Origin: Acidimicrobiales bacterium
GTDB taxonomy: Bacteria; Actinomycetota; Acidimicrobiia; Acidimicrobiales; Palsa-688
Direction: 5' to 3'
Assembly: GCA_036378675.1 (NCBI GenBank)
Contig: DASUWA010000005.1
Location: forward strand, 1 to 64,000
DNA length: 64,000 nucleotides
Shown here: piece by piece, positions 1 through 64,000 of the stretch
Layout of the letters: every line of letters begins with the position of its first letter
Numbering within the stretch: position 1 is the stretch's first letter
Made by a program: the position numbers and the translations under genes
The notes under the pieces: generated by a model
The model's input: only the letters and a program-made list of their open reading frames with translations
Databases searched by the model: none
What the model was told of the DNA's origin: nothing

Positions 1-154
1 TCACGCCGTGAGGGGAGCCGAAGTCGCTTCCGACTAGACGGGTCGCTAGATCCATATCCGGTGCAACAATAAGCAGGTCAGGCAGACGGCACCAACCCGG
101 GACTGACGGTCTGACACGCCCCCTTCCGGGTTCTGATCCCGACCCCGGACCTGA

Positions 155-184
155 TTGCCAGTCGCCTGCCGGAGCCTCTATCCT
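155..184 (+). promoter_or_regulatory. Promoter of the rplM-rpsI-glmM unit
   Basis: A TTGCCA hexamer (155-160) and a TATCCT hexamer (179-184) are 18 bases apart, a good match to a housekeeping sigma promoter. Transcription would start near 191, leaving a leader of about 65 bases before rplM. The rest of 1-256 holds no gene that I can support. Confidence 0.55.
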
Positions 185-256
185 GGTGAGTCGGCCCGTC
201 GCGCCCCTGCGCGAGGTGTTCCGCCCTTTTCCGTATTAGTGAGGACCCAGAGCCCC

Positions 257-709
257 GTGCGCACATTCTCTCCGAAGCCCGCCGACATCCAGCGCGACTG
301 GTTCGAGGTCGACGCGGACGGTGCCGTCCTCGGGCGTCTGGCCACCGAGGTCGCCCGGGTGCTCAGGGGCAAGCACAAGCCGATCTTCGCCCCGCACGTC
401 GATACCGGGGACCATGTGATCGTCGTGAACGCGGCCAAGATCCTCATGACCGCCGACAAGGCCGAGAAGAAGTTGCGGTATCGCCACTCCGGCTATCCGG
501 GGGGGCTGACTTCGCGCACATATGCGGACCTCCTCGAAAAGGACCCGGCGGGAACCTTCCGTATGGCCGTCAAGGGGATGCTTCCGAAGGGCCCGCTCGG
601 CAGGCACATGATCCGCAAGCTGAAGGTCTACGCCGGCCCCACCCATCCTCACTCCGCCCAGAGCCCGAAGCCACTGCCCGTCGATCCGCGCACCCGCCGG
701 GCCTCCTAA
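257..709 (+). CDS. rplM: 50S ribosomal protein L13
   Basis: Structural protein of the large ribosomal subunit that binds 23S rRNA early in assembly. The 150-residue product begins [15 protein letters not shown] and contains the L13 core: [15 protein letters not shown], then [13 protein letters not shown] and the [11 protein letters not shown] segment near residues 109-120. This is the normal length for the family. An upstream in-frame start at 155 would add 34 residues without family resemblance. GTG at 257 is preferred because the protein then starts like other actinobacterial L13 proteins and a GAGGA lies about 11 bases upstream. rpsI follows after 17 bases, the usual L13-S9 pair. Confidence 0.97.
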
Positions 710-726
710 GGAAGACGATCGTCAAA

Positions 727-1122
727 GTGCCAGAGAAGCCCCTCGTACAGTCCACCGGCCGGCGCAAGGCCGCTGTCGCCCGGGTCCGCCTGCGTCCGGG
801 GTCGGGCGCGGTGACGGTGAACAAGCGACCGATCGACGAGTACTTCCCCTCCGCGACCCACCGGATGATCATCACCGAGCCTTTGCGCCTGGTCGAGAAG
901 ACCGAGGTCTACGACGTGGATTGCTCGCTGGACGGCGGGGGCATCTCGGGGCAGGCCGGCGCGCTGCGCCTGGGAATCGCCCGGGCCCTGGCCGATCTGG
1001 AGCCTGATCTCAGGGTGCCCCTCAAGAGGGCGGGGTTCCTGACGAGGGACGCCCGGGAGAAGGAATCCAAGAAGTACGGCCTCAAGAAGGCCCGGAAGGC
1101 GCCTCAGTACTCCAAGCGCTGA
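727..1122 (+). CDS. rpsI: 30S ribosomal protein S9
   Basis: Small-subunit protein whose basic C-terminal tail reaches the P-site tRNA. The 131-residue product starts at GTG and shows the S9 signature: [19 protein letters not shown] near the N-terminus, [19 protein letters not shown] in the middle, and the conserved end in which [17 protein letters not shown] finishes with the Ser-Lys-Arg tail. An AAGGAAG Shine-Dalgarno sequence lies just after the rplM stop, so the two genes are probably cotranscribed. Length and termini are normal. Confidence 0.97.
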
Positions 1123-1151
1123 CCGGGTGACTGCCCGGCGGCCCCAGCCCT

Positions 1152-2564
1152 TTGTCCCTTAGTCCTGTGTCGTTGCGCTTCGGGACAGACGGCGTCCGCG
1201 GGCTCGCCGGCGTCGAGCTGTCGCCCGAGCTCCTGGTCGCCCTGGGGCGCGCTGCGGCGCGGACGCTTTCAGCCGGCAGTGAGCGGCCGGTCTTCCTCGT
1301 CGGGCGGGACACCCGCCTGTCCGGGCCGATGGTCCAGGCTTCGCTTTCCGCCGGGCTGTCCGCTGAGGGGGCAGACGTCATCGACCTCGGTGTGATACCC
1401 ACCCCGGGGGTCGCGGCAATTGCAGCATCGAAAGGGCTGCCGGCCGCGGTGGTGTCCGCTTCGCACAATCCCTTTCAGGACAACGGGGTGAAGCTGTTGT
1501 CCGCCGGCGGGCGAAAGCTGACCGACGCGGAGGAAGAGAAGGTCGAAGCCGTCCTCGCCGAGCTGACCCGCGGAGATTCTGGCGCGAGCCCAAGTGCCTC
1601 GCGCGATCCGGGATCTCTCTCCGGCGAGAGGATCGGCAGGCTGTGGTCCGAGCCCGAGGCCCGGGACTGGTACTGCGAGACGGTGGTCGCCGCGCTGGAA
1701 GGGCGGAAGCTAGGTGGGATCCGGGTGGTGCTCGACTGCGCCAATGGCGCCGCCACCACCACCGCCGAGCGGATCCTGTCCTCCGCGGGCGCACACGTCG
1801 TCGAGGTGCTGGCCGCCGCTCCGAATGGCGTCAACATCAACGCCGCATGCGGCTCGACGGATCCCTCCTCGCTCGCCGCCGCGGTGCGCCGGCACGGGGC
1901 CGACGCCGGCATGGCGCTCGACGGGGACGCCGACCGGGTAATCGCCATCGACAGCGCCGGAGCGGTTGTGGACGGCGATCGGCTGCTCGCGTTGTTCGCC
2001 TCCGATCTGAAAGCGCGCGGGCGGCTTGCCGGCGACACCTTGGTGGTCACGGTGATGTCCAATCTCGGCTTGCGGCGGGCGATGGCGCAGGCCGGCATCC
2101 GCGTGCACGAGACACCGGTGGGAGACCGCTACGTGCTCGAGGCTCTCGACGCCAATGGTTGGTCGCTGGGTGGCGAGCAGTCCGGTCACATCATCTTCAG
2201 GGACCTGGCGACGACAGGGGATGGCGTCCTTTCGGGACTGATGCTCATGGATCTGATCGTGCGGGCGGGGAAGCCGTTGTCCGAGCTGGCGGACACGTCG
2301 ATGGTGCGTCTCCCGCAGGTGATTCGAAACGTCACCGTTGCGGGGGGATCGGGAGCAGCGCTGGTCGCGTCAGCTACGGTCAGCGCGGCTGTTCAACGGG
2401 AGACTGAGGATCTTGGTTCGGACGGCAGAGTCCTCTTGCGCCCCTCAGGAACCGAGCCGCTGGTGCGGGTGATGGTGGAAGCGCCGACCGAGGACGCCGC
2501 CGCTGCCGCGGCCGAGAGGCTCGCTGCGGCAGTGGCTTCAGCGTCTCGTCAGCTCGAGGATTGA
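1152..2564 (+). CDS. glmM: Phosphoglucosamine mutase
   Basis: Converts glucosamine-6-phosphate to glucosamine-1-phosphate on the route to UDP-GlcNAc and peptidoglycan. The product begins with the alpha-phosphohexomutase start RFGTDGVRG. It has the phosphoserine loop VVSASHNPFQDNGVK near residue 100, the metal loop LDGDADR near 260, the sugar-binding GGEQSGHI near 340 and the phosphate-binding RPSGTEPLVRV near the end. At 470 residues it is slightly longer than the usual ~445, mainly through a Ser/Gly-rich insertion around residues 135-160. The start used is TTG 1152; GTG 1167, which gives VSLRFGTDG, is an equally plausible start. It sits just upstream of the glmS-like gene, as in other actinobacteria. 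Confidence 0.95.
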   Translation: MSLSPVSLRFGTDGVRGLAGVELSPELLVALGRAAARTLSAGSERPVFLVGRDTRLSGPMVQASLSAGLSAEGADVIDLGVIPTPGVAAIAASKGLPAAVVSASHNPFQDNGVKLLSAGGRKLTDAEEEKVEAVLAELTRGDSGASPSASRDPGSLSGERIGRLWSEPEARDWYCETVVAALEGRKLGGIRVVLDCANGAATTTAERILSSAGAHVVEVLAAAPNGVNINAACGSTDPSSLAAAVRRHGADAGMALDGDADRVIAIDSAGAVVDGDRLLALFASDLKARGRLAGDTLVVTVMSNLGLRRAMAQAGIRVHETPVGDRYVLEALDANGWSLGGEQSGHIIFRDLATTGDGVLSGLMLMDLIVRAGKPLSELADTSMVRLPQVIRNVTVAGGSGAALVASATVSAAVQRETEDLGSDGRVLLRPSGTEPLVRVMVEAPTEDAAAAAAERLAAAVASASRQLED

Positions 2565-3598
2565 TCGTCGCTTCGAGGGCTGCGGCCGGTCGAACCGGTG
2601 CTGTTGCCGTCTTGGCTTCAGTGGGCCTGGTCGCGTGCGGAAGCTCATTCTCCCACCCGGCCGCAGGACCGACCACCGCCGCCTCTGGCACAACTCCGTC
2701 GACGCAGGCCGTCCCAGGCCTGCCCCCTACCACGACGCCGGCGCCCGTGACCCCTTGTGGTTTCCTGCAGACCGCAAGGGCGAATTACCGGCACGTGGTG
2801 TGGATATGGATGGAGAACCACTCCTACGGCAGCGTCATCGGGTCGCCCTCCGCGCCGTTCGAGAACAAGCTCGCCGGCGAGTGCGGGTTGGCCACCAACT
2901 ACCACAACGTCACCCACCCGAGCCTGCCCAACTACATAGCGGGAACATCGGGCCTGCCGATCGGATCGGTCGCTCAGTTTGTATCCGATTGCAGCCCGAG
3001 TTCGTCGTGTAGAGCTGGCCCTTCCGTTCCGAGCATCTTCTCCCAGGTCGCAAGCTGGAAGGCCTACGAGGAGTCGATGCCCACCGCATGTGACCGCGCC
3101 AGCGCGGGCGAGTATGCGGTCCGGCACAATCCTCCTCCGTATTTCGTGGCGTTGACGGGGACGTGCCCGTCCAACGATGTTCCATTCACTTCGTTTCGTG
3201 ATGACCTCGCCGGCGCAACGTTGCCGGCCTTCTCGTTCATCACCCCGAACCTCATCGACGACACCCATGACGGCTCGGTCGCCGACGGTGACAGATGGCT
3301 GAACACGACCGTGGGCGAGATCGTCGGCAGCTCGGCCTTCCGGTCGGGGACCGTCGCCCTCTTCATCACATGGGACGAGGGTGAAGGTGGCAGTTCCAAC
3401 AACTGTGCGGCCAACGCGACCGCCGTTGGGTGCCACGTCGCAACAATTGTGGTCAGCCCGACCACCGCGCCCGGAACGAAAAGCGCGGCCCTGTTCAACC
3501 ACTACTCGTTGCTTCGCACCGCCGAAGACCTGCTTGGTGTTCCCGCGACCGGCCAGGCCGCGTCGGCGGCCTCGATGGAATCAGCCTTCGGGTTATAA
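2561..3598 (+). CDS. Secreted lipoprotein of the acid phosphatase / phospholipase C phosphoesterase family
   Basis: Predicted cell-surface phosphoesterase (family PF04185, which includes AcpA-type acid phosphatases and phospholipases C). Residues 1-26 form a lipoprotein signal peptide ending in the lipobox LVAC, followed by a Thr/Pro-rich linker to about residue 65. The catalytic domain shows VWIWMENHSYG near residue 80, THPSLPNYIAGTSG, DDTHDGSVADGDRWL and the metal-binding TWDEGEGGSSNNC. The start overlaps the glmM stop (TTG 2561 with TGA 2562-2564), so translation is probably coupled. Substrate cannot be told from sequence. It ends two bases before the convergent MFS gene, leaving no room for a separate terminator. 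Confidence 0.85.
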   Translation: MIVASRAAAGRTGAVAVLASVGLVACGSSFSHPAAGPTTAASGTTPSTQAVPGLPPTTTPAPVTPCGFLQTARANYRHVVWIWMENHSYGSVIGSPSAPFENKLAGECGLATNYHNVTHPSLPNYIAGTSGLPIGSVAQFVSDCSPSSSCRAGPSVPSIFSQVASWKAYEESMPTACDRASAGEYAVRHNPPPYFVALTGTCPSNDVPFTSFRDDLAGATLPAFSFITPNLIDDTHDGSVADGDRWLNTTVGEIVGSSAFRSGTVALFITWDEGEGGSSNNCAANATAVGCHVATIVVSPTTAPGTKSAALFNHYSLLRTAEDLLGVPATGQAASAASMESAFGL

Positions 3599-3600
3599 AT

Positions 3601-5094
3601 TCAGCCCAGGCTCTCGACGGCCGGCGTTTTGGTAAAGGCGCTGCTGCCCCGCAGCTTCACTTCCTGCAGCAGGAACGACAACAAGAAGGCGATCACCGCC
3701 ACAGGGAACGCATATCTGAAGGCTGTGTCCATGGCGTGGGTGAAGGACTGCAGCGGTCCCTCTACCCTTCCGTATACATGGACGTAGTGGGCACCGTGGG
3801 TCTTCTCTTGAAGAACCAGCACCGCGCCGAGAACAGCAGCTCCTATTGCTCCGCCCAGGGTGCGGAAGAACGTCACCGCGGCCGTGCCGGCACCGAGGTT
3901 CTCTCGTGGTACGGCATTCTGGACGACCAGAACAAGCACCTGCATGAACAGGCCGAGCCCGGTTCCGATGATGAGGAGCATCAGCGCGATGATCCATTCA
4001 GCGGTGTCGACCCTGATCAGACTCATCATGCCGATCCCCACCGCCAGGATCGCCGTGCCGGCTATGACCGACCACCGGTAGCGGCCGGTGCGCGAGACAA
4101 GCCGGCCGCCAAGTATCGACATCGACAACATCCCGGCGAGCATCGGAAGAAGCCGCAACCCCGAGAAGGTCGGGCTGATCTTCCGGACGGTCTGGAAGTA
4201 GAGAGGCAGGAACAGCAGCGCTCCGAACATCACCATTCCGGTGATGAATCCCAGCACGTTGGAGACCGTAAACACTTTGATCCTGAAGAGGCCTAGATCC
4301 ACGATCGGCTCGGCTGCTCGCCTCTCCCACCACACGAACACTCCGATGAGCGCGATGCCGACGATGCCGAAAAGGACGGACGATGCGGTCACCTTGGCCG
4401 CCGAGCCGGCGTTTTGCACGCCGACCAGTAAGAACGAGACTCCGGTGACGATCAGCAGCGCGCCCAGTACATCGACCCGCGACCTCCGGGACACATGGTC
4501 CAGCTGAAGCACCCGGTTGATCACGATCAGGGCAACGGCACCCACAGGTAGGTTGACGTAGAAGACCCAACGCCACGACGCCTGGTCAACGAGGAAACCA
4601 CCGATCAGTGGTCCGATCACGCTCGAGACACCGAACACCGCGCCGAAGTATCCCTGGTACCGGCCGCGGTCTACCGGCGGGATGACGTCGCCGATGATCG
4701 CCAGCGTGAGGGTAATGAGCCCTCCCGCGCCCACGCCCTGAACGCCACGAAAGATGATCAGCTGGTACATGTTCTGGGCGAGCCCCGAAAGCGCGCTCCC
4801 GATCAGGAAGATCACGATCGCGATCTGGAATATGCGCTTGCGCCCGAATTGGTCGCCGATCTTCCCGTACAGCGGTGTGCTGGCAGTCGAGGTCAGCAGG
4901 TAAGCGGTAACCACCCAGCTGTACAGGTCCAGCCGGTGGAAGTCCCTGCTGATCGTCGGCAGTGCGGTCGACACGATCGTCTGGTCGAGCGAAGCGAGGA
5001 GCAGTCCGAGCATGAGCCCGGACATGATGAAAAGGATCTGGCGCTTCGTGTAGCCGTTGGCGTTGACTACCGGTGCATCGAGCGTGGCGGTCAT
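3601..5094 (-). CDS. MFS drug-efflux transporter, DHA2 (EmrB/QacA) family
   Basis: Proton-driven multidrug exporter of the inner membrane. The 497-residue protein fits the 14-segment DHA2 group. The first membrane helix ends in the LASLDQTIVSTALP motif, the loop after helix 2 carries YGKIGDQFGRKR, and motif C lies in GVSSVIGPLIGGFLVD. The C-terminal part has GTGLGLFMQ and GAGTAAVTFFRTLGGAIG. ATG 5094 (MTATLDAPVVN) is chosen over an upstream start because it gives ATGA overlap with the stop of the tetR gene and a normal N-terminus. The pair tetR-efflux pump suggests that the regulator represses both genes and senses the exported compound. The substrate is unknown. Confidence 0.9.
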   Translation of the reverse strand: MTATLDAPVVNANGYTKRQILFIMSGLMLGLLLASLDQTIVSTALPTISRDFHRLDLYSWVVTAYLLTSTASTPLYGKIGDQFGRKRIFQIAIVIFLIGSALSGLAQNMYQLIIFRGVQGVGAGGLITLTLAIIGDVIPPVDRGRYQGYFGAVFGVSSVIGPLIGGFLVDQASWRWVFYVNLPVGAVALIVINRVLQLDHVSRRSRVDVLGALLIVTGVSFLLVGVQNAGSAAKVTASSVLFGIVGIALIGVFVWWERRAAEPIVDLGLFRIKVFTVSNVLGFITGMVMFGALLFLPLYFQTVRKISPTFSGLRLLPMLAGMLSMSILGGRLVSRTGRYRWSVIAGTAILAVGIGMMSLIRVDTAEWIIALMLLIIGTGLGLFMQVLVLVVQNAVPRENLGAGTAAVTFFRTLGGAIGAAVLGAVLVLQEKTHGAHYVHVYGRVEGPLQSFTHAMDTAFRYAFPVAVIAFLLSFLLQEVKLRGSSAFTKTPAVESLG

Positions 5095-5723
5095 CGACGA
5101 GATTCTCTCGGGAGAGGACCCGAAAGGCCGGCGGCCAGCTGGTGGAAAGCCTCGCCGAGCAGCGTCCGAAGGCCTGGCCGGCCGGGGAGGCCCGTCCAGC
5201 GCAGGAACGCAACGCGGCAGGCGACGCAAGCCGATCCAACGAGGAGGCCGGGGTAGACGTCGCGCTCAGGGTTCTGGCCCGTGCGCTCCGCAACGGCGGT
5301 CACCAACGCCTGCCCGACCTGGTCGAAAGTGGCGCTCACCGCGGCCCTCAGCTCCGGCTCGCGTCGCACCAGCTCCGCGATGCGAATCGACACTGCGCGG
5401 TCCGTTGCCCGGCTGACGATATCCTCCTCCAGAACAGCCTGAACCGATGTCAAAGCGTCCTCTCCGAAAGGGCGGCTGAGAAGCGCCAGCCGCAGCCTCT
5501 CGGGACGCTCGGGATCGTGGTCCAGAACCGCCTCCTCCTTGGAGGTGAAATAGGACCAGAAGGTCCGGGGCGCCACCCCCGCTTGTTCGCTGATCGCCTC
5601 GATGGTCGCGCCGGCAAGCCCGTGGCGCTCCACGAGCTGCAGGGCCGCGGCGTGGATGGCTCGGCGGGTGGCCTGCTTCTTGCGTTCGCGGTGGGTGGGG
5701 GGAGACAGGTCGACCGCGGCCAT
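5091..5723 (-). CDS. TetR family transcriptional regulator
   Basis: DNA-binding repressor of 210 residues. The N-terminal helix-turn-helix spans about residues 8-60 (ATRRAIHAAALQLVERHG, then GATIEAISEQAGVAPRTFW and SYFTSKEEAV), a typical TetR domain. The C-terminal ligand domain resembles the actinobacterial group that ends with a single cysteine-containing helix and RWTGLPGRPGL. ATG 5723 is the best start because an in-frame extension to 6008 would run through the divergent flavoenzyme. It is cotranscribed with the MFS pump through a 4-base overlap. Its operator is probably in 5724-5868; a weak TTGC-N7-GCAA dyad lies at 5746-5760. Confidence 0.88.
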   Translation of the reverse strand: MAAVDLSPPTHRERKKQATRRAIHAAALQLVERHGLAGATIEAISEQAGVAPRTFWSYFTSKEEAVLDHDPERPERLRLALLSRPFGEDALTSVQAVLEEDIVSRATDRAVSIRIAELVRREPELRAAVSATFDQVGQALVTAVAERTGQNPERDVYPGLLVGSACVACRVAFLRWTGLPGRPGLRTLLGEAFHQLAAGLSGPLPRESRR

Positions 5724-5852
5724 GCGAGCATGGTAGCAGGAAAAATTGCGTATCGTGCAAAAAAGCGCACCGTGCAGAGTTGCCGGGTCAGCTGCTCGAG
5801 CGGCGGTCCCGCCCAACGGAACCGTCAACCGGGAGGCCCCTTGAGCCGTTGC

Positions 5853-5858
5853 TAGCGT
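5853..5858 (+). promoter_or_regulatory. Candidate -10 box for the flavoenzyme gene
   Basis: TAGCGT lies 10 bases before ATG 5869. This fits the TANNNT box found 6-10 bases before many start codons in this window, and implies a leaderless or nearly leaderless mRNA. No clear -35 box was found. Confidence 0.35.
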
Positions 5859-5868
5859 CCCGCAGCCG

Positions 5869-7440
5869 ATGGCAGCTAATTGGGACCGGGAGTGCGACGT
5901 TCTCGTAGTTGGGTCGGGAGGCGGCGCGCTGGCCGGCGCCCTCATCGCGGCGACCCGCGGGCTTCGAACGGTCGTGATCGAGAAAACCGACCAGTTCGGC
6001 GGGACCACCGCCTACTCCGGGGGCGGCCTGTGGATCCCGCTGAGCCCGGCGAACGAGCGGGCGGGAGTGCCGGACTCGCCGGAACTGCTAGAGGAGTATC
6101 TGGACGCCACGGTCGGCACCGACCGCCGAGAGCTTCGCGACGTGTACCTCTCTGCGGGTCCGACGGTGATCGAGGAACTCGAACAAAATCCGTGGCTCGA
6201 GTTCGAGTGGCGTGCGTTCCCCGACTACTTCTGCGAGAAGCCGGGCGCGCTGCCGGACGGACGCTCCATCTACGCACTCAACTTCGATGCCAAAGGCCAC
6301 GAGAAGGTGATCGAGCACCTGCGCCAGCCGCTACCCCCTGCGAAGGGAGGCTGGATCGAGCCCTTCCCGTACATGTTCGGCGGGCGGGCGTTTCTCGCCC
6401 GGCTCCTTGTTGCCCTGTCGCAGACCGACGCGGCTCTCGAGAGGGAGACGGCTCTCGAGTCACTTATCGTCGAAGACGACGTCGTCACGGGTGCGGTTGC
6501 GACGACCGCATCGGGGCCGGTCCGAATACGAGCCCGGCGCGGGGTCCTGCTGGCGGCCGGGGGGTTCGAAAGGGACTCCAAGATGCGCCACCGCTACCAG
6601 CCGCCGCTCGGAGCCGACTGGACCCTCGGCGCGCCCGGGAACACCGGCGGCCCGTTGCGAGCGGCGATCGAGGCGGGCGCGTCGGTAGAGCTTCTCGACG
6701 AGTGCTGGTGGGCCCCCGGCTTGGCGTTGCCCGATGGCACCGTGTCGTTCCGGCTGTTCGAGAGAGGCAAGCCGGGCGGGATCATGGTCAACGGAGCCGG
6801 CGAGCGTTTCGCCAACGAGTCCCTGCCGTACGACCGTCTAGGGCGGGCCATGCTCGACGGTCACCGAAGCGGCGTATCACACATCCCGTGCTGGTTCGTC
6901 GTGGACCAGGCGCACGTCGACAAGTACGGCTTTGCTACAGGCAAGCCGGGAGAGCCCATCGGCGCAGAATGGCTCGAGAGCGCAACGGTCCTCACCGGCG
7001 ACACCCTCGAAGAAATGGCCGAGCGGATCGGTGTGCCGGTCGGCGGCCTGTCGAAGACGCTCGACGAGTTCAACCAGGATGCGCGGCGGGGGAAGGACTC
7101 CCGCTTCGGTCGGGGCGAGACCGCTTTCGACCGCTTCTTCGGTGACCCCAAGCACGAACCGAACCCCAATCTGGGCCCGCTCGAGTCGCCGCCGTTCTAC
7201 GCGTGGAAGGTTCTGCCTGCCGACCTGGGCACCAAGGGTGGGGTCCGTTGCGATCCCAAGGGCCGCGCACTGCGCGAAGACGGAACGGTCCTGCCCGGGT
7301 TGTACGCGGCTGGTAACACCATGGCCTCGTGGACCAACCGGTGCTATCCAGGGCCGGGGTCACCGATCGGATCGTGCGTGGTGTTCTCCGTCCTAGCGGT
7401 GCGCGACATGGCTGATAAATCCGGGAGTCCCGGAGCCTGA
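5869..7440 (+). CDS. FAD-dependent 3-ketosteroid dehydrogenase-like oxidoreductase
   Basis: Flavoenzyme of the fumarate reductase/3-ketosteroid-delta-1-dehydrogenase superfamily. The Rossmann FAD site is at residues 11-33 (VLVVGSGGGALAGALIA) with IEKTDQFGGTTAYSGGGLW following. A second FAD segment, GLYAAGNTMASWTNRCYPGPG, lies near the C-terminus and carries the Tyr-Pro-Gly-Pro-Gly pattern seen in KstD proteins. Its 523 residues are usual for that family. In steroid-degrading actinobacteria this reaction introduces a 1,2 double bond into ring A, but other 3-oxo substrates are possible and no other steroid genes are nearby. It is divergent from tetR-MFS. The final codons and stop lie inside the first unit of a 23-bp tandem repeat. 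Confidence 0.78.
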   Translation: MAANWDRECDVLVVGSGGGALAGALIAATRGLRTVVIEKTDQFGGTTAYSGGGLWIPLSPANERAGVPDSPELLEEYLDATVGTDRRELRDVYLSAGPTVIEELEQNPWLEFEWRAFPDYFCEKPGALPDGRSIYALNFDAKGHEKVIEHLRQPLPPAKGGWIEPFPYMFGGRAFLARLLVALSQTDAALERETALESLIVEDDVVTGAVATTASGPVRIRARRGVLLAAGGFERDSKMRHRYQPPLGADWTLGAPGNTGGPLRAAIEAGASVELLDECWWAPGLALPDGTVSFRLFERGKPGGIMVNGAGERFANESLPYDRLGRAMLDGHRSGVSHIPCWFVVDQAHVDKYGFATGKPGEPIGAEWLESATVLTGDTLEEMAERIGVPVGGLSKTLDEFNQDARRGKDSRFGRGETAFDRFFGDPKHEPNPNLGPLESPPFYAWKVLPADLGTKGGVRCDPKGRALREDGTVLPGLYAAGNTMASWTNRCYPGPGSPIGSCVVFSVLAVRDMADKSGSPGA

Positions 7441-7512
7441 AACCCGGGAGTCCCGGAGCCTGACGCCCGGGAGTCCGGGAGCCTGACGCCCGGGAGTCCG
7501 GGAGCCTGACGC
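7421..7512. repeat. Four tandem 23-bp repeats overlapping the end of the flavoenzyme gene
   Basis: Units begin at 7421, 7444, 7467 and 7490. Each carries CCGGGAGTCC(C/G)GGAGCCTGA. Units 1 and 2 contain an odd-centred perfect palindrome CCGGGA-G-TCCCGG; units 3 and 4 share a C-to-G change that shifts the dyad. The TGA of unit 1 is the stop codon of the upstream gene. The array could act as a chain of small hairpins (termination or mRNA 3'-end protection) between this gene and glmS. Confidence 0.9.
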
Positions 7513-7547
7513 AACCGTTCTGCCCCGGGCCGGCGACCTCCGCCCGG

Positions 7548-7553
7548 TAGCCT
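7548..7553 (+). promoter_or_regulatory. Candidate -10 box for the glmS-like gene
   Basis: TAGCCT ends 7 bases before ATG 7561, with no Shine-Dalgarno sequence between them. This suggests leaderless transcription starting at or near the A of the start codon. Confidence 0.4.
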
Positions 7554-7560
7554 TGGGCCC

Positions 7561-10500
7561 ATGTGCGGGATCGTCGCCGTCCTCCCTCGACCCGCCAGCC
7601 GGCCGGCACCCGAACCCGCGGCTGTACTGGCGGACCTGAGTGAGGTCGAGCAGATCCTCGCCTCGGAGGACATCGCCGGCGGCGACCTCGATCCCCTGAG
7701 ATCCGCCTCGCAACGGTTGGTGGAGACCGACCGGTCGCTGCGCTACACGCCCGGCCTGAGCTGCCTTCTCCGGACCGAGGGGGTGATCGACGACGTCGCC
7801 GCCGTCACCGGTCGCATCGGCAAGCTCCTCGCCGGGTTCGAATCGTGGCTGGACGCCTCCGCGCAGGATCTGTCCCCGGCCCTGCAAGAGGATCTCAACG
7901 CGGTTCTGATCGACCTCAAGGACGCATGGTGGGCGATAGACCGCGACCGGCTCGGAACAGCCCGCGCGGTCAGGGACCTGACCGCCGAGGTTGGCGCCGG
8001 CAACGGCACGGACGTGGTGGATCAGAACCTCCTCGGACAAAAACTCGTCGGCCAAAACCTCGTCGGCCAAAACCTCATGGGGTGGTGGGCCATCGAGGTC
8101 GCCCTTTCGTCTCTGGACCGGCTGGAGGTCCGAGGCCGTGATTCCGCCGGCCTCCACGTGCTCGTCTTGAACCACGGCCTCGATCTCGACGATCCTGAGA
8201 TCCTCGAGCTCATCGCTCCCCGCGCCGCCGATCCGCTCTTCACTGCCGGCGCCGTCCGGGTCCAAGACGACTGTCTCAGCTTCGTTTACAAGGCCGCTGC
8301 CGAGATCGGCGAGCTCGGAGACAACGTCCTCGCCCTTCGATCTCAGATCCGTTCGGATCAGCTTCTCGCCAGGGCAATAGCCCCGGACTCGGCCCGCGTG
8401 ACGGTTCTCGGCCATACCCGGTGGGCGAGCGTCGGGATCATCTCCCAGCCCAATGCGCACCCGGTCAACTCGGAGGAACTCGGACGTCCGGCGGCCCCTT
8501 ACGTCGTGGCGGCGCTGAACGGGGATGTCGACAACCACGCCGAGCTGCGGTTGTCCGAGTCGCTCGCCATCCCCGCTGAGTTGACGACCGATGCGAAAGT
8601 CATCCCGACGCTGATCTCGCGCGGACTCGCCGATGGCGCCGACTTGAATCAGGCGTTCTTCGAGACCGTCCGGCGTTTCGATGGATCGGTCGCGATCGGC
8701 GCATCGACGGCGGGTTCTCCCGATTCGATCCAGCTCGCATTGTTCGGCTCGGGGCAGTCCCTCAACGTGGGCATCGCCGAGGACGCGTTCGTCGTCGCCA
8801 GCGAGCCGTACGGCCTGGTGGAGGAGACCGACCGTTACCTCCGCATGGATGGCGAGAGCACCCGCGGACAGGTCGTGGTCATCGACCGCGACGGCGCCGG
8901 CACCCTTTCGGGCCTCTGCCGTTACCGCTACGACGGCACAGAGCTGCCGGTGAGCCCTGAAGAGATCATCCAGGCGGAGATCACCACACGCGACGTCGAC
9001 CGCGGCGGCTTCCAGCACTTCCTGCTGAAGGAGCTGACCGAGGCACCCTCGTCGTTTCGTAAGACCTTGCGCGGACGGATCGGAACCGGCGAGGGAGGCC
9101 GGCTCGCAGTCCGGGTCGGTCCCGAAACGGTCCCGCCGGCGCTCGCTACGGCCCTCGCCGACTGCAGGATCGAACAGATCGTGGTGGTTGGACAGGGCAC
9201 TGCCGCGGTCGCGGGCCAGGCGGTTGCAGCGGCGATCTCGTCATGTCTTCCCGACATGACCGTGACGGCCCAACCCGCGACGGAGCTGTCGGGGTTCGGA
9301 CTGAAGGACGACATGAGCAACACGCTCGTCGTCGCGATAAGCCAGTCCGGAACGACCACGGACACCAACCGGACCGTTGATCTCGCACGGGCGCGCGGCG
9401 CCCACGTGGTAGCCGTCGTCAACCGCCGCAACAGCGACCTATCGACCAAAGCCCAGGGCGTGCTCTACACGTCCGACGGCCGCGACGTCGAAATGAGCGT
9501 CGCGTCCACCAAAGCGTTCTACGCACAGGTTGCTGCCGGATGGCTCCTCGCAGGCGCGCTCGCGCAGGCGGCAGGACACTGCCGCGGCGAGATCGGCGAA
9601 CGGCTGCACAGCATCCTTTCGGGACTTCGGGATCTGCCGGTCGCCATGGAACAGGTGCTTTCCGCCCGCGAAGAGGTCGGCCGGCTCGCATCATCCGTCG
9701 CGCCGGCCCGGCGCTACTGGGCCGTGGTCGGAAGCGGGCCCGACCGGGTCGCCGCGTCGGAAGTCCGGATCAAGCTTTCCGAGCTTTGCTACAGGTCGAT
9801 ATCGAGCGACGCCACCGAGGACAAGAAGCACATCGATCTATCCTGCGAGCCTCTGATCCTTGTGTGCGCCGCTGGCCTGAAAGGTCCGAACGCGGACGAT
9901 GTCGCCAAAGAAGTGGCTATCTACAAGGCGCACAAGGCCGCGCCCGTGGTGATCGTCCCCGAGGCGGAGGCAGAACGTTTTCGCAAGGCGACCGGCGACG
10001 TCATCACCGTCCCTGCGGTGGACTCCGAGCTGGCCTTCGTCCTCTCAGCGATGGTCGGCCATCTCTTCGGGTACGAGGCCGCGCTGTCCATCGACGCGCA
10101 GGCCCGCCCGCTTCGGGCAGCTAGAGCAGCCATCGAGCACGCCGCGGCAGGTGGCGAGGATCGGATACTCGATCGGCTGCGACCCGAGCTCGAGGCGGCA
10201 ACCCAGCCGTTCATTCAGGGCCTGCGCGACGGCAGCTACAACGGGAACCTCGAGGCTTCAACCGCCGTCCGGCTGGTTTCCCTGCTCCGTTACGCCACCG
10301 GGTTGCTCCCCCTCGACGCCTACGAACACGAGACCGGCAAGATCGCCACACCGGACGCGCTCCTCTCGGATCTTCTCGACGCGCTGAGCACAGGGATCGA
10401 CGAGCTGACCCGCCCGGTCGACGCCATCAAGCATCAGGCCAAGACCGTGACGGTCGGGATATCCCGCAGCGAGGAGGTGCTCTTCGGCGTGCCGCTCGTG

Positions 10501-11046
10501 AAGTCGACGCTCGGCGCCGGCGCTACCGCAGACATGCTCGGATACCGGGCTTTGCGGACCCTCGGTGCCCTGGACGAGGCCGTCGAGGAGGTGACCGGCT
10601 ACACCCGGTACAAGATCGAGTGGTCGGCTCCCCGAGGCCCGACCGCTTCGGTTGTGGATCAGGGAGGAGCGGCTCGAAACCTTCCCTCGCGAACCGGTCG
10701 CGATCCAAGGCTGCGGGGAAGCAAGCACCGCGCCGCCGAGGAACGCGAGGTAACAGTCGTGAGAGGCGCGAGCGACGGCCGCACCGTGGTGCTCATTCCG
10801 GAGGTGAAGGGGAGCCAGGTGACCGGCATGACGCTGCTGCACGTGCGCTTCAAGGACGACCTCGACGCGGACGCCGCCAAACGCGTGCTCAGCGGTTACA
10901 GGACGAGATACTCGGCACTCTCCGACGCGGTCACCGAAACCGAGCCGACGTTCGACGACTCCCGGCTCGGGGACGTGCCGATAGTGGATCTGCTCACCGA
11001 GCCGGTGTACCAGCTCGCAACCCGGTGGCGCTCGGGAGCTCGGTGA
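7561..11046 (+). CDS. glmS: Oversized glutamine-fructose-6-phosphate aminotransferase-like protein (1161 residues)
   Basis: GlmS makes glucosamine-6-phosphate from fructose-6-phosphate and glutamine. The N-terminal MCGIVAV supplies the catalytic Cys2 of the glutaminase domain. That domain resumes only near residue 175 (WWAIEVALSSLDRLEVRGRD) and continues with GHTRWAS near 284 and LNGDVDN near 320. Two SIS sugar domains follow: SQSGTTTDT near 595 with VASTKAF near 647, then a second SIS at about 715-850. The usual GELKHGP loop is replaced by TEDKKHID, and the conserved C-terminal tail with its catalytic lysine is not recognisable; instead some 300 extra residues follow. Family members have about 610 residues. 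The rplM-rpsI-glmM-glmS-acpS-nnr-alr order supports a true GlmS role. Activity of the altered sugar site is unproven. Confidence 0.8.
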   Translation: MCGIVAVLPRPASRPAPEPAAVLADLSEVEQILASEDIAGGDLDPLRSASQRLVETDRSLRYTPGLSCLLRTEGVIDDVAAVTGRIGKLLAGFESWLDASAQDLSPALQEDLNAVLIDLKDAWWAIDRDRLGTARAVRDLTAEVGAGNGTDVVDQNLLGQKLVGQNLVGQNLMGWWAIEVALSSLDRLEVRGRDSAGLHVLVLNHGLDLDDPEILELIAPRAADPLFTAGAVRVQDDCLSFVYKAAAEIGELGDNVLALRSQIRSDQLLARAIAPDSARVTVLGHTRWASVGIISQPNAHPVNSEELGRPAAPYVVAALNGDVDNHAELRLSESLAIPAELTTDAKVIPTLISRGLADGADLNQAFFETVRRFDGSVAIGASTAGSPDSIQLALFGSGQSLNVGIAEDAFVVASEPYGLVEETDRYLRMDGESTRGQVVVIDRDGAGTLSGLCRYRYDGTELPVSPEEIIQAEITTRDVDRGGFQHFLLKELTEAPSSFRKTLRGRIGTGEGGRLAVRVGPETVPPALATALADCRIEQIVVVGQGTAAVAGQAVAAAISSCLPDMTVTAQPATELSGFGLKDDMSNTLVVAISQSGTTTDTNRTVDLARARGAHVVAVVNRRNSDLSTKAQGVLYTSDGRDVEMSVASTKAFYAQVAAGWLLAGALAQAAGHCRGEIGERLHSILSGLRDLPVAMEQVLSAREEVGRLASSVAPARRYWAVVGSGPDRVAASEVRIKLSELCYRSISSDATEDKKHIDLSCEPLILVCAAGLKGPNADDVAKEVAIYKAHKAAPVVIVPEAEAERFRKATGDVITVPAVDSELAFVLSAMVGHLFGYEAALSIDAQARPLRAARAAIEHAAAGGEDRILDRLRPELEAATQPFIQGLRDGSYNGNLEASTAVRLVSLLRYATGLLPLDAYEHETGKIATPDALLSDLLDALSTGIDELTRPVDAIKHQAKTVTVGISRSEEVLFGVPLVKSTLGAGATADMLGYRALRTLGALDEAVEEVTGYTRYKIEWSAPRGPTASVVDQGGAARNLPSRTGRDPRLRGSKHRAAEEREVTVVRGASDGRTVVLIPEVKGSQVTGMTLLHVRFKDDLDADAAKRVLSGYRTRYSALSDAVTETEPTFDDSRLGDVPIVDLLTEPVYQLATRWRSGAR
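8023..8082 (+). repeat. Four in-frame 15-bp repeats inside the glmS-like gene
   Basis: Units at 8023, 8038, 8053 and 8068 encode QNLLG, QKLVG, QNLVG and QNLMG at residues 155-174, at the end of the insertion that splits the glutaminase domain. Units 2-4 are close copies (CAAAACCTCGTCGGC type). Because the unit is 15 bp, gain or loss of a copy keeps the reading frame. Confidence 0.85.
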
Positions 11047-11049
11047 TCC

Positions 11050-11430
11050 TTGGGCGGCGCGCTTGTCGGGATCGGCATCGACTCCGTGGACATCGAACGT
11101 TTTGCCGCCGTGCTGACTCGAAGAGCTTCGTTGGCGAAGCGGGTCTTCACCGCCGGAGAGCGCGAGTATGCGGGCCGGCTCGCTGACCCGACCCCGGCTC
11201 TCGCCGCGAGGTTCGCTGCCAAGGAGGCGGCGATGAAGGCGCTCGGGGTTGGTATCGGCTCGATCGATTGGCCTGACGTCGAAGTCGTCCGATCCGGCAA
11301 CGGCGGGCCGCTGCTCGCGGTGACCGGCCGGGCCGCCGCCCTGGCGGCGGGGAGGGGCATCGGCTCTTGGCTCGTTTCGTTAACCCACACCGAAACGGTC
11401 GCGTCGGCGGTAGTGGCGGCCGTTTCGTGA
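11050..11430 (+). CDS. acpS: Holo-[acyl-carrier-protein] synthase
   Basis: Transfers 4'-phosphopantetheine from CoA to a serine of acyl carrier protein, activating fatty acid synthesis. The 126-residue product has the AcpS signature GIGIDSVDIERFAAVL at the start (metal-binding Asp), FTAGEREYA, and the second metal/CoA motif RFAAKEAAMKALGVG near residue 60, ending with SLTHTETVASAVV. TTG 11050 lies three bases after the glmS-like stop. The next gene, nnr, overlaps its stop by GTGA. Length and motifs are ordinary. Confidence 0.95.
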   Translation: MGGALVGIGIDSVDIERFAAVLTRRASLAKRVFTAGEREYAGRLADPTPALAARFAAKEAAMKALGVGIGSIDWPDVEVVRSGNGGPLLAVTGRAAALAAGRGIGSWLVSLTHTETVASAVVAAVS

Positions 11431-12830
11431 TACCGGTCCTGACGCCGAGCGAAATGGCCGGCGTCGACCGGGCTGCGACCGAGCCGGTCGACGTTCTCGT
11501 GGAACGCGCGGGATACGCGGTCGCGTCCGCCTCCCGGAGGTTGCTCGGCGGTACCTATGGCAAGCGTGTGGTGGTCGTCGCCGGGCCCGGTAACAACGGA
11601 GCGGACGGCCGGGTGGCGGCACGCATACTCGTCAGGTCCGGCGCGGCGGTGCGGATCCTCGAGGTGAAGCAGCTCCAGCCGGGGGAGTTGCTTCCCGAGG
11701 CGGACCTGTTCATCGACGCTGCGTTCGGTACCGGCCTGAGCCGTCCGTACGCGGCGCCCGACCCCGGATCTGCGGCGGTTCTGGCCGTCGACATCCCGTC
11801 TGGGATTTCAGGCGAGACGGGTGTGCCGGTTGCGGGCGGGGATGCGGTGGTAGCCGATGTCACGGTCACGTTCGCCGCTCTGAAGCCTGGACTGCTGATC
11901 GGCTCAGGTCCCGAGCACAGCGGGTCGATCGAATTGGACGACATCGGGCTTGGCGATCTCGCGTCCGAGGCCGCACGGGCCTGGCTGGTCACCGACGCGG
12001 ACGTCCAGCGAATGCTGCCCCCGCGGCCGCGCGAGGCGCACAAGTGGCAGTCGGCCGTGCAAATAGTCGGCGGCTCGCCGGCAATGCCCGGAGCGCCGCT
12101 CCTCGTCGCGCAGTCCGCGCTTCATGCCGGCGCCGGGTACGCGTGGGTGGGAGTACCCGGGTCACCCCAGGGCGGCGGTCTACCGCCCGGCGAGTACGTC
12201 GGCCACGACCTCCCGGCACGCGACTGGGCGGAGGCTGCCGCCGCCGGAGCCAGCCGGGCGAAGGCGCTGGTCGTCGGGCCGGGCCTCGGTGCGTCAGCGC
12301 ATCCAACGAAAGGCTCCAACGCCTCGCCGGTCGCCGACTTGCTCGGCTCGACCGACGTGCCGGCGGTTGTCGATGCGGACGGGATCAGCTCCTTCGACGG
12401 GCTCGACGAGGTCAGATCGGTGACGGCGAATCGGAAAAGCCCCATAGTCCTCACCCCGCACGCCGGCGAGTTCGCCCACCTCACGGGTAGCCCACCGGCC
12501 GAGGATCGTTTCGCGTCAGTCAGGGAGGCGGCACGCCGGAGCGGAGCGGTGGTCCTCCTGAAGGGCTCGACGACCCTCGTCGCGCACCCCGATGGGCGGG
12601 TTCTCGTGTCGACTTCGGGCTCCTCCAGGTTGGCGACCGCTGGAACGGGAGACGTGCTGTCGGGACTGATCGGCGCGTTCGTCGCGCGCGGGGTGCCAGT
12701 TTTCCAGGCGGCGGCTCTCGCTGCGCACGTGCACGGCCGGGCCGCGTCGTTGGGACCGGCTGAGGGGTTGGTTGCGACCGACCTGCCCGTGCTGGTGTCG
12801 TTGTGGCTTTCGGAGTTGCGCGAAGAGTGA
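11427..12830 (+). CDS. nnr: Bifunctional NAD(P)H-hydrate epimerase / ADP-dependent NAD(P)H-hydrate dehydratase
   Basis: Repairs damaged (hydrated) NADH and NADPH. The N-terminal epimerase domain has VVVVAGPGNNGADGRVAAR near residue 50, DAAFGTGLSR and VDIPSGISGETG. The C-terminal dehydratase domain (ribokinase fold) shows QIVGGSPAMPGAPLLVAQSA, VVGPGLGAS, DADGISSFDG, LTPHAGEFAHLTG and the catalytic loop TAGTGDVLSGLIGAFVARG. The start is GTG 11427, overlapping the acpS stop as GTGA; an upstream start at 11367 would run deep into acpS. At 467 residues the length is normal. The alr start overlaps its stop in the same way. Confidence 0.95.
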   Translation: MIPVLTPSEMAGVDRAATEPVDVLVERAGYAVASASRRLLGGTYGKRVVVVAGPGNNGADGRVAARILVRSGAAVRILEVKQLQPGELLPEADLFIDAAFGTGLSRPYAAPDPGSAAVLAVDIPSGISGETGVPVAGGDAVVADVTVTFAALKPGLLIGSGPEHSGSIELDDIGLGDLASEAARAWLVTDADVQRMLPPRPREAHKWQSAVQIVGGSPAMPGAPLLVAQSALHAGAGYAWVGVPGSPQGGGLPPGEYVGHDLPARDWAEAAAAGASRAKALVVGPGLGASAHPTKGSNASPVADLLGSTDVPAVVDADGISSFDGLDEVRSVTANRKSPIVLTPHAGEFAHLTGSPPAEDRFASVREAARRSGAVVLLKGSTTLVAHPDGRVLVSTSGSSRLATAGTGDVLSGLIGAFVARGVPVFQAAALAAHVHGRAASLGPAEGLVATDLPVLVSLWLSELREE

Positions 12831-14002
12831 CGTCGTCTGTCGAGCTAGAGGTGAAGGCGGGCCGGTTGCGGCCGGCGTGGGCGGAGATCGATCTTGATGC
12901 CATACGGCACAACGCGTCGCTGCTCAGACGCGAGGTCAGCCCGGCAAAGCTGTGCGCGGTCGTAAAGGCGGGAGGGTATGGGCACGGGTCGGTGCCGGTG
13001 GCTCGCGCGGCGCTCGAGGGCGGAGCCGACTGGCTGGCTGTCGCTCTGGTCGAAGAGGGGATCGAGCTTCGGGAGGCCGGGATCACCGCTCCGGTGCTGC
13101 TGTTGTCCGAACCGGTCCCGGAGGCGATGGGTGAGCTGGTTGCAGCGCGTCTAACTCCGACGATCTACACACCCGAGGGACTCAACGCGCTTGCTGAAGC
13201 GGTGAGCGTAAGGAACGATTTCGCCGAACCTTTTTCCGTCCACGTGAAAACCGACACCGGGATGCACCGGGTGGGCGCCCCAATGGGGGACGCCACCGAC
13301 CTGGCCGTGCGCGCCGCTTCGACTCCGGGTTTGCGGCTCGAGGGTTTCTGGACTCACCTCGCGGTCTCGGACGAGCTCGACAACGCGTACACGTCGATTC
13401 AGCTCGACCGATTCGACGAGGCCTGCATCGCATTGCGCCGGTCGGGTGTGTCGCCGGCGCTGCTTCACGCCGCCAACTCGGCGGCCGCCTTGTGGCATCC
13501 GAAGTCCCGCCTGGGCATGGTTCGCTGCGGGATCTCGCTTTACGGGCTGGCCTCGGACAGCGGTCTCAGCGGTATCTCCCCGGCCGACCGTTTGCGACCG
13601 GCCATGTCCTTGAAGGCGCGGGTCTCGTACGTGAAGGAGGTCGCCTCGGGCGAACGCATCTCGTACGGGTTGCGATACCGGCTCGATCACGACTCGACCG
13701 TCGCGACGGTGCCGCTCGGATACGCAGACGGGGTGACCCGTTCGCTGTCCGCCGCGGGAGCGGAGGTATTGATCGGAGGGTGCCGCCGGCCTGTCGCGGG
13801 GACGGTCACGATGGACCAGCTGATGGTCGATTGCGGACCCGGTGAGGTCGTCAGGCGAGGCGATGAGGTCGTTCTGATAGGAACCCAGGGCGCGGAATCG
13901 ATCAGCGCCTGGGAGTGGGCCGACCGGACCGGCACTATCGCGTACGAGGTCGTTTGCGGGATCAGCTCGCGAGTGCCCCGGGTCTACCTGGGCGGCGAGT
14001 GA
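12827..14002 (+). CDS. alr: Alanine racemase
   Basis: PLP enzyme that makes D-alanine for peptidoglycan. The PLP lysine lies in LCAVVKAGGYGHG near residue 47; most relatives have VKADAYGHG or VKANAYGHG, so the two residues after Lys-Ala are slightly unusual. TDTGMHRVG near residue 140, LLHAANSAA near 210, and the catalytic tyrosine region GERISYGLRYR with VPLGYADG near 270-290 are all present, as is TVTMDQLMVD. GTG 12827 is chosen for the GTGA overlap with the nnr stop; TTG 12803 would add eight residues. Its own stop overlaps the next start. The 391-residue length is typical. Confidence 0.95.
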   Translation: MTSSVELEVKAGRLRPAWAEIDLDAIRHNASLLRREVSPAKLCAVVKAGGYGHGSVPVARAALEGGADWLAVALVEEGIELREAGITAPVLLLSEPVPEAMGELVAARLTPTIYTPEGLNALAEAVSVRNDFAEPFSVHVKTDTGMHRVGAPMGDATDLAVRAASTPGLRLEGFWTHLAVSDELDNAYTSIQLDRFDEACIALRRSGVSPALLHAANSAAALWHPKSRLGMVRCGISLYGLASDSGLSGISPADRLRPAMSLKARVSYVKEVASGERISYGLRYRLDHDSTVATVPLGYADGVTRSLSAAGAEVLIGGCRRPVAGTVTMDQLMVDCGPGEVVRRGDEVVLIGTQGAESISAWEWADRTGTIAYEVVCGISSRVPRVYLGGE

Positions 14003-14901
14003 ACGTGGAGCGCGGTGAGGCGTCGCCGGCGGGCGGGGTCACCGACATTGCCGGCGTTCGGGTGGGGCACTGGACCGATACCGAGGCGGAAACGGGGTGC
14101 ACCGTTGTCATCCTGCCGGCCGGCACGGTCGCGTCCGGCGAGGTCCGCGGCGGCGCGCCGGGAACGAGGGAGTGGGCGTTGCTCGATCCGCGCCGGACAG
14201 TCGCCAACGTCGACGCCGTGCTCATCACCGGCGGTTCGGCCTTCGGGCTGGCTGCGAGCGACGGCGTCGTTCGGTGGTGCGAGGAGCGTGGCTTCGGCTA
14301 CCCGACTCCTGCAGGTCCGGTGCCGATCGTCGTCGGGATGGTGCTGTTCGATCTCGGTGTAGGCGATCCCTCGGTGAGGCCGGCCGCCGACAACGGTTAC
14401 GCCGCTTGCGTCGACGCGCGCGATGCAGACGAGGCGGTTCTTCGAGGCCGGGTCGGCGCCGGGACCGGCGCCACGATCGGCAAGTGGAGGGGACGCGGGG
14501 CGGAGGGTTTCGCGCGGCCGGCGGGGCTCGGTTCCGCCATCGCCCGGTCGGGCGACGTCGTCGTCGGCGCGCTGATGGCAGTGAATGCCTTCGGTGAGCC
14601 GCGCGGCGCCGAATTCGAAGGCCCACGCCTGCCGGTGCTTCCGGAGGAAGGAGCGAGCGTGATCGCCGCGACGACCGTGGGTGTCGTGGTTACCAACGCG
14701 ACCCTCGACAAAGGCGCCTGCCGCCTGGTGGCCGAGTCCGGGCACGACGGTATGGCGCGCGCTTTGGAACCGGCACACACTGCTGCAGACGGCGACGCCT
14801 TGGTGGTCGCGGCTACCGGTTCGGTGTCCGCACATGTGGAGACCGTTCGCGCGCTGGGCGCCTGGGCGGTGGAGCAGGCGATCCTCGATGCCTGCCGTTA
14901 G
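13999..14901 (+). CDS. P1-family (DmpA/OAT-like) autoprocessing peptidase
   Basis: Member of peptidase family S58/P1, Ntn-type enzymes that cut themselves to expose an N-terminal Ser/Thr nucleophile and act as aminopeptidases. The 300-residue protein has VTDIAGVRVGHWTD near the start, TVVILPAG, LITGGSAFGLAASDGVVRW near residue 80 and a processing-site region ATTVGVVVTNATLDKGACR followed by HDGMARALEPAHTAADGDA. The likely nucleophile is a threonine of ATTVG. GTG 13999 overlaps the alr stop; GTG 14005 is an alternative. Its place inside a cell-wall/t6A gene run has no obvious functional explanation. Confidence 0.88.
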   Translation: MNVERGEASPAGGVTDIAGVRVGHWTDTEAETGCTVVILPAGTVASGEVRGGAPGTREWALLDPRRTVANVDAVLITGGSAFGLAASDGVVRWCEERGFGYPTPAGPVPIVVGMVLFDLGVGDPSVRPAADNGYAACVDARDADEAVLRGRVGAGTGATIGKWRGRGAEGFARPAGLGSAIARSGDVVVGALMAVNAFGEPRGAEFEGPRLPVLPEEGASVIAATTVGVVVTNATLDKGACRLVAESGHDGMARALEPAHTAADGDALVVAATGSVSAHVETVRALGAWAVEQAILDACR

Positions 14902-14907
14902 GTGTTG

Positions 14908-15603
14908 CTAGTTGTTGCGGAGGACGACCGTACCGGCGAGCTTGTCGTGAAGGGTCTGATTGTCGCGATCCCAAAGCGGCCAAAGGATGTCGAGCAGACC
15001 TGGGATCACGATGATCGAGAGCGCGTTGAACAACAACTGCGCTGCCGCGCGGCCCACCGCCCGGCCACCTGTTAGCGGCCCTCCCGTTCTTGCGTCGACC
15101 ACCCGGGTGCCGACGGCCATGTTCCCGACAGTCTGCCCGCGCAGCGAGAGCATGATGCTGGTGTACACGAACTGCAGGATCGCCCCCCCGGCGTAGTAGC
15201 CGTAGCGGTTGGAGGCCACCGCGATCACGATGTTCGGGATCAACAGAACCAGCACGTCGGTGACGGTGGCTCCCACCCGGTACCACCATCCGGCGAGTAC
15301 ATATCCCGTGGATTGGCCGTACTGGTATCTCGGGTCGATGGGCGGCGGAGGCGGGTAACCACCTCCGCCCGGTGGCTGGTATCCGCCTGGGCCGGGCGGT
15401 GGGTATCCCCCGGGCGGCGGGTATCCCCCAGGCGGCGGGTATCCCCCAGGCGGCGGGTAGCCCCCGGGCGGCGGGTAGCCCCCGGGCGGCGGGTAGCCAC
15501 CCGCTCCCGGTGGCGGAGGCGGTGGAGGTGGAGGAGGAGGTGGGGGCGGTTGGCCGCCTTGTGGTTGCTGCGACCAGGGATCGTTGGGCGGGGGGTTGCT
15601 CAG
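14908..15603 (-). CDS. RDD-family membrane protein with Pro/Gly-rich N-terminus
   Basis: Predicted inner-membrane protein of unknown function. The N-terminal ~85 residues are low complexity, with a run of about fourteen prolines and then repeated GGYPPP units. The RDD domain follows with three membrane segments: one around TVTDVLVLLIPNIVIAVAS, one around GGAILQFVYTSIMLSL, then GQTVGNMAVGTRVVDARTG and a last segment near FNALSIIVIPGLLDILWPL. A strong AAGGAGG sits five bases before CTG 15603 (giving M/LSNPPPNDPWSQ). The only other in-frame start, GTG 15687, would leave 20 bases to the divergent udg gene and put the Shine-Dalgarno sequence inside the gene, so I infer a CTG start. Confidence 0.85.
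   Translation of the reverse strand: MSNPPPNDPWSQQPQGGQPPPPPPPPPPPPPPGAGGYPPPGGYPPPGGYPPPGGYPPPGGYPPPGGYPPPGPGGYQPPGGGGYPPPPPIDPRYQYGQSTGYVLAGWWYRVGATVTDVLVLLIPNIVIAVASNRYGYYAGGAILQFVYTSIMLSLRGQTVGNMAVGTRVVDARTGGPLTGGRAVGRAAAQLLFNALSIIVIPGLLDILWPLWDRDNQTLHDKLAGTVVLRNN
15401..15508 (-). repeat. Six 18-bp coding repeats (GGYPPP units)
   Basis: On the plus strand GGGTAT/GGGTAG recurs every 18 bases at 15401, 15419, 15437, 15455, 15473 and 15491, encoding successive GGYPPP hexapeptides of the RDD protein on the minus strand. Copy number can change without loss of frame. Confidence 0.85.
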
Positions 15604-15693
15604 GGAAGCCTCCTTCGTCCCGTGCCGGTTGGCAGACCGACTATCGCGCGACGCTATCGAAGGCACCAAGGGTGGAGAGGGATGCACCGCCGG

Positions 15694-15699
15694 TACGAT
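15694..15699 (+). promoter_or_regulatory. Candidate -10 box for the uracil-DNA glycosylase gene
   Basis: TACGAT ends 8 bases before GTG 15708 with no Shine-Dalgarno sequence between, suggesting a leaderless mRNA. Confidence 0.4.
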
Positions 15700-15707
15700 G
15701 AGACGCC

Positions 15708-16298
15708 GTGCCAGGGCTAGCCGAACTTGAAACGATCGCGCTGGCGTGCACCCGTTGTCCCTTGGCCGGCGGACGCACCAACGTCGTATTCGGAGAAGGC
15801 GACCCGCACGCCGGGCTCATGGTGGTGGGCGAGGGTCCCGGCCACGAAGAGGACGTCCAGGGAAGGCCTTTCGTGGGGCGATCCGGCCAACTGCTCGACC
15901 GGTTGTTGCTGGAGGAGGCGAGCCTCGAGCGGCGGCAGGTCTACATCGCCAACGTCGTCAAGTGCCGGCCCCCCGGCAACCGGGATCCGGAGCCGGGCGA
16001 GATCGCCGAGTGCCGTCCGTATCTCGAGCAGCAGGTCGATCTGATCGCTCCACGGGTCATCCTCACCCTCGGAAACTTCGCGACCAGAGTCCTCCTCGAC
16101 ACCAAACAGGGCATCACCCAGCTACGCGGCAACGTCTACCCGTTCCGCGGTGACACGGCGCAGCTGGTTCCCACCTTCCACCCCGCGGCCGCGCTGCGCG
16201 GTGGCGGCGAAGTTCTCGCCAAGATGCGAGCGGACTTTGTTCGGGCGCGACAACTCCTCGACGCCGCGCCCGTCCCTCCCCGCCCCGCACTCACATGA
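15708..16298 (+). CDS. Type-4 (Fe-S) uracil-DNA glycosylase
   Basis: Base-excision repair enzyme that removes uracil from DNA. The 196-residue protein has the four cysteines expected to hold the 4Fe-4S cluster: C14 and C17 (ACTRCPLAGGRTNVVFG), C86 (VVKCRPPGNRDPEP) and C102 (AECRPYLEQQ). Motif A is GEGPGHEEDVQGRPFVGRSG near residues 41-60, and the distal TFHPAAALRGGG supplies the conserved histidine near residue 168. The stop overlaps the tsaE start by ATGA, so it is probably the first gene of the udg-tsaE-tsaB-rimI-tsaD operon. Confidence 0.93.
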   Translation: MPGLAELETIALACTRCPLAGGRTNVVFGEGDPHAGLMVVGEGPGHEEDVQGRPFVGRSGQLLDRLLLEEASLERRQVYIANVVKCRPPGNRDPEPGEIAECRPYLEQQVDLIAPRVILTLGNFATRVLLDTKQGITQLRGNVYPFRGDTAQLVPTFHPAAALRGGGEVLAKMRADFVRARQLLDAAPVPPRPALT

Positions 16299-16777
16299 CT
16301 CCTCTGGAAACCCGGTCTCAGGACGTGGAGACGACCAGGAAGATCGCAGGCGTCGTCGCCGGGCTGACCACCGCGGGAGACGTGATCCTGCTAGACGGCG
16401 ATCTTGGTGCAGGCAAGACAACCTTCACCCAGGGGTTCGCCAAGCAGCTCGGTGTGACCGAACCTGTCACCAGCCCCACCTTCACCCTCGTTCGCCGCTA
16501 CCCGACATCCGCAGGGTTCGATCTGTACCACGCCGACCTCTACCGGCTTGACCAGTTGAACGAAGTCGCCGATCTCGGCCTGAACGAGCTGTTGGACGAG
16601 GGAGCAGCGGCCGTCATCGAGTGGGGCGAGAAAGGAGCGCCGGCTCTGGGCCCCGACCACCTGAGCATTCAGCTTCGCATGGCCGGCGAAGATGCTGGCG
16701 AGCGGCTCCTCACGTTCAGCAGCCCGGGCGGCTCGTGGGCTGGGAGATGGAACGAGCTCGAGAAGCGGTTGCCGTGA
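16295..16777 (+). CDS. tsaE: tRNA t6A biosynthesis ATPase TsaE
   Basis: P-loop ATPase that supports the TsaB-TsaD complex in making N6-threonylcarbamoyladenosine at position 37 of ANN-decoding tRNAs. The 160-residue protein has a Walker [18 protein letters not shown] near residues 33-49, the [12 protein letters not shown] switch segment near 66-77, YHADLYRL and the IEWGEKG motif near 112-118. The start overlaps the udg stop (ATGA) and the stop overlaps tsaB (GTGA). Slightly longer than some homologues through its C-terminal tail. Confidence 0.95.
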
Positions 16778-17481
16778 CCGAACCGCTCACCCTCGGGATC
16801 GAGACAGCTACCAACCTGGTCGGCGTTGCGGTCGGCGAAGCAGGCGCGCCGATCGCCGCTGTCGAGATCGACCGCGGCCGGCGCCACGGGGAGCTGCTGG
16901 CACCGGCGATCCAGACGATCCTCAGGCTCGCCAATGTCCACATCAGGGACATCGAGCGCGTCGCCGTCGACAACGGACCCGGCCTCTTCACGGGGCTCCG
17001 TGTCGGCATCGCCACCGCGAAGGCGCTGGCCAGCGCGCTCGACGTGCCGGCCGTTCCGTGCTCGTCTTTGGATCTGCTCGCCCATCCCCACCGGGCTGCA
17101 GGAGCCGCGGTTGTCGCGGTGGTGGACGCCAGAAGGGGCGAAGTGTTCTGGGCTGAGTACGTCGCCGGGGGTGACGGCATGGTCGCGACGACCGAACCCC
17201 GGGTGAACAGCCCGGAGCAACTCTTCGACGCGCTGCGTCATCAGATCGAGTCGAGCGGACCGATGATCGCCACCGGCGACGGCGCTCGCCGTTACGCCGA
17301 GCTGCTTGGGTCGGTTGACGGCTTGCGGCTCACCGGCCCCGAGCACGACCACCCCTCGCCCAAGGTTCTGGTGGAGCTTGCAGCCACGAGAGCCGCTCTT
17401 TGTCCCGACAAGATCACCGCCGAGTACCTGAGGGGACCGGACGTCCGGATCGGATGGGAGCAGCGTGACGAGCCTGATTGA
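16774..17481 (+). CDS. tsaB: tRNA t6A biosynthesis protein TsaB
   Basis: Catalytically inactive ASKHA-fold partner of TsaD. The 235-residue protein starts TLGIETATNLVGVAVGE, then has RRHGELLAPAIQTIL and the highly conserved AVDNGPGLFTGLRVGIATAKALA near residues 67-89, and VVAVVDARRGEVFWA. GTG 16774 overlaps the tsaE stop; an in-frame extension from 16621 would lie wholly within tsaE. It overlaps rimI by 17 bases. Confidence 0.95.
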   Translation: MTEPLTLGIETATNLVGVAVGEAGAPIAAVEIDRGRRHGELLAPAIQTILRLANVHIRDIERVAVDNGPGLFTGLRVGIATAKALASALDVPAVPCSSLDLLAHPHRAAGAAVVAVVDARRGEVFWAEYVAGGDGMVATTEPRVNSPEQLFDALRHQIESSGPMIATGDGARRYAELLGSVDGLRLTGPEHDHPSPKVLVELAATRAALCPDKITAEYLRGPDVRIGWEQRDEPD

Positions 17482-18022
17482 GGATCTCCCCGTCCACCTG
17501 GTCCCGTTGCGCCGGCGGCACCTCCGGTCGGTCCTCAAGATCGAGGCGCAGGTGTACCCACGGCCTTGGACCCTCACGCTTTTCATGAGCGAGCTGAACC
17601 TGCGCACGTCGCGCTACTACATCGCCGCGCGAGTCGACTCGACGCTCGTCGGGTATGCCGGGCTGATGTACGCGGCCGACGAGGCGCACGTGACCAACAT
17701 CGCCGTCGACCCGGCTTGGCAGCGCCACCAGATCGGGAGCCGGTTGATGCTCAACCTGACCCGGGCAGCCAGCGGGTTCGGCGCCCGCCACCTGACCCTC
17801 GAGGTGCGCGTGTCCAACCTGGGGGCGCAGGCGATGTACGGGAGGTTCGGTTTTCGAACCGAGGGGCTCCGCAAGAACTACTACACCGAGTCGAACGAGG
17901 ACGCGCTGATCATGTGGGCGCACGACATCGACACCGCCGACTATGCGGAGATGCTCGCTTCGATAGAAGAAGGCATCGCCGGCGCGACGATCGACGAGAC
18001 CGACCTCCGGGCACGGCGATGA
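17465..18022 (+). CDS. rimI: GNAT N-acetyltransferase RimI-like (ribosomal protein S18 N-terminal alanine acetyltransferase)
   Basis: Acetyl-CoA-dependent N-terminal acetyltransferase; family members modify ribosomal protein S18. The GNAT core shows DEAHVTNIAVDPAWQRHQIG followed by SRLMLNLTRAA (acetyl-CoA binding), then LTLEVRVSNLGAQAMYGRFGF and the RKNYYTESNEDALIMW end typical of RimI. At 185 residues it has about 30 extra residues at the C-terminus. It starts at GTG inside tsaB and its stop overlaps tsaD as ATGA. The tsaB-rimI-tsaD order is common in bacteria. Confidence 0.93.
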   Translation: MTSLIEDLPVHLVPLRRRHLRSVLKIEAQVYPRPWTLTLFMSELNLRTSRYYIAARVDSTLVGYAGLMYAADEAHVTNIAVDPAWQRHQIGSRLMLNLTRAASGFGARHLTLEVRVSNLGAQAMYGRFGFRTEGLRKNYYTESNEDALIMWAHDIDTADYAEMLASIEEGIAGATIDETDLRARR

Positions 18023-19014
18023 TCGTTCTCGCCATCGAGACCTCGTGTGACGAGACCGCCGCGGCGGTGGTCGAGGACGGCCGGAACGTGCGCAGCTCGA
18101 TCGTCTCCAGCCAGGTCGACCTCCATTCGCGTTTCGGGGGGGTCGTGCCGGAGGTGGCCGGGCGCGCTCACGTCGAGTTGCTGACTCCTGTGGTTGACGA
18201 GGCGTTGCGCTTGGCCGGCGTACGAGGCGTCGAGCTTGGCGCCGTCGCTGCGACGATCGGGCCGGGACTGATCGGCTCGCTGCTCGTGGGGGTGAGCGCG
18301 GCGAAGGCTTACTCGCTGGCGTGGGACGTGCCCTTCGTCGGCGTGAACCACCTGGAAGGCCACTTGCACGCGGCTTTCCTCGAGGACCCGGAGATGGCGC
18401 TGCCGGCGGTGGTCCTTCTGGTTTCGGGCGGCCACACCATGCTGATACACATGCTCCCCGACGGGCGGTACCGGCTTCTCGGCCAGACGATCGACGACGC
18501 AGCGGGCGAGGCGTTCGACAAGGTGGCTCGTTTTCTGGGGCTCGGTTACCCGGGTGGCCCGGCGATCGACCGGCTGTCGGAGTCCGGGGACAGTGTTGCG
18601 GTCGCGTTCCCTCGGGGGCTGCGGGGCGAAGGCTTCGACTTCTCGTTCAGCGGGCTGAAGACGAGCGTGGTGCGGTACGTGCGCGCGCATCCCGAGGTTT
18701 CGACAGCTGACATCGCCGCCTCGTTCCAGGAAGCGGTGGTCGACATCCTGGTGGAAAAAACCCGGCAGGCCGCGGCTGCGGTCGACGCCCGCTCGATTTG
18801 CATCGGTGGCGGGGTAGCGGCGAACTCATCCCTCCGGGAGCGGATCGTCAATGCCGCGTCCGAGGACGGGCGGGCCGCGTTCGTCCCCAGCCGGGCGATG
18901 TGCACCGACAACGCGGCCATGGTCGGGGCGACCGCCTGGCACCGGTTGCGCATGGACGGGCCGACGCCGCTCGACGCCGGCGCCGACCCGAACCTCCGGC
19001 TGCCGCTGGAGTAG
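18019..19014 (+). CDS. tsaD: tRNA t6A37 threonylcarbamoyltransferase TsaD
   Basis: Metal-containing enzyme that transfers the threonylcarbamoyl group to A37 of tRNA. The 331-residue protein starts VLAIETSCDETAAAVVEDG and has the metal-binding histidines in NHLEGHLHA (H111 and H115), VSGGHTML, DDAAGEAFDKVAR, FSFSGLKTSV and the final metal-site CTDNAAMVGATAW. ATG 18019 overlaps the rimI stop. An in-frame extension from 17566 would run through rimI. About 60 bases separate its stop from the groES promoter. Confidence 0.96.
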   Translation: MIVLAIETSCDETAAAVVEDGRNVRSSIVSSQVDLHSRFGGVVPEVAGRAHVELLTPVVDEALRLAGVRGVELGAVAATIGPGLIGSLLVGVSAAKAYSLAWDVPFVGVNHLEGHLHAAFLEDPEMALPAVVLLVSGGHTMLIHMLPDGRYRLLGQTIDDAAGEAFDKVARFLGLGYPGGPAIDRLSESGDSVAVAFPRGLRGEGFDFSFSGLKTSVVRYVRAHPEVSTADIAASFQEAVVDILVEKTRQAAAAVDARSICIGGGVAANSSLRERIVNAASEDGRAAFVPSRAMCTDNAAMVGATAWHRLRMDGPTPLDAGADPNLRLPLE

Positions 19015-19076
19015 GGCCCGTGCAGTGCGGTCCCTGGAGTGTGGCTGCAGTGATTGGGCACGGGGGCAGGTTCGTG

Positions 19077-19105
19077 TTGAACTAACTCTGGGCGGCCGCT
19101 ATCGT
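19077..19105 (+). promoter_or_regulatory. groES-groEL promoter
   Basis: TTGAAC (19077-19082) and TATCGT (19100-19105) are separated by 17 bases, a strong housekeeping-type promoter. The CIRCE operator begins at the last base of the -10 box, so bound HrcA would cover the start of transcription. Confidence 0.75.
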
Positions 19106-19131
19106 TAGCACTCGTCACCTGAGAGTGCTAA
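19105..19131. promoter_or_regulatory. CIRCE operator (HrcA binding site)
   Basis: A perfect 9-N9-9 inverted repeat, TTAGCACTC (19105-19113) and GAGTGCTAA (19123-19131), matches the CIRCE consensus exactly. It predicts heat-inducible repression of groES-groEL by HrcA; hrcA itself is not in the window. Confidence 0.97.
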
Positions 19132-19155
19132 TCAGCCAACGGAGGCACAAGAGAA

Positions 19156-19446
19156 ATGAGTCTGCAGCCGCTCGACGATCGCATTGTCGTCCGCCCGAGC
19201 GAGGCCGAGGAGAAGACCGCCTCGGGCCTGGTCATCCCCGACACCGCCAAAGAGAAGCCCCAGCAGGGCGAGGTTCTCGCCGTCGGCCCCGGCCGCCGCG
19301 CCGAGAACACCGGCGAACTGATCCCCCTGGACATCAAGGTCGGCGACAAGGTCGTCTACTCGAAGTACGGCGGGACCGAGATCACCATCGATGGGGAGGA
19401 CCTCCTCATCCTCACCAGCCGCGACGTACTAGCAAAGGTTAAGTAA
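19156..19446 (+). CDS. groES: Co-chaperonin GroES
   Basis: Seven-subunit lid of the GroEL folding chamber. The 96-residue protein has [20 protein letters not shown] at the start, the mobile loop [16 protein letters not shown] near residues 20-35, the VLAVGPGRR strand and the [17 protein letters not shown] domain. An AACGGAGG Shine-Dalgarno sequence lies about 10 bases before ATG 19156. groEL begins three bases after its stop. Expression should be controlled by CIRCE/HrcA. Confidence 0.98.
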
Positions 19447-21099
<1,653 letters not shown>

Positions 21100-21143
21100 G
21101 CAGGCCTCCGACCACCCGGCCATGCCGGGACCGAACCGCACCG

Positions 21144-21183
21144 AGTCGCCCGTCGTCCCCGCTGGGAAAACGACGAGGCGACT
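21144..21183 (+). terminator. Strong hairpin after groEL
   Basis: AGTCGCC plus CGTCGT (21144-21156) pairs with ACGACG and GGCGACT (21170-21183) with one bulged A, giving 13 base pairs around a 13-base loop, 45 bases after the groEL stop. There is no U-tract, which is common for terminators in high-GC actinobacteria. Confidence 0.6.
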
Positions 21184-21284
21184 TGGCGCGCCCGGCCCCG
21201 CACAGGCTTAGGCGGGGTGGAGCGGCAATCGGGAAACTACCGGTGATCACCGCTTGTCCGGACAGGAGTCGCTGGCCACTCCCG

Positions 21285-21290
21285 TAGATT
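21285..21290 (+). promoter_or_regulatory. Candidate -10 box for the small protein/NUDIX pair
   Basis: TAGATT ends 7 bases before ATG 21298, without a Shine-Dalgarno sequence at proper spacing; probably a leaderless mRNA. Confidence 0.4.
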
Positions 21291-21297
21291 GAGGCTT

Positions 21298-21549
21298 ATG
21301 GACCGACCGCCGCCCGACCCCGCCAAGTTGCTGAGCGCCTGGATGGAGTGGGAACGCGGCGACACGCCGCCGGGCCGAGTCATGTCGAACCTCAAGACGG
21401 GCGGGCTGCGCGAGCTTCTCGAGGGCCTGGCCGCGCAGGAGCCGGTTGCGGCCGGCGAGTCTGTGTCCACCAGCGCCTCCGGCTCTGAGGGCGCGGACGC
21501 GGCCGGCGGCGGCGCACCCTCCGCAGAAGACTGGACACCGGTTGTCTGA
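21298..21549 (+). CDS. Small conserved-looking hypothetical protein (83 residues)
   Basis: Not assigned to a family from sequence. The first ~45 residues (DPAKLLSAWMEWERGDTPPG then RVMSNLKTGGLRELLEGLA) look like a structured, amphipathic helical domain; the rest is a Ser/Ala/Gly-rich acidic tail. No signal peptide, membrane segment or cysteine is present. The start ATG 21298 is favoured over ATG/TTG codons just upstream by the -10 box. Its stop overlaps the TTG start of the NUDIX gene by 8 bases, so the two are translated together and may work together. Confidence 0.7.
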   Translation: MDRPPPDPAKLLSAWMEWERGDTPPGRVMSNLKTGGLRELLEGLAAQEPVAAGESVSTSASGSEGADAAGGGAPSAEDWTPVV

Positions 21550-22276
21550 GATCGCCCACGATCCGGATTCCGGCGTCGCACAAGATCGAGGCGGACCGCA
21601 ACTGATCCCCCGGCCGGCGTCGTTCCGGCCCGGGCCCGGTGCGCCCTGGAGCCGCCCCGGGGCCGTTCTCCCTGAACGGATCCTCGTGGCAGATGTTCGC
21701 GAGGCGCTGGCCGCCCGAGGCCCCACGCCCGAACTTCCCGAGGAGGTGCCTGGGGTGACGCTTCCCGGGCAGTCGCGGCAGCCGGCGGCGGTTCTATGCG
21801 CGCTGTTCGACGAGGCCGGGCAGAGTCACGCCGTGCTCACCCGACGGTCGTCGCGGTTGCGCTCCCACACCCACCAGGTGTCGTTCCCCGGGGGGCGGAT
21901 CGATCCGGGCGAGTCGCCGGAGCAGGCCGCCCTGCGCGAAGCGCGCGAAGAGGTCGGAATCGACCCGTCGTCGGTCGACATCTTCGGGCAACTATCCAGC
22001 CTCTCGACATTCGCCAACCCGGCCCCTATAACCCCCTTCGTCGGTGAGCTGCCCGGGCGCCCGATACTGCGCCCCAACCCGGCGGAGGTCGAGCGCGCTT
22101 TCACCGTCCCGGTGATCGAGCTGACCCAACCGGACGTTTACCGGGAGGAGCTGTGGACCTTTCCCGACGGCAGAGAGCAGCCGATGAGCTTCTTCGAGCT
22201 GATCGGCGACACCGTGTGGGGGGCGACGGCACGGATGCTGCGTGAGCTGCTCGACGTGGTCCTTCTCGGGGGCTGA
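21542..22276 (+). CDS. NUDIX hydrolase, probable CoA pyrophosphatase type
   Basis: Predicted to cut nucleoside-diphosphate-X compounds; the layout resembles the CoA pyrophosphatase (NudL/YeaB) group. The NUDIX box is GGRIDPGESPEQAALREARE followed by EVGI, matching the GX5EX7REUXEEXGU pattern, preceded by RRSSRLRSHTHQVSFPGG. The SSRLRSHxxQVSFPGG sequence before the box is typical of CoA-specific members. Residues 1-75 are a Pro/Arg-rich segment of unknown role. TTG 21542, inside the end of the small upstream gene, gives 244 residues; the upstream in-frame start at 21446 would overlap that gene much further. Confidence 0.85.
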   Translation: MSEIAHDPDSGVAQDRGGPQLIPRPASFRPGPGAPWSRPGAVLPERILVADVREALAARGPTPELPEEVPGVTLPGQSRQPAAVLCALFDEAGQSHAVLTRRSSRLRSHTHQVSFPGGRIDPGESPEQAALREAREEVGIDPSSVDIFGQLSSLSTFANPAPITPFVGELPGRPILRPNPAEVERAFTVPVIELTQPDVYREELWTFPDGREQPMSFFELIGDTVWGATARMLRELLDVVLLGG

Positions 22277-22405
22277 TCGCCGGGCGAGTCTGGCCGGCCG
22301 ACGGGCCAATTGTCAGGCTGTTGGTCAGGCTGGGGGCGCCGTCGGCCGATAAAGCCGGGGTGATCGAAGTGGCATTGCCGCTACCGCAACCCCCGATGAA
22401 GCCAG

Positions 22406-22411
22406 TACCCT
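22406..22411 (+). promoter_or_regulatory. Candidate -10 box for the zinc-ribbon gene
   Basis: TACCCT ends 8 bases before ATG 22420; no Shine-Dalgarno sequence is visible, consistent with leaderless transcription, and it decides in favour of the downstream start. Confidence 0.35.
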
Positions 22412-22419
22412 TTAATTGT

Positions 22420-22788
22420 ATGTTCTGCCCCCGATGCGGGACGGTCGCGGCGAAACAGCCGCCTGCACGCTGCACGCGATGCGGCGGCAACCTCGAGCGT
22501 CCCTCGGTCGGAGACCTGCCTGAGCCCCCGGTCCCGAGGGCCCCGACCCAGCGGGGAGAACTCGCTCAGCGAGCGGCCGGGATAGTGACCCAGGTGCTCG
22601 CCAAGCCCCGGGCGACCGCACCGACGCAGACTCAGATCGAGCCCAACGGGCAGACGCCGACCACGCAGCCGCAAGGCGATGAGCCGCCCGCGACTTGGCC
22701 TCCTCCGCCCGCCGCGTGGGAGCCCGCCGGCACAGGCCGGTGGAAGCCGCCTGCGCCTGCGCAGGCCGGCGACGGTCCCGCTCGATAA
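22420..22788 (+). CDS. Zinc-ribbon protein with proline-rich tail
   Basis: Function unknown. The N-terminus MFCPRCGTVAAKQPPARCTRCGGN carries two CXXC pairs (Cys3/6 and Cys18/21), a clear zinc ribbon. The remaining ~95 residues are a disordered Pro/Thr/Gln-rich tail with PPATWPPPPAAWEP near the end; no membrane segment is present. ATG 22396 would add eight residues (MKPVPFNC) and the longest frame begins at 22321. I prefer 22420 because of the -10 box and because it starts at the ribbon. The stop codon lies in a 10-bp tandem duplication. Confidence 0.7.
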   Translation: MFCPRCGTVAAKQPPARCTRCGGNLERPSVGDLPEPPVPRAPTQRGELAQRAAGIVTQVLAKPRATAPTQTQIEPNGQTPTTQPQGDEPPATWPPPPAAWEPAGTGRWKPPAPAQAGDGPAR

Positions 22789-22800
22789 GCCTCGATAAGC
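22781..22800. repeat. 10-bp tandem duplication across a stop codon
   Basis: CTCGATAAGC occurs twice in a row (22781-22790, 22791-22800). The TAA of the first copy is the stop codon of the zinc-ribbon gene. Confidence 0.85.
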
Positions 22801-22869
22801 ACCGCGAACACACGTCCCGATCCCTCTTCAGGTGACCGGACGGCTCGTTCTGGTCGCGCTGGGAACCAG

Positions 22870-22886
22870 GCCTAGCCCACTAGGCT
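22870..22886. promoter_or_regulatory. Palindrome overlapping the guaB3 -10 box
   Basis: GCCTAG-CCCA-CTAGGC (22870-22885) is a perfect 6-bp dyad. Its right arm overlaps TAGGCT (22881-22886), the probable -10 box of guaB3, giving a leader of about 30 bases. The arrangement fits an operator that blocks the promoter; the regulator is unknown. Confidence 0.45.
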
Positions 22887-22920
22887 GGGGTCAAATCGAC
22901 AACGACGCGAGCGACAGGGA

Positions 22921-24090
22921 GTGAGGGTGGCCGAGGTAGAGATCGGGCGAGGAAAATCCGGGCGCAGGGCCTACGGGTTCGATGACATAGCGATCGTCCC
23001 GAGCCGGCGGACGCGCGACCCCGAGGACGTCGACATCAGCTGGGAGATCGACGCGTACCGATTCGAACTGCCGCTGATGGCCTCCGCGATGGACGGGGTG
23101 GTCAGCCCGGCGACTGCGATCGAGGTCGGCCGCATCGGCGGCGTCGGCGTGCTCAACCTCGAGGGTCTTTGGACCCGCTACGAGGACCCCGACTCGCTGT
23201 TCGAAGAGATCGCGCAGCTCGACGCTGACAAAGCAACTGCACGTATGCAGCAGATCTACACGGAGCCGATCAAGCCCGAGTTGGTCACTCAGCGGATCCG
23301 GGAGATAAAAGACGCCGGCGTCGTGTCATGCGCCTCTCTCACCCCCCAGCGCACCCAGCAGTTCGCCAAGGCTCTCATCGACGCAGAGCTGGATCTGTTC
23401 GTCATCCAGGGAACGGTCGTTTCCGCGGAGCACGTCTCGAAGACAGTGGAGCCCTTGAACCTGAAGCGGTTCATTCGTGAGTTCGACATCCCGGTGATCG
23501 TCGGCGGGTGTGCTTCCTACCAGGCCGCCCTTCACCTCATGCGGACCGGGGCGGTCGGGATCCTCGTCGGCGTCGGGCCCGGCCACGCGTGCACCACACG
23601 CGGTGTCCTCGGTATCGGGGTTCCGCAAGCGACGGCCATCGCCGACGCGCGCGCCGCCCGCGCTCAGCATCTCGACGAAACCGGCGTGTACGTCCATGTC
23701 ATCGCCGACGGGGGCATGGGCACAGGAGGCGACATCGCCAAGGCAATCGTCTGCGGTGCGGATGCGGTGATGATCGGATCTCCTCTGGCCGCCGCGATCG
23801 AAGCGCCGGGCAAGGGCTACCACTGGGGAATGGCGACGTTCCATCCGAGCCTTCCGCGCGGAGCGAGGGTCAAGACCACGATCCGCGGTTCCCTGAAGGA
23901 GATTCTGGTCGGACCGGCCCACGAGAACGACGGGCGACTCAATCTCTTCGGAGCCCTACGGACGTCGATGGCCACCTGCGGTTACGAGTCGGTCAAGGAG
24001 TTCCAGAAGGCCGAGGTAATGGTGGCCCCCGCACTCCAGACCGAAGGCAAGAACCTTCAGCGCGCCCAGGGCGTCGGGATGGGCCACTAA
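22921..24090 (+). CDS. guaB3: GuaB3-type IMP dehydrogenase family protein
   Basis: Member of the IMP dehydrogenase/GMP reductase barrel family, GuaB3 subgroup typical of actinobacteria, which usually accompanies a canonical guaB elsewhere. The 389-residue protein starts [20 protein letters not shown] and lacks the CBS pair of normal IMPDH. It keeps [33 protein letters not shown] with the catalytic-position cysteine near residue 225, [15 protein letters not shown] and VMIGSPLA. The exact reaction of this subgroup is not settled. Start GTG 22921; GTG 22927 is close by. guaA follows after eight bases, so both probably act in GMP supply. Confidence 0.9.
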
Positions 24091-24098
24091 CCGGCTCG

Positions 24099-25673
24099 GT
24101 GCCCGCAGCCAGCACCCCCCACGCTCTTTCGACCGACGGGCCGATACTCGTCGTCGACTTCGGAGCGCAGTACGCGCAGCTGATCGCGCGGCGCGTTCGC
24201 GAAGCCCACGTGTACAGCGAAATCGTTCCGCACACGATCACCGCCGCCGAGATCGAAGCAAGGAAGCCGGCAGGCGTGATCCTCTCCGGAGGCCCAAAGT
24301 CGGTCAACGTTGAGGGGGCTCCCTTGCTCGACCCGGACATCTACGGGGCGGGCGTCCCGATGCTCGGCATTTGCTACGGCGCACAGTTGATCGCCCGGCA
24401 ACTCGATGGCGTCGTCGACGGCTCGGGAAAGGGCGAGTACGGGCGCACCACACTTTCGCTCACCTCCGACGGCCCGGCGCCGTCGGTGCTATTCGCCGGC
24501 GTTCCTCCCTCGTTCGACGTCTGGATGAGCCACTTCGATGCGATCACCCAGGCCCCGGCCGGTTTCCGCGCGACAGCGATGACCGCCGACGCCCCGGTAG
24601 CCGCGCTCGAGGATCCCTCCAGGGCCATCTACGGCGTCCAGTTCCATCCCGAGGTGGTCCACACCCGCGGGGGCCAGGAGATCCTGAAGGCGTTCCTGTA
24701 CGAGGTCTGCGGATGCCGGCCGTCCTGGACGATGACCTCCGTCATCGAAGCCTCCGTCGAGGCGATTCGCGAGCAGGTAGGCAAGGAGCGGGTGATATGC
24801 GGCCTCTCCGGTGGAGTCGACTCCGCGGTCGCCGCCGCACTGGTGCACAAAGCGATCGGCTCGCAGTTGACGTGTGTCTTCGTCGACACCGGGCTGTTGC
24901 GCGCCGGCGAGGGTGATCAGGTCGAGACGACGTTCAGGGAGCAGTTCAACGTGGACTTGGTTCACGTGAAGGCGGGGGATCGTTTTCTCGGAGCGCTCGA
25001 CGACGTGATCGATCCGGAGCGCAAACGCAAGATCATCGGCGAGACGTTCATCAGAGTGTTCGAGGAAGCGGCGGCGGATCTCGGCGAAGCACGGTTCCTG
25101 GTGCAGGGGACGCTGTATCCCGACATCATCGAGTCCGGCACCAAGGACGCCGCCAAGATCAAGTCGCACCACAACGTCGGCGGATTGCCGGACGACATGC
25201 AGTTCGAGCTCGTCGAGCCGCTGCGGAATCTGTTCAAAGACGAGGTGCGAGCGGTCGGCGAGGAACTCGGTCTGCCTGAGGAGATCGTCTGGCGCCAGCC
25301 GTTCCCCGGACCGGGACTCGCGGTGCGCATAGTCGGCACCGTCACGTCCGAACGGGTCGCGATTCTTCAGGCCGCCGACGCAATCGTCACCGAGGAGATC
25401 CGCCGAGCCGGTCTCTACCGTGACCTCTGGCAGAGCTTCGCCGTGTTGCCCGTGGTCAGGACCGTCGGCGTCATGGGCGACGAGCGCACCTACGCCTACC
25501 CGATCGTCATCCGCGCGGTCACATCCGACGACGCGATGACAGCCGACTGGGCGCGCCTGCCGTACGAGGTGCTGGAAAGGTTGTCGAGCCGGATCATCAA
25601 CGAGGTTCCGGGTGTGAACCGGGTTGCGTTCGACATCACGTCCAAGCCGCCCGGCACGATCGAGTGGGAGTAG
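24099..25673 (+). CDS. guaA: GMP synthase (glutamine-hydrolysing)
   Basis: Converts XMP to GMP with ATP and glutamine. The amidotransferase domain (residues ~14-205) starts [20 protein letters not shown] and has the nucleophile loop [10 protein letters not shown] near residue 92 and [12 protein letters not shown] near 180. The ATP pyrophosphatase domain has the PP-loop [18 protein letters not shown] near residue 232, and the C-terminal dimerisation domain ends [14 protein letters not shown], the universal GuaA terminus. GTG 24099 gives 524 residues and follows the guaB3 stop. The longer open frame from 23508 lies within guaB3 and is not real. Confidence 0.97.
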
Positions 25674-25696
25674 CGCTGCTGCGTTGAGACGGCGTG

Positions 25697-26614
25697 CTAA
25701 CCGCGCCGGCCGTCCATCCCCGCGTTGGGGGCGGCACGCTCGACCAGGTCGGGGATGACCGCCCCGAGCTCTGCGGGATCCCACCTGTCGCCTTTATCGA
25801 TGGCCGGGCCGGCGACCCAGCCTTCGGCCACGCTGATCTGCCCGCCGCGGACGTTGAACACCCGCCCGGTTACGCCCCTTGATTCGGGACTGCCCAGCCA
25901 CACGACGAGCGGCGCGATGTTCGCCGGCGAGGACGCGTCGAAGCCTTCCGGCTTGCGGTTCGGCTGCTGGCCGGCGACGGAAAGGTTCTCGGTCATGCGA
26001 GTGAGCGCGACCGGTGCGATCGCGTTCACGGTGACGCCGTAGCGTCCCAGTTCCATCGCTGCGATGATCGTGAACGAGGCGATCCCGGCCTTCGCCGCTC
26101 CGTAGTTGGTCTGGCCCACGTTGCCGTAGATCCCTGATGGCGACGATGTGTTGACGATGCGGGCGTCGTTGTCCTCGCCGGCCTTCGAGCGCTCTCGCCA
26201 GTAGTCGGCTGCGATCCTGCTCGTCGCGAACGTTCCGCGAAGATGCACCCGGATGACCGCGTCCCACTCTTCGGGGGACATGTTGACGAGCATCCGGTCA
26301 CGGAGGATGCCCGCGTTGTTCACGACCACGTGCAGGCCACCAAACGTGTCTATAGCCGTCTTGATCAGACGCTGCGCTCCCTCGAAGTCCGAGACGTCGT
26401 CGCCGTTGGCGAGAGCCTCGCCTCCCATTTGCCGGATGGTGTCGACGACCTCGCCGGCGGGTCCTTCGGAGCTGCCGGTTCCGTCCACTGCCGCGCCGAC
26501 GTCGTTGACGACGACCTTCGCACCCTGGCGGGCGAACTCGAGCGCGTGCTCGCGCCCGATGCCGCGGCCGGCGCCGGTCACAACTACCACCCGGTCCTGG
26601 CAGATACCGATCAT
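25697..26614 (-). CDS. Short-chain dehydrogenase/reductase (3-hydroxyacyl-CoA or hydroxysteroid type)
   Basis: NAD(P)-dependent oxidoreductase of 305 residues. The cofactor motif VVVTGAGRGIGREHALEFAR is at residues 9-28, VNNAGILRD near 98, and the catalytic Ser-Tyr-Lys set in NTSSPSGIYGNVGQTNYGAA followed by K near 155-175. The VVNDVGAAVDGTGSSEGPA stretch after the second strand is typical of the peroxisomal multifunctional enzyme/17-beta-HSD4-like group, which acts on 3-hydroxyacyl-CoAs. The C-terminal extension ending near GWVAGPAIDKGDRWDP is also typical of that group. Monocistronic and convergent with guaA. Confidence 0.85.
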   Translation of the reverse strand: MIGICQDRVVVVTGAGRGIGREHALEFARQGAKVVVNDVGAAVDGTGSSEGPAGEVVDTIRQMGGEALANGDDVSDFEGAQRLIKTAIDTFGGLHVVVNNAGILRDRMLVNMSPEEWDAVIRVHLRGTFATSRIAADYWRERSKAGEDNDARIVNTSSPSGIYGNVGQTNYGAAKAGIASFTIIAAMELGRYGVTVNAIAPVALTRMTENLSVAGQQPNRKPEGFDASSPANIAPLVVWLGSPESRGVTGRVFNVRGGQISVAEGWVAGPAIDKGDRWDPAELGAVIPDLVERAAPNAGMDGRRG

Positions 26615-26686
26615 GGTCCGCCACTTTGCCCTAATGGGACTGGTCGCCGCCAGCAGGGGAGCGCCCGTCCGAACTCAAGAGCCCGC

Positions 26687-26735
26687 CAGAAGCAATGAGC
26701 CCCCCAGAAGCAATGAGCCCCCCAGAAGCAATGAC
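26687..26735. repeat. 18-bp tandem repeat, nearly three units
   Basis: CAGAAGCAATGAGCCCCC starts at 26687 and 26705, and a partial third unit (CAGAAGCAATGA) starts at 26723. It lies in the 168-base divergent region between the SDR gene and pcrA. Confidence 0.9.
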
Positions 26736-26766
26736 TTGGAGACAGGGCACGGTCTCTCGCACCCGG

Positions 26767-26772
26767 TACCGT
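26767..26772 (+). promoter_or_regulatory. Candidate -10 box for pcrA
   Basis: TACCGT ends 10 bases before ATG 26783; no Shine-Dalgarno sequence is present. Confidence 0.35.
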
Positions 26773-26782
26773 GGATCGGGCA

Positions 26783-29065
26783 ATGGCGCTCGACTCCCAC
26801 CCGGACGGGGTCCAGCCGGACTCCGATCCACTCGGCCACCAAGGGCGGTCCCTGCTCGACGGGCTCAACCCGGCCCAGCTTGCGGCGGTGACCCATCCCG
26901 GCGAACCGCTCCTGATCGTGGCCGGCGCCGGATCCGGCAAGACGCGAGTGCTCACCCACCGGATCGCCTGGCTGATCTCGGACAAGGGACTTTCCCCATA
27001 CGAGATCCTTGCGATCACCTTCACCAACAAAGCGGCGGAGGAGATGCGCGACCGGGTGGAGGGCCTTGTCGGGCGGGTCGCCCAGCGAATGTGGGTCTCG
27101 ACGTTCCACTCCGCCTGTGTCCGGATCCTTCGCCGCGACGCCGTCCGCCTCGGGTACCGGAACAACTTCACCATCTACGACCAGGCCGACTCGGTGCGGC
27201 TGGTCGGCTACGTCGTGCGGGACCTCGGGCTCGACCCCAAGAAGTTCCCTCCGCGCGCGATTCACGGCTACATCTCGGCGGCCAAGAACGAACTGGTCGA
27301 CTTCGAGAGCTTCTCGGGCACTGCACGCACCCTTATGGAACGCAAGGTTGCCGAGGTCTACCGCGAGTACCAGCAGCGTCTCCTCGCTGCGAACGCAATG
27401 GACTTCGACGACCTGCTGCTCGTGACCGTCAATCTTTTTCAGGCTTGTCCCGACGTGCTCGCGCACTACCGCGAGCGGTTCCGTCACGTCCTGGTCGACG
27501 AGTACCAGGACACCAACCGCGCGCAGAACGAGCTGGTGCTCCTGCTTGCCGGCGAACACCGCCAAGTCACCGTGGTCGGAGACAGCGACCAGTCGGTTTA
27601 CGGCTGGAGGGGTGCGGACATCCGCAACATCCTGCAGTTCGAGGAGGCGTTCCCTGACACGACCGTGATCGTGCTGGAGCAGAACTACCGATCTACTCAG
27701 ACGATCCTCAACGCGGCGAACGCGGTCATCGCCAACAACGCGATGCGCAAGCCGAAGGCGTTATGGACCGAGCATGCCGGCGGGGAGCTCGTTGTCCACT
27801 ACCACGCGGAGGACGAGCACGACGAGGGCTCCTGGTTGGCTGCGGAAGTCCTGCGCCTGCACCGAGCGGACGGTGCAGGAAGAGGCGACGGGACGGCCTA
27901 CCAGTGGGGTGACATCGCCGTCTTCTACCGTGCCAACGCGCAGAGCCGAGCGATCGAAGAAGAGTTGGTTCGCCGAGACGTGCCGTACAAGGTCGTAGGC
28001 GGAACCCGTTTCTACGACCGCAGGGAGATCAAGGACGTCCTCGCGTACTTACGAGCGATCGCCAACCCAGAGGACGAGGTCTCGCTGAAGAGGATCGTGA
28101 ATGTGCCGCGACGGGGTGTCGGTGATACGAGCGTCGACCGTCTCGACCGGTGGGCTCGACAGCACTCGGGTTCGTTCGCCGGCGCCATCGACCACGCCGA
28201 GGAGGCAGGCGTTACCGGAAAGGCGCTCGGGGGGCTTCGCGCGCTCATGGGACTGCTGTCGGAGCTGCGCGCAGAGCGAGATCAGGGCATCGGGCCGGCG
28301 GAGCTGCTAGAGGCGCTGATGGACCGAACCGGGTACATGGCCGAGATCGCCGCAGAGCACACAATCGAAGCGGCCGGGCGCATAGAGAACCTGGAGGAGC
28401 TCGTCGGAGCGGCACGGGAGTCGGAGGACCTGGACTCGTTCCTCGAACAGGTGAGCCTCGTTGCCGACGCAGACGAGGTCGACTCCGACACCTCCAAGGT
28501 GACGTTGATGACCCTGCACACCGCCAAGGGCCTGGAGTACCCGATCGTGTTCATAATCGGGATGGAGGAGGGCGTCTTCCCGCATCTGCGTTCTTTGGGT
28601 GAACCAGACGAGCTCGAAGAGGAGCGCCGGCTTGCGTACGTCGGGATCACCAGGGCGCGCGAACGCCTGTACCTCTCCAACGCGTGGTGCCGGACTTTGT
28701 GGGGCCAGACCCAGTACAACGCTCCGAGCCGGTTCATCAACGAGATCCCCGAAGCCCTCGTGCGCACCGACGGCGGCAGCCGGCGAAGCGGGGGCGGGAC
28801 GAGGCCCGCCGGACCGGGTGGGATCAGCGGCAGGGACGCGATAGTGGAGGCGGCGATGCGGCGGGGCAAGGTTGGGCCCGTGCACGGAACCGGCGCAGAT
28901 CGTCTAGGCCTGCGGGCCGGCGAGACCGTGGTTCACGCCAAGTGGGGCGAGGGCGTGGTGATTTCGGTGCAGGGGGAGGGCGAGAAGGCGGAGGCGAGGG
29001 TCCGTTTTCCGTCCGTCGGCGAGAAGCACCTCGCGCTTTCGCTGGCGCCGCTGAAGAGGGCGTGA
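26783..29065 (+). CDS. pcrA: ATP-dependent DNA helicase PcrA/UvrD
   Basis: Superfamily 1A 3'-5' helicase for nucleotide excision repair and replication-conflict resolution. The 760-residue protein has the Q-motif LNPAQLAAVTHP, Walker A VAGAGSGKTRVLTHR near residue 50, FTNKAAEEMRDRV, the DEYQDTN Walker B near 235, GDSDQSVYGWRGAD, EQNYRST, TLHTAKGLEYPIVFI near 575 and GITRARERLYL. The C-terminal end VVHAKWGEGVVISVQGEGE is a Tudor-like RNA-polymerase-binding domain typical of PcrA/UvrD. ATG 26783 is preferred to GTG 26771 because of the -10 box. An 18-bp repeat lies just upstream. Confidence 0.96.
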   Translation: MALDSHPDGVQPDSDPLGHQGRSLLDGLNPAQLAAVTHPGEPLLIVAGAGSGKTRVLTHRIAWLISDKGLSPYEILAITFTNKAAEEMRDRVEGLVGRVAQRMWVSTFHSACVRILRRDAVRLGYRNNFTIYDQADSVRLVGYVVRDLGLDPKKFPPRAIHGYISAAKNELVDFESFSGTARTLMERKVAEVYREYQQRLLAANAMDFDDLLLVTVNLFQACPDVLAHYRERFRHVLVDEYQDTNRAQNELVLLLAGEHRQVTVVGDSDQSVYGWRGADIRNILQFEEAFPDTTVIVLEQNYRSTQTILNAANAVIANNAMRKPKALWTEHAGGELVVHYHAEDEHDEGSWLAAEVLRLHRADGAGRGDGTAYQWGDIAVFYRANAQSRAIEEELVRRDVPYKVVGGTRFYDRREIKDVLAYLRAIANPEDEVSLKRIVNVPRRGVGDTSVDRLDRWARQHSGSFAGAIDHAEEAGVTGKALGGLRALMGLLSELRAERDQGIGPAELLEALMDRTGYMAEIAAEHTIEAAGRIENLEELVGAARESEDLDSFLEQVSLVADADEVDSDTSKVTLMTLHTAKGLEYPIVFIIGMEEGVFPHLRSLGEPDELEEERRLAYVGITRARERLYLSNAWCRTLWGQTQYNAPSRFINEIPEALVRTDGGSRRSGGGTRPAGPGGISGRDAIVEAAMRRGKVGPVHGTGADRLGLRAGETVVHAKWGEGVVISVQGEGEKAEARVRFPSVGEKHLALSLAPLKRA

Positions 29066-29077
29066 AGCGCCGGCTGT

Positions 29078-30607
29078 TTACTGGCAGTTGGCAGGCGGCG
29101 GCCCTGACTGGCCGGGGAACTCGTAGACGGTCGAGTTGGTGCCCGGAACCGTCGTCACAGTGGTCGTCGGCCCGGCGCTGGCCGCGCCGCCCGCCGCACC
29201 CGAAGCCGATCCGTCGTAGGAGCTTCCGGTGATGATCTCGAGGTTGTACGGCGTCGGTGTCAGGTCTGGAGCCAGAACGAGCGTCGCCCCACCGGGTACC
29301 TTCGCGGCGATCTGCTCGGCGGCGGTCTTGGAGTCGGGGGCGTAACGGATCTCGGTGGTGGCGTGGCCGTAGCCGGGAGACGCGACGATCCCCGCGTGGT
29401 AGCCCTGCCCGGTCAGCCAGGTGGCCAGCGAGTTCGCCTGGCCCGAGTTGCCCGAGCCGTTGGCAACCTCGATGCTCACCGACCTAGGAGCGACCGTCAC
29501 CGGCGGCATAGTGACAGCCGGAGCGGTGGGGGACGAGCCCGAGGGCTTCGACTGAGACGGGGCCGGCGGAGGCGTGTTGCCGAACGCGTTGAACGCGGCG
29601 ATCGCCTGAGACGCCTGGGGCTGTTGCAGTCCGAGCACTTCGGCGCCGCCGGCGGTCGTGAACCCGTACGTCGGGATCGTCAGCGCCGGTAACGCACTTA
29701 CGTTCATCGTCCGGAAGTCCCGCGCAAGATCCAGCATCAGGGTGGAACCGAAGCTGCTGTCGACCGTCAGGTTCTTGGTGATGCCAGCGATCACGCTGTT
29801 TAGAGCTATCGGGTTGGTGAACTCGCCCTCGGCCTTCTTGATCAACTTCTTCACGAAGGCTTGCTGGCGCTGGATCCTGGCGAGGTCGCTGAGTCCCTCG
29901 TAGTGCCAGGATCCGTTCAGGTTGTACTGGTAGTGGCGGGAGCGAACGAACGCGAGTGCCGAGTCTCCCTGGAACGTGTAGCAGCCAGGTGTCGGGATCG
30001 CGAGACCCGAGTAGGCGTCCTTGGCGGGGGTGGGGAAGTAGAACTTCACTCCGCCGACCGCGTTGCTGATGTCGCGGAAGGAGTCGAAGTTCACCTCCAC
30101 GTAGTGGTTGATCGGGACTCCCAGATCCTGCTGAATCGTCTGGACCAGAAGAGCCGGCCCGTTGTCAAAGGCCGAGTTGATCCGATCGCTGCCGTGACCG
30201 GGGATCGGCCCCCAGAGGTCGCGGGGGATCGACATGATCATCAGCTGTCTTGCCGCCGGGACGACCCTCACCAGAATGATCGTGTCGGATCGCTGGCCTC
30301 CGACCTGAGATGACGAGCCGAAGGCCTGCGAGTTGGGGTTGTTGGCGGAGATCGCAGCGCGGCTGTCGCTGCCGACCACTAGAAGAGTGAACGGCGCGCC
30401 TCCACCCGTGCTCTTCTCGGTGAGAGTGCTCACGTCCTTGGTGTGGATCTGAGCGAAACGCCACTTGACGTACCCGTAGGCGCCCGCCGCACCGACAATG
30501 GTCAAGCCCACCAGCAGGTTGGCGACGACGAGAACCCGGCGAGGCCAGCGACGGCGGGTGATCAGCCGCGGCCCGCGAGGGAAGCGACGGCCGCGCGGAC
30601 CGGGCAC
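29078..30607 (-). CDS. LytR-CpsA-Psr (LCP) family cell-wall glycopolymer ligase
   Basis: Membrane-anchored phosphotransferase that attaches secondary polymers (such as arabinogalactan or teichoic-type chains) to peptidoglycan. A basic N-terminus precedes a single membrane helix at about residues 24-46 (VLVVANLLVGLTIVGAAGAY). The LCP domain shows LLVVGSDSR, QRSDTIILVRV, MSIPRDLWG and RINSAFDNGP, then LAFVRSRHYQ. A LytR_C domain (SVSIEVANGSGNSGQANSLA, residues ~383-470) follows a Pro/Ser-rich linker, and the end is Gly/Ala/Thr-rich. The 509-residue length is normal for actinobacterial LCP proteins with LytR_C. Confidence 0.93.
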   Translation of the reverse strand: MPGPRGRRFPRGPRLITRRRWPRRVLVVANLLVGLTIVGAAGAYGYVKWRFAQIHTKDVSTLTEKSTGGGAPFTLLVVGSDSRAAISANNPNSQAFGSSSQVGGQRSDTIILVRVVPAARQLMIMSIPRDLWGPIPGHGSDRINSAFDNGPALLVQTIQQDLGVPINHYVEVNFDSFRDISNAVGGVKFYFPTPAKDAYSGLAIPTPGCYTFQGDSALAFVRSRHYQYNLNGSWHYEGLSDLARIQRQQAFVKKLIKKAEGEFTNPIALNSVIAGITKNLTVDSSFGSTLMLDLARDFRTMNVSALPALTIPTYGFTTAGGAEVLGLQQPQASQAIAAFNAFGNTPPPAPSQSKPSGSSPTAPAVTMPPVTVAPRSVSIEVANGSGNSGQANSLATWLTGQGYHAGIVASPGYGHATTEIRYAPDSKTAAEQIAAKVPGGATLVLAPDLTPTPYNLEIITGSSYDGSASGAAGGAASAGPTTTVTTVPGTNSTVYEFPGQSGPPPANCQ

Positions 30608-30828
30608 GGCCGAGTGCGTGCCGATCTCGGAGGCTCCTCGGGTTCCCCACCCGCCCTCAACGGGCGGCCGGCGGTAGACCGTTCTGGGGGGAAGCTCATC
30701 ATTCGATGCGATTGGGAAATTTTACCGGGAGGCGTCCCAGGGATTGGGGTCGCGTACCGGCGTGCGTCCCGCCTGGTGAGGACGTTGGTTGGCCCGCGTA
30801 CGTGGCGACCTGCGAGTATCTGTGGCCG

Positions 30829-31245
30829 ATGGAACGGCCCTACCGGGTGGTGGTCGCCAAACCTGGATTGGACGGACATGACAGGGGAGCGCGCGTCATC
30901 GCTCGCGCGCTCCGGGAGGCGGGGTTCGAGGTCATCTACACCGGCCTGCACCAGACGCCCGAGCAGATCGCCGAGACGGCCATCCAGGAGGACGCCGACG
31001 CGGTCGGGCTGTCCATCCTTTCCGGGGCTCACATGACGCTGTTCCCCCGCATCATCGGCGAGCTCGATAAGCGCGGCGCCGGCGACATTCTCGTTTTCGC
31101 CGGCGGGATCATTCCCGACGCCGACATACCTGAGCTGGCCAAGGCCGGGGTGGCGAGGATCTTTACTCCCGGTGCGCCGCTCGGTGAGATCACCGGCTGG
31201 CTGGAGCAGACGTTGGACGAGCGGGAGACAGCCGGAACGGCGTGA
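30829..31245 (+). CDS. Free-standing cobalamin-binding domain of a methylmalonyl-CoA mutase-type enzyme
   Basis: Small B12-binding subunit of 138 residues. VVVAKPGLDGHDRGARVIA carries the DXHXXG cobalamin motif near residue 15; VIYTGLHQTPEQI, the GLSILSGAH segment and FAGGIIPDADIPEL match the C-terminal domain of methylmalonyl-CoA mutase. No large catalytic subunit is in the window, so the partner must be encoded elsewhere. ATG 30829 is preferred over an in-frame start at 30706 because it gives the normal domain N-terminus. The gene precedes sucC-sucD by 58 bases; mutase makes succinyl-CoA, the substrate of SucCD, so the arrangement is metabolically sensible. Confidence 0.88.
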   Translation: MERPYRVVVAKPGLDGHDRGARVIARALREAGFEVIYTGLHQTPEQIAETAIQEDADAVGLSILSGAHMTLFPRIIGELDKRGAGDILVFAGGIIPDADIPELAKAGVARIFTPGAPLGEITGWLEQTLDERETAGTA

Positions 31246-31303
31246 GGCGCGCCGGCCGTTGGCTTTTTTCTGCTGATTCCGAGGAGAGAAGACAGGAGCG
31301 AGA

Positions 31304-32452
31304 GTGGATCTGTTCGAGTACCAGGGCAAGCAGTACTTCGCCCGTTTCGGCATACCGGTTTCAGCCGGCGGGATTGCGGACACGGTCGAAGAAGCAGTCG
31401 CACAAGCGGAGAAGGCCGGCTACCCGGTAGTGGTCAAGGCGCAGGTGCAGGTCGGCGGGCGGGGCAAGGCCGGCGGAGTGAAGCTCGCCAACGACGAGAA
31501 GGAGCTGCGCACTCACGCCGGCAACATTCTCGGACTGGACATCAAGGGTCACGTCGTTCACCGACTGTGGGTCGAGCACGCTTCCGATATCGCCAAGGAG
31601 TACTACGCGAGCTTCACCCTCGATCGGGCAGCGAAGAAGTACCTCGCCATGGTCTCCGCGCGGGGAGGCGTGGACATCGAAGCGGTTGCGGACGAAGACC
31701 CCGCCGCGATCGCGCGGCTCTACATCGATCCCGCACAGGGTTTCAGCGAGGGGGCCGCGCGCCAGCTGGTTGAGGATGCAGGCCTGGATGCCGAAGCTCG
31801 TGACGGTGCCGCCCGGATCCTCGTCGATCTGTTCCGCTGCTACGTCGAGGGCGACGCGGACCTGGTGGAGATCAACCCCTTGATCCTGACGCCTGAAGGG
31901 AAGGTGCACGCGCTCGACGCGAAGGTGACTCTCGACGACAACGCTGCTTTCCGGCATCCGGAGTGGGACGAGTTCAGGGACATAGACGAACTCGACGAGC
32001 GGGAGCGCCTCGCCAAGAGCAAAGGGTTGCAGTACGTGGGGCTCGAAGGTTTTGTCGGGATCATCGCCAACGGAGCGGGCCTGGCGATGAGCACTTGCGA
32101 CGTCGTCAATCAGGTAGGCGGGTCGCCCGCCAACTTCCTCGACATCGGTGGGGGTGCCAACGCCGAGGTTATGGCGAACGCTCTCGAGGTGATCAACTCC
32201 GACCCGAACGTACGGGCGATCTTCATCAACATCTTCGGCGGCATCACGCGCGGTGAGGAGGTCGCCAACGGGATCGTTCAGGCGCTCGGGAGGGTCAGCA
32301 TCAAGGCCCCGATGGTGATCCGTTTGGACGGCACCAACGCGGACCAGGGCCGGGAAATCCTGAAGGCGGTCCTCTCGGACAGGGTGATGTCCTCACCGAC
32401 AATGTTGGACGCGGCCCGTAAGGCCGTCGAGCTCGCGGGAGTCGGCGGATGA
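31304..32452 (+). CDS. sucC: Succinyl-CoA synthetase beta subunit
   Basis: Nucleotide-binding subunit of the TCA-cycle enzyme that couples succinyl-CoA cleavage to ATP or GTP synthesis. The 382-residue protein begins [18 protein letters not shown] and has the ATP-grasp features [18 protein letters not shown] near residue 45, [12 protein letters not shown] near 195, the [19 protein letters not shown] loop near 280 and [15 protein letters not shown]. The GTG start follows a GAGAGAAGACAGGAG-type leader. sucD follows 94 bases later across a GC-rich hairpin. Confidence 0.96.
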
Positions 32453-32507
32453 GTGCAACCCGGGACCACGGCCGCCGGCGGGGCTGGGGCCCCCGCCTGG
32501 CGGAGGA

Positions 32508-32532
32508 GGCCGGGCCTGCGGGGCGCCCGGCC
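32508..32532 (+). terminator. Perfect hairpin in the sucC-sucD gap
   Basis: GGCCGGGC (32508-32515) and GCCCGGCC (32525-32532) form an 8-bp perfect stem with a 9-base loop; a GGGGCCCC palindrome lies just upstream. It sits only 14 bases before ATG 32547 and may reduce read-through, mark an RNA-processing site or affect the sucC:sucD ratio. Confidence 0.4.
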
Positions 32533-32546
32533 GGGAAGGAGAATCG

Positions 32547-33431
32547 ATGAGTGTCTTTGTAGACGAGAACACCAAGGTGGTCGTGCAGGGCCTGACCGGA
32601 GGTCAGGGACGCTTCCACGGTTTGCGCAACAAGGCTTACGGGACCAAGGTCGTCGCCGGCGTCACACCCGGTAAGGGCGGCCAGGACGTGGAAGGGATAC
32701 CGGTTTACGACAGCGTTGCCGAGGCGGTCGAGGCGACCGGAGCCAACGCGTCGTTTGTTTCGGTTCCGCCGAAGAGCGCGCCCGCGGCGATCCTGGAAGC
32801 CGCCGCCGCCGGGATCCCGTTCGTGGTGTGCATCACCGAGGGCATACCGGCCCACGACGAGGCGCGCGTGTACAACACGCTGATCGAGTCCTACCCGGGG
32901 ACCCGGCTGCTCGGCCCCAACTGCCCAGGAGTGATCAGCCCCGGCAAGTGCAACATCGGCATAACCGCCGGCGAGATCGCCTTGCCGGGAGGGCCGGTCG
33001 GGATCGTGTCCCGTTCCGGAACATTGACCTACCAGGCGCTGTACGAGCTGAAGCAGCTCGGGATCGGAGTCACCACCTGCGTCGGCATCGGTGGGGACCC
33101 GGTCCCCGGGACGAACTTCGTCGACTGCCTCGCCGCATTCGAAGCCGACCCCGACACCAAGGCGATAGCAATGTTCGGCGAGATCGGCGGCTCCGAGGAA
33201 GAGAAGGCCGCCGACTTCATTGCCAAGGAGGTCAGCAAGCCGGTCGTCGCTTACATCGCCGGCGTGACCGCGCCTCCCGGAAAGAAGATGGGACACGCCG
33301 GCGCGATCATCTCGGGTTCGAAGGGAACCGCGCAGGCGAAGATGGAGGCGCTGTCGGCTGCCGGGGTCCATGTCGTGCAGAACCCCACCGAGGCGGGGGA
33401 GAAGATGGCGGAGATCGTCAAGGGGCTTTAG
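32547..33431 (+). CDS. sucD: Succinyl-CoA synthetase alpha subunit
   Basis: CoA-binding subunit carrying the phosphorylated histidine. The 294-residue protein has [20 protein letters not shown] at the start, the CoA site [45 protein letters not shown] and the active-site histidine in [17 protein letters not shown] near residue 247. A GGAAGGAG Shine-Dalgarno sequence precedes ATG 32547. Length is normal. Confidence 0.96.
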
Positions 33432-33437
33432 CTTCCC

Positions 33438-34577
33438 TTGCTCGTAAGCATCGACGCTTCCGCGGTTCCGTCACAGGCCGGGGGTGTCGGCCGGTACGTG
33501 GCCGGGCTCCTCGGCGCCTTGGACGAGCGCGACGACGTGTCTCTCGATGTGATCACCAGTAGGAGCGACTCTCAGCGATGGCGGACCGCAGCTCCGGGCG
33601 CGTCGATAAGCGCGGCCGCGCCGAGATCGGTGGCAACGCGGCTGATATGGGAGCAGGCGGCCATGCCACGGCTCCTGCGCGACATAGCGCCTGCCGTGCA
33701 CCACTCGACCCACTACACGCTGCCGCGTCGCGCGAAGGTCGCGAAGGTGGTCACCATCCACGACCTGACGTTTGTCGAGCATCCCGAATGGCACTCGAAG
33801 TCGAAGGCGTTGTTCTTTGCCCATGCGATCAAGGTCGCGGCACAAGAGGCTCAGGTATTGATATGCGTGAGCCGCACCACCGCGAACAGGTTGACGGCCC
33901 GGTTCAAGCTCGCGGGTCACGTCATGATTGCTCCACACGGAGTGGACACCCAGCGCTTCCAGCCGACCGAGGACAGGAAAGGTTCGGATGCCGAGGCGCT
34001 GCGACTGACCGGCGTGACCGCTCCGTATGTTCTCTACCTCGGAACTGTCGAGCCCCGAAAAGACGTGCCGACTCTCGTTCGGGCGTTCGGTCGGATCAGC
34101 GGCAGCCACCCGACGCTGTCGCTGGTCATCGCCGGCGGCGGGTGGGCAAGCGAGGAGAAGCGATTGAAGAGAGCGATCGGCGCGTCGAGCCATCCCGAAA
34201 GGATCAAACGGCTCGGCTTCGTGCCCGACAACGACGTGCCACCCTTGCTACGCCAATCAGCCGCGGTGGTCTACCCGTCGATCGAGGAGGGCTTCGGCCT
34301 GCCGGCGCTGGAGGCACTCGCATGCGGCGCACCCACGGTTACGACAAGAGGGTCAGCAATGGAAGAGTTCACCGACGGCGCCGCCCTCATGTTCGATCCA
34401 GGTGACGACGCGACCCTGGCCGAGCTGATCCACCAGCTCGTCATCGGCGATCCGACCTTCGACGCCCGCCGTTCACCAGGATTGGCGATCGCCGCGGCGC
34501 ACACCTGGGAGGCGAGCGCCGAACGGCACATAGACGCCTATCGCGTCGCAGCCGGTATGACGAGCCACAGTAACTGA
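33438..34577 (+). CDS. Family 4 glycosyltransferase
   Basis: GT-B-fold sugar transferase, probably for cell-envelope or polysaccharide synthesis. The N-terminal domain begins LVSIDASAVPSQAGGVGRYV. VVTIHDLTFVEHPEWHS and the acceptor-side segment CVSRTTANRL follow, then IAPHGVDTQRFQP. The donor domain has VLYLGTVEPRKDVPTLVRAF near residue 200, LGFVPDNDVPPLLRQSA and the E-X7-E motif YPSIEEGFGLPALEALACG near 280-298. The start is TTG 33438, six bases after the sucD stop, so it may be cotranscribed with sucCD although no functional link is evident. Sugar donor and acceptor cannot be deduced. Confidence 0.9.
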   Translation: MLVSIDASAVPSQAGGVGRYVAGLLGALDERDDVSLDVITSRSDSQRWRTAAPGASISAAAPRSVATRLIWEQAAMPRLLRDIAPAVHHSTHYTLPRRAKVAKVVTIHDLTFVEHPEWHSKSKALFFAHAIKVAAQEAQVLICVSRTTANRLTARFKLAGHVMIAPHGVDTQRFQPTEDRKGSDAEALRLTGVTAPYVLYLGTVEPRKDVPTLVRAFGRISGSHPTLSLVIAGGGWASEEKRLKRAIGASSHPERIKRLGFVPDNDVPPLLRQSAAVVYPSIEEGFGLPALEALACGAPTVTTRGSAMEEFTDGAALMFDPGDDATLAELIHQLVIGDPTFDARRSPGLAIAAAHTWEASAERHIDAYRVAAGMTSHSN

Positions 34578-34599
34578 GCCGCGTTCCGGCGGGATCTCG

Positions 34600-35481
34600 T
34601 TAAAGACTCGCCCTTCGTTCGGCAGCGGCGACAGTGTTGCGCAGCAACATCGCAACCGTCGTAACACCAACCCCGCCGAGACGCGGGGTTATCCACCCGG
34701 CCACTTCGGCGCACGACTCGTCGACATCGGAGAGGGCTTTGCGTCCCTCCCAGGTGATGCCGCCCCCGATGACGCACGATCCCGGGCGGATGACGTCCGG
34801 GGTGATGATAGACGGCACGCCCGCCGCACCGACGACGATGTCGCCTCGCCGGGTGTACTCCTGCCAGTCCGGAACTCCGGTATGAACCGATGTCACCGCC
34901 GCGTTGGCACCCGGCTCCTTGAGCGACAGAAGCATCGACAAAGGACGTCCCAGCGTGGGGCCTCGCCCGACGATCACGACGTTGCGCCCCGCGACCGGAA
35001 CGTCGTAGTGGGCGAGAATGGCCTGAATGCCGAGCGGGGTGCACGGCCGGGGATGGTTGGGATCTCCCAAGGCGAGGAAACCGAGATTGGTCGGATGCAA
35101 CCCGTCGGAATCCTTCGAGGGGTTGATCGCGGCGACCGCCTCGTTGAAATCGAAACCCGCGGGCACCGGGTACTGAAGGAGGTACCCATCGACCAGCGGA
35201 TCGGCGTTCAGCTGCTCGACCGCCTCGATCAGCTCGGCCTGCGACGCGTCCGCCGAGATCCGGACGTCGACCGACAGCATCCCTACCGACTCGCATGCCT
35301 GGTGCTTCTTGGCGACATAGCCGGCGCTGGCGGGATCGTCACCCACCAGGATCGTCGCCAAACCGACGGATTTCCCCTCCGAGGCGAGCTTCTCCACCCG
35401 TTGCTTGACGTCCTCGGTCACCGCGTCGGCGACCGGTGCGCCGGCCAAGATCACGGGTTCGCCGATCTTCGGGGCGCTCAT
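34600..35481 (-). CDS. folD: Bifunctional methylenetetrahydrofolate dehydrogenase/cyclohydrolase
   Basis: Interconverts 5,10-methylene-THF and 10-formyl-THF, feeding purine synthesis. The 293-residue protein has LATILVGDDPASAGYVAKKH with the catalytic lysine near residue 58, DGYLLQYPVP near 98, INPSKDSDGLHP, CTPLGIQAIL, the NADP motif VVIVGRGPTLGRPLSMLL near residue 170 and GGGITWEGRK. A GAGGAGGGGG Shine-Dalgarno sequence lies immediately before ATG 35481. It is downstream of purN-purH on the same strand (28-base gap), consistent with supplying formyl-THF to those enzymes. Confidence 0.95.
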   Translation of the reverse strand: MSAPKIGEPVILAGAPVADAVTEDVKQRVEKLASEGKSVGLATILVGDDPASAGYVAKKHQACESVGMLSVDVRISADASQAELIEAVEQLNADPLVDGYLLQYPVPAGFDFNEAVAAINPSKDSDGLHPTNLGFLALGDPNHPRPCTPLGIQAILAHYDVPVAGRNVVIVGRGPTLGRPLSMLLSLKEPGANAAVTSVHTGVPDWQEYTRRGDIVVGAAGVPSIITPDVIRPGSCVIGGGITWEGRKALSDVDESCAEVAGWITPRLGGVGVTTVAMLLRNTVAAAERRASL

Positions 35482-35509
35482 CGCCCCCTCCTCACGAATT
35501 CGAGAGGGC

Positions 35510-37027
35510 TCAATGCTGGAACTGCCTTTCTCCCGTGAACACCATCACCAGGCCGTGCTCGTCGGCGGCTTCGATCACCTTGTCGTCGTTGACCGATCCT
35601 CCCGGTTGCACCACTGCGGCGACGCCGGCCGCGGCGACCGCGTCGAGCCCGTCCCGGAAGGGGAAGAACGCGTCGCTTGCTGCGGCGCCGCCCTTGGCCC
35701 TGCCCGCGGCTCGAGCCGCAGCGATCTCACCGGGAGTGACCCGGTTCTGCTGACCGCCGCCGATGCCAACAGCCATCCCGCCGGCAGCCAGGACGATCGC
35801 GTTCGACTTCACCCACGCGCAGACCCGCCAGGCGAGCTCCATGTCCCGCCAGTTGTCGTCTGTCGGCTGGGCCTTCGTGACGATCCTCCAGCTGTCCCGG
35901 CCGGATCGGAACTCGTAGGGGTCCTGGACCAGCCATGAACCCCCGATCTGGCGAAGGTGCAAGGAGTCGGTCCCGGGAGGCGGCGCGGAGAGTACCCGCA
36001 TGTTCTTGCGCTTGGCGGCGAATAGCGCCAGCGCGGCGTCGTCGTAGCCGGGAGCGATGAGGACATCCGCCTTGGCGTTGCCGACCATCTCGGCGGCGAC
36101 CTCCTCGGTCACCGGGCGAGTCAGCGCGACGATGCCGCCGAACGCCGACATCGGGTCGCCCTCGAACGCCTTGTCATACGCGGTGAGCGCATCGTCGGAC
36201 ACGGCCGCGCCGCAAGGATTGGCGTGCTTCACCACGACCGCTGCAACAGCCCCGAGATCTTCGAGCTGGTGCGCAAGTCTCCACGCCGCGTCCGCGTCGT
36301 AGAGGTTCAGGTACGACAACTCCATCCCGCCGTGCTGCACCACGCCATCCCACCAGCTGGTGTGGCCGATCTCGCGGTAACGGGCGCCGCGCTGGTGCGG
36401 ATTCTCGCCGTAGCGAAGCACCTGAGCCTGTTCGAGGGCGAGATGGACCGTCGCGGGCAGGTCGTTGTCCTGCCCTGCTTCGTTCCTGGCGAACCAGTTC
36501 GCGATCTCGGCGTCGTAGGCAGCTGTGTGGGCGAACGCCTTGGCCGCCAGCCGCCGGCGACGATCTTCTGAAACCTCACCGTTCGCCCGGAGATCGTCGA
36601 GCACGGACGCGTAGTCGTCGGGGTCCACGACCGACGCGACATGAGCCCAGTTCTTAGCGGCCGCCCGCACCATCGTCGGACCCCCGACGTCGATCAGCTC
36701 GATGGACGGCTTAGAGGTGAACGGGTACAGGTTGCAGACAACCATCCCAATCGGCTCGATCGACTGGCGCTCGAGGTCGGCGACGTGGTCGGTCTTCGAA
36801 AGGTCGGCGAGGATCCCTCCGTGCAGCCGAGGGTGCAGCGTCTTCACCCGACCGCCCAGCATTTCCGGCGCCTCGGTGATCGACTCGACCGTCTTATGCG
36901 GGATGTCAGCCGCGCCGAGGGCACTTGCCGTGCCTCCGCTGGCGATCAACTCGTGACCCAGCTCGACCAGATCCCTGGCGAAGTCTTCCAAGCCGGTCTT
37001 GTCGTAGACCGAGAGCAGGACCCTCAC
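35510..37027 (-). CDS. purH: Bifunctional AICAR transformylase / IMP cyclohydrolase
   Basis: Catalyses the last two steps of IMP synthesis. The N-terminal cyclohydrolase (MGS-like) domain has LLSVYDKTGLEDFARDL, ELIASGGTASAL, TLHPRLHGGILAD near residue 65 and VVCNLYPF. The transformylase domain has LRYGENPHQ, SYLNLYDADAAWRL, the catalytic KHANPCGAAVSDD near residue 250 and DPMSAFGGIVAL. GTG 37027 overlaps the purN stop as GTGA and gives 505 residues, close to the usual ~520; the extension to 37255 is inside purN. Confidence 0.96.
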   Translation of the reverse strand: MRVLLSVYDKTGLEDFARDLVELGHELIASGGTASALGAADIPHKTVESITEAPEMLGGRVKTLHPRLHGGILADLSKTDHVADLERQSIEPIGMVVCNLYPFTSKPSIELIDVGGPTMVRAAAKNWAHVASVVDPDDYASVLDDLRANGEVSEDRRRRLAAKAFAHTAAYDAEIANWFARNEAGQDNDLPATVHLALEQAQVLRYGENPHQRGARYREIGHTSWWDGVVQHGGMELSYLNLYDADAAWRLAHQLEDLGAVAAVVVKHANPCGAAVSDDALTAYDKAFEGDPMSAFGGIVALTRPVTEEVAAEMVGNAKADVLIAPGYDDAALALFAAKRKNMRVLSAPPPGTDSLHLRQIGGSWLVQDPYEFRSGRDSWRIVTKAQPTDDNWRDMELAWRVCAWVKSNAIVLAAGGMAVGIGGGQQNRVTPGEIAAARAAGRAKGGAAASDAFFPFRDGLDAVAAAGVAAVVQPGGSVNDDKVIEAADEHGLVMVFTGERQFQH

Positions 37028-37608
37028 TGCGGGGCTCCTTTCATGTCGTTCAGAAAAATGCGGATCGTCTCCGGGTAGAGCCGTCTTTCCACTTGCTTGA
37101 TCCGTTCGTGAAGTGTCTCTTCGGTGTCGCCGGGTTCCACCCTCACCGCCTCTTGGGCGAGGATCGGTCCGGCGTCGACATCCTCGGTGGCGACGTGGAC
37201 TGTCGTACCGGTGACCTTCACCCCCGCTTCGAGGGCGTCGCGCACGGCGTGCCACCCCTTGAACGCCGGCAGAAGAGCAGGATGAGTGTTCAGAATTTTA
37301 CCGGGATAGACGGCGAATATGTCGCTCGAAAGGACCGTCCCGAACCCGGCCATCGCGACGACGTCGATCTGGTGCCGCTTTAGGGCGTCGATAACGCGAT
37401 TGGTGTAAGCGACGCGGTCGAAGTCCTTGCCGAAGCTCTCCCGCTCGACCACTTCGACGTCGATTCGAGCCTCCCGGGCCAAGTCGCCCGCCCGGCAAGG
37501 CCGATCGAGGATCACCGCCGACACCGCCAAGCCGGAGTCCAGGATGGCAGCCAAAACCGTGCCGGAGCCCGACGCAAGCACGCCCAGACGCGGAGTCTCC
37601 TCGATCAC
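37024..37608 (-). CDS. purN: Phosphoribosylglycinamide formyltransferase
   Basis: Transfers a formyl group from 10-formyl-THF to GAR in purine synthesis. The 194-residue protein begins RLGVLASGSGTVLAAILD; most relatives have GSGTN, so the Asn-to-Val change in the phosphate-binding loop is notable. VAMAGFGTVLS, the catalytic ILNTHPALLPAFKGWHAVRD with Asn and His near residue 107, and TTVHVATEDVDAGPILAQ are present. GTG 37608 lies six bases after a TAGCGT -10 box, so the mRNA is probably leaderless. It is the first gene of purN-purH-folD and divergent from metF. Confidence 0.94.
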   Translation of the reverse strand: MIEETPRLGVLASGSGTVLAAILDSGLAVSAVILDRPCRAGDLAREARIDVEVVERESFGKDFDRVAYTNRVIDALKRHQIDVVAMAGFGTVLSSDIFAVYPGKILNTHPALLPAFKGWHAVRDALEAGVKVTGTTVHVATEDVDAGPILAQEAVRVEPGDTEETLHERIKQVERRLYPETIRIFLNDMKGAPQ

Positions 37609-37614
37609 AGGATG

Positions 37615-37620
37615 ACGCTA
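37615..37620 (-). promoter_or_regulatory. Candidate -10 box for purN-purH-folD
   Basis: Read on the minus strand, TAGCGT ends six bases before GTG 37608, with TTAGGC 18 bases further upstream as a weak -35. It lies back to back with the metF promoter in a 54-base gap. Confidence 0.45.
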
Positions 37621-37650
37621 GTCGACCGGTTGCACGTCGCCTAACCCCAC

Positions 37651-37656
37651 TAACCT
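37651..37656 (+). promoter_or_regulatory. Candidate -10 box for metF
   Basis: TAACCT ends six bases before ATG 37663; no Shine-Dalgarno sequence, so leaderless transcription is likely. Confidence 0.45.
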
Positions 37657-37662
37657 TCTCGC

Positions 37663-38526
37663 ATGTCCCGGATAGCCGACCTGCTCGCCGCGGGCCGCAC
37701 CTACTCGTTCGAGTTCTTCCCCCCGAAGAACGACGAGGAGCACGCTCGGCTGGTCCAGACCCTGATGGAGCTACAGCCGCTGAAACCGTCGTTCGTGTCG
37801 GTCACCTACCGGGGCGGCAGGTCGTCCCGGCAGCGAACGCACGATCTGGTGGTCGGCATGCTGCGGACCACGACCTTGAACCCGATGGCGCACCTGATCT
37901 GCGTCGCGCACACCAGGCTCGAGCTGGCCGAGATACTCGTCGAGTTCCGCAAGGCCGGTGTCGAGAATCTGATGGCGCTCGGTGGGGACCCTCCTACGGA
38001 CCCCGACGCAGTCGAGGGCGAGCTGGCTCATGCGATCGAGCTTGTGGAGTTGGCGAATGCGATCGGCGGCTTTTGCGTCGGAGTTGCTGCGCATCCTGCC
38101 GGGCATCCACGCTCGCCGGACATGCGGACGGATCGCGACCGCCTCGCGGAAAAGATGCGGCTCGCCGACTTCGGCGTCACGCAGTTCTTCTTCCGGCTCG
38201 ACGAGTACCTGTCGCTTCTCGAGGACCTCGCCGCGCGAGATGTCTCGAAGCCGGTGCTTCCGGGAATCATGCCGATCACCAGCCTCACCGCGGTGCCGCG
38301 CATGGCCCGCATGGGCGCGCCCGTCCCGCCAGAGGTGGTGGAGGTGCTCGAGTCGGCCGGCGATCCCCAATCCGTGAAGGCTGCGGGCATCGAGATCGCC
38401 ACCAAGCTGTGTCAGGACCTCCTCGACGCGGGCGCCCCGGGGCTGCACTTCTACACGCTCAACACGTCGCAAGCGACGCGCGACATCTACACCAATCTCG
38501 GGCTCGGAGCATCGGCGATCCTTTGA
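37663..38526 (+). CDS. metF: 5,10-methylenetetrahydrofolate reductase
   Basis: FAD enzyme making 5-methyl-THF for methionine synthesis. The 287-residue TIM-barrel protein has YSFEFFPPKNDEEHARL near the start with the catalytic glutamate, FVSVTYRGG near residue 45, HLICVAHTRLELAEIL, LMALGGDPP near 105, GVAAHPAGHPRSPD and the DFGVTQFFFRLDEY segment near 172. It ends HFYTLNTSQATRDIYTNLGL, typical for the family. Divergent from purN-purH-folD, placing three folate-dependent steps at one locus. Confidence 0.95.
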   Translation: MSRIADLLAAGRTYSFEFFPPKNDEEHARLVQTLMELQPLKPSFVSVTYRGGRSSRQRTHDLVVGMLRTTTLNPMAHLICVAHTRLELAEILVEFRKAGVENLMALGGDPPTDPDAVEGELAHAIELVELANAIGGFCVGVAAHPAGHPRSPDMRTDRDRLAEKMRLADFGVTQFFFRLDEYLSLLEDLAARDVSKPVLPGIMPITSLTAVPRMARMGAPVPPEVVEVLESAGDPQSVKAAGIEIATKLCQDLLDAGAPGLHFYTLNTSQATRDIYTNLGLGASAIL

Positions 38527-38530
38527 TCCT

Positions 38531-38556
38531 GCCGGGCGTTAAGGCTTCCGCCCGGC
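38531..38556. terminator. Bidirectional hairpin between metF and the secreted repeat protein
   Basis: GCCGGGCG (38531-38538) and CGCCCGGC (38549-38556) form a perfect 8-bp stem with a 10-base loop in the 50-base gap between two convergent genes, well placed to stop transcription from both sides. No U-tract. Confidence 0.55.
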
Positions 38557-38576
38557 CGGTGTCCCTGTTCGGTGTT

Positions 38577-40466
38577 TCAGCAGGCGTAGTCGAGGTCGTA
38601 GCGAGATGGAGGGCCGGGCCAGGAGCCCGGGAAGCCGCCCTTGTAGCCGTACTGGACGTAGCGCAACACCCCGCCGGCGAACCTCTCGGAGGGGTCGCCG
38701 CAGAAAGACGTGGCCGTGAACCCGGGACCTGAGAGGTTCCCGGCTCCGGGCACCCAGATCTGGATACCCGGGATGGACCAGCCGCCCGTGATGATGCCCC
38801 ACTGCCGGGGGCTCGAGTAGATGCCATAGGGAGCGCCGCTGCGCCGCAACGCGTCGAGGGCTCCCCGGATCACCTGATCGTTGGTCCCCGCGTCGCTCCA
38901 GCCCGATCCTGTCTCGATGTCGAGCCACCATTGCCGTGCGTGAAACCCGAGCGAGTTCGAATAGGCGACCCAGTGGTCTGCCCAGAACCAGCCGTAGTTG
39001 TAGGCCAGGCACGCGCCGTTCGACCCGCACACTCCGGCGGGACCGCTCATCGCTTCGGGAGGTAGTGGGTTGGGCAGGCCGTCCATGAAGATGTACGACT
39101 GAAGGTTGGGTCCCGCCCAAGCGGCCTCGGCCGCGTAACAAGGATTGGCCGGCCAGTTCAAGGCCCCACCGGTGACCTGGACGACCGAGATGGCGAAGTG
39201 CCCGCCGGGAATCGCCCCGCATTGATAGCGGGAGATGTCCATGCCCGTAGAGCCGGGCGGCACGACCAGGCCGGAAGGGGCAACCGAGGCCAGCGGAGCG
39301 GGTAGGGGAACGGGCGGCATGGGAGGCGGCGGAGGCGGGGCGACAGCCGATCCGTAGAACGGGGCGTCGCCGAAGGTGAACACGCCCCCGTCGCTTCCGG
39401 CCAACCAGTACCCGTTGCCCGACTGGGTGGTGGCCACGCCGACGACTGAACCGCCCAGCTTCCGGCCTCCAAGCGATCCGAAGTAGGGGGCTCCGCCGAA
39501 AGTGAACACCCCGCCGTCGCTTCCGACGAGGTAGTAGCCGTTCCCGGAGGGGGTGGCCGAGATGCCCACGATCCGGCCGTTCAGCTTCTCGCCTCCCAGC
39601 GATCCGAAGTACGGTGCGTTGAAGGCGAAGATGCCGCCGTCCGAGCCGACCAGCCAGTAACCGCCGGTCGCCGGGTCGACCGCCATGGCGACGACCTGGC
39701 CGTTCAGACGGTGGCCTCCCATCGATCCGAAGTACCGAGCGTCGCCGAAGGTGAACACCCCGCCGTCTCGGCCGACGAGGTAGTAGCCGTGGCCGCTGGG
39801 CGTCGCCGCCATGCCGACGATCTGGCCGTTGAGCTTTACGCCGCCCTCCGAGCCGAAGAAACCCGCGCCGCCGAGGGTGAACACGCCTCCGTCCGACCCT
39901 GCGAGCCAGACGCTCGACCCGTTGGTCGCGGATCCGACGATCCGGCCGTTGAGCCAGGTGCCCAGAAGGGTCGCGGTGTCGGGCGCGCCGAACGAATACA
40001 CGCCGCCGTCGCTGCCAACCAGGCGGTAGCCGGTTCCGGAAACGTTGATGATCCCCGACATCGGGCGGTCAGGAACGTAGGAGATCGACCTCTGGTTGAC
40101 AGGGGCGGGCGGCAGGGGCGCCAGCTGCGGGCCGGTGGCGGCGCCCTGGGATCCCGGCGCGACCGGCGCCGGCACGGAGGCCGCCTGGACCGAGGTCGAC
40201 TTTCCCGCGGCGCAATTCACGAGAGGCGCCAGGCATCCACCAATGACCGTCGACGCGGTCGCCGGCTGCGCCAGGATCACCGCGCCGGCGACTCCCGACA
40301 CCGTCGTCGCCCCCGCGAGAGCCAAAACCCCGACCATTGCGGCGGAACCGGAGTTTTCGGCGATCGACGAAATACCCTGCAAAACGCCGCGTTTCGCTGC
40401 GCGATGGGCGCGGCGGCGAGACCTCGTGGGCGCGCCCGATGCCGCGCGGCGTGACTTCTGCTGCAT
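38577..40466 (-). CDS. Secreted protein with six ~42-residue repeats and a C-terminal GH25-like domain
   Basis: Probable exported cell-wall or surface protein of 629 residues; function unproven. A long basic N-terminus (Arg/Lys-rich to about residue 27) is followed by a hydrophobic signal/anchor segment at 43-70 and a Pro/Ala linker. Six repeats start near residues 146, 185, 227, 269, 310 and 352; each has a G-Y-x-L-V/A-G-S-D-G-G-V-F-T-F-G core and a FGSxGGxxLNGxIVG end, as in a six-bladed propeller. After a polyproline linker, residues ~404-629 begin GMDISRYQCGAIPGGHFA, contain QWWLDIETGSGW (Asp-X-Glu pair near 516-518) and end SRYDLDYAC, resembling GH25 muramidases or the DUF1906 glycosidase fold. 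Confidence 0.8.
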   Translation of the reverse strand: MQQKSRRAASGAPTRSRRRAHRAAKRGVLQGISSIAENSGSAAMVGVLALAGATTVSGVAGAVILAQPATASTVIGGCLAPLVNCAAGKSTSVQAASVPAPVAPGSQGAATGPQLAPLPPAPVNQRSISYVPDRPMSGIINVSGTGYRLVGSDGGVYSFGAPDTATLLGTWLNGRIVGSATNGSSVWLAGSDGGVFTLGGAGFFGSEGGVKLNGQIVGMAATPSGHGYYLVGRDGGVFTFGDARYFGSMGGHRLNGQVVAMAVDPATGGYWLVGSDGGIFAFNAPYFGSLGGEKLNGRIVGISATPSGNGYYLVGSDGGVFTFGGAPYFGSLGGRKLGGSVVGVATTQSGNGYWLAGSDGGVFTFGDAPFYGSAVAPPPPPPMPPVPLPAPLASVAPSGLVVPPGSTGMDISRYQCGAIPGGHFAISVVQVTGGALNWPANPCYAAEAAWAGPNLQSYIFMDGLPNPLPPEAMSGPAGVCGSNGACLAYNYGWFWADHWVAYSNSLGFHARQWWLDIETGSGWSDAGTNDQVIRGALDALRRSGAPYGIYSSPRQWGIITGGWSIPGIQIWVPGAGNLSGPGFTATSFCGDPSERFAGGVLRYVQYGYKGGFPGSWPGPPSRYDLDYAC

Positions 40467-40650
40467 GATTCCTTTCCCGCCCCGAAGAACCTGCCCCCGG
40501 GTACTGCCGGCGAAAAAGTTAGCCGCGCCGGATCATCGGAATATCAACGGGAACCCAAATTTCCGTTTTGATCGAAAGGCGACTCCGGCTCCAAGCGAAA
40601 CCCGGGTTTCGGCCAGCGCGAAAACAAGTTGACCGGGTCGTCTTCTGGGC

Positions 40651-43344
40651 TCAGCCGGTCGGCGACTCGAATCCCGCAGCCGAATCGTCCATCCCCAGAG
40701 CGTCCCCGAGCTCCGAGCGCCGGCTGATGCCGAGCTTGAAGTAGACGCGCGCCAGATGGGTGTCGACCGTCCTGGTCGAAAGGTGGAGCCGGGCTGCGAT
40801 CGCCTGGCTGGACATCCCGCTCCGCGCGAGGAGGGCGACCTCCCTCTCGCGCCGGGTGAGGGACGCGGGCGCCGATGCCAGCTGAAGCGTCACCGGGCGC
40901 GCCGATTCGGGTCCGCTCAGCAACGACTGGGCCCTTGAAGCCGACGCCGCCGCGCGGCGAGGCTGCCCAGCCTGCGCATGGGCCTGGCTGGCCTGCGCAG
41001 CGGTCTCCGCTGCGTACAGACCCAAACCGAGAAGTTCGTACTGCTCCGCGACGGAGTCGAGCCTGTCGGCCGACCGGTCCGCCAGCGCCCGCGCGTGAGC
41101 CGCCATGACTTGGATGAGATCGCCCTCCACCCAGGAGGCCAGCTCCTGGACCCGTCTCACCGTCCCTTCGTCGGCACCACCCGATCCGCTGAGTCGCAAT
41201 CGGGCGAGCAGCGCGACCTCCTCATGGGCGACGTGGCCACCTCTCCGGGCTTCGTCGATCGCGGTGTTGAGTTCGGGCAATGCACTGCTTACCTCCCCTC
41301 GTCCCACGGCAACCCAAGCCCGGGCGATCCAAAGGCGGGGGACCATCCACCGTTCAGAAATACGTATCTCGGAGCGCGCCTCGGCGAGAACACTGGCCGC
41401 CCCGAGCGCGTCTCCCGAAAGAGCGAGGGCCTCGACGAGCAGGCACAACAGGAGCCGCCGGCCGACGGTCGCGTCCCCCGCGGCCGTCGAATCGTTTGCT
41501 GCGATCGCCTCGCGACACCGCAGCACGGCGAGGGGTAGCTGTCCTCTCACGAGCGCTACCCATGCGAGCGCGCCGGTAGCGACCGCCTTGGCTTCGTTGT
41601 TGTGCATCTGGAGCGCGAGGGCGTACTCGTCGCGGGCCAGTTCCTCGGTGTCCCGGACCCTCCCGGCGGTCCTATACGCGCTGGTCCTGACGAGAAGCGG
41701 CCAGTCGATTCCGAGCGGCGCGGCTGAGACACCGCCGGGTTCGCTCGGCCGGAACGCGTCGAGCACGCGCAACGCTTGATCGGTCAGACCGCCCCATGCG
41801 AGCGCAGTCGACAACGCGTATCCCGCAGCGAGCCGCGCCTTCGATGACAGGTGGGGAACGTCGAGCAGGGGCCGGCTTGCGCCGGCCGCGACGTCGGGCC
41901 TGCCGATGAAGTTGAGCATCCCCGCCCTCACGCCGGCGACCCAAGTCTTCTCCGATGTGTCCTCGAGGGCTTGCTCCGCGTCCTCCAGGGTCCGGTTGGC
42001 CTGCGACCAGTCGCCGAGTCCCCAGAACATCGCCGATGCGCGCAACACCGCCAGGCGCGCCCGTTCCTCGTCACTCTTACTGGCACAGCTCCCAAGAACG
42101 TTGAGCGCCTCGTCGGGACGACCCAGGCGAGCCAGCGCGTCGGCGAGAGCTATCCGGGAGGCGGTCCCGCCGTCCGAGTCGACGGCCGCTCGGGCGAACC
42201 GAGCTGCCAAGGACCAGTCGAAACGGGCGGAGGCCCTGACCGCTGCTTCCAGCAGGAATTCGGGATCTTTCGTTCCGCCGGATTCGAGGCGCCAGGAGGC
42301 CACCCTCAGGAAATCCCCCTGGAGCAGGCCGGCGTCTTCGAATGCGTCGGCAAGCAGCCGTCGCAGCTCGTCCGCGCGGACATCGGGCAGCCGGCCCCGT
42401 ATCAGCTCTCCGTAGAGGGGATGGCTCATCCGGACGTACTTCTCGCCGGCGCCGGCGTCGATCACCACAAGACCGTTTCGCTGAAGGTTCTCGAGGTGTT
42501 GCTCCGGCACCACCCGTTCGAGGGCCTGGGACGGAACCGGGTCGGCGAAGGCGATCACTTCGAGCGAGTCCCGAAGGTCCTCGTCCAGGGCGCTCAGCCT
42601 CTCGTCGAGCAGCTCCTGAAGGCGGGGCCCGATGGTCAGCCCCCCGACCAGGCACCATACGCCGCGCTCCTTGGCGATCCTGCCGGCATCGGTCCCCGAA
42701 AGGATCAGCTCGCTGAGGTAAAGGGGATTGCCGCCGCTGGTCTCCCATAGAGCCTCGCTCAGCTCACCGTCGGCGGCGTCCCCGAGCAGGTTCTCGGCCA
42801 GCTCCAGCGTCTCGTCCCTGTCGAGCGGTCCCAGGTCGATCCGCTCGACCAGACCCTCCTTCCAGAGCGACCGCAGCGGGGGTGCCAGCGCCTCGCCTGC
42901 CCGGGCGGCGATCAGCGCTTTGGCGCTCCCGGTCGAGATCAGCTGGAACAGGAGGGTCGCCGACGCACTGTCCAGGCAGTGGGCATCGTCGACGGCGAGG
43001 GTCAGGTCTCGGCTCCCGGCGCTTTCGATCACTGCTTGGCGGATGGTCTGAAGGAGGAAAAAGGGCTCCGGTCGAGCGCCGGGAACCCCGACCACCTCGG
43101 GAACGTGCGGCGCGAACGCCCCGAAGGGGATGTCGGGTCCGGAGGCGTGCGCCATCAACCACAGAACCCGAGCGTGGGCGTCTTCACGCAGACCTCCGAG
43201 GACGGCGCGCATCAGCGCCGTCTTGCCTACCCCGGGGGAGCCCATCAACATGACCCCGCCGCCCCTAGCCAGTCCGGCTTCTGCGGCTGCGAGCGCATCG
43301 TCGCGCCCGAGCAGTTTGACCGGGCCTAGCGCCCAGTTGCCCAC
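40651..43344 (-). CDS. Large ATP-binding LuxR-type regulator (LAL family)
   Basis: Signal-responsive transcription factor of 897 residues. The N-terminal STAND ATPase has the Walker A MLMGSPGVGKTALM near residue 33, LAVDDAHCLDSASATLL (Walker B) and a winged-helix part. A long helical TPR-like region (residues ~400-800) follows, and the C-terminal LuxR HTH is ASLTRREREVALLARSGMSS then QAIAARLHLSTRTVDTHLAR (residues ~830-880). GTG 43344 (VGNWALGPVKLLGRDDA) is the best start; the longer frame to 43755 lies across the divergent icd gene. An AATAAT box ends six bases before this GTG. Ligand and targets are unknown. Confidence 0.9.
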   Translation of the reverse strand: MGNWALGPVKLLGRDDALAAAEAGLARGGGVMLMGSPGVGKTALMRAVLGGLREDAHARVLWLMAHASGPDIPFGAFAPHVPEVVGVPGARPEPFFLLQTIRQAVIESAGSRDLTLAVDDAHCLDSASATLLFQLISTGSAKALIAARAGEALAPPLRSLWKEGLVERIDLGPLDRDETLELAENLLGDAADGELSEALWETSGGNPLYLSELILSGTDAGRIAKERGVWCLVGGLTIGPRLQELLDERLSALDEDLRDSLEVIAFADPVPSQALERVVPEQHLENLQRNGLVVIDAGAGEKYVRMSHPLYGELIRGRLPDVRADELRRLLADAFEDAGLLQGDFLRVASWRLESGGTKDPEFLLEAAVRASARFDWSLAARFARAAVDSDGGTASRIALADALARLGRPDEALNVLGSCASKSDEERARLAVLRASAMFWGLGDWSQANRTLEDAEQALEDTSEKTWVAGVRAGMLNFIGRPDVAAGASRPLLDVPHLSSKARLAAGYALSTALAWGGLTDQALRVLDAFRPSEPGGVSAAPLGIDWPLLVRTSAYRTAGRVRDTEELARDEYALALQMHNNEAKAVATGALAWVALVRGQLPLAVLRCREAIAANDSTAAGDATVGRRLLLCLLVEALALSGDALGAASVLAEARSEIRISERWMVPRLWIARAWVAVGRGEVSSALPELNTAIDEARRGGHVAHEEVALLARLRLSGSGGADEGTVRRVQELASWVEGDLIQVMAAHARALADRSADRLDSVAEQYELLGLGLYAAETAAQASQAHAQAGQPRRAAASASRAQSLLSGPESARPVTLQLASAPASLTRREREVALLARSGMSSQAIAARLHLSTRTVDTHLARVYFKLGISRRSELGDALGMDDSAAGFESPTG

Positions 43345-43385
43345 AAAATGATTATTGCAGGGAGCGTGACGCCGCGGTAGGGAGT

Positions 43386-43459
43386 GTGTGAGGTGCCCCC
43401 CGGGACAGTCTCGTGTGCACCCCCTATCGGCGTTCCGTGCACCGGGACAGTGTGAGGTG
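43386..43459. promoter_or_regulatory. Direct repeats in the regulator-icd divergent region
   Basis: GTGTGAGGTG occurs at 43386-43395 and 43450-43459, 64 bases apart, each next to a CCGGGACAG copy and followed by a C-rich CGCCCC-type stretch. The second copy is just upstream of the icd -10 box. They may be binding sites for the adjacent LuxR-type regulator or an icd regulator. Confidence 0.35.
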
Positions 43460-43468
43460 TCGCCCCGG

Positions 43469-43474
43469 TACTCT
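43469..43474 (+). promoter_or_regulatory. Candidate -10 box for icd
   Basis: TACTCT ends six bases before ATG 43481, consistent with a leaderless icd mRNA. Confidence 0.45.
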
Positions 43475-43480
43475 TGCGCC

Positions 43481-44677
43481 ATGGCCGACAAGATCACCAT
43501 GGCTGCCGACGGCACCCTCAAAGTCTCTGACGAGCCGATCATCCCTTTCATCGAGGGTGACGGGACGGGCGTGGACATCTGGCCGGCGGCCAGGACCGTT
43601 CTCGACGCTGCGGCCGCAAAGCACGGCAAGAAGATCTCGTGGCGCGAAGTGCTCGCCGGTGAGAAGGCGTTCAACGAGACCGGTGACTGGCTCCCCGAGG
43701 AGACCGTCGACGTCTTTCGCGAGTACCTGATCGGGATCAAGGGCCCGCTGACCACTCCGATCGGCGGTGGCTTTCGCTCGCTGAACGTGGCGCTCCGGCA
43801 GATCCTGGACCTCTACGTCTGCCTGCGCCCGGTGCGGTGGTTCGAAGGTGTTCCTTCGCCGGTGAAGCGCCCCGACCTGGTCGACATGGTGATATTCCGC
43901 GAGAACACCGAGGACATCTACGCCGGACTCGAGGTCCAGGCGCACACCGCCGAGGCCAAGCGGATGATCCAGCTCCTCCACGACGAGTTCGGCTGGGACA
44001 TCCGCCCCGACAGCGGTGTCGGCATCAAGCCGGTGTCGGAGTCAGGGTCGAAGCGTCTTATCCGCGCAGCGATGAACTACGCGGTCAAGAACAGCCGCAA
44101 GTCGGTCACCCTCGTTCACAAGGGCAACATCCAGAAGTTCACCGAAGGCGCGTTCCGCACGTGGGGTTACGAGCTCGTGCGCGAGGAATTCCCCGACGTG
44201 GCGGTCAGCTGGGAGGACTCGAAGGGCGAGCCCGGCGACCGGATCCTCGTCAAGGACGCCATTGCCGACATCACGTTGCAACAGGTCCTCACCCGACCGG
44301 ACGAGTTCGACGTCATCGCCACCACCAACCTGAACGGCGACTACCTCTCAGACGCCCTGGCAGCGCAGGTCGGCGGAATCGGCATCGCCCCTGGCGCCAA
44401 CATCAACTACGTGACCGGTCACGGGATCTTCGAAGCCACCCACGGGACCGCGCCGAAGTACGCCGGGCTCGACAAGGTAAACCCCGGGTCGGTGCTCCTT
44501 TCCGGAGTGATGATGTTCGAGCATCTCGGCTGGCAGGAAGCGGCGGACGACATCGTCCGCGCCCTCGAGGCGACCATCGCCGACAAGATCGTCACCTACG
44601 ACTTCGCACGCCAGATGGAGGGCGCCACCGAGGTCAAGACCTCGGAGTTCGCAAGCGCGATCATCGACCGCCTATAA
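43481..44677 (+). CDS. icd: Isocitrate dehydrogenase (NADP-type, dimeric family)
   Basis: TCA-cycle enzyme that oxidises isocitrate to 2-oxoglutarate. The 398-residue protein has [19 protein letters not shown], the substrate/phosphorylation-site loop [17 protein letters not shown] near residue 95, [52 protein letters not shown] and [13 protein letters not shown]. It resembles the E. coli-type homodimer (416 residues) rather than the monomeric enzyme of many actinobacteria. ATG 43481 is preferred to the longer frame at 43388 because of the -10 box. A 23-bp duplication follows its stop. mdh is convergent. Confidence 0.95.
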
Positions 44678-44700
44678 GCGCGATCGTCGACCGTCTATAA
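44655..44700. repeat. 23-bp tandem duplication of the icd 3' end
   Basis: GCGCGATCATCGACCGCCTA-TAA (44655-44677) ends with the icd stop and is followed directly by a second copy (44678-44700) with two mismatches, including its own in-phase TAA only if read in a shifted frame. This looks like a replication-slippage duplicate of the gene end. Confidence 0.9.
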
Positions 44701-44712
44701 GGCGGTCTGGCC

Positions 44713-45705
<993 letters not shown>

Positions 45706-45861
45706 GTGTTTATGGAGCCTCCGGGCTGGCGGCCGGCATGCCGGCGGGTGTTGAAACGGGTTCGACGTTACGCCGGGGCCGGCTTCTCAGGCCACCCGGC
45801 GGCCGGCCAAACCGGGTCTGATTCGGCCGCCCCGGCAGTCGCCTCCTGACCGAAGGCCGGT

Positions 45862-45867
45862 AGAATC
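45862..45867 (+). promoter_or_regulatory. Candidate -10 box for the iron-type ABC transporter
   Basis: TAGAAT lies 29 bases before ATG 45897; no convincing -35 box or iron-regulator palindrome was found. Confidence 0.4.
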
Positions 45868-45896
45868 TTCGGCGTCCCTAAGAAAAGTTGTGAAGC

Positions 45897-46964
45897 ATGC
45901 CTAGCGCCTGGGAAACTGTCGGGATGCTCCAAAGGCCGGCCCTCCGGTTCTTGGCCGCAGCGGCTGCTGTCGTGCTTGGTGCCGGGGTGCTGGTTGCCTG
46001 TGGAGGGACCTCGAAGCCGGGATCGTCAGGGTCGATCACTCTCTACAGCGGGCAGCACGCAGAAACGACCCAGGCCGAGATCACGGCCTTCGAGCGGCAG
46101 ACCGGCATCCGCGTAAACGCGCGGAGCGGCGACGAGAACGCCCTCGTTCAGCAGATCCAGCAGGAGGGGTCGAGTTCTCCTGCCGACGTCGTCCTGACCG
46201 AGAATTCGCCGGCGCTCATGTTCTTGCAGGGCAAGGGGCTCCTCGCCCCGGTGCCCGCGAGCGCGCTGTCGGTCGTCCCGGCGAGGTACAACTCGCCCGC
46301 AGGCGACTGGGTCGGCTTCTCTGCGCGGGTGAGCGTCCTGGTCTACAACACGTCCCAGCTGGCGACGGGACAGGTCCCGACGTCGATCCTCGACCTCGCC
46401 AACCCGCGCTGGAAAGGCAAGCTTGCGCTCGCCCCGACCGAGCCGGACTTCCAGCCGATCGTCACGTCGGTCGCCCTCGCCGAGGGGGAGCAGGCCGCCC
46501 TTCAGTGGCTCAAAGCCGTGAAGTCCAACGCGTCGGGCCACATCGACCCGGACAACGAAACGGTCACCGCCGACGTCAACCGCGGCCAAGCTGAACTCGG
46601 CGTCGTCGACCACTACTACTGGTACCGGACGGCCAAGAACGTCGGAACCGCGCGGCTGCAGTCGCAGATCGGTTTCTTGTCGGCGGGTGATCCCGGTTAC
46701 GTCATCGACATCTCGGGTGCAAGCGTGCTCAAGTCGAGCCGTCACAAGGCGGAAGCGGACCAGCTGGTCGGCTTCTTGGTGTCACAGGCGGGACAACACG
46801 CCCTGTTGTCGAGCAACAGCTTCGAGTATCCGCTGCGGCCCGGCGTTGGAGATCCGGCCGGGCTCAAACCGTTCTCGCAGCTCCAACCCGCGCCGATAAC
46901 GGTCGCTCAGCTCGGTGACGGCTCGGTGGCGCTGCGCCTGTTGCAGCAGGCGCAGCTCATCTGA
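45897..46964 (+). CDS. fbpA: ABC transporter substrate-binding lipoprotein, Fe(III)-type
   Basis: Surface lipoprotein that captures the substrate for the permease encoded next to it. The signal peptide ends in the lipobox LVAC (Cys35). The mature part begins ITLYSGQHAETTQAEITAFE and has ADVVLTENSPALMFLQGKGLL, the hinge segment LANPRWKGKLALAPTEPDF and the tyrosine cluster VVDHYYWYRTAKN near residue 235, matching the iron-ligand tyrosines of FbpA/FutA proteins. ATG 45897 gives 355 residues; ATG 45924 is also possible. It is followed after 17 bases by the permease gene. Confidence 0.88.
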   Translation: MPSAWETVGMLQRPALRFLAAAAAVVLGAGVLVACGGTSKPGSSGSITLYSGQHAETTQAEITAFERQTGIRVNARSGDENALVQQIQQEGSSSPADVVLTENSPALMFLQGKGLLAPVPASALSVVPARYNSPAGDWVGFSARVSVLVYNTSQLATGQVPTSILDLANPRWKGKLALAPTEPDFQPIVTSVALAEGEQAALQWLKAVKSNASGHIDPDNETVTADVNRGQAELGVVDHYYWYRTAKNVGTARLQSQIGFLSAGDPGYVIDISGASVLKSSRHKAEADQLVGFLVSQAGQHALLSSNSFEYPLRPGVGDPAGLKPFSQLQPAPITVAQLGDGSVALRLLQQAQLI

Positions 46965-46981
46965 GGAGGGAAGCGGAGGCC

Positions 46982-48550
46982 GTGGCGATCGCTGTTCCAA
47001 CCCGGCGAAACGGCACAAGATCCCAGTTTCCTTGGGGGCTGCTCGGGCTCAGCGCGCTGATCGCGGTTGTGGTGCTGCTGCCTCTCCTCTTCCTGGTGCT
47101 GAACGCCGCGCACGCCGGCTGGCACGACGTGTTCCGCCTCCTCTTCCGGCGCCTCACCCGAGTGCTTCTCGTCAACACGATCGAACTCGCCGCCGGCGTC
47201 AGTGCGGGTGCGGCGATTCTCGGCACCGCATCGGCGTGGATCATCGAGCGGACGAACCTCCCGTTCCGCAAGGCGTGGGCGGTGCTCATCGTGTTGCCGC
47301 TCGCGATCCCCGACTTCGTCGTCGGCTACTCGTGGCATTCGATAGCGCCGGCGATCCGCGGGTTCGGCGGGGCGTTGCTCGTCATGACGCTGGCGCTGTA
47401 TCCGCTGGTTTACCTGCCTGTGGCGGCCGCGTTGAGGAGGTCCGACCCCGCGGAGGAAGAGGTCGCACGGAGCCTCGGTCTTGGTCCGCTGCAAACATTC
47501 ATACGGGTGACCCTCCGCCAGATCAGGCCGGCGGTCACGGGAGGCTGCCTGGTCGTGTGCTTGGCGCTTCTCGCCGAATACGGCGCGTTCGAAATCGTCG
47601 GCTTCCAGACGTTCACCACGACGATCTTCGGCCAGCTGCAGAACGGGTTCGACCCCGCCGGGGCGTCGGGCCTGTCGTTGGTCCTTGTTCTGATCGGGAT
47701 CATCGTTCTGATCGGCGAGGCCGGTATGAGCACGCGCGGGAGGCTCAGCAGGGCCAGCGGCGGCGCGGCCCGCCCGTTCGGCCGGCGCCGCCTACGGGGA
47801 CGCCAAAAGGCCGTCGCGACCGGGGTTCTCGCGCTCATCGCGGGAGCAGGCCTCGGGCTGCCGGTTGGGACGCTCACCTACTGGATGGCGGCAAGCCACG
47901 CGACGACCCTGCCTGGATCGTCCGTGTGGGGTTCCCTCGCCCACTCCGCTGCTTACAGTGCAGGAGCGGGACTGATCGCCACCCTGCTCGCCCTACCGGT
48001 CGCGCTGCTGGTCGTCCGTCACCGCTCGCCAACGTCTCTGATCATCGAGCGAAGCACCTATCTCGTGCAGTCCCTGCCCGGCTTGGTCATCGCGCTCGCG
48101 CTGATCTACTTCACCACCCACTTCGCCCATTCGCTGTACCTGACGTCGAGCCTTCTCGTCGCCGCGTACGCGATTCTCTTCTTCCCGCTGGCCCTCATAA
48201 GCGTCAAGGCGTCGGTCGCCCAAGCGCCGCGGCGCCTCGAAGAAATCGCACGGTCACTGGGAGAGCGGCGACTCGGAGCCATGCTCCGGGTGACCCTGCC
48301 GCTGGTAGCCCCGGGATTGGCGGCGGGGTTCTCTCTCGTGTTCCTTTCCGCGGTCACAGAACTCACCGCAACCTTGCTGCTGGTGCCGACCGGCGTCCAG
48401 ACGCTCGCCACGCAGTTCTGGGCCTACCAGACCAACGCTGCGTACGGTGCGGCCGCGCCGTACGCGGTGGTGATGGTCGCACTGGCCGCGGTGCCAAGCT
48501 ACATCCTTACGATGTGGTTTGACCGCCATCCCGCAGAGGCCAGCCAGTGA
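46982..48550 (+). CDS. fbpB: ABC transporter permease, fused double-domain Fe(III) type
   Basis: Inner-membrane channel for the fbpA-like substrate. The 522-residue protein has two similar halves of about six membrane helices each, a typical FbpB layout. Each half carries an EAA loop for contact with the ATPase: EEEVARSLGLGPLQTFIRVT near residue 160 and LEEIARSLGERRLGAMLRVT near 420. An Arg/Gly-rich cytoplasmic linker lies between the halves (residues ~245-280). Its stop overlaps the ATPase gene as GTGA. Confidence 0.92.
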   Translation: MAIAVPTRRNGTRSQFPWGLLGLSALIAVVVLLPLLFLVLNAAHAGWHDVFRLLFRRLTRVLLVNTIELAAGVSAGAAILGTASAWIIERTNLPFRKAWAVLIVLPLAIPDFVVGYSWHSIAPAIRGFGGALLVMTLALYPLVYLPVAAALRRSDPAEEEVARSLGLGPLQTFIRVTLRQIRPAVTGGCLVVCLALLAEYGAFEIVGFQTFTTTIFGQLQNGFDPAGASGLSLVLVLIGIIVLIGEAGMSTRGRLSRASGGAARPFGRRRLRGRQKAVATGVLALIAGAGLGLPVGTLTYWMAASHATTLPGSSVWGSLAHSAAYSAGAGLIATLLALPVALLVVRHRSPTSLIIERSTYLVQSLPGLVIALALIYFTTHFAHSLYLTSSLLVAAYAILFFPLALISVKASVAQAPRRLEEIARSLGERRLGAMLRVTLPLVAPGLAAGFSLVFLSAVTELTATLLLVPTGVQTLATQFWAYQTNAAYGAAAPYAVVMVALAAVPSYILTMWFDRHPAEASQ

Positions 48551-49668
48551 ACACACTCGAGCTTCGCGATGTACGACACAGCTACGGTGCCAACCGCGTC
48601 CTCGACGGCGTGGACCTAGAAGTCGAGGCCGGCTCGGTGATCGCGGTGCTCGGTGCGTCGGGTAGCGGCAAGACCACCCTCCTCCGGGTCGTCGCCGGCT
48701 TCGAGAGAGTCGAATCCGGCATTGTGCGCGTGGGAGGCGTCGCGGTCGACGACAGCCGTAGATCCGTTCCGCCTGAACGACGGAGGATCGGGTACGTGCC
48801 GCAGGACGGCGCTCTTTTTCCGCACCTGAGGGTCGGCGCCAACGTCGCGTTCGGATTGGGACGGCGATTCGACCGCAAGGCTGTCGAATCACTCCTCGAC
48901 ATGGTCGGCCTCACCGGACTGGAGCGGCGGTACCCGCACGAACTGTCCGGCGGGCAGCAGCAGCGCGTCGCGTTGGCGCGTGCCCTGGCGGTCCAGCCGG
49001 AATTGGTGCTGCTGGACGAGCCGTTCTCCGCCCTCGATGCCGCGCTGCGCGCGGCGGTTCGCCGGGACGTGATCCAGATCCTGCGAGACCGGGGGACCAC
49101 CGCCGTCCTGGTCACTCACGATCAGGACGAGGCGTTGTCCGTGTCGGACCGGGTCGCGATCCTTCGCCAGGGGCGGATCGTCGCCCAGGCCAGGCCGGAG
49201 GAGCTGTACCGCCGGCCGGTCGATGCCGAGGTGGCCGCGTTCCTCGGCGAGGCCAACCTGCTTCCCGGCAAGGTCGAGGGCGGAGGTGTGGTGTCCACCT
49301 GCCTCGGCCGGCTGGTGCTGCAAGAAGGGGCCTCGGGCGGCTGGGCTCATCCGGGAAGCGCCGCGACGGTGCTCGTGCGTCCCGAGCAGATAGAAGCCCG
49401 CACCCGTAACGCGGTGCCAGCCGGCGGGGGGATCCCGGCGCACGTGGACGAGAGGTTGTTCTTCGGGCATGACGCGGTTTTGACTGCGCACACGGTCAGC
49501 GGCGAGCCGTTGTCGCGCCTACTGATCAGGGTGACCGGGCCTGGAGCGCCGGCTCCCGGGACAGACGTTCTCCTGGTCGTGCGCGGCCAGGTTATGGCTT
49601 GGCCGGCGCCGGACCGCGACTCGCCGGATGGGTCTCCGCGCCGGCGGGTTGAACCGGCGGCCGGCTGA
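48547..49668 (+). CDS. fbpC: ABC transporter ATP-binding protein, Fe(III)/spermidine type
   Basis: ATPase that drives the permease. The 373-residue protein has Walker A VLGASGSGKTTLLRVVAGFE near residue 36, the Q-loop YVPQDGALFPHL, the signature LSGGQQQRVALARALA near 136, Walker B LVLLDEPFSALD and the switch histidine TAVLVTHDQDEAL. A C-terminal TOBE-like domain (residues ~240-350) contains VLVRPEQIEAR. GTG 48547 overlaps the permease stop. The three genes form one operon. Confidence 0.93.
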   Translation: MNTLELRDVRHSYGANRVLDGVDLEVEAGSVIAVLGASGSGKTTLLRVVAGFERVESGIVRVGGVAVDDSRRSVPPERRRIGYVPQDGALFPHLRVGANVAFGLGRRFDRKAVESLLDMVGLTGLERRYPHELSGGQQQRVALARALAVQPELVLLDEPFSALDAALRAAVRRDVIQILRDRGTTAVLVTHDQDEALSVSDRVAILRQGRIVAQARPEELYRRPVDAEVAAFLGEANLLPGKVEGGGVVSTCLGRLVLQEGASGGWAHPGSAATVLVRPEQIEARTRNAVPAGGGIPAHVDERLFFGHDAVLTAHTVSGEPLSRLLIRVTGPGAPAPGTDVLLVVRGQVMAWPAPDRDSPDGSPRRRVEPAAG

Positions 49669-49684
49669 AGATTCGGAGAGCTGG

Positions 49685-49903
49685 TTAGGCGCTGATCGTG
49701 GGCGGCAGCACCACGCCCAGGCGGTGCAGGTAGCCGAGCTTCTTCTCGACCGCCTGGCGCCACGCGCACAGATCCTTGTCGAAGTGTGCTCTGTCGCCTT
49801 CCTCGAACGCGTGCTCCAGTTCGTCAAAGGCTTCGTCCTCGGCGTCAAGCAACGCCCGGTATCGAGCCAGGAAGCCGTCGTCGATCACGTCCGACAGGGT
49901 CAC
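49685..49903 (-). CDS. Small acidic protein of unknown function (72 residues)
   Basis: No family recognised. The product is mostly predicted helix, rich in Asp/Glu in its middle (LDAEDEAFDELEHAFEEGDR) and ends AVEKKLGYLHRLGVVLPPTI. There is no signal peptide, membrane segment or metal motif. GTG 49903 (VTLSDVIDDGF) is chosen because GGGGAGG lies eight bases upstream; a longer frame begins at 49984. It converges on the fbpC-like gene, 16 bases away. Confidence 0.65.
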   Translation of the reverse strand: MTLSDVIDDGFLARYRALLDAEDEAFDELEHAFEEGDRAHFDKDLCAWRQAVEKKLGYLHRLGVVLPPTISA

Positions 49904-50031
49904 TAGCGCTACCTCCCCGATAGATAGATGGATGAGGATACCCCGGCGTGGCGGCGATCCAAAAGATGCAATGCCTGCGAACAAATGTGCCCGGTAACTG
50001 GGCGTTGCCGCGGCAACGGCCGTTCCTGTTT

Positions 50032-50505
50032 CTAGTAGGTGGTGGCCTTCCTAACCGCCTCGGGAACCGGGTCCAGGCCGGCGAGATCGCCGGCTCGGCC
50101 GGCAAGTTTGGCCATGTCTCCGCGAACCCGGAGCCGGCCTTGCATAAGCGCAGCCTGGGTGGCGAGTACACCCTTGGCCATCGCGGTTGCGGTAGTCCAG
50201 TCGGTGGTGATCGTCAGATCCGCGGTCTGGCGGGCGAAGCCGGGTTCTGCGATTCGGGCTTGTCCGTTTTCGACGACTACGAAATACCGGACGTTGCCGT
50301 CGGGTGATCCGATGACAACCTGTTCCAGCACGAGCCGATCGGGGCTGGGCCCGTGGATGCTGTGGTGGGCGTGGGCGCCGGGGTGTTTGTCACCGGCCGG
50401 CTCGGTTTGGCCGGTGCGGCCTTCCTGGCGTGGCTGGACTGGTGCCGTGTGCCCGGAGTGCTGGCGAACCGCGTCGAACCACTCAGCGGACAGGAACCTT
50501 GGCAT
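50032..50505 (-). CDS. SCP2 sterol-transfer-domain protein
   Basis: Predicted lipid-binding protein of 157 residues, similar in layout to the actinobacterial SCP-2 family. It begins PRFLSAEWFDAVRQHSG; the lipid-binding domain is represented by the strand pattern LVLEQVVIGSPDGNVRYFVV, RQTADLTITTDWTTATAMAK and the helical end ALMQGRLRVRGDMAKLAG typical of SCP2 domains. ATG 50505. Upstream on the same strand is the Ala/Pro-rich gene. The ligand is unknown. Confidence 0.78.
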   Translation of the reverse strand: MPRFLSAEWFDAVRQHSGHTAPVQPRQEGRTGQTEPAGDKHPGAHAHHSIHGPSPDRLVLEQVVIGSPDGNVRYFVVVENGQARIAEPGFARQTADLTITTDWTTATAMAKGVLATQAALMQGRLRVRGDMAKLAGRAGDLAGLDPVPEAVRKATTY

Positions 50506-50559
50506 CGTGAAGGTTGGTTCTACCAGCAGGGACGTCGCTGCCGCCTGCCGCGCCCGACC

Positions 50560-51429
50560 TCAAGAGCTGCGGTGACGGCGGGAGTGGGCCGGCTTCCTTG
50601 TCCACGGGATCGCCGGCGCCAGTGCCTCGTCGAGTTTGGTGGCGACGGCGACTTCTTTTTCCGCCCAGCGGTCGAGCAGATCGCTGGCCTTCCTGCGCCA
50701 CCCTGGCCGGTCGACGAGCTCCGGGATCAAGACGGGTTCCGGCCCGGTCGCTTCGGCGGGAGCGGGGGCGGGGGCGGCAGGGGTGGGGGGTGCGGCGCTG
50801 GCGGCGGTCGCGGCGGTGGCGGCGGCGGCGGGAAGTTCGGGGTCGGGCTCGCGAAGTTCGGGGCCGTCGTCTGCCGTCAAGGCAGGCGGCGGTTCGAGGG
50901 CTTCGACAATCGGTTCCGTTGAAATCTCTGGGCTCCGTGGTACCGGATCGTCCATTACCGCAGTTGCGACCGCCACCGGGTCCGGCGCCAACTCCGGCGA
51001 GGTGACCTCGGCAGCAACGGCTGCAGGTTCTGGTGCGGGCGAGGTGACGGCGGCAAGCGCGGGTTCGGGCGCGGATTCGGGTGCGGGTTCAGGTGCCGCC
51101 GCGGGGGCAGCCGGCGCTGGTGACCCGGCGACCGATTGGACGCTCTCTTCGCGATTGGGCTCTTGGTGCTGACGCTCTGCCCGGCGCCGCTCGCGGCGTG
51201 CCCCGGCTGCCAGCACAACCCGGGCTACCAAACGCGACGGAGCCCGTCCGCCCGTTGCCATCGTCTCTATCCGCTCTTCGTTACTTGGCTCGAACACTGG
51301 TGTCTCGTACCACTCCGAAAACTCGAGTTCTCCTAGTCGCGGCTCGGATCGCCGGCGTGCAGCCGCGACCTTCGCCTTGGCCTTACCGTTCGTCGAGCGG
51401 TTGCTGTCTTTTGTGGTGCGTTCGCTCAT
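50560..51429 (-). CDS. Ala/Pro/Glu-rich low-complexity protein
   Basis: No family recognised. The 289-residue product has a basic N-terminus (MSERTTKDSNRSTNGKAKAK and RRR), a short ordered-looking stretch (LGELEFSEWYETPVFEPSNE), a basic helix with RLVARVVLAAGARRERRRAE near residue 75, then about 140 residues of Ala/Pro/Glu low complexity, and a C-terminal helix ending WTRKPAHSRRHRSS. ATG 51429 has GGAAGG about 10 bases upstream. Coding is supported by GC-rich third positions and the absence of stop codons, but high GC makes long open frames common here. Probably cytoplasmic and disordered. Confidence 0.55.
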   Translation of the reverse strand: MSERTTKDSNRSTNGKAKAKVAAARRRSEPRLGELEFSEWYETPVFEPSNEERIETMATGGRAPSRLVARVVLAAGARRERRRAERQHQEPNREESVQSVAGSPAPAAPAAAPEPAPESAPEPALAAVTSPAPEPAAVAAEVTSPELAPDPVAVATAVMDDPVPRSPEISTEPIVEALEPPPALTADDGPELREPDPELPAAAATAATAASAAPPTPAAPAPAPAEATGPEPVLIPELVDRPGWRRKASDLLDRWAEKEVAVATKLDEALAPAIPWTRKPAHSRRHRSS

Positions 51430-51751
51430 TTCTTGGACCTTCCGCAATCACTATTCGATACGTCGGGTCGGTGATCCTTCGCCGGATGACGCTAGAGCAG
51501 AACTGTCCGTGAATCGCATAAGTACCGACGACAGGTCGCGGCGATGCGGGTCGCTTGGGGCGCGGGGTTGCCGTGTTCGGACCCGCCCCGATTAGTGCGA
51601 CTTTGACCGCTTTTGTCCGAGGCACTCGGGGCCTGCGCAGAGCGTTTCTTTGCGATTGGGCACCTGATAGGTGCCTTTTTGCGAAAAAAGGTCCCGCCGT
51701 CCCGCCGTGTTGGATCCCGGAATGCTTCTGGCGGGCCCTGCCGTCGGCTAC
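51430..51751. other. 322-base region without a supported gene
   Basis: No coding frame with recognisable content on either strand. It holds the start region of the Ala/Pro-rich gene, the extended palindrome at 51644-51691 and lower-GC sequence around it (runs of T and A), which stands out from the flanks. Confidence 0.6.
51644..51691 (+). repeat. Dispersed 48-bp extended palindrome, copy 1
   Basis: The core is GGCACCT-GAT-AGGTGCC, a perfect 7-bp stem with a 3-base loop (51659-51675). Flanks TTTCTTTGC and GCGAAAAAA pair in an outer stem across a 5/5 internal loop. A second copy at 62802-62850 is in the same orientation and shares 32 of 42 aligned positions. Confidence 0.8.
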
Positions 51752-53887
51752 TCACGAAGCGATTCGGCTCGTGTAGCCGTTCTTTGCTTCGCCGCCGTCC
51801 CAGCGCAGCGCAAGATCCAGCCGTAGCTCGCCATTGGGCGCCTCGGGGGGGATTGATGCAGCGATCGCTCCGATGCGAACGCACGAGTCCGGCGGGACAT
51901 CGCCGGCGAAACGCCACGATCGCTGGCCGCCCGGCCAGCTCAAAACGACCTTCGCAACCACATCTGTCAGCGGGTTCCGCAGGTCGCTGACCGCGTGGAT
52001 GTCAAGGGCGATATGGCTTCCGGGCCGATAGGACGCATCGGGACGATCGGCGGCGACGATGACAGGAGCGCACGCCGCCGCAAGCGCGCGGTAGCCGGCC
52101 TTTGGGATCCGGTCGTGGTCGAGCACCGACCAGCTGACCGACGGCTGCGAATCGCTGAGCATGAACATGCAGAACCCGCCTGTCGGTCGGTACTTCAAGC
52201 GACGCAGCGTTTCGATGTGGTGACGCAGAACGAGTGCCTGGTACTCCTGGGTTGCCCGCTTCCAATCGTCGAATGTCACGTAGTCCGCAGGCGGAACCCT
52301 TCGTTCGAATATCTCGCGCTGAAGGCTGTTGTGCTCCTCGAGACGCGTCCAGTCAAGATCCGGCCACCGCTCGGGTTCCATGAACGACGCCGTTTCAGGC
52401 ACCGCCTGCGCCCCGAACTCACTCACGAATCGAGCGAGCACCGGCAGCCGCGCGAGCGCTCCGGGGAAGTCACGCTCGTGTCCGTGGTACCAGCCGAAAT
52501 AGAAATGGCTGTCCGTTCCCCACGCCGGGTGCGGCAGCACCCCGGAGTGAGCCACCACTTCGCGCGATCCGTCGGACCGCTCCAGCGCCCGCTGGATCGA
52601 ACGGTCCAGGACGGTCTTGTTCCAGCTTGGGAGAGCCTGACCCGCCACCAATCTCGCGACCGTTCTCGGCGCCAGCGCGGTGCCAGGCGTCAGCTCCAAC
52701 GCGAGTGGTTCGTTGTGGGCGCACCACAGTGCGATGGAAGGGTGATGGCCAAGGAAGTTGACCGCCTCGCGCGCCTGGTTTACCGCCTGCCTGCGCACTT
52801 GCCCGTAGCCCCACTGGAGCGGCATGTCCTGCCACAACAAGACGCCTGCGCGGTCGGCGGCCTCGTACAACTCCGCGCGGCTGACATGCGCGTGGACGCG
52901 AAGCAGGTCCAGGCCGGCATCCTTCGCGAGGGAGACGTCCCGAACCAGATCCTCACGGGTAACTTCCGCCAGCGCCCGCGCCGCCGGACCGTAGTTCGCT
53001 CCCTTGAGGAAGACGCGCTCGCCGTTGACCGTCGCCAAGAAGTTACGCACTCTCACCTGACGGAGCCCGGTCAGCAACTTGCGCGAATCGCTGACGTCGT
53101 CGTTGTCCCTGACGCGAACCTCGACGCTCACTTCGTACAGAGGTTGGTCGCCCAGGGCGTGAGGCCACCACAGGTCCGGACGGTCTGCTCCGACCCTCCA
53201 GCGAACGCGGTTGTCACCCGCGGCCAACGAATGAGAATCGACGCGCTGAGCCGCCGGCGACGACGCGCCTTCCCGGCGAAGTTCTGTCGATACGGTCACT
53301 TCGGCCTGGGCGACGGTATCGAGCTCCGCCTCGAACTCCAGGGTCGCGGTCTCGGCGGTGGCGTCGCGGCACAGCACCTTCAGATTGCGAATCCGAACCT
53401 CTCCGGTCTCGAAAAGACGGACTGGGGCCCAGATTCCACCGGGGTTCCAATCCGGATCGATGCAATCCCAGTGCTGAAAGACGCCGGTCAGATTGCGCTT
53501 TGCCCGCAGGTCAGTCTGCCGGCTGCATGCGACCTCCACTGCGAGCAGGTGGTCGCGCTTCGCTGACAGAAGTTCGGTGACCTCGAATGTGTGCGGGAAG
53601 AAATATCCCTCGGTGTCACCGACGTACTCGCCGTCTAGCCAGACGTCCGTTTGGTAAAAGACACCGTCGAAGGTCAGGAAAGCTCGCCTCCCATCCGCCG
53701 GCATCTCAGCTTCGAAACGGTGGCGATACGCGACCGGGCCGTCAGCACCGGAGAAAGCCGGGTGCGATCGCCAGTGCCCAGGAACGGCAAGGCGCTCCCA
53801 GTCAGAGTCGTCCAGGTCTGGGTCGGCGAGTCGCCGGCGCAGCTCGTCGTCCGACGGCGCGACCGACCACATCCCTCCCAGGTCCAT
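51752..53887 (-). CDS. Glycoside hydrolase family 2 protein (beta-mannosidase/beta-galactosidase type)
   Basis: Retaining exo-glycosidase of 711 residues, without a signal peptide and so probably cytoplasmic. The sugar-binding jelly-roll domain starts WSVAPSDDELRRRL and has FDGVFYQTDVWLDGEYVGDTEG near residue 75-95. An immunoglobulin-like sandwich follows. The TIM barrel has FLKGANYGP, LDLLRVHAHVS, the acid/base WCAHNEP (Glu393) and the nucleophile FVSEFGAQA (Glu490). The overall pattern is nearest to beta-mannosidases, but specificity is not certain. TACCCT ends 9-10 bases before ATG 53887, so it may have its own leaderless mRNA besides read-through from the sigma-factor gene 31 bases upstream. 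Confidence 0.88.
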   Translation of the reverse strand: MDLGGMWSVAPSDDELRRRLADPDLDDSDWERLAVPGHWRSHPAFSGADGPVAYRHRFEAEMPADGRRAFLTFDGVFYQTDVWLDGEYVGDTEGYFFPHTFEVTELLSAKRDHLLAVEVACSRQTDLRAKRNLTGVFQHWDCIDPDWNPGGIWAPVRLFETGEVRIRNLKVLCRDATAETATLEFEAELDTVAQAEVTVSTELRREGASSPAAQRVDSHSLAAGDNRVRWRVGADRPDLWWPHALGDQPLYEVSVEVRVRDNDDVSDSRKLLTGLRQVRVRNFLATVNGERVFLKGANYGPAARALAEVTREDLVRDVSLAKDAGLDLLRVHAHVSRAELYEAADRAGVLLWQDMPLQWGYGQVRRQAVNQAREAVNFLGHHPSIALWCAHNEPLALELTPGTALAPRTVARLVAGQALPSWNKTVLDRSIQRALERSDGSREVVAHSGVLPHPAWGTDSHFYFGWYHGHERDFPGALARLPVLARFVSEFGAQAVPETASFMEPERWPDLDWTRLEEHNSLQREIFERRVPPADYVTFDDWKRATQEYQALVLRHHIETLRRLKYRPTGGFCMFMLSDSQPSVSWSVLDHDRIPKAGYRALAAACAPVIVAADRPDASYRPGSHIALDIHAVSDLRNPLTDVVAKVVLSWPGGQRSWRFAGDVPPDSCVRIGAIAASIPPEAPNGELRLDLALRWDGGEAKNGYTSRIAS

Positions 53888-53896
53888 GCGGGCCTG

Positions 53897-53902
53897 AGGG
53901 TA
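53897..53902 (-). promoter_or_regulatory. Candidate -10 box for the GH2 gene
   Basis: Read on the minus strand, TACCCT ends nine bases before ATG 53887, in the 31-base gap after the sigma-factor gene. Confidence 0.35.
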
Positions 53903-53918
53903 CTGCGCTATTGAGAAC

Positions 53919-55352
53919 TCAGAGGCCGGAGGTGATTCCGGTGACCGTGTTCGTTACCGTCTTGGTGACGTTCGAGACCGGATTGGTGGCGCTGCTTTGG
54001 CCGCCCGACGGAGGACCAGTGACCGTGTTTGCCGGCGGCGGCGGCGGGCCGGCGGGCGCGCAGCCCGCGAGCGTGGTGCCGCCGACCGTGAGGCCGACAC
54101 CGCTGCTGCATCCGACCGTCACCGTGGCGGCGTTGCCGGTGGGGGCGCTATTGACGTTGACGTTGGCGGTGGTGCCGCTGTTAGTCACGCTGGCCACCGG
54201 CGAATTGAGCAGCGTCTGGCCCTGGGTCGGCTTCGGCGTCGTCGGGGTTTGAACCGGAGGCTGAGTGGGGTTGGAACTGTTCGTAGGACTGCTCGGCGTG
54301 TTCCCACCACCGCCGCCAGATCCCCCGCCGCCGGCGACGGAGCCGGTCGGGTTGGTGCCGAGGGTCGTGGCTCCTCCTGAGCCCCCGCTACCGGACGTCC
54401 CCAGCCCGAGCGGGTTGAGGCCGCTGTTCGGTGCGACCGTCCCGACGCCGCCAGCGAGGCCACCGAGGCCGCCCCTATTGGCTAGCGGGTTGAGGCCAGG
54501 CGAGTTGGCGCCGGGGAGGCTGCCGGTGGCGACGCCACCGTTGTTCACGGAGCTGTTCTGCCCGACGATGCCTAGCCCGATGAGGCCGAGACCCATGAGG
54601 GCGCCCACCGAAACCCAGAGTGGGCGAACGGCCCGCTCGTTCATCCAGCCGGTGAGAGGGGCGAAACGGGCGCTGGGGTCGCTGACCAGTGCCTTCCACC
54701 TTGCTGCGGCCTCGTCGGCGAGGTTCGCCGGCACCGCGGCGGCAAGGGGCCGGAGAGCGCTGCCGAGGTGCTCGGGCTCGGGCCGGCGGGCCTGAGCGAA
54801 CCGACCGGCCAAACCCCTGCGCCCACGGGTGAGGAGCTGGCTGGCCACCGCCGAGGACACGCCGAGAACCGCCGCGATCCGTTCCGCCTCCATGGACTCA
54901 ACGTCACCTAGCCACACCGCTGCACGCCAGCGCTCCGGAAGGCTCCGGAAGGCCGCCTCAAGCAGGGCAGCGTTGGCTCCCTTGGAGTGAGCTCCCTTGC
55001 CCTTGGGAACCGAACGGGCGGCGAAAGTGGGGGTCGGGGTCGAGTGGCTGTGCAGGTGGTCGATCGCGGCCTTATAGACAGCCGACAGAAGCAGCGGCCG
55101 GTAGGTCTCGGAGTCGAGCCGGCTCTGGCGCCGAAGGCTGCGAAGCGAACGCCCAAAGCCCTCGGCGACAGCGGCGATCGCGCTGTCACGGTCGACGGCG
55201 ACCGCTTGAGCGACGCGCCATGCGGTCTGGCTGTGGCGCCGGTACAGCTCGCTGAATGATTCCTCGTTGCCCCGGGCCGCCTGACGTATCAGGTCGACCT
55301 CGGCGCCGAGGGCTGGTGCTGTTGCTGAGACTGGAAGAGCGACCGAGTTCAT
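53919..55352 (-). CDS. ECF-type sigma factor fused to a membrane anchor and extracytoplasmic tail
   Basis: Likely membrane-tethered regulator of transcription. Residues ~17-75 look like sigma region 2 (LIRQAARGNEESFSELYRRH and AWRVAQAVAVDRDSAIAAVA). Residues ~135-185 look like region 4 (FRSLPERWRAAVWLGDVESM and AERIAAVLGVSSAVASQLLT). After a helical linker a single membrane segment lies at about 244-265 (PLWVSVGALMGLGLIGLGIV). The remaining ~210 residues are Gly/Ser/Thr/Pro-rich, with two cysteines in VTVGCSSGVGLTVGGTTLAG followed by CAP. Typical ECF factors have ~190 residues and no anchor. An AGGGG Shine-Dalgarno sequence precedes ATG 55352. Divergent from the AAA+/VWA genes. Confidence 0.82.
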   Translation of the reverse strand: MNSVALPVSATAPALGAEVDLIRQAARGNEESFSELYRRHSQTAWRVAQAVAVDRDSAIAAVAEGFGRSLRSLRRQSRLDSETYRPLLLSAVYKAAIDHLHSHSTPTPTFAARSVPKGKGAHSKGANAALLEAAFRSLPERWRAAVWLGDVESMEAERIAAVLGVSSAVASQLLTRGRRGLAGRFAQARRPEPEHLGSALRPLAAAVPANLADEAAARWKALVSDPSARFAPLTGWMNERAVRPLWVSVGALMGLGLIGLGIVGQNSSVNNGGVATGSLPGANSPGLNPLANRGGLGGLAGGVGTVAPNSGLNPLGLGTSGSGGSGGATTLGTNPTGSVAGGGGSGGGGGNTPSSPTNSSNPTQPPVQTPTTPKPTQGQTLLNSPVASVTNSGTTANVNVNSAPTGNAATVTVGCSSGVGLTVGGTTLAGCAPAGPPPPPANTVTGPPSGGQSSATNPVSNVTKTVTNTVTGITSGL

Positions 55353-55397
55353 GTTGACCCCTATATCGGCGCGATAACGGACGTCCTGGAAGGGTCT

Positions 55398-55415
55398 ACT
55401 GCCAAACTAGGCAGT
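55398..55415. promoter_or_regulatory. Dyad in the sigma factor-ATPase divergent region
   Basis: ACTGCC-AAACTA-GGCAGT is a perfect 6-bp inverted repeat, 46 bases upstream of the sigma-factor start. It could be an operator or part of an autoregulated promoter. Confidence 0.3.
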
Positions 55416-55549
55416 TCGCCCCATGCACAACTTTTACCTAAAACAAGCGATCTCCTTCTACCCCCGACGGGATTTTTTTCAATCACCGAATGCCGCGTAA
55501 TGCGCGAACAGGTATTTACCGGCGGGGACGTAGTGGACGAGAAGGCGGG

Positions 55550-55555
55550 TAGCTT
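55550..55555 (+). promoter_or_regulatory. Candidate -10 box for the AAA+ ATPase gene
   Basis: TAGCTT ends six bases before ATG 55562, consistent with leaderless transcription of the ATPase-VWA-trkA genes. Confidence 0.4.
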
Positions 55556-55561
55556 TGCCGC

Positions 55562-56974
55562 ATGAGCTCACGACCTGCGACCCTCGGGCAGCTGCGAGAT
55601 TCGGGCTGGGAGTCGATCCCGGTCAAAGAGGAGGTTCGCCGCAACGCGGCCCGGCGGATCGCCGAGGGCCAGCCCCTGGTCCCGGGCGTGCTCGGTTTCG
55701 AGGAAACGGTGCTGCCACAGCTGGAAAATGCCCTCCTCGCCGGCCACGACATCATCTTCCTCGGGGAGCGGGGGCAGGCGAAGACGCGGATCATTCGCAG
55801 CCTCACCTCACTGCTCGACGAGTGGATTCCGATCGTGGCGGGATCCGAAATTCTCGACGATCCGTACAAACCAGTGTCGCGTTATGCCCATGATCTGATC
55901 GCCGAACGGGGGGAGGACACGCCGATCGAGTGGGTGCACCGCGACAACCGCTTTGGCGAGAAGCTGGCGACACCTGACACGTCCATAGCGGACCTCATCG
56001 GCGAGGTGGACCCGATCAAGGTCGCAGAGGGGCGGTACCTGGCCGACGAGCTGACCCTTCACTATGGGCTGGTGCCGCGCACGAACCGCGGCATTTTCGC
56101 CATCAACGAGTTGCCCGATCTTGCCGAGCGGATCCAGGTCGGCCTGCTGAACGTGCTCGAAGAGCGAGACGTTCAGGTGCGGGGTTACAAGATCCGCCTG
56201 CCGCTCGACGTGATGCTCGTGGCTTCTGCCAACCCGGAGGACTACACCAACCGTGGCCGGATCATCACGCCGCTGAAGGATCGGTTCGGTGCGCAGATCC
56301 GCACCCACTACCCCCTCGACATCGAGACGGAGATATCGGTGGTTCGCCAGGAAGCGCTTCCCATCTCGGTGCCGGGAGTGAGGATCGAAGTTCCGCAGTA
56401 CATGTCGGAGATCGTGGCGACGATCTCGCACCTCGCCCGGCAGAACGCTCATATCAATCAGCGTTCGGGTGTATCGGTCCGCTTGAGTGTGTCGAACTAC
56501 GAGACGCTCGTGGCGAGCTCGGTACGGCGGGCGCTTCGTCTGGGCGAGAGTGAGGCGGTGCCCCGCGTCAGCGACCTGGAGTCGCTGGCTTCGTCGACCG
56601 CCGGGAAGGTGGAGATCGAGACCATCGACGAGGGCCGCGACGCTCATGTAGTCGAGCGAATCGTGCAGCAGGCCGTGCTGACCGTGTTCAAGAGCACCGT
56701 CGGCCAGGACAAGCTGCGTGACGCGGTAGCCGAGTTCGACAGCGGGGTCGTGGTTCACACCGGCGACGACGTTCCCGCGGCGAGCTTCGTCGACTCGCTA
56801 GGTCAGATGCCCTACCTGCGCGACGTGGTCACCCATCTGGGAGGCAAGAGGGGATCCGACGACTCGGCGGCTCAGATCGCCAGCGCGACGGAGTTCGTGT
56901 TGGAAGGCCTTCATCTCGCCAAGAGACTCAACAAGGACGCGGCGGGCGTCCGCGCCACTTACCGGGCCCGTTAG
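55562..56974 (+). CDS. AAA+ ATPase of the magnesium-chelatase/MoxR-like group
   Basis: Probable chaperone-like ATPase that remodels a partner with the help of the VWA protein encoded next. The 470-residue protein has the nucleotide loop IIFLGERGQAKTRIIRSLTS near residue 65 (the usual GXGKT is GQAKT, as in the COG1239-like group), the Walker B/helix-2 insert GIFAINELPDLAERIQVGLL near 175, NVLEERDVQVRGYKIRLPLD, sensor-1 VASANPEDYTNRGRIITPLK and the arginine-bearing DRFGAQIRTHYP. The gene lies three bases before the VWA gene, so they form an operon. It does not look like a chlorophyll-pathway enzyme: no other chelatase genes are present. Confidence 0.88.
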   Translation: MSSRPATLGQLRDSGWESIPVKEEVRRNAARRIAEGQPLVPGVLGFEETVLPQLENALLAGHDIIFLGERGQAKTRIIRSLTSLLDEWIPIVAGSEILDDPYKPVSRYAHDLIAERGEDTPIEWVHRDNRFGEKLATPDTSIADLIGEVDPIKVAEGRYLADELTLHYGLVPRTNRGIFAINELPDLAERIQVGLLNVLEERDVQVRGYKIRLPLDVMLVASANPEDYTNRGRIITPLKDRFGAQIRTHYPLDIETEISVVRQEALPISVPGVRIEVPQYMSEIVATISHLARQNAHINQRSGVSVRLSVSNYETLVASSVRRALRLGESEAVPRVSDLESLASSTAGKVEIETIDEGRDAHVVERIVQQAVLTVFKSTVGQDKLRDAVAEFDSGVVVHTGDDVPAASFVDSLGQMPYLRDVVTHLGGKRGSDDSAAQIASATEFVLEGLHLAKRLNKDAAGVRATYRAR

Positions 56975-56977
56975 GCG

Positions 56978-58981
56978 ATGGCCAAGTTCCGCTACTCGAG
57001 ATGGGATGGGACCCAGACCGGATTCGAGTTCGACGCGGACGATGTTTTCGATGAGCTGACCGACGAGCTCCTTTATCACGGGGATCTCAATCAGGCACTG
57101 CAACGGCTTCTCCAACGCGGGTTCACGGATCGCAACGGGGAACGCCTATCCGGGCTGCGGGACATCCTGGAGCGGTTGCGCCAGCGCCGGCGGGACATGT
57201 TGGAGCGCCATGATCTCGGCGGTCCGTACGAGGATGTGGCCCGTCGCCTTCGTGAGATCGTGGAGCAGGAGAGAGACGGCATCGACAATCTCGTCGCCGA
57301 GGCGAGGGCCTCGGGGGATCAACGGCGCGCCGACATAACCGAAGAGGTTGCGACTGAGCGGCGTATGGCGCTTGATCTTCTCCCACCGGATCTCGCCGGG
57401 CAGGTGGAGTCGCTGCAGGAGTACGACTGGACCAGCAACGCGGCGCGCCAAGCGTTCGAGGAGCTGATGGACGAGCTGCGCTCGCAGCTGATGCAGAGCT
57501 ATTTCAACCAGATGTCGTCGGCGATGTCCGACATGTCGGCCGAATCGGTTCAGCGAATGAAGGACATGTTCAACGAGCTGAACCGGATGCTCGAGGCCCG
57601 GGCCGCCGGTGAGGACACGGACAGGATGTTCGCCGACTTCATGGAGCGATTCGGCGACATGTTCCCCGGCAATCCGCAGACCCTCGACGAGCTGCTCGAG
57701 CAGATGGCCCGGCAGATGGCGGCCATGCAGCAGCTGCTCAACTCGATGAGCCCCGAGCAGCGCGCGCAGCTTCAGCAGCTCGCCGATTCGCTGCTCGAGG
57801 ACATGGACCTTCGCTGGCAGGTCGAGCGTCTTGGCGGAAACCTCCGCCAGGCATTCCCCAGCATCGGCTGGGAGCGCCAGTTCGACTTTTCGGGGCAGGA
57901 TCCGCTCGGGTTCGCCGAGGCGGCCGCAGTCATGAATCAGCTCGGCGACATGGACCAGCTCGAGCAGATGCTGACCACGGCGTCGAACCCGGGAGCGCTG
58001 GCGGAGGTTGACATCGAAAGAGCCGAACAGCTTCTCGGGCAGGACGCAGCGAAGTCGTTGGAGCAGCTTTCGAAGCTCGCCCGCCAGCTCGCCGATGCTG
58101 GTCTTGTTGACCAAAGGGAGGGACGCCTGGAGCTCACCCCGCGAGGGTTGAGGAGGATCGGGCAGAACGCCCTCTCGGACCTTTTTTCCAGGTTGATAAA
58201 GGACCGGATGGGTCGCCACGTCGTCGAGCGCATCGGGGTGGGCCACGAGCGGGCCTACGAGACCAAGGCCTACGAGTGGGGCGATCCGTTCAACCTGTCG
58301 ATCGAGCGGACGGTCCGCAACGCTTTGGCGCGAACAGGGTCGGGAACTCCGGTGCGTCTTTCGCCGGACGATTTCGAGGTGGAGCGCACCGAGAGCCTTA
58401 CGTCGACGTCGACGGTGCTCGCGCTGGACCTTTCGTTGTCGATGCCGATGCGGGACAACTTCCTCGCCGCCAAGAAGGTCGCGATGGCGCTGCACGCGCT
58501 GATCACCTCGCAGTTCCCCCGTGACTACCTCGGTCTGGTCGGCTTCGGCGAGATCGCTCGGGAGTTGCGGGCGGCGCAGCTGCCCGAGGTTTCCTGGGAC
58601 TACACATATGGGACGAACATGCAGCACGCTCTGGTCCTTGCGCGGAGGATGCTTGCGCGACAGCAGGGAACCAAGCAGGTGATCATGATCACCGACGGCG
58701 AACCGACTGCCCACATTCTGCCGGGCGGCGACCCCTTCTTCAGCTACCCGCCCGCACCGGAGACGATCAGGGCGACGCTGTCCGAGGTTGTCCGGGCGAC
58801 CCGCGAGGGGATCACCATCAACACGTTCATGCTCGATGCCACCGGTTACCTTCGCAACTTCGTGGAGAAGATGACGCAGCTGAACCGGGGGCGCGCGTTC
58901 TTCACCACTCCGGAGACACTTGGCGACTACGTCCTGGTGGATTTTCTGGATCAGAAGCGCGCGAGGCGGCGTCCCGCCTAG
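56978..58981 (+). CDS. VWA-domain protein, partner of the AAA+ ATPase
   Basis: Cytoplasmic 667-residue protein. Residues ~1-440 are charged and mostly helical, with Met/Gln-rich stretches (LLEQMARQMAAMQQLLNSMS) that may form coiled coils. The C-terminal VWA domain carries the metal-ion site DLSLSM (Asp484), the threonine region GTNMQHALVLARRM and MITDGEPTAH. This ATPase-plus-VWA layout recalls MoxR/VWA, RavA/ViaA and ChlI/ChlD pairs, in which the VWA protein is the adaptor for the ATPase. The target is unknown. The trkA gene begins 10 bases after its stop. Confidence 0.88.
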   Translation: MAKFRYSRWDGTQTGFEFDADDVFDELTDELLYHGDLNQALQRLLQRGFTDRNGERLSGLRDILERLRQRRRDMLERHDLGGPYEDVARRLREIVEQERDGIDNLVAEARASGDQRRADITEEVATERRMALDLLPPDLAGQVESLQEYDWTSNAARQAFEELMDELRSQLMQSYFNQMSSAMSDMSAESVQRMKDMFNELNRMLEARAAGEDTDRMFADFMERFGDMFPGNPQTLDELLEQMARQMAAMQQLLNSMSPEQRAQLQQLADSLLEDMDLRWQVERLGGNLRQAFPSIGWERQFDFSGQDPLGFAEAAAVMNQLGDMDQLEQMLTTASNPGALAEVDIERAEQLLGQDAAKSLEQLSKLARQLADAGLVDQREGRLELTPRGLRRIGQNALSDLFSRLIKDRMGRHVVERIGVGHERAYETKAYEWGDPFNLSIERTVRNALARTGSGTPVRLSPDDFEVERTESLTSTSTVLALDLSLSMPMRDNFLAAKKVAMALHALITSQFPRDYLGLVGFGEIARELRAAQLPEVSWDYTYGTNMQHALVLARRMLARQQGTKQVIMITDGEPTAHILPGGDPFFSYPPAPETIRATLSEVVRATREGITINTFMLDATGYLRNFVEKMTQLNRGRAFFTTPETLGDYVLVDFLDQKRARRRPA

Positions 58982-58991
58982 GTTCTTGCGA

Positions 58992-59675
58992 ATGCGTGTA
59001 ATCGTGGTCGGCTGCGGCCGGGTTGGAAGCGAGCTTGCGGTGCGCCTGACTCGTGAGGGCCACGAGGTGGCGATCATCGACAAGAACGCCAACTCGTTCC
59101 GGCGCCTGCCGGAGCAGTGGCAGGGCGAGACGGTCGTCGGGTTCGGGTTCGACCGCGACGACCTCAGGCGAGCGGGAATCGACCGCGCCGGCGCGGTGGC
59201 TGCGGTGACCAGCGGGGACAACTCCAACATCCTGACGGCGCGCATCGCTCGCGAGACGTTCGAGGTCGAGCGGGTGGTGGCCCGGATCTACGACCCGCGG
59301 CGGGCTGCGATCTACCAGCGCCTCGGCATACCGACGGTTGCCACGGTGAGTTGGACGGTCGACCAGGTGATGAGACGACTTCTCCCGCAGGAGTCGGTGA
59401 CCGCGTGGACCGACCCGAGCGGTGAAGTGAACATGGTCGAGTACCTGTTGCCAGATGTGCTGTGCGGGAAGAACGTGTCGGAGCTGGCTGAAGGCGACCG
59501 CTACCGGCCCGTGCTGGTGACGAGAGCCGGTCTTGCCCGGCTGGTGACTCCGGCGATGATCGGGCAGGAGGGGGACCTTTTGCACTTTCTGGTCCGAAGC
59601 GACGCAGCCGATGCGCTTGCGGCCCGAATGCACCAAGCCGGTGTAGACCTCGCCAGGGGAGGCATGCAGCGGTGA
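58992..59675 (+). CDS. TrkA-type potassium uptake regulatory protein (first copy)
   Basis: NAD-binding regulatory subunit of Trk/Ktr potassium channels. The 227-residue protein has the Rossmann motif VIVVGCGRVGSELAVRLTRE at the start, IDKNANSFRRLP, AAVTSGDNSNILTARIAR near residue 75, VARIYDPRRAAIYQRLGI, and a C-terminal RCK_C-like domain. ATG 58992 is chosen as the normal family start; an upstream in-frame start lies in the VWA gene. It overlaps the second trkA gene as GTGA. No TrkH/KtrB channel gene is in the window. Confidence 0.93.
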   Translation: MRVIVVGCGRVGSELAVRLTREGHEVAIIDKNANSFRRLPEQWQGETVVGFGFDRDDLRRAGIDRAGAVAAVTSGDNSNILTARIARETFEVERVVARIYDPRRAAIYQRLGIPTVATVSWTVDQVMRRLLPQESVTAWTDPSGEVNMVEYLLPDVLCGKNVSELAEGDRYRPVLVTRAGLARLVTPAMIGQEGDLLHFLVRSDAADALAARMHQAGVDLARGGMQR

Positions 59676-60334
59676 AGGTGTCGATAGCCGGCGGCGGGGT
59701 GGTGGGGACGTCGATCGCGACGGACCTCGTGCAGAACGGCCACGAGGTTCTGATAGTCGAGTCCGATGCAGGGGTTGTCGCCAAGCAGGATCAGCACGAG
59801 CCGAACTTGCGTTGGTTCACCGGTGACGCGTGTGAGGTGAGCACGCTGGTGCGTTCCGGTTGGGGAGAAGCCGAGGTGGTGGTGGCCGCGACAGGGGATG
59901 ACGAAGACAACTTGGTGGTGTCGTTGTTGTCCAAGCAGGAGTTCGCGGTCCCGAGAGTGATCGCACGGGTGAACCATCCGAAGAACCGATGGATGTTCAC
60001 CGAGACGTGGGGGGTGGACGTGTCGGTGTCGACCCCGCAGCTGATCACCGCATTGGTGGAGGAGGCGGTGTCGGTGGGGACGCTCGTGCGGCTGCTTCAT
60101 TTCGCCGAAGGGAAGGCTGGACTGGTCGAGGTGAGGCTTGCCGATGGCAGCCCTGCCCTCGAGCGTCAAATAGCGGATCTTGGGATGCCGCGGGATGCCA
60201 GTGTTGTCGCGGTTGTACGCGACCGTCGTGTGGTCGTGCCGCGCGGTGACACGGTGTTGCTGGCCGGCGACGAGGTCATCGCGCTGGTGACTTCGGAATC
60301 GGAGGACGCGGTCCGGCGGATACTCGTCGGTTGA
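59672..60334 (+). CDS. TrkA-type potassium uptake regulatory protein (second copy)
   Basis: Second 220-residue RCK protein, diverged from its neighbour. It starts KVSIAGGGVVGTSIATDLVQ (Rossmann) and has VIVESDAGVV-type acidic end near residue 30, GDACEVSTL, VVVAATGDDEDNLVVSLLSK near 70, ARVNHPKNRWMF and a TrkA_C domain with GSPALERQIADLGMPRDASV. Pairs of TrkA genes of this kind (like ceoB and ceoC of mycobacteria) suggest a heteromeric gating ring. The formiminotransferase gene overlaps its stop as TTGA. Confidence 0.92.
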   Translation: MKVSIAGGGVVGTSIATDLVQNGHEVLIVESDAGVVAKQDQHEPNLRWFTGDACEVSTLVRSGWGEAEVVVAATGDDEDNLVVSLLSKQEFAVPRVIARVNHPKNRWMFTETWGVDVSVSTPQLITALVEEAVSVGTLVRLLHFAEGKAGLVEVRLADGSPALERQIADLGMPRDASVVAVVRDRRVVVPRGDTVLLAGDEVIALVTSESEDAVRRILVG

Positions 60335-61209
60335 CCTCGGGGTTCCTCGAGTGCGTTGTAAACGTGAGCGAGGGCCGCAACACCGAGTTGCTGGTTGACT
60401 TGGCTGCGGCCTGCGGGCGGGTGCTGCTCGACCTTCACAGCGATCCGCATCATCACCGTTCCGTCTTCACTTTGTGCGGGCCTCACGATGCAGTAGCGCG
60501 CGCGGCGCGTTCTCTGGCCCTTGCGGTCGTCGAGAGAGTCGACGTGTCGTCACACGAGGGAGTTCATCCGCGAATCGGAGCGCTGGACGTCGTCCCGTTC
60601 GTGAGCCTCGGTGTTGCGGGCGCGGAGCTGGTTGATGCGACGGACCGACCGGCCATGCGAGCGCGCGATCAGTTTGCCGAGTGGGCGGGCGGAGAGGTGG
60701 GCCTGCCGTGTTTTCTTTACGGGCCGGAGCGGTCGCTTCCCGAGCTACGGCGCTCGGCTTGGCGGGATCTGCAGCCGGACTTCGGCCCACATGTGCCGCA
60801 CCCGACCGCCGGCGCTGCCGCGGTGGGCGCCCGGCGGGTCCTGGTGGCTTACAACATGTGGGCCGAATGCGACCTCGAGTTCGCTCGGAGGCTTGCTGGC
60901 GAGTTGCGAGGGCCACACGTTCGGACGCTTGCACTGCCGGCCGGGCGGGAGGTGCAAGTGTCGTGCAACCTTATCGATCCGTGGATCGTTGGCCCCGGGA
61001 CTGTCTTCGATGCCGTCGCCAGTCGGGTCGCAATCTCGCGGTCTGAGCTCGTCGGCCTAGTCCCGCGTGGCGTCCTAAACGCTGAGCCGACCCGCCGCTG
61101 GGAGGAGCTTGACCTCGACCCATCAAGAACAATCGAGGCCCGCCTCCAACTGGCGGGCCTCGACGGGGGAAGGTTCGATCTGCACGGGTCGGCGCCAACC
61201 GGGCCTTGA
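60331..61209 (+). CDS. Glutamate formiminotransferase-domain protein
   Basis: Resembles the formiminotransferase half of FTCD, which moves a formimino group between glutamate and tetrahydrofolate. The 292-residue protein begins FLECVVNVSEGRNTELLVDL, then has DLHSDPHHHRSVFTLCG, the conserved SSHEGVHPRIGALDVVPFVS near residue 75 with the catalytic-type histidine, and LPCFLYGPERSLPELRR. It ends with an N-/C-subdomain layout (QVSCNLIDPWIVGPG). No cyclodeaminase domain and no histidine-degradation gene are nearby, so its natural substrate is uncertain. The TTG start overlaps the trkA stop, an unusual partner for this enzyme. Confidence 0.82.
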   Translation: MTSGFLECVVNVSEGRNTELLVDLAAACGRVLLDLHSDPHHHRSVFTLCGPHDAVARAARSLALAVVERVDVSSHEGVHPRIGALDVVPFVSLGVAGAELVDATDRPAMRARDQFAEWAGGEVGLPCFLYGPERSLPELRRSAWRDLQPDFGPHVPHPTAGAAAVGARRVLVAYNMWAECDLEFARRLAGELRGPHVRTLALPAGREVQVSCNLIDPWIVGPGTVFDAVASRVAISRSELVGLVPRGVLNAEPTRRWEELDLDPSRTIEARLQLAGLDGGRFDLHGSAPTGP

Positions 61210-61226
61210 TCCCCGCGGTGGGGTCA
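61207..61226. terminator. Hairpin joining the convergent stop codons of the FTCD-like and whiB genes
   Basis: TGA-CCCC pairs with GGGG-TCA around GCGGT with one bulged T. The left arm starts with the TGA stop of the plus-strand gene and the right arm ends with the TCA that is the whiB stop on the other strand. Possible bidirectional terminator. Confidence 0.45.
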
Positions 61227-61505
61227 TCCCGCTGCGGCGGCCCTACGTTCGAGCGCCCTGCGCCGGCGGATCTTGCGCCGTTCTCTTTCGCTCAGGCCGC
61301 CCCAAATCCCGAACTTCTCGCCGTTGGCCAGCGCGTACTCCAAGCAGTCCTCGCGAACTACGCAGCCCCGGCAGACCTCTTTGGCCTCACGCGTTGACGC
61401 ACCTCGCTCTGGAAAAAACAGGTCGGGGTCAACACCCATGCAGTTCGCCTGCTTCTGCCAGGCTCGTTGTATTGGTTGCGCTACCAGGTCTGCAAGGTCG
61501 TTCAC
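61224..61505 (-). CDS. WhiB-family iron-sulfur transcriptional regulator (first copy)
   Basis: Actinobacteria-specific 4Fe-4S protein that works with the main sigma factor. The 93-residue protein has the four cluster cysteines at 22, 45, 48 and 54 ([31 protein letters not shown]), the [15 protein letters not shown] turn and a basic C-terminal helix with several Arg residues for DNA contact. GTG 61505 is the start, with GAGGGGAG upstream. It is similar in layout to WhiB1/WhiB2-type proteins but cannot be assigned to one orthologue from sequence alone. Confidence 0.93.
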
Positions 61506-61653
61506 CGCATGGCTCCCCTCAGTCGGTGATAGTCGTGGGCCACCGAAGCGATTCCACTTATGTAACTACAATGATGTGATATTCGTCCTCTCAGGGGCCG
61601 AGCGCAAGGGAAATCGTGGATTTCTTGGGCGAAATTTGGTACCCGGTGAGCTG

Positions 61654-62157
61654 ATGAGGATCGAAGCCTCGATAGGCGACATCACCAAGGAAGAGGTCGA
61701 CGCGATCGTGAACGCCGCCAACTCGGCGCTTGCCGGCGGCGGCGGCGTCGACGGCGCGATTCATAGAGCGGCCGGCCACGCCGACTTGCAGAGCGCGTGC
61801 CGCTCACTGGGCGGCTGCGAAACGGGCGACGCGAAGGCGACTCCCGGGTTCGCGCTTCGTTCCCGATGGGTCATTCACACGGTGGGTCCGGTGTGGCGAG
61901 GCGGCGATGCCGGCGAGGCGGAGCTACTTGCTAGCTGCTACCGCAGATGTGTCGAAGTTGCAGACGACCTGGGCGCGCGCAGCCTGGCGTTTCCTGCGAT
62001 CTCCACCGGTATCTACGGCTATCCGCGCGACGACGCTGCGAGGATCGCGGTGTCGACCCTTCAGTCGGTCGCGGATCGCACTTCCGTTTCGCTCGCTCGG
62101 CTGATCGCTTTCGATCCCGAAACGCTTCGGTTGTACGAGTCGTTGCTGGCGGGCTGA
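61654..62157 (+). CDS. Macro-domain protein (ADP-ribose / O-acetyl-ADP-ribose hydrolase type)
   Basis: Binds or removes ADP-ribose groups. The 167-residue protein is a complete macro domain: [20 protein letters not shown] at the start, [21 protein letters not shown] near residues 22-42 (ligand-binding loop with the conserved Asn and Gly-rich loop), [12 protein letters not shown] near 70 and [19 protein letters not shown] near 108, the second ligand loop. ATG 61654 has GGTGAG just upstream; the longer frame to 61273 runs over whiB on the other strand and is not real. The 148-base divergent region to whiB holds a TACAAT box at 61567-61572. Confidence 0.92.
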
Positions 62158-62234
62158 TCCGGCGCGAGATCGCGGGCCGGAGGCGCCGGCGGAGGCGCCG
62201 GGTTTCCGGGCGTTGGCGGTTCGTTGGTGCTCGG

Positions 62235-62785
62235 TTAGCTGACGGCGAGAAGGCGCCGGCGCTCTGTGACCTTTGCCATGACCGTTCGTTTCACCCTTTC
62301 GGCGGTCCAGTCGGCGGTCACCTCGATGACGTCCCAACCGGCAAGCGCCAAGTCGCTGATCCTCTTCCGATCCCGCCGAAAACGGCCCACCTGACCGTGG
62401 TACTCCGTTCCCACCCACTCGACCGCCAGCCGTAGCTCAACGATCGCCCGATCGACGCGGTAGCTCCGGCTTCCGCAACGGATCTCAGCTTGCGGATGTG
62501 AGCCACGACGCCGGCGATTCGAATGCCAGCCGGAGCGGTGAGGTGGATGGCGCCAACATCGCCCTCGAGGTTGCGATCTGGCTCCAGTTGCCAGAGACGT
62601 GCAGCGGTGAGATGCGCGCCCCGCCGGAAGCGAACCAGCCGGCCCGATGCCACCGCCCGAGCCCTTGACCGTCGGCCGAAGCCCAGCTCCTCCAGTTGAC
62701 GGGTCGAAGCCAGCCCGAGCTGGCGCCGGGCCAGCTGATCCATTTGGCGATGTAGGGCGGCACCCATGGCGTGAGCTTGCCCCAC
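62235..62785 (-). pseudogene. Frameshifted DUF559-type endonuclease / AbiEi-like protein
   Basis: Two frames of the minus strand together make a broken version of the actinobacterial family with an N-terminal winged-helix (AbiEi-like) part and a C-terminal DUF559 (very-short-patch-repair-like) nuclease. Frame 1, from GTG 62785, carries LARRQLGLASTRQLEELGFG and VASGRLVRFRRGAHLTA. Frame 2, to the stop at 62235, carries YRVDRAIVELRLAVEWVGTE then YHG, and RRDRKRISDLALAGWDVIEV. The switch lies at about 62490-62510, and about 100 residues normally found in the middle are missing. I call it a decayed gene. Confidence 0.75.
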
Positions 62786-62801
62786 GGGTGCGACTATTAA
62801 C

Positions 62802-62850
62802 GTTTTTCTTGCAATTTGGCACCTATTAGGCGCCGAATCGTGAAAAAAGG
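62802..62850 (+). repeat. Dispersed 49-bp extended palindrome, copy 2
   Basis: Core GGCACCT-ATT-AGGCGCC with one mismatched pair, flanked by TTTTCTTGC and GTGAAAAAA that pair in an outer stem; here the inner flanks (AATTT/GAATC) also partly pair. It lies 17 bases upstream of the DUF559 pseudogene start, where an operator or promoter would be. Copy 1 is at 51644-51691. Confidence 0.8.
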
Positions 62851-63021
62851 GAAGCGGAGGCCAGCTCTCGACCGCCCGAGCTCGCCGGCGCTCCTCGGTT
62901 AGCGTCCGAATTCAGGTGAAGTAATGCCGGTTCACGCGGCTGTGACCCGCCGGCGGGACCGGCTCGGCGGCTGCCGGTGGCCAGAAGGCCTGCGTGATGA
63001 GCGATCAACGCCTAACAGCAG

Positions 63022-63027
63022 TACCCT
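63022..63027 (+). promoter_or_regulatory. Candidate -10 box for tatA
   Basis: TACCCT ends seven bases before ATG 63035 and there is no Shine-Dalgarno sequence, so tatA is probably leaderless. Confidence 0.45.
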
Positions 63028-63034
63028 CGCGTAC

Positions 63035-63418
63035 ATGACCGCCAACATTTTCGGGCCCGACCTCGGGATCATCGTCCTGGTGATCCTCGTCGTGGTGCTC
63101 GGCGGGAGCCAGTTGCCGAAGATTGCCCGCAATGTCGGGACGGCCGGCCGGGAGTTCCGCAAGGCGCAGCAGGAAGCCGAAGAGGAAGCAGAGCGGGACA
63201 AGGCCGCCAAAGCCGCCCGGGAAGCAGCCAACGCGCCGGCGGGCCAGCTTGCCGCGGCGCCGTCCTCCGTGCCTACCGCGCCCGCATCGCCCGGTTCGCA
63301 ACAGGCCCCTGTGCCGGCCGGCACCACCGAGGATTCGATCCAGCTGACCCGGACAGAACTTGACGCACTCCTGAAGGCGCGCGAGGAGCAGGTTCGAGGC
63401 GAGGGCCCGACCAACTAG
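63035..63418 (+). CDS. tatA: Sec-independent (twin-arginine) translocase subunit TatA/TatE
   Basis: Forms the pore that exports folded proteins. The 127-residue protein has a short N-terminus, one membrane helix at about residues 9-23 (IIVLVILVVVLGGSQLPKIA) with the Gly-hinge and Leu-Pro pair, then the amphipathic helix RNVGTAGREFRKAQQEAEEE and a long Ala/Pro-rich tail ending LKAREEQVRGEGPTN. ATG 63035 is chosen because of the -10 box and the normal TatA start; the upstream frame from 62924 adds 37 residues of no resemblance. tatC and tatB are not in the window. Confidence 0.92.
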   Translation: MTANIFGPDLGIIVLVILVVVLGGSQLPKIARNVGTAGREFRKAQQEAEEEAERDKAAKAAREAANAPAGQLAAAPSSVPTAPASPGSQQAPVPAGTTEDSIQLTRTELDALLKAREEQVRGEGPTN

Positions 63419-63480
63419 TCCTCCGGCAGCCCGCCCCGCCGCGGGCTACCTAAATCGCGGTAAATCGCGTGAAGAGTTTC

Positions 63481-63726
63481 CTAGGACTCGACCGTTGCGC
63501 GGGCTCCGCGACGCTGGCGGGCAATCCGCCGGCGCTCACGCTCGGAGGCGCCGCCCCATACGCCGTGCTCAATCCTGTTGTACAGGGCGTATTCGAGACA
63601 CGGCGTCTTAACCGGGCAATCGGCGCAGATACGACGGGCTATCTCGACTCCCACCCCGTCGCTGGGGAAGAACGTCTCGGGCGGCAAGTCCCGGCACTTG
63701 CCATTTGCCATCCATGTGGTGTCCAA
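63481..63726 (-). CDS. WhiB-family iron-sulfur transcriptional regulator (second copy)
   Basis: 81-residue WhiB-like protein with cysteines at 11, 34, 37 and 43 (ANGKCRDLPPETFFPSDGVG, RRICADCPVKTPCLEYAL), the GVWGGASERERRRIARQ turn and a basic tail. TTG 63726 (LDTTWMANGKC) is chosen because GGAGG lies nine bases upstream; the longer frame from TTG 63759 would put the Shine-Dalgarno sequence inside the gene, and ATG 63711 is also possible. It differs from the first WhiB in the spacing between Cys1 and Cys2, so the two are paralogues, not a recent duplication. Confidence 0.92.
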   Translation of the reverse strand: MDTTWMANGKCRDLPPETFFPSDGVGVEIARRICADCPVKTPCLEYALYNRIEHGVWGGASERERRRIARQRRGARATVES

Positions 63727-63794
63727 CTTCAGAGACCTCCGTGGTCGACCCGCCGCCAAGTCATTCCGTTTCTCGTGTCGAGCACTGGTTGCAT

Positions 63795-63823
63795 CCTGTA
63801 TCGGCGGCGAATGGGGGTTTCAA
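63795..63823 (-). promoter_or_regulatory. Promoter candidate for the second whiB gene
   Basis: On the minus strand TTGAAA (63823-63818) and TACAGG (63800-63795) are 17 bases apart, leaving a leader of about 60 bases. The -10 box lacks the final T. Nothing else is recognised in 63727-63955. Confidence 0.4.
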
Positions 63824-63955
63824 TAACGGTAAGTACGTCAGAAACCGCCCGTTGGTTGCCTGGCCCCTTACGACCGACAACCTCTCCCATGCCCTGACGT
63901 TGCAAAACGGCACTTGTGTTCGAGGGCAACATCCTACCCGATGCTCCACCCGGAC

Positions 63956-64000
63956 TCACGCTTTGGTCGCCCAATCCTCCGCCAACAGGCGCTTCTTCCC
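63956..64000 (-). CDS. Possible C-terminal end of a gene running off the window
   Basis: The minus strand reads GKKRLLAEDWATKA followed by a TGA at 63958-63956 and is open to the window edge. The composition is plausible for a protein end, but 14 residues are too few to assign a family or to be sure that it is coding. Confidence 0.25.
   Translation of the reverse strand, partial: GKKRLLAEDWATKA

Follow-up and report, generated by a model that had tools for sequence, protein, structure and literature searches.

Peptidoglycan synthesis draws its first amino-sugar precursor from GlmS, an enzyme that is also a drug target. In the E. coli enzyme, Cys1, Glu488, His504 and Lys603 have described roles, with the last three serving as the catalytic residues of the isomerase (PMC9272926), and the roles of the human equivalents of these four residues have been described as well (PMC7000685). 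In human GFAT-1 the C-loop is flexible or disordered in some ligand states and in the enzyme without ligands, feedback by UDP-GlcNAc is exerted via the interdomain linker and not via a C-terminal domain, and tags placed at the termini disturb activity (PMC7000685). Since terminal tags are harmful, a natural extension at the catalytic tail is a situation that needs explaining, and we describe here such an extension in a GlmS-like protein encoded in a 64,000-nucleotide stretch of an Acidimicrobiales genome (assembly GCA_036378675.1, contig DASUWA010000005.1, positions 1 to 64,000), hereafter referred to as the window.

Results

An intact ORF at 7561-11046 on the forward strand encodes a protein of 1161 residues beginning MCGIVAV (Table 1). 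A preliminary description of this DNA had sensed an unusual architecture in the protein, with about 165 residues separating Cys2 from the rest of the glutaminase domain, TEDKKHID in place of GELKHGP, and about 300 added residues without an evident domain, and in these respects it has held up well. The protein is real, the ORF being intact and the family conserved; the start of the RGRDSAG motif lies 190 residues into the chain as compared to 26 in canonical GlmS, with ~164 extra residues between Cys2 and the glutaminase R-loop; the replacement loop is present; and ~315 residues lie beyond the canonical isomerase core with no Pfam match. A Pfam search of the whole protein returned GATase_6 and one SIS domain only, and in a sequence comparison with solved structures the protein matched those of E. 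coli GlmS and human GFAT-1.

Table 1. Segments of the long GlmS and its neighbouring genes in the window
Feature	Position	Strand	Evidence
glmM, next pathway enzyme	1152..2564	+	TIGR01455, 483.5 bits (cut-off 447.55)
Residues 1-9, first glutaminase strand with catalytic Cys2 (codon 7564-7566)	7561..7587	+	C2 invariant (n=78); equivalent to E. coli C1
Residues 10-176, helical insertion after the first strand and before the first helix of the glutaminase	7588..8088	+	absent from canonical GlmS; helices in model
Residues 177-478, remaining glutaminase domain	8089..8994	+	alignment; match to 1xff
Residues 479-845, double-SIS isomerase core	8995..10095	+	profile-profile comparison; residue map; match to 2v4m
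Residues 752-759, TEDKKHID, counterpart of the GELKHGP loop (H757 = H504)	9814..9837	+	alignment
Residues 846-953, helical insertion between isomerase core and catalytic tail	10096..10419	+	alignment; model
Residues 954-966, DAIKHQAKTVTVG, internalised catalytic C-tail (K961, codon 10441-10443, = K603)	10420..10458	+	alignments
Residues 967-1161, added C-terminal domain, predicted PAS/GAF-like fold	10459..11043	+	AF2; fold matches
acpS, downstream neighbour	11050..11430	+	ACPS PF01648; same order in relatives
nnr (NAD(P)H-hydrate epimerase/dehydratase)	11367..12830	+	PF01256, PF03853
alr (alanine racemase)	12803..14002	+	PF01168, PF00842

The larger part of the glutaminase domain contains a second, smaller insertion at residues ~200-280 and carries R191, R287, W288, H300, N320, G321 and D344, while T547, S594, Q595, S596, T599, S649, E734, K738, E741 and H757 are found in the isomerase core. 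Within the N-terminal insertion, residues ~156-172 correspond to a local expansion of a 15-bp repeat in this genome. When compared in sequence with solved structures the added segments gave only chance-like matches, those of the N-terminal insertion being mainly to designed helical bundles and coiled coils.

Relatives, sought by whole-genome search and in named genomes, can be aligned with the window protein over their whole length at 53-71% identity, and at least 549 genome loci encode them. The subfamily is widespread in Acidimicrobiia, and nearly all of the genomes concerned carry an Acidimicrobiia or Actinomycetota label, among them Aquihabitans, Candidatus Microthrix, Ilumatobacter and MAGs labelled Ferrithrix; no plasmid-borne relative reached 80% query coverage. 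The 77 full-length relatives from named genomes have 1,114-1,183 residues and contain both the insertions and the C-terminal addition, and as the architecture is the same in all of them it does not represent chance or a sequencing artefact. The position of the gene is that of glmS, as had been proposed, with rplM and glmM upstream and acpS-nnr-alr-tsaE-tsaB-rimI-tsaD downstream. Long and canonical glmS share this slot (rplM-glmM-glmS-acpS-nnr-alr-tsaE-tsaB-rimI-tsaD), and in this window DNA worth five genes (2561-7440) lies between glmM and the long glmS. A search of the window with Rfam, including the glmS ribozyme, gave no match at the gathering score.

The two forms of the gene exclude one another in the class genomes sampled. 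Of these 148, the long form occurs in 57 and canonical glmS, scoring above its cut-off, in 83, with both in none, as compared to the ~32 co-occurrences expected under independence (Fisher p ~1e-32, a statistic that ignores shared ancestry). A small number of genomes belonging to other classes of the same phylum also carry the long form. These too are without canonical glmS, the one exception being a contaminated assembly (G042; 360 contigs, 5% contamination) that has both forms; its only rplM is on the same contig as the canonical gene, and the co-occurrence is likely due to misbinning. In the genome of the window itself (97% complete), the only hit of TIGR01135 besides the long glmS was partial (positions 1-219) and fell in a 529-residue frame; we read it as a PurF-type glutaminase. 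A second, canonical glmS was thus not found by this search, which supports the housekeeping role considered in the preliminary description. The nagB gene scored above its cut-off in only two of 20 long-form genomes.

Several observations count against identification as GlmS: a core identity to canonical GlmS of only ~27%, a score below the curated cut-off, the differences in the loop round His504 and at H77 and the low model confidence of the tail (both discussed below), and the disturbance of the human enzyme by terminal tags. The TIGR01135 score of 228.4 bits (model positions 53-589) is below the equivalog threshold for GlmS (cut-off 418), and other long forms score 140-254 bits; with the long GlmS under the annotation cut-off, genomes that encode it may wrongly appear to be without glmS. 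Profile-profile comparison with canonical GlmS nevertheless gave a probability of 100% (E 6.6e-57). In a 76-sequence tree the long forms group as a single clade, its stem 2.3-2.8 substitutions per site long, and the attachment point of this clade among canonical GlmS has a support of 0.33 (FastTree; the IQ-TREE tree carries no support values). The AF2 model of the whole protein, for which 78 family sequences were supplied, has a mean pLDDT of 88.8 and a pTM of 0.80, and VIA-align superposed it on E. coli GlmS 1jxa (Z 41.0, 596 residues, 4.4 A) and on human GFAT-1 6zmk (Z 42.4, 605 residues, 3.9 A). The domains taken singly gave 2.1 A over 344 residues for the isomerase against human 2v4m and 1.8 A over 238 residues for the glutaminase against 1xff.

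The C-terminal lysine tail had been thought absent, and this proved not to be the case; it lies inside the chain, where it reads AKTVTVG and includes K961. The terminal VDQPRNLAKSVTVE of E. coli GlmS aligns with VDAIKHQAKTVTVG at residues 953-966 of the window protein, and K961, which aligns with E. coli K603, is identical in all 78 family sequences. The structural alignments, made without using the sequence alignment, likewise extend to residue 966, pairing model residues 2-966 with residues 1-608 of 1jxa and 2-681 of human GFAT-1. Mean pairwise identity is highest, at 97%, for residues 954-966, the other segments compared being the catalytic domains (61-67%), the C-terminal domain (57%), the insertion at 846-953 (53%) and the N-terminal insertion (33%). 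Whereas the chain of canonical GlmS ended exactly at K[ST]VTVE in 44 of 44 proteins examined, 187-207 residues follow the tail in the long family (~195 in the window protein). The AF2 pLDDT falls below 50 at residues 955-969, such that the placement of the tail in the active site is only putative; we would expect low values here if the tail behaves like the human C-loop. Values below 50 also occur at residues 148-162, near the local repeat.

The canonical catalytic residues that were tested are all present (Cys2, R287/W288, N320/G321, D344, E734, K738, E741, H757 and K961). In the 32 long forms of the tree set, the N-terminal catalytic cysteine and the glutaminase residues (C1, R73, W74, N98, G99 and D123 in E. 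coli numbering) are identical throughout, as are the counterparts of R26 and H86, of S347, Q348, S349, T352, V399, S401, E481, K485 and E488, and of K503, H504, A602, K603, V605, T606 and V607, with that of T302 identical in 31. The isomerase trio is accordingly E741, H757 and K961 in all 32, and nearly all phosphosugar-binding positions are conserved. Differences from E. coli comprise T76S, H77V/I, S303A (alanine also in 18 of 44 canonical proteins) and S604T (threonine also in 13 canonical proteins), together with changes in the loop round His504 (G500E, E501D, L502K, G505I and P506D) and just before the tail (P598I, R599K, N600H and L601Q). The preliminary description had envisaged either that the sugar site was rebuilt or that the activity was new. 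The altered loop stands, and with it the sugar site may be subtly different, but altered chemistry is not borne out, the equivalents of Cys1, Glu488, His504 and Lys603 being conserved; the same description had reasoned that canonical residues restored from the extra region would argue against altered chemistry, and the lysine tail was found there.

Searches of Pfam, NCBIfam and the PDB with residues 967-1161 gave no convincing match in sequence. Folded alone, residues 968-1161 gave an AF2 model with a pLDDT of 93.9 and a pTM of 0.89. Foldseek ranked the M. smegmatis large glutamate dehydrogenase first among the matches to this model (E 2.2e-3), with GAF, PAS and CACHE sensor domains next. VIA-align gave a Z of 9.3 over 157 residues against residues 174-360 of 7jsr, and of at most 7.4 against GAF, PAS and CACHE domains, all of these values being in a range in which common arrangements also score. 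PAS/GAF-type domains are poorly conserved in sequence (PMC8175468). Sequence homology to the glutamate dehydrogenase, L-GDH180, was tried and rejected, with a profile-profile probability below 1% for both the whole enzyme and its N-terminal region. The comparisons of the model suggest a fold similarity to PAS/GAF-type sensors only, with no sequence relationship. R1044, K1055, D1072, R1074, R1116 and E1126 are invariant polar residues of the domain. A profile of the domain matched 57 of the 148 class genomes, essentially once in each, and these are exactly the genomes with the long GlmS; in the canonical-glmS genomes of this sample there was no match and no stand-alone copy.

Discussion

Mutual exclusion, locus, residues and fold make GlcN6P synthase by far the simplest reading of the long protein. 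Judged from its residues, its locus and its exclusion of the canonical gene, there seems to be little doubt that it would function as a GlcN6P synthase, and very probably it is the sole one here, a highly diverged and enlarged GlmS with its chemistry predicted to be intact. We consider it improbable that it is instead a glutamine-dependent amidotransferase for a different sugar phosphate, its site rebuilt by the TEDKKHID loop and the extra domains. Such an enzyme would fit with the His504 loop being changed in the whole family (E, D and K for G, E and L; I and D for G and P), with V or I as the counterpart of H77, and with the very long stem of the clade. However, all of the catalytic and nearly all of the phosphosugar-binding residues are kept, glmM lies in the same locus and the two forms of glmS are never found together in the class sample; the long-form genomes are otherwise without GlmS, and a different specificity would leave their peptidoglycan precursors without a source. 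More improbable again is that the C-terminal domain contributes a second enzyme activity, for instance the acetyltransferase step seemingly missing from the truncated GlmU of the order (the GlmU homologue of this genome has 367 residues, its match stopping at model position 340 of 452). Truncation of GlmU follows the taxonomic order and is independent of the type of glmS, with canonical-glmS genomes of the same order also having the short protein and long-form genomes outside the order a full-length one, and the domain itself has no acetyltransferase match; we therefore rejected it as a replacement for the lost part of GlmU. The position just after Cys2 made an intein or mobile insertion worth testing, the mature protein then being a GlmS of canonical length, but this we find barely credible: the insertion matches no intein family, is present in all 77 full-length relatives with their conserved architecture, and starts after the first strand and not at a splice junction.

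If the long protein is indeed a GlmS, Cys2, made N-terminal by removal of Met, would hydrolyse glutamine, the ammonia would pass to the double-SIS site, and Fru6P would there be converted to GlcN6P by E741, H757 and K961. Held at both of its ends, the internal tail would close over the sugar and complete the ammonia channel in the manner of the C-loop of the E. coli and human enzymes. With the tail tethered between a helical segment and the PAS/GAF-like domain, the latter may sense a small molecule and influence how the tail is ordered. Ligand-sensing control of the tail is a possibility that the model leads us to put forward tentatively; more tentative is the specific scheme of a PAS/GAF-like domain fused immediately behind the lysine tail, in which a ligand might hold or free the tail and thereby switch sugar binding and the ammonia channel. 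If so, this would be an undescribed class of GlcN6P synthase, with allosteric control built into the step that opens cell-wall precursor synthesis. To our knowledge, no such allosteric control is known in a bacterial GlmS. About as likely as sensing is a purely architectural role, in which the added domains serve the oligomeric state or fold stability and no ligand is sensed: the helical insertions look like packing elements, the N-terminal insertion is poorly conserved, and similarity to a PAS/GAF fold is no proof of ligand binding. Against this, the identity of the C-terminal domain is near that of the catalytic domains, the domain keeps invariant polar residues, and the structures closest to it in fold are sensor domains.

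A literature search that covered only a minority of subscription papers found no described long GlmS, and the architecture is apparently undescribed. A lineage with the tail in mid-chain and a sensor-like domain behind it would indicate that the constraint of a terminal tail can be relaxed, and it offers a direct test case of whether the C-loop can act as an allosteric handle in bacteria.

Among known systems, the N-terminal sensor segment of L-GDH180 (7jsr; PMC8175468) is the best fold match of the C-terminal domain; in that enzyme the sensors precede the catalytic domain, whereas in the long GlmS the domain comes after the catalytic tail. NagB-II and other SIS isomerases and deaminases (8fdb, 8eol) have a double-SIS fold like that of the isomerase half, and match this half only and with a weak score (NF046059, 53.7 bits, cut-off 430); they have no glutaminase, and the window protein, with a glutaminase domain and its catalytic residues, falls outside this SIS-only class. 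Human GFAT-1 (6r4e, 6zmk) shares the fold and has a C-loop that is flexible unless ligand is bound, but its chain ends at the C-loop and that of the long GlmS does not. Canonical GlmS (TIGR01135; 1jxa, 2j6h) has the same catalytic residues, the same order of glutaminase then double-SIS, the same fold and the same genomic slot; it differs in its ~610 residues, in ending with the tail, and in having neither the post-Cys2 insertion, nor the helical segment that precedes the tail, nor the C-terminal domain.

Repeats and gene order around the long glmS

Coordinates of the repeats, the glmM-glmS interval and the GlmU homologue in the genome studied
Feature	Contig or locus	Position	Description
Interval between glmM and the long glmS	DASUWA010000005.1	2561-7440	phosphoesterase, MFS transporter, TetR-type regulator, FAD-binding oxidoreductase
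23-bp tandem repeat CCGGGAGTCCCGGAGCCTGACGC	DASUWA010000005.1	7421-7512	four copies, 95% matches
15-bp repeat AACCTCGTCGGCCAA, within the long glmS	DASUWA010000005.1	8026-8076	3.4 copies
126-bp repeat array	DASUWA010000005.1	39348-39893	~4.4 imperfect copies, 70% matches
GlmU homologue	L106 (contig C54 of the same genome, G000)	1459-2562	short, 367 aa

In most relatives glmM and glmS lie side by side, whereas here the interval listed in the table separates them. The 23-bp array ends 48 bases upstream of the ATG of the long glmS and a short palindrome is present within every one of its units; it is possible that this array is regulatory, or alternatively that it represents a repeat expansion of recent date. 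Within the gene itself, the 15-bp repeat encodes an NLVGQ-type pentapeptide repeat located in the N-terminal insertion, in a region of low confidence in the AlphaFold2 model, and a pattern search of the other full-length relatives revealed no repeat of this type. The more distant 126-bp array is apparently a repeat protein.

Distribution of glmS and the form of GlmU

Only one assembly, G042, was seen to carry both the long and the canonical glmS (contigs C313 and C155; loci L147 and L140). This assembly comprises 360 contigs with 5% contamination, and its sole rplM is on the same contig as the canonical glmS; the two forms reflect either a misbinned contig or a genuine second copy. The long GlmS had no match in G004, a genome of family f13, or in its relatives G082, G104 and G125. 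Since the match to the GlmS model in G004 reached only E 4e-9, a recognisable glmS may be missing from certain small genomes within the phylum, or the gene may be hidden in an assembly gap.

A short GlmU recurs across genomes of the same order regardless of their glmS type, in contrast to the full-length GlmU of other orders of the class. The TIGR01173 alignment of the homologue in the genome studied stops at position 340 of 452, and this protein seems to lack the part that bears the acetyltransferase active site of known GlmU.

Follow-up and report, generated by a model that had tools for sequence, protein, structure and literature searches.

A membrane-tethered sigma-like protein without a zinc-finger anti-sigma domain in a family of uncultured soil actinobacteria

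Proteins that combine a sigma factor, a zinc-finger anti-sigma domain (ZAS), a membrane helix and a long outside tail have been described in Actinobacteria as groups ECF52, ECF53 and ECF48 (PMC8999054, section 3.5; PMC5826349). One-piece sigma–anti-sigma membrane proteins are thus known, and they have barely been tested. The protein analysed here is encoded in a 64,000-nucleotide stretch of an Acidimicrobiales genome (the whole stretch is called the window below), and like ECF52 (SCO4117 of Streptomyces coelicolor), ECF53 and ECF48 it carries a sigma domain, a helix and a low-complexity outside tail in one chain. Unlike them, it has no zinc-finger anti-sigma domain, nor the carbohydrate-binding module that SCO4117 has in addition, and its sigma2.2 region is without the acidic pair. 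The sequence-only reading with which this analysis began had taken the fusion to be unusual in kind, which it is not, as the three groups already follow the same plan and the closest relatives outside the family do likewise. The order of parts is already known; a version without ZAS and without the docking residues would be new, and our search of the open-licence literature found neither such a version nor a membrane-anchored or degenerate sigma of this type.

In IutY (ECF243) of Pseudomonas putida, the anti-sigma is fused to the sigma factor and proteolysis by Prc/RseP frees the sigma (PMC8999054). The window protein resembles IutY in having a sigma-type part and a membrane part in one chain, but shows no anti-sigma part. 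The alphaproteobacterial PhyR contains an ECF-like sigma2-sigma4 domain that is not a sigma factor and captures the anti-sigma NepR (PMC4598750). Its likeness to the window protein extends to the working model only, i.e., a non-sigma, sigma-like domain that would capture an anti-sigma. PhyR has a receiver domain and no described membrane anchor, whereas the window protein is anchored, gave no Pfam match to a receiver domain and was not linked to a partner. ECF43 factors lack the DAED motif and are activated by threonine phosphorylation, according to the relevant sections of PMC8999054 and PMC13147305. ECF43 (EcfP, EcfK) therefore shares with the window protein a sigma2.2 without DAED, but it adjoins a Ser/Thr kinase gene and has a conserved Thr, neither of which was seen for the window protein.

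The gene and its surroundings comprise the following features, given in window positions.

53919..55352, minus strand: whole gene with sigma-like domains, membrane helix and outside tail (open reading frame; 12 orthologues)
55038..55301, minus strand: sigma2-like domain, residues 18-105 (NCBIfam ECF models, AlphaFold2 and Foldseek; without a Pfam Sigma70_r2 match)
55173..55184, minus strand: tetrad of sigma2.2 at residues 57-60, SAIA in place of the DxxD of sigma factors (residue audit)
54783..54965, minus strand: sigma4-like domain, residues 130-190 (PF08281; Foldseek)
54624..54782, minus strand: juxtamembrane segment, residues 191-243, the place of the ZAS (HxxxCxxC) in relatives, the motif being absent here
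54558..54623, minus strand: single membrane helix at residues 244-265, with many small residues in a GxxxG-like pattern (hydropathy)
53922..54557, minus strand: low-complexity tail, residues 266-477, predicted to lie outside
54060..54110, minus strand: Cys-pair mini-module, residues 415-431 (CSSGVGLTVGGTTLAGC)
55432..55456, minus strand: bipartite element resembling a promoter, AGGA-N10-TTTAGGTAAAA, conserved upstream of the sigma-like gene
51752..53887, minus strand: GH2-type glycoside hydrolase gene, 31 bp downstream of the sigma-like gene on the same strand
55562..58981, plus strand: conserved neighbouring genes in divergent orientation, AAA (Mg-chelatase-like) and VWA

The reading frame is present as proposed: it runs from 55352 to 53919 on the minus strand, starts with ATG and encodes 477 aa. 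Of the two ECF regions assigned to it from sequence, region 4 was found by Pfam (PF08281, residues 130-179, 27.2 bits against a cut-off of 25.7), and region 2 gave no Pfam match to Sigma70_r2 at E<=0.1. The evidence for region 2 comes from elsewhere. Whole-ECF NCBIfam models align to the protein over residues 18-192, all below their curated cut-offs; PRK09643 SigM reached 6.8e-12 over these residues, below its cut-off, and TIGR02937 scored 27.8 bits (cut-off 42.9). A profile of the window family found ECF sigma chains in the PDB (SigE, 2e-14). Residues 1-290 were modelled with AlphaFold2 from an alignment (A2) of 36 rows, namely the window, its relatives L051-L053 and 32 rows drawn from the 77 other loci retained in a scan of named genomes, and the helices of sigma2 and sigma4 were both confident, with residues 21-100 mostly at pLDDT >90. 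With Foldseek, PDB matches at E<=0.001 numbered 23, almost all of them to ECF sigma factors, and the sigma4-like domain matched 5fgm and 2h27 with TMt of 0.79-0.82.

The single membrane helix predicted near residues 244-265 was borne out by a Kyte-Doolittle peak of 2.14 at residues 245-263; the preceding 25 residues include four K/R, and the following 25 are uncharged. Hydropathy placed a helix at the same position in all 12 orthologues, with 2-7 K/R in the 25 residues before and 0-2 after; in the AlphaFold2 model of the window protein the helix is uncertain (pLDDT ~40-50). ECF52/53/48 proteins have one or two such helices and an extended C-terminus; judged on hydropathy only, the window protein agrees with them in both. 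The long Gly/Ser/Thr/Pro-rich tail was also found as described: from residue 271 onwards, only 3 of 207 residues are charged and 70% are G/S/T/P/A, and no Pfam carbohydrate-binding module matched it at E<=0.1. A Cys pair of the window kind occurs in nine of the 11 orthologues with complete tails and in five of 16 chosen ZAS relatives, some matches being loose and C..C pairs of other spacing or place (L137, L141 and L146) being uncounted. The mini-module may be a disulphide-closed sensor hairpin. Modules resembling it recur at the C-terminus of the ZAS-fused ECF tails of L054, L058, L132, L133 and L159.

Full fusions, defined by matches of at least 93 bits spanning the sigma domains and the helix, are present in 12 of the 32 genomes of the window's family, the window included, so an assembly artefact is ruled out. 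The 12 orthologues read through in a single frame (L018 is cut by the contig end) and are not split by a start codon, which also disposes of a start-codon artefact; sigma-like part, anchor and tail do form one molecule. All remaining matches in the family were weak and fell on ECFs that are either ordinary or fused to a ZAS, as L021 in G031 is. A ZAS-type alignment search confirmed that some family genomes also encode ZAS-fused ECFs and pointed to no partner anti-sigma in the family genomes. Nor does an anti-sigma gene lie next to the sigma-like gene, as had been stated: the window neighbours are, by Pfam, GH2, AAA, VWA, two TrkA-N, FTCD_N and WhiB.

Genome G000 (4.1 Mb) contains 54 Sigma70_r4_2 matches, many of them in long open frames, which points to numerous ECF-like proteins, part of them extended.

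Outside the family, most of the next-best matches after the window in a class-wide sample of 247 genomes were to long ORFs that contain a zinc finger. A scan of named genomes with the single window protein as query found no relative. A later scan, in which 80 of 565 loci were kept, included three family members from Acidimicrobiaceae MAGs, L051 (palsa_693), L052 (palsa_688) and L053 (BP_112). In 76 of the remaining 77 loci the HxxxCxxC motif follows sigma4 in the expected range. The exception, L062, has a ZAS row as its partner in the tree; the motif is absent from the window-family orthologues. The outside relatives inspected over their full length combine a sigma factor with a zinc-finger anti-sigma, and most also have a membrane helix and a long tail. 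Moreover, the membrane and juxtamembrane sequence of some ZAS relatives, e.g., L060, resembles that of the window family.

The phylogenetic tree included 33 of the 90 ZAS rows, together with L062 and with 11 of the 15 further non-ZAS rows. A 100/100 branch separated ten canonical ECFs from every other row. The window family as a single clade was not rejected (p-AU 0.525), with L019 and L020 sitting apart; its position relative to the ZAS group received weak tree support, and it was not placed inside that group. The grouping of the window family with the ZAS rows against the canonical-labelled rows as a clade gave p-AU 0.065, and one row labelled canonical, L140, fell inside the ZAS part. Given this topology, the direction of change is drawn from distribution and shared tail features: the wide outside spread of the ZAS form, the similar juxtamembrane and membrane sequence and the shared Cys-pair module suggest that the ZAS was lost here and not gained elsewhere. 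On the best reading, the window lineage shares ancestry with the actinobacterial sigma2-sigma4-ZAS-helix-tail proteins and is now without the ZAS.

Sigma factors contact core RNA polymerase through the DxxDxxQE motif of sigma2.2 (PMC13147305), and section 3.4 of PMC8999054 treats an ECF that lacks DAED as intrinsically inactive. The residue audit covered 21 Acidimicrobiia-type ZAS rows, the first 25 among 69 other ZAS rows and 14 of the 16 non-ZAS rows, with L062 and L140 left out. DxxD was found in none of the 12 orthologues, ten of which have no acidic residue in the tetrad and two of which have one, as against 1-3 in the 21 and 2-3 in the 25 ZAS rows and 1-2 in the 14 canonical ECFs. The last Asp of the tetrad is likewise missing from all 12 orthologues and present in 18/21 Acidimicrobiia-type ZAS, 25/25 other ZAS and 14/14 canonical rows; the alignment anchor is unambiguous (SAIAAVAEGF in the window, DAEDAVAEGF in L134). 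Ser/Thr is not conserved at the tetrad, which reads, for example, AAVQ, GALK, RAVG or AAAK. On the face directed to the -10 element, an aromatic residue (Y/W in 17/21, 25/25 and 14/14 rows) is mostly L, V or H in the 12 orthologues, and the RN pair is replaced by Tyr (12/12) plus R/K/Q. In E. coli sigmaE, W73 and N80 face the -10 element. The Arg of the ZAS rows (21/21 and 23/25) is Tyr in 12/12 orthologues, and the basic run that follows is thinned. The name 'sigma factor' given to the protein from its sequence is doubtful, as the acidic motif and the -10-facing residues are missing in the orthologues. Loss of motif residues is no proof of loss of function, since ECF43, which is without DAED, is a sigma once phosphorylated.

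The window family retains most conserved positions of sigma4; it lacks the basic residues that canonical ECFs carry in the -35 recognition helix, where most ZAS relatives also differ. Among the anti-sigma contact positions given in Table 2 of PMC7406223, R46, F66, F135 and V151 are fixed in 12/12 orthologues, as is E/D at 150, and positions 42, 59, 63 and 149 vary or are lost. These positions overlap with those contacting the beta' clamp and, being partly kept and partly not, favour a sigma mimic weakly. Invariant residues occur in both sigma domains, and new invariants of the window family, such as Y93, indicate repurposing.

Both domains are under purifying selection. The Ka/Ks (NG86) of sigma2 was 0.13 for L019/L020, 0.17 for L012/L015 and 0.16 for L009/L010, the three closer pairs, and 0.35 and 0.43 for two other pairs, distant pairs being near synonymous saturation. 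Values for sigma4 were 0.10-0.23 and those for the tail 0.26-1.05. Mean pairwise identity was 0.59 in sigma4, the most conserved part, and 0.45 in sigma2. The low Ka/Ks values indicate that both sigma domains are maintained and, together with the confident folds, argue for repurposing rather than decay.

The AAA gene was found in 29 of the 32 family genomes and in 69 of the 79 sampled order genomes. In 12 of the 29 family AAA loci the sigma-like gene lies between GH2 and AAA (the GH2 of L018 being beyond the contig end), in 14 GH2 and AAA directly diverge with 58-234 bp between them, and three show neither. The place of the gene is fixed: GH2 is on the same strand downstream of it, with a gap of 31-177 bp, in 11/11 loci where GH2 is visible. 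None of the 29 order loci examined has a sigma-like gene beside AAA; loci came from no more than these 29 order genomes, with a flank of less than 800 bp in 6. The comparison with related genomes that the sequence-only reading had proposed showed the fusion recurring in the family and AAA/VWA widespread without the gene; a functional tie to AAA/VWA is therefore unsupported. Across family loci, AAA is 77-87% and VWA 68-91% identical (VWA where most of the gene is in view).

Presence of the gene needs seven changes on the AAA tree, for which 10 of the 29 order loci were used; this number makes a gain followed by several losses, or else transfer, likely. G025 (L173) and its sister genome G026 (L046) have near-identical loci, with AAA nearly identical, and G025 is without the sigma-like gene. 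The deletion is clean and spans ~1.6 kb: it begins within the promoter-like element, stops ~80 bp before GH2 and takes away nothing but the sigma-like gene and a portion of the element. The gene is dispensable in some lineages. The element, AGGA-N10-TTYNGGTAAAA, keeps its spacing in about 7 of the 12 upstream regions by eye, and a template search found it in 6 of the 11 other upstream regions, compared with a maximum of 4 in 20 shuffled sets. At <=1 mismatch it occurs in the genome at its own site only, so that no regulon is visible.

We consider the best reading of the protein to be a membrane-tethered, sigma-like regulator without ZAS, for which a sigma mimic or a sigma4-based regulator is likelier than a releasable sigma factor. 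The core of this reading, to which we give a probability of roughly 0.55, is that the protein would not be a conventional promoter-recognising sigma subunit and that its sigma fold would act as a binding surface held at the membrane; this covers the mimic and the sigma4 forms. With the residues that grip RNA polymerase lost, it may be a membrane-bound signalling decoy or regulator. The ancestor would have been a sigma2-sigma4-ZAS-helix-tail protein whose cis anti-sigma, the ZAS, was then lost. The residues that dock sigma2 on the RNA polymerase clamp and face the -10 DNA would have gone too, with both folds kept, leaving a protein without a conventional promoter-recognising role whose retained fold would be a surface fixed at the membrane. 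The sigma2/sigma4 groove, uncovered by a cis ZAS, would capture a trans-acting anti-sigma domain, on the pattern of PhyR with NepR, and the outside tail and the Cys pair would set when or where this capture happens. Such mimicry, proposed by analogy, is the likeliest single mechanism and is itself tentative. Its more specific form, a transmembrane one-component anti-anti-sigma that descends from a sigma/anti-sigma fusion and titrates anti-sigma factors upon envelope cues, PhyR-like but without phosphorylation, is by the same analogy conceivable rather than probable.

Two other readings are nearly as likely as the mimic. The sequence-only reading, whose observation was confirmed and whose interpretation is partly supported, saw a working ECF sigma of the ECF52/53 kind, held at the membrane and released by proteolysis or active while tethered. 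The order of parts is that of ECF52/53/48, for which proteolytic release is proposed, both sigma folds are retained under purifying selection, and the conserved upstream element could be autoregulatory; however, the DxxD is missing in 12/12 orthologues, the -10-face residues are changed, and the uniqueness of the element leaves such a sigma without a visible regulon. As the protein has neither a ZAS nor another inhibitory domain, only the tether could keep the sigma inactive. We regard an unusual sigma freed by proteolysis as possible and rather improbable. ToxR and CadC are tethered regulators, and a DNA-binding regulator of their kind, using sigma4 only, could act on two divergent promoters, that of its own operon and that of AAA. 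This would agree with sigma4 as the most conserved part (0.59 vs 0.45), with the bipartite element in the gene's own promoter region, partly gone where the gene is deleted, and with the small-residue patterns of the helix, which suit dimerisation. Yet sigma2, which a sigma4-only function does not need, is constrained too, genomes that lack the gene still have AAA and GH2, and the canonical basic residues of the -35 helix are absent, though also in most ZAS relatives. The sigma4-only regulator is the next most likely form of the core claim, and on its own a doubtful one.

Two further explanations carry very little weight. A kinase might restore the missing negative charge of sigma2.2, as the threonine phosphorylation of the DAED-less ECF43 factors would suggest, and the window tetrad does contain S57; but Ser/Thr is unconserved there and Pfam found no kinase among the eight window genes scanned, so phosphorylation of the ECF43 type was rejected as highly improbable. 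The gene might also be a decaying sigma gene, or encode a surface protein with a relic sigma part, given its patchy presence (12/29 family AAA loci), its deletion in G025 and a region 2 below Pfam detection. Against this stand the invariant residues in both domains and Ka/Ks of 0.10-0.23 in sigma4 and 0.13-0.43 in sigma2, values that make decay very unlikely.

The window family, carried by a family of uncultured soil actinobacteria, looks like a one-piece sigma–anti-sigma protein stripped of its inhibitor and of its RNA polymerase-docking residues and still under selection. If the sigma mimic holds true, it would mark a route from a sigma factor to a membrane-bound anti-anti-sigma, in which sister genomes with and without the gene can be compared.

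In four order genomes (L220-L223), GH2 lies 874-1323 bp from AAA, which leaves room for another gene, and in L222 an ORF with a membrane helix near its start lies between AAA and GH2. The AAA-GH2 interval may be an insertion hot spot.
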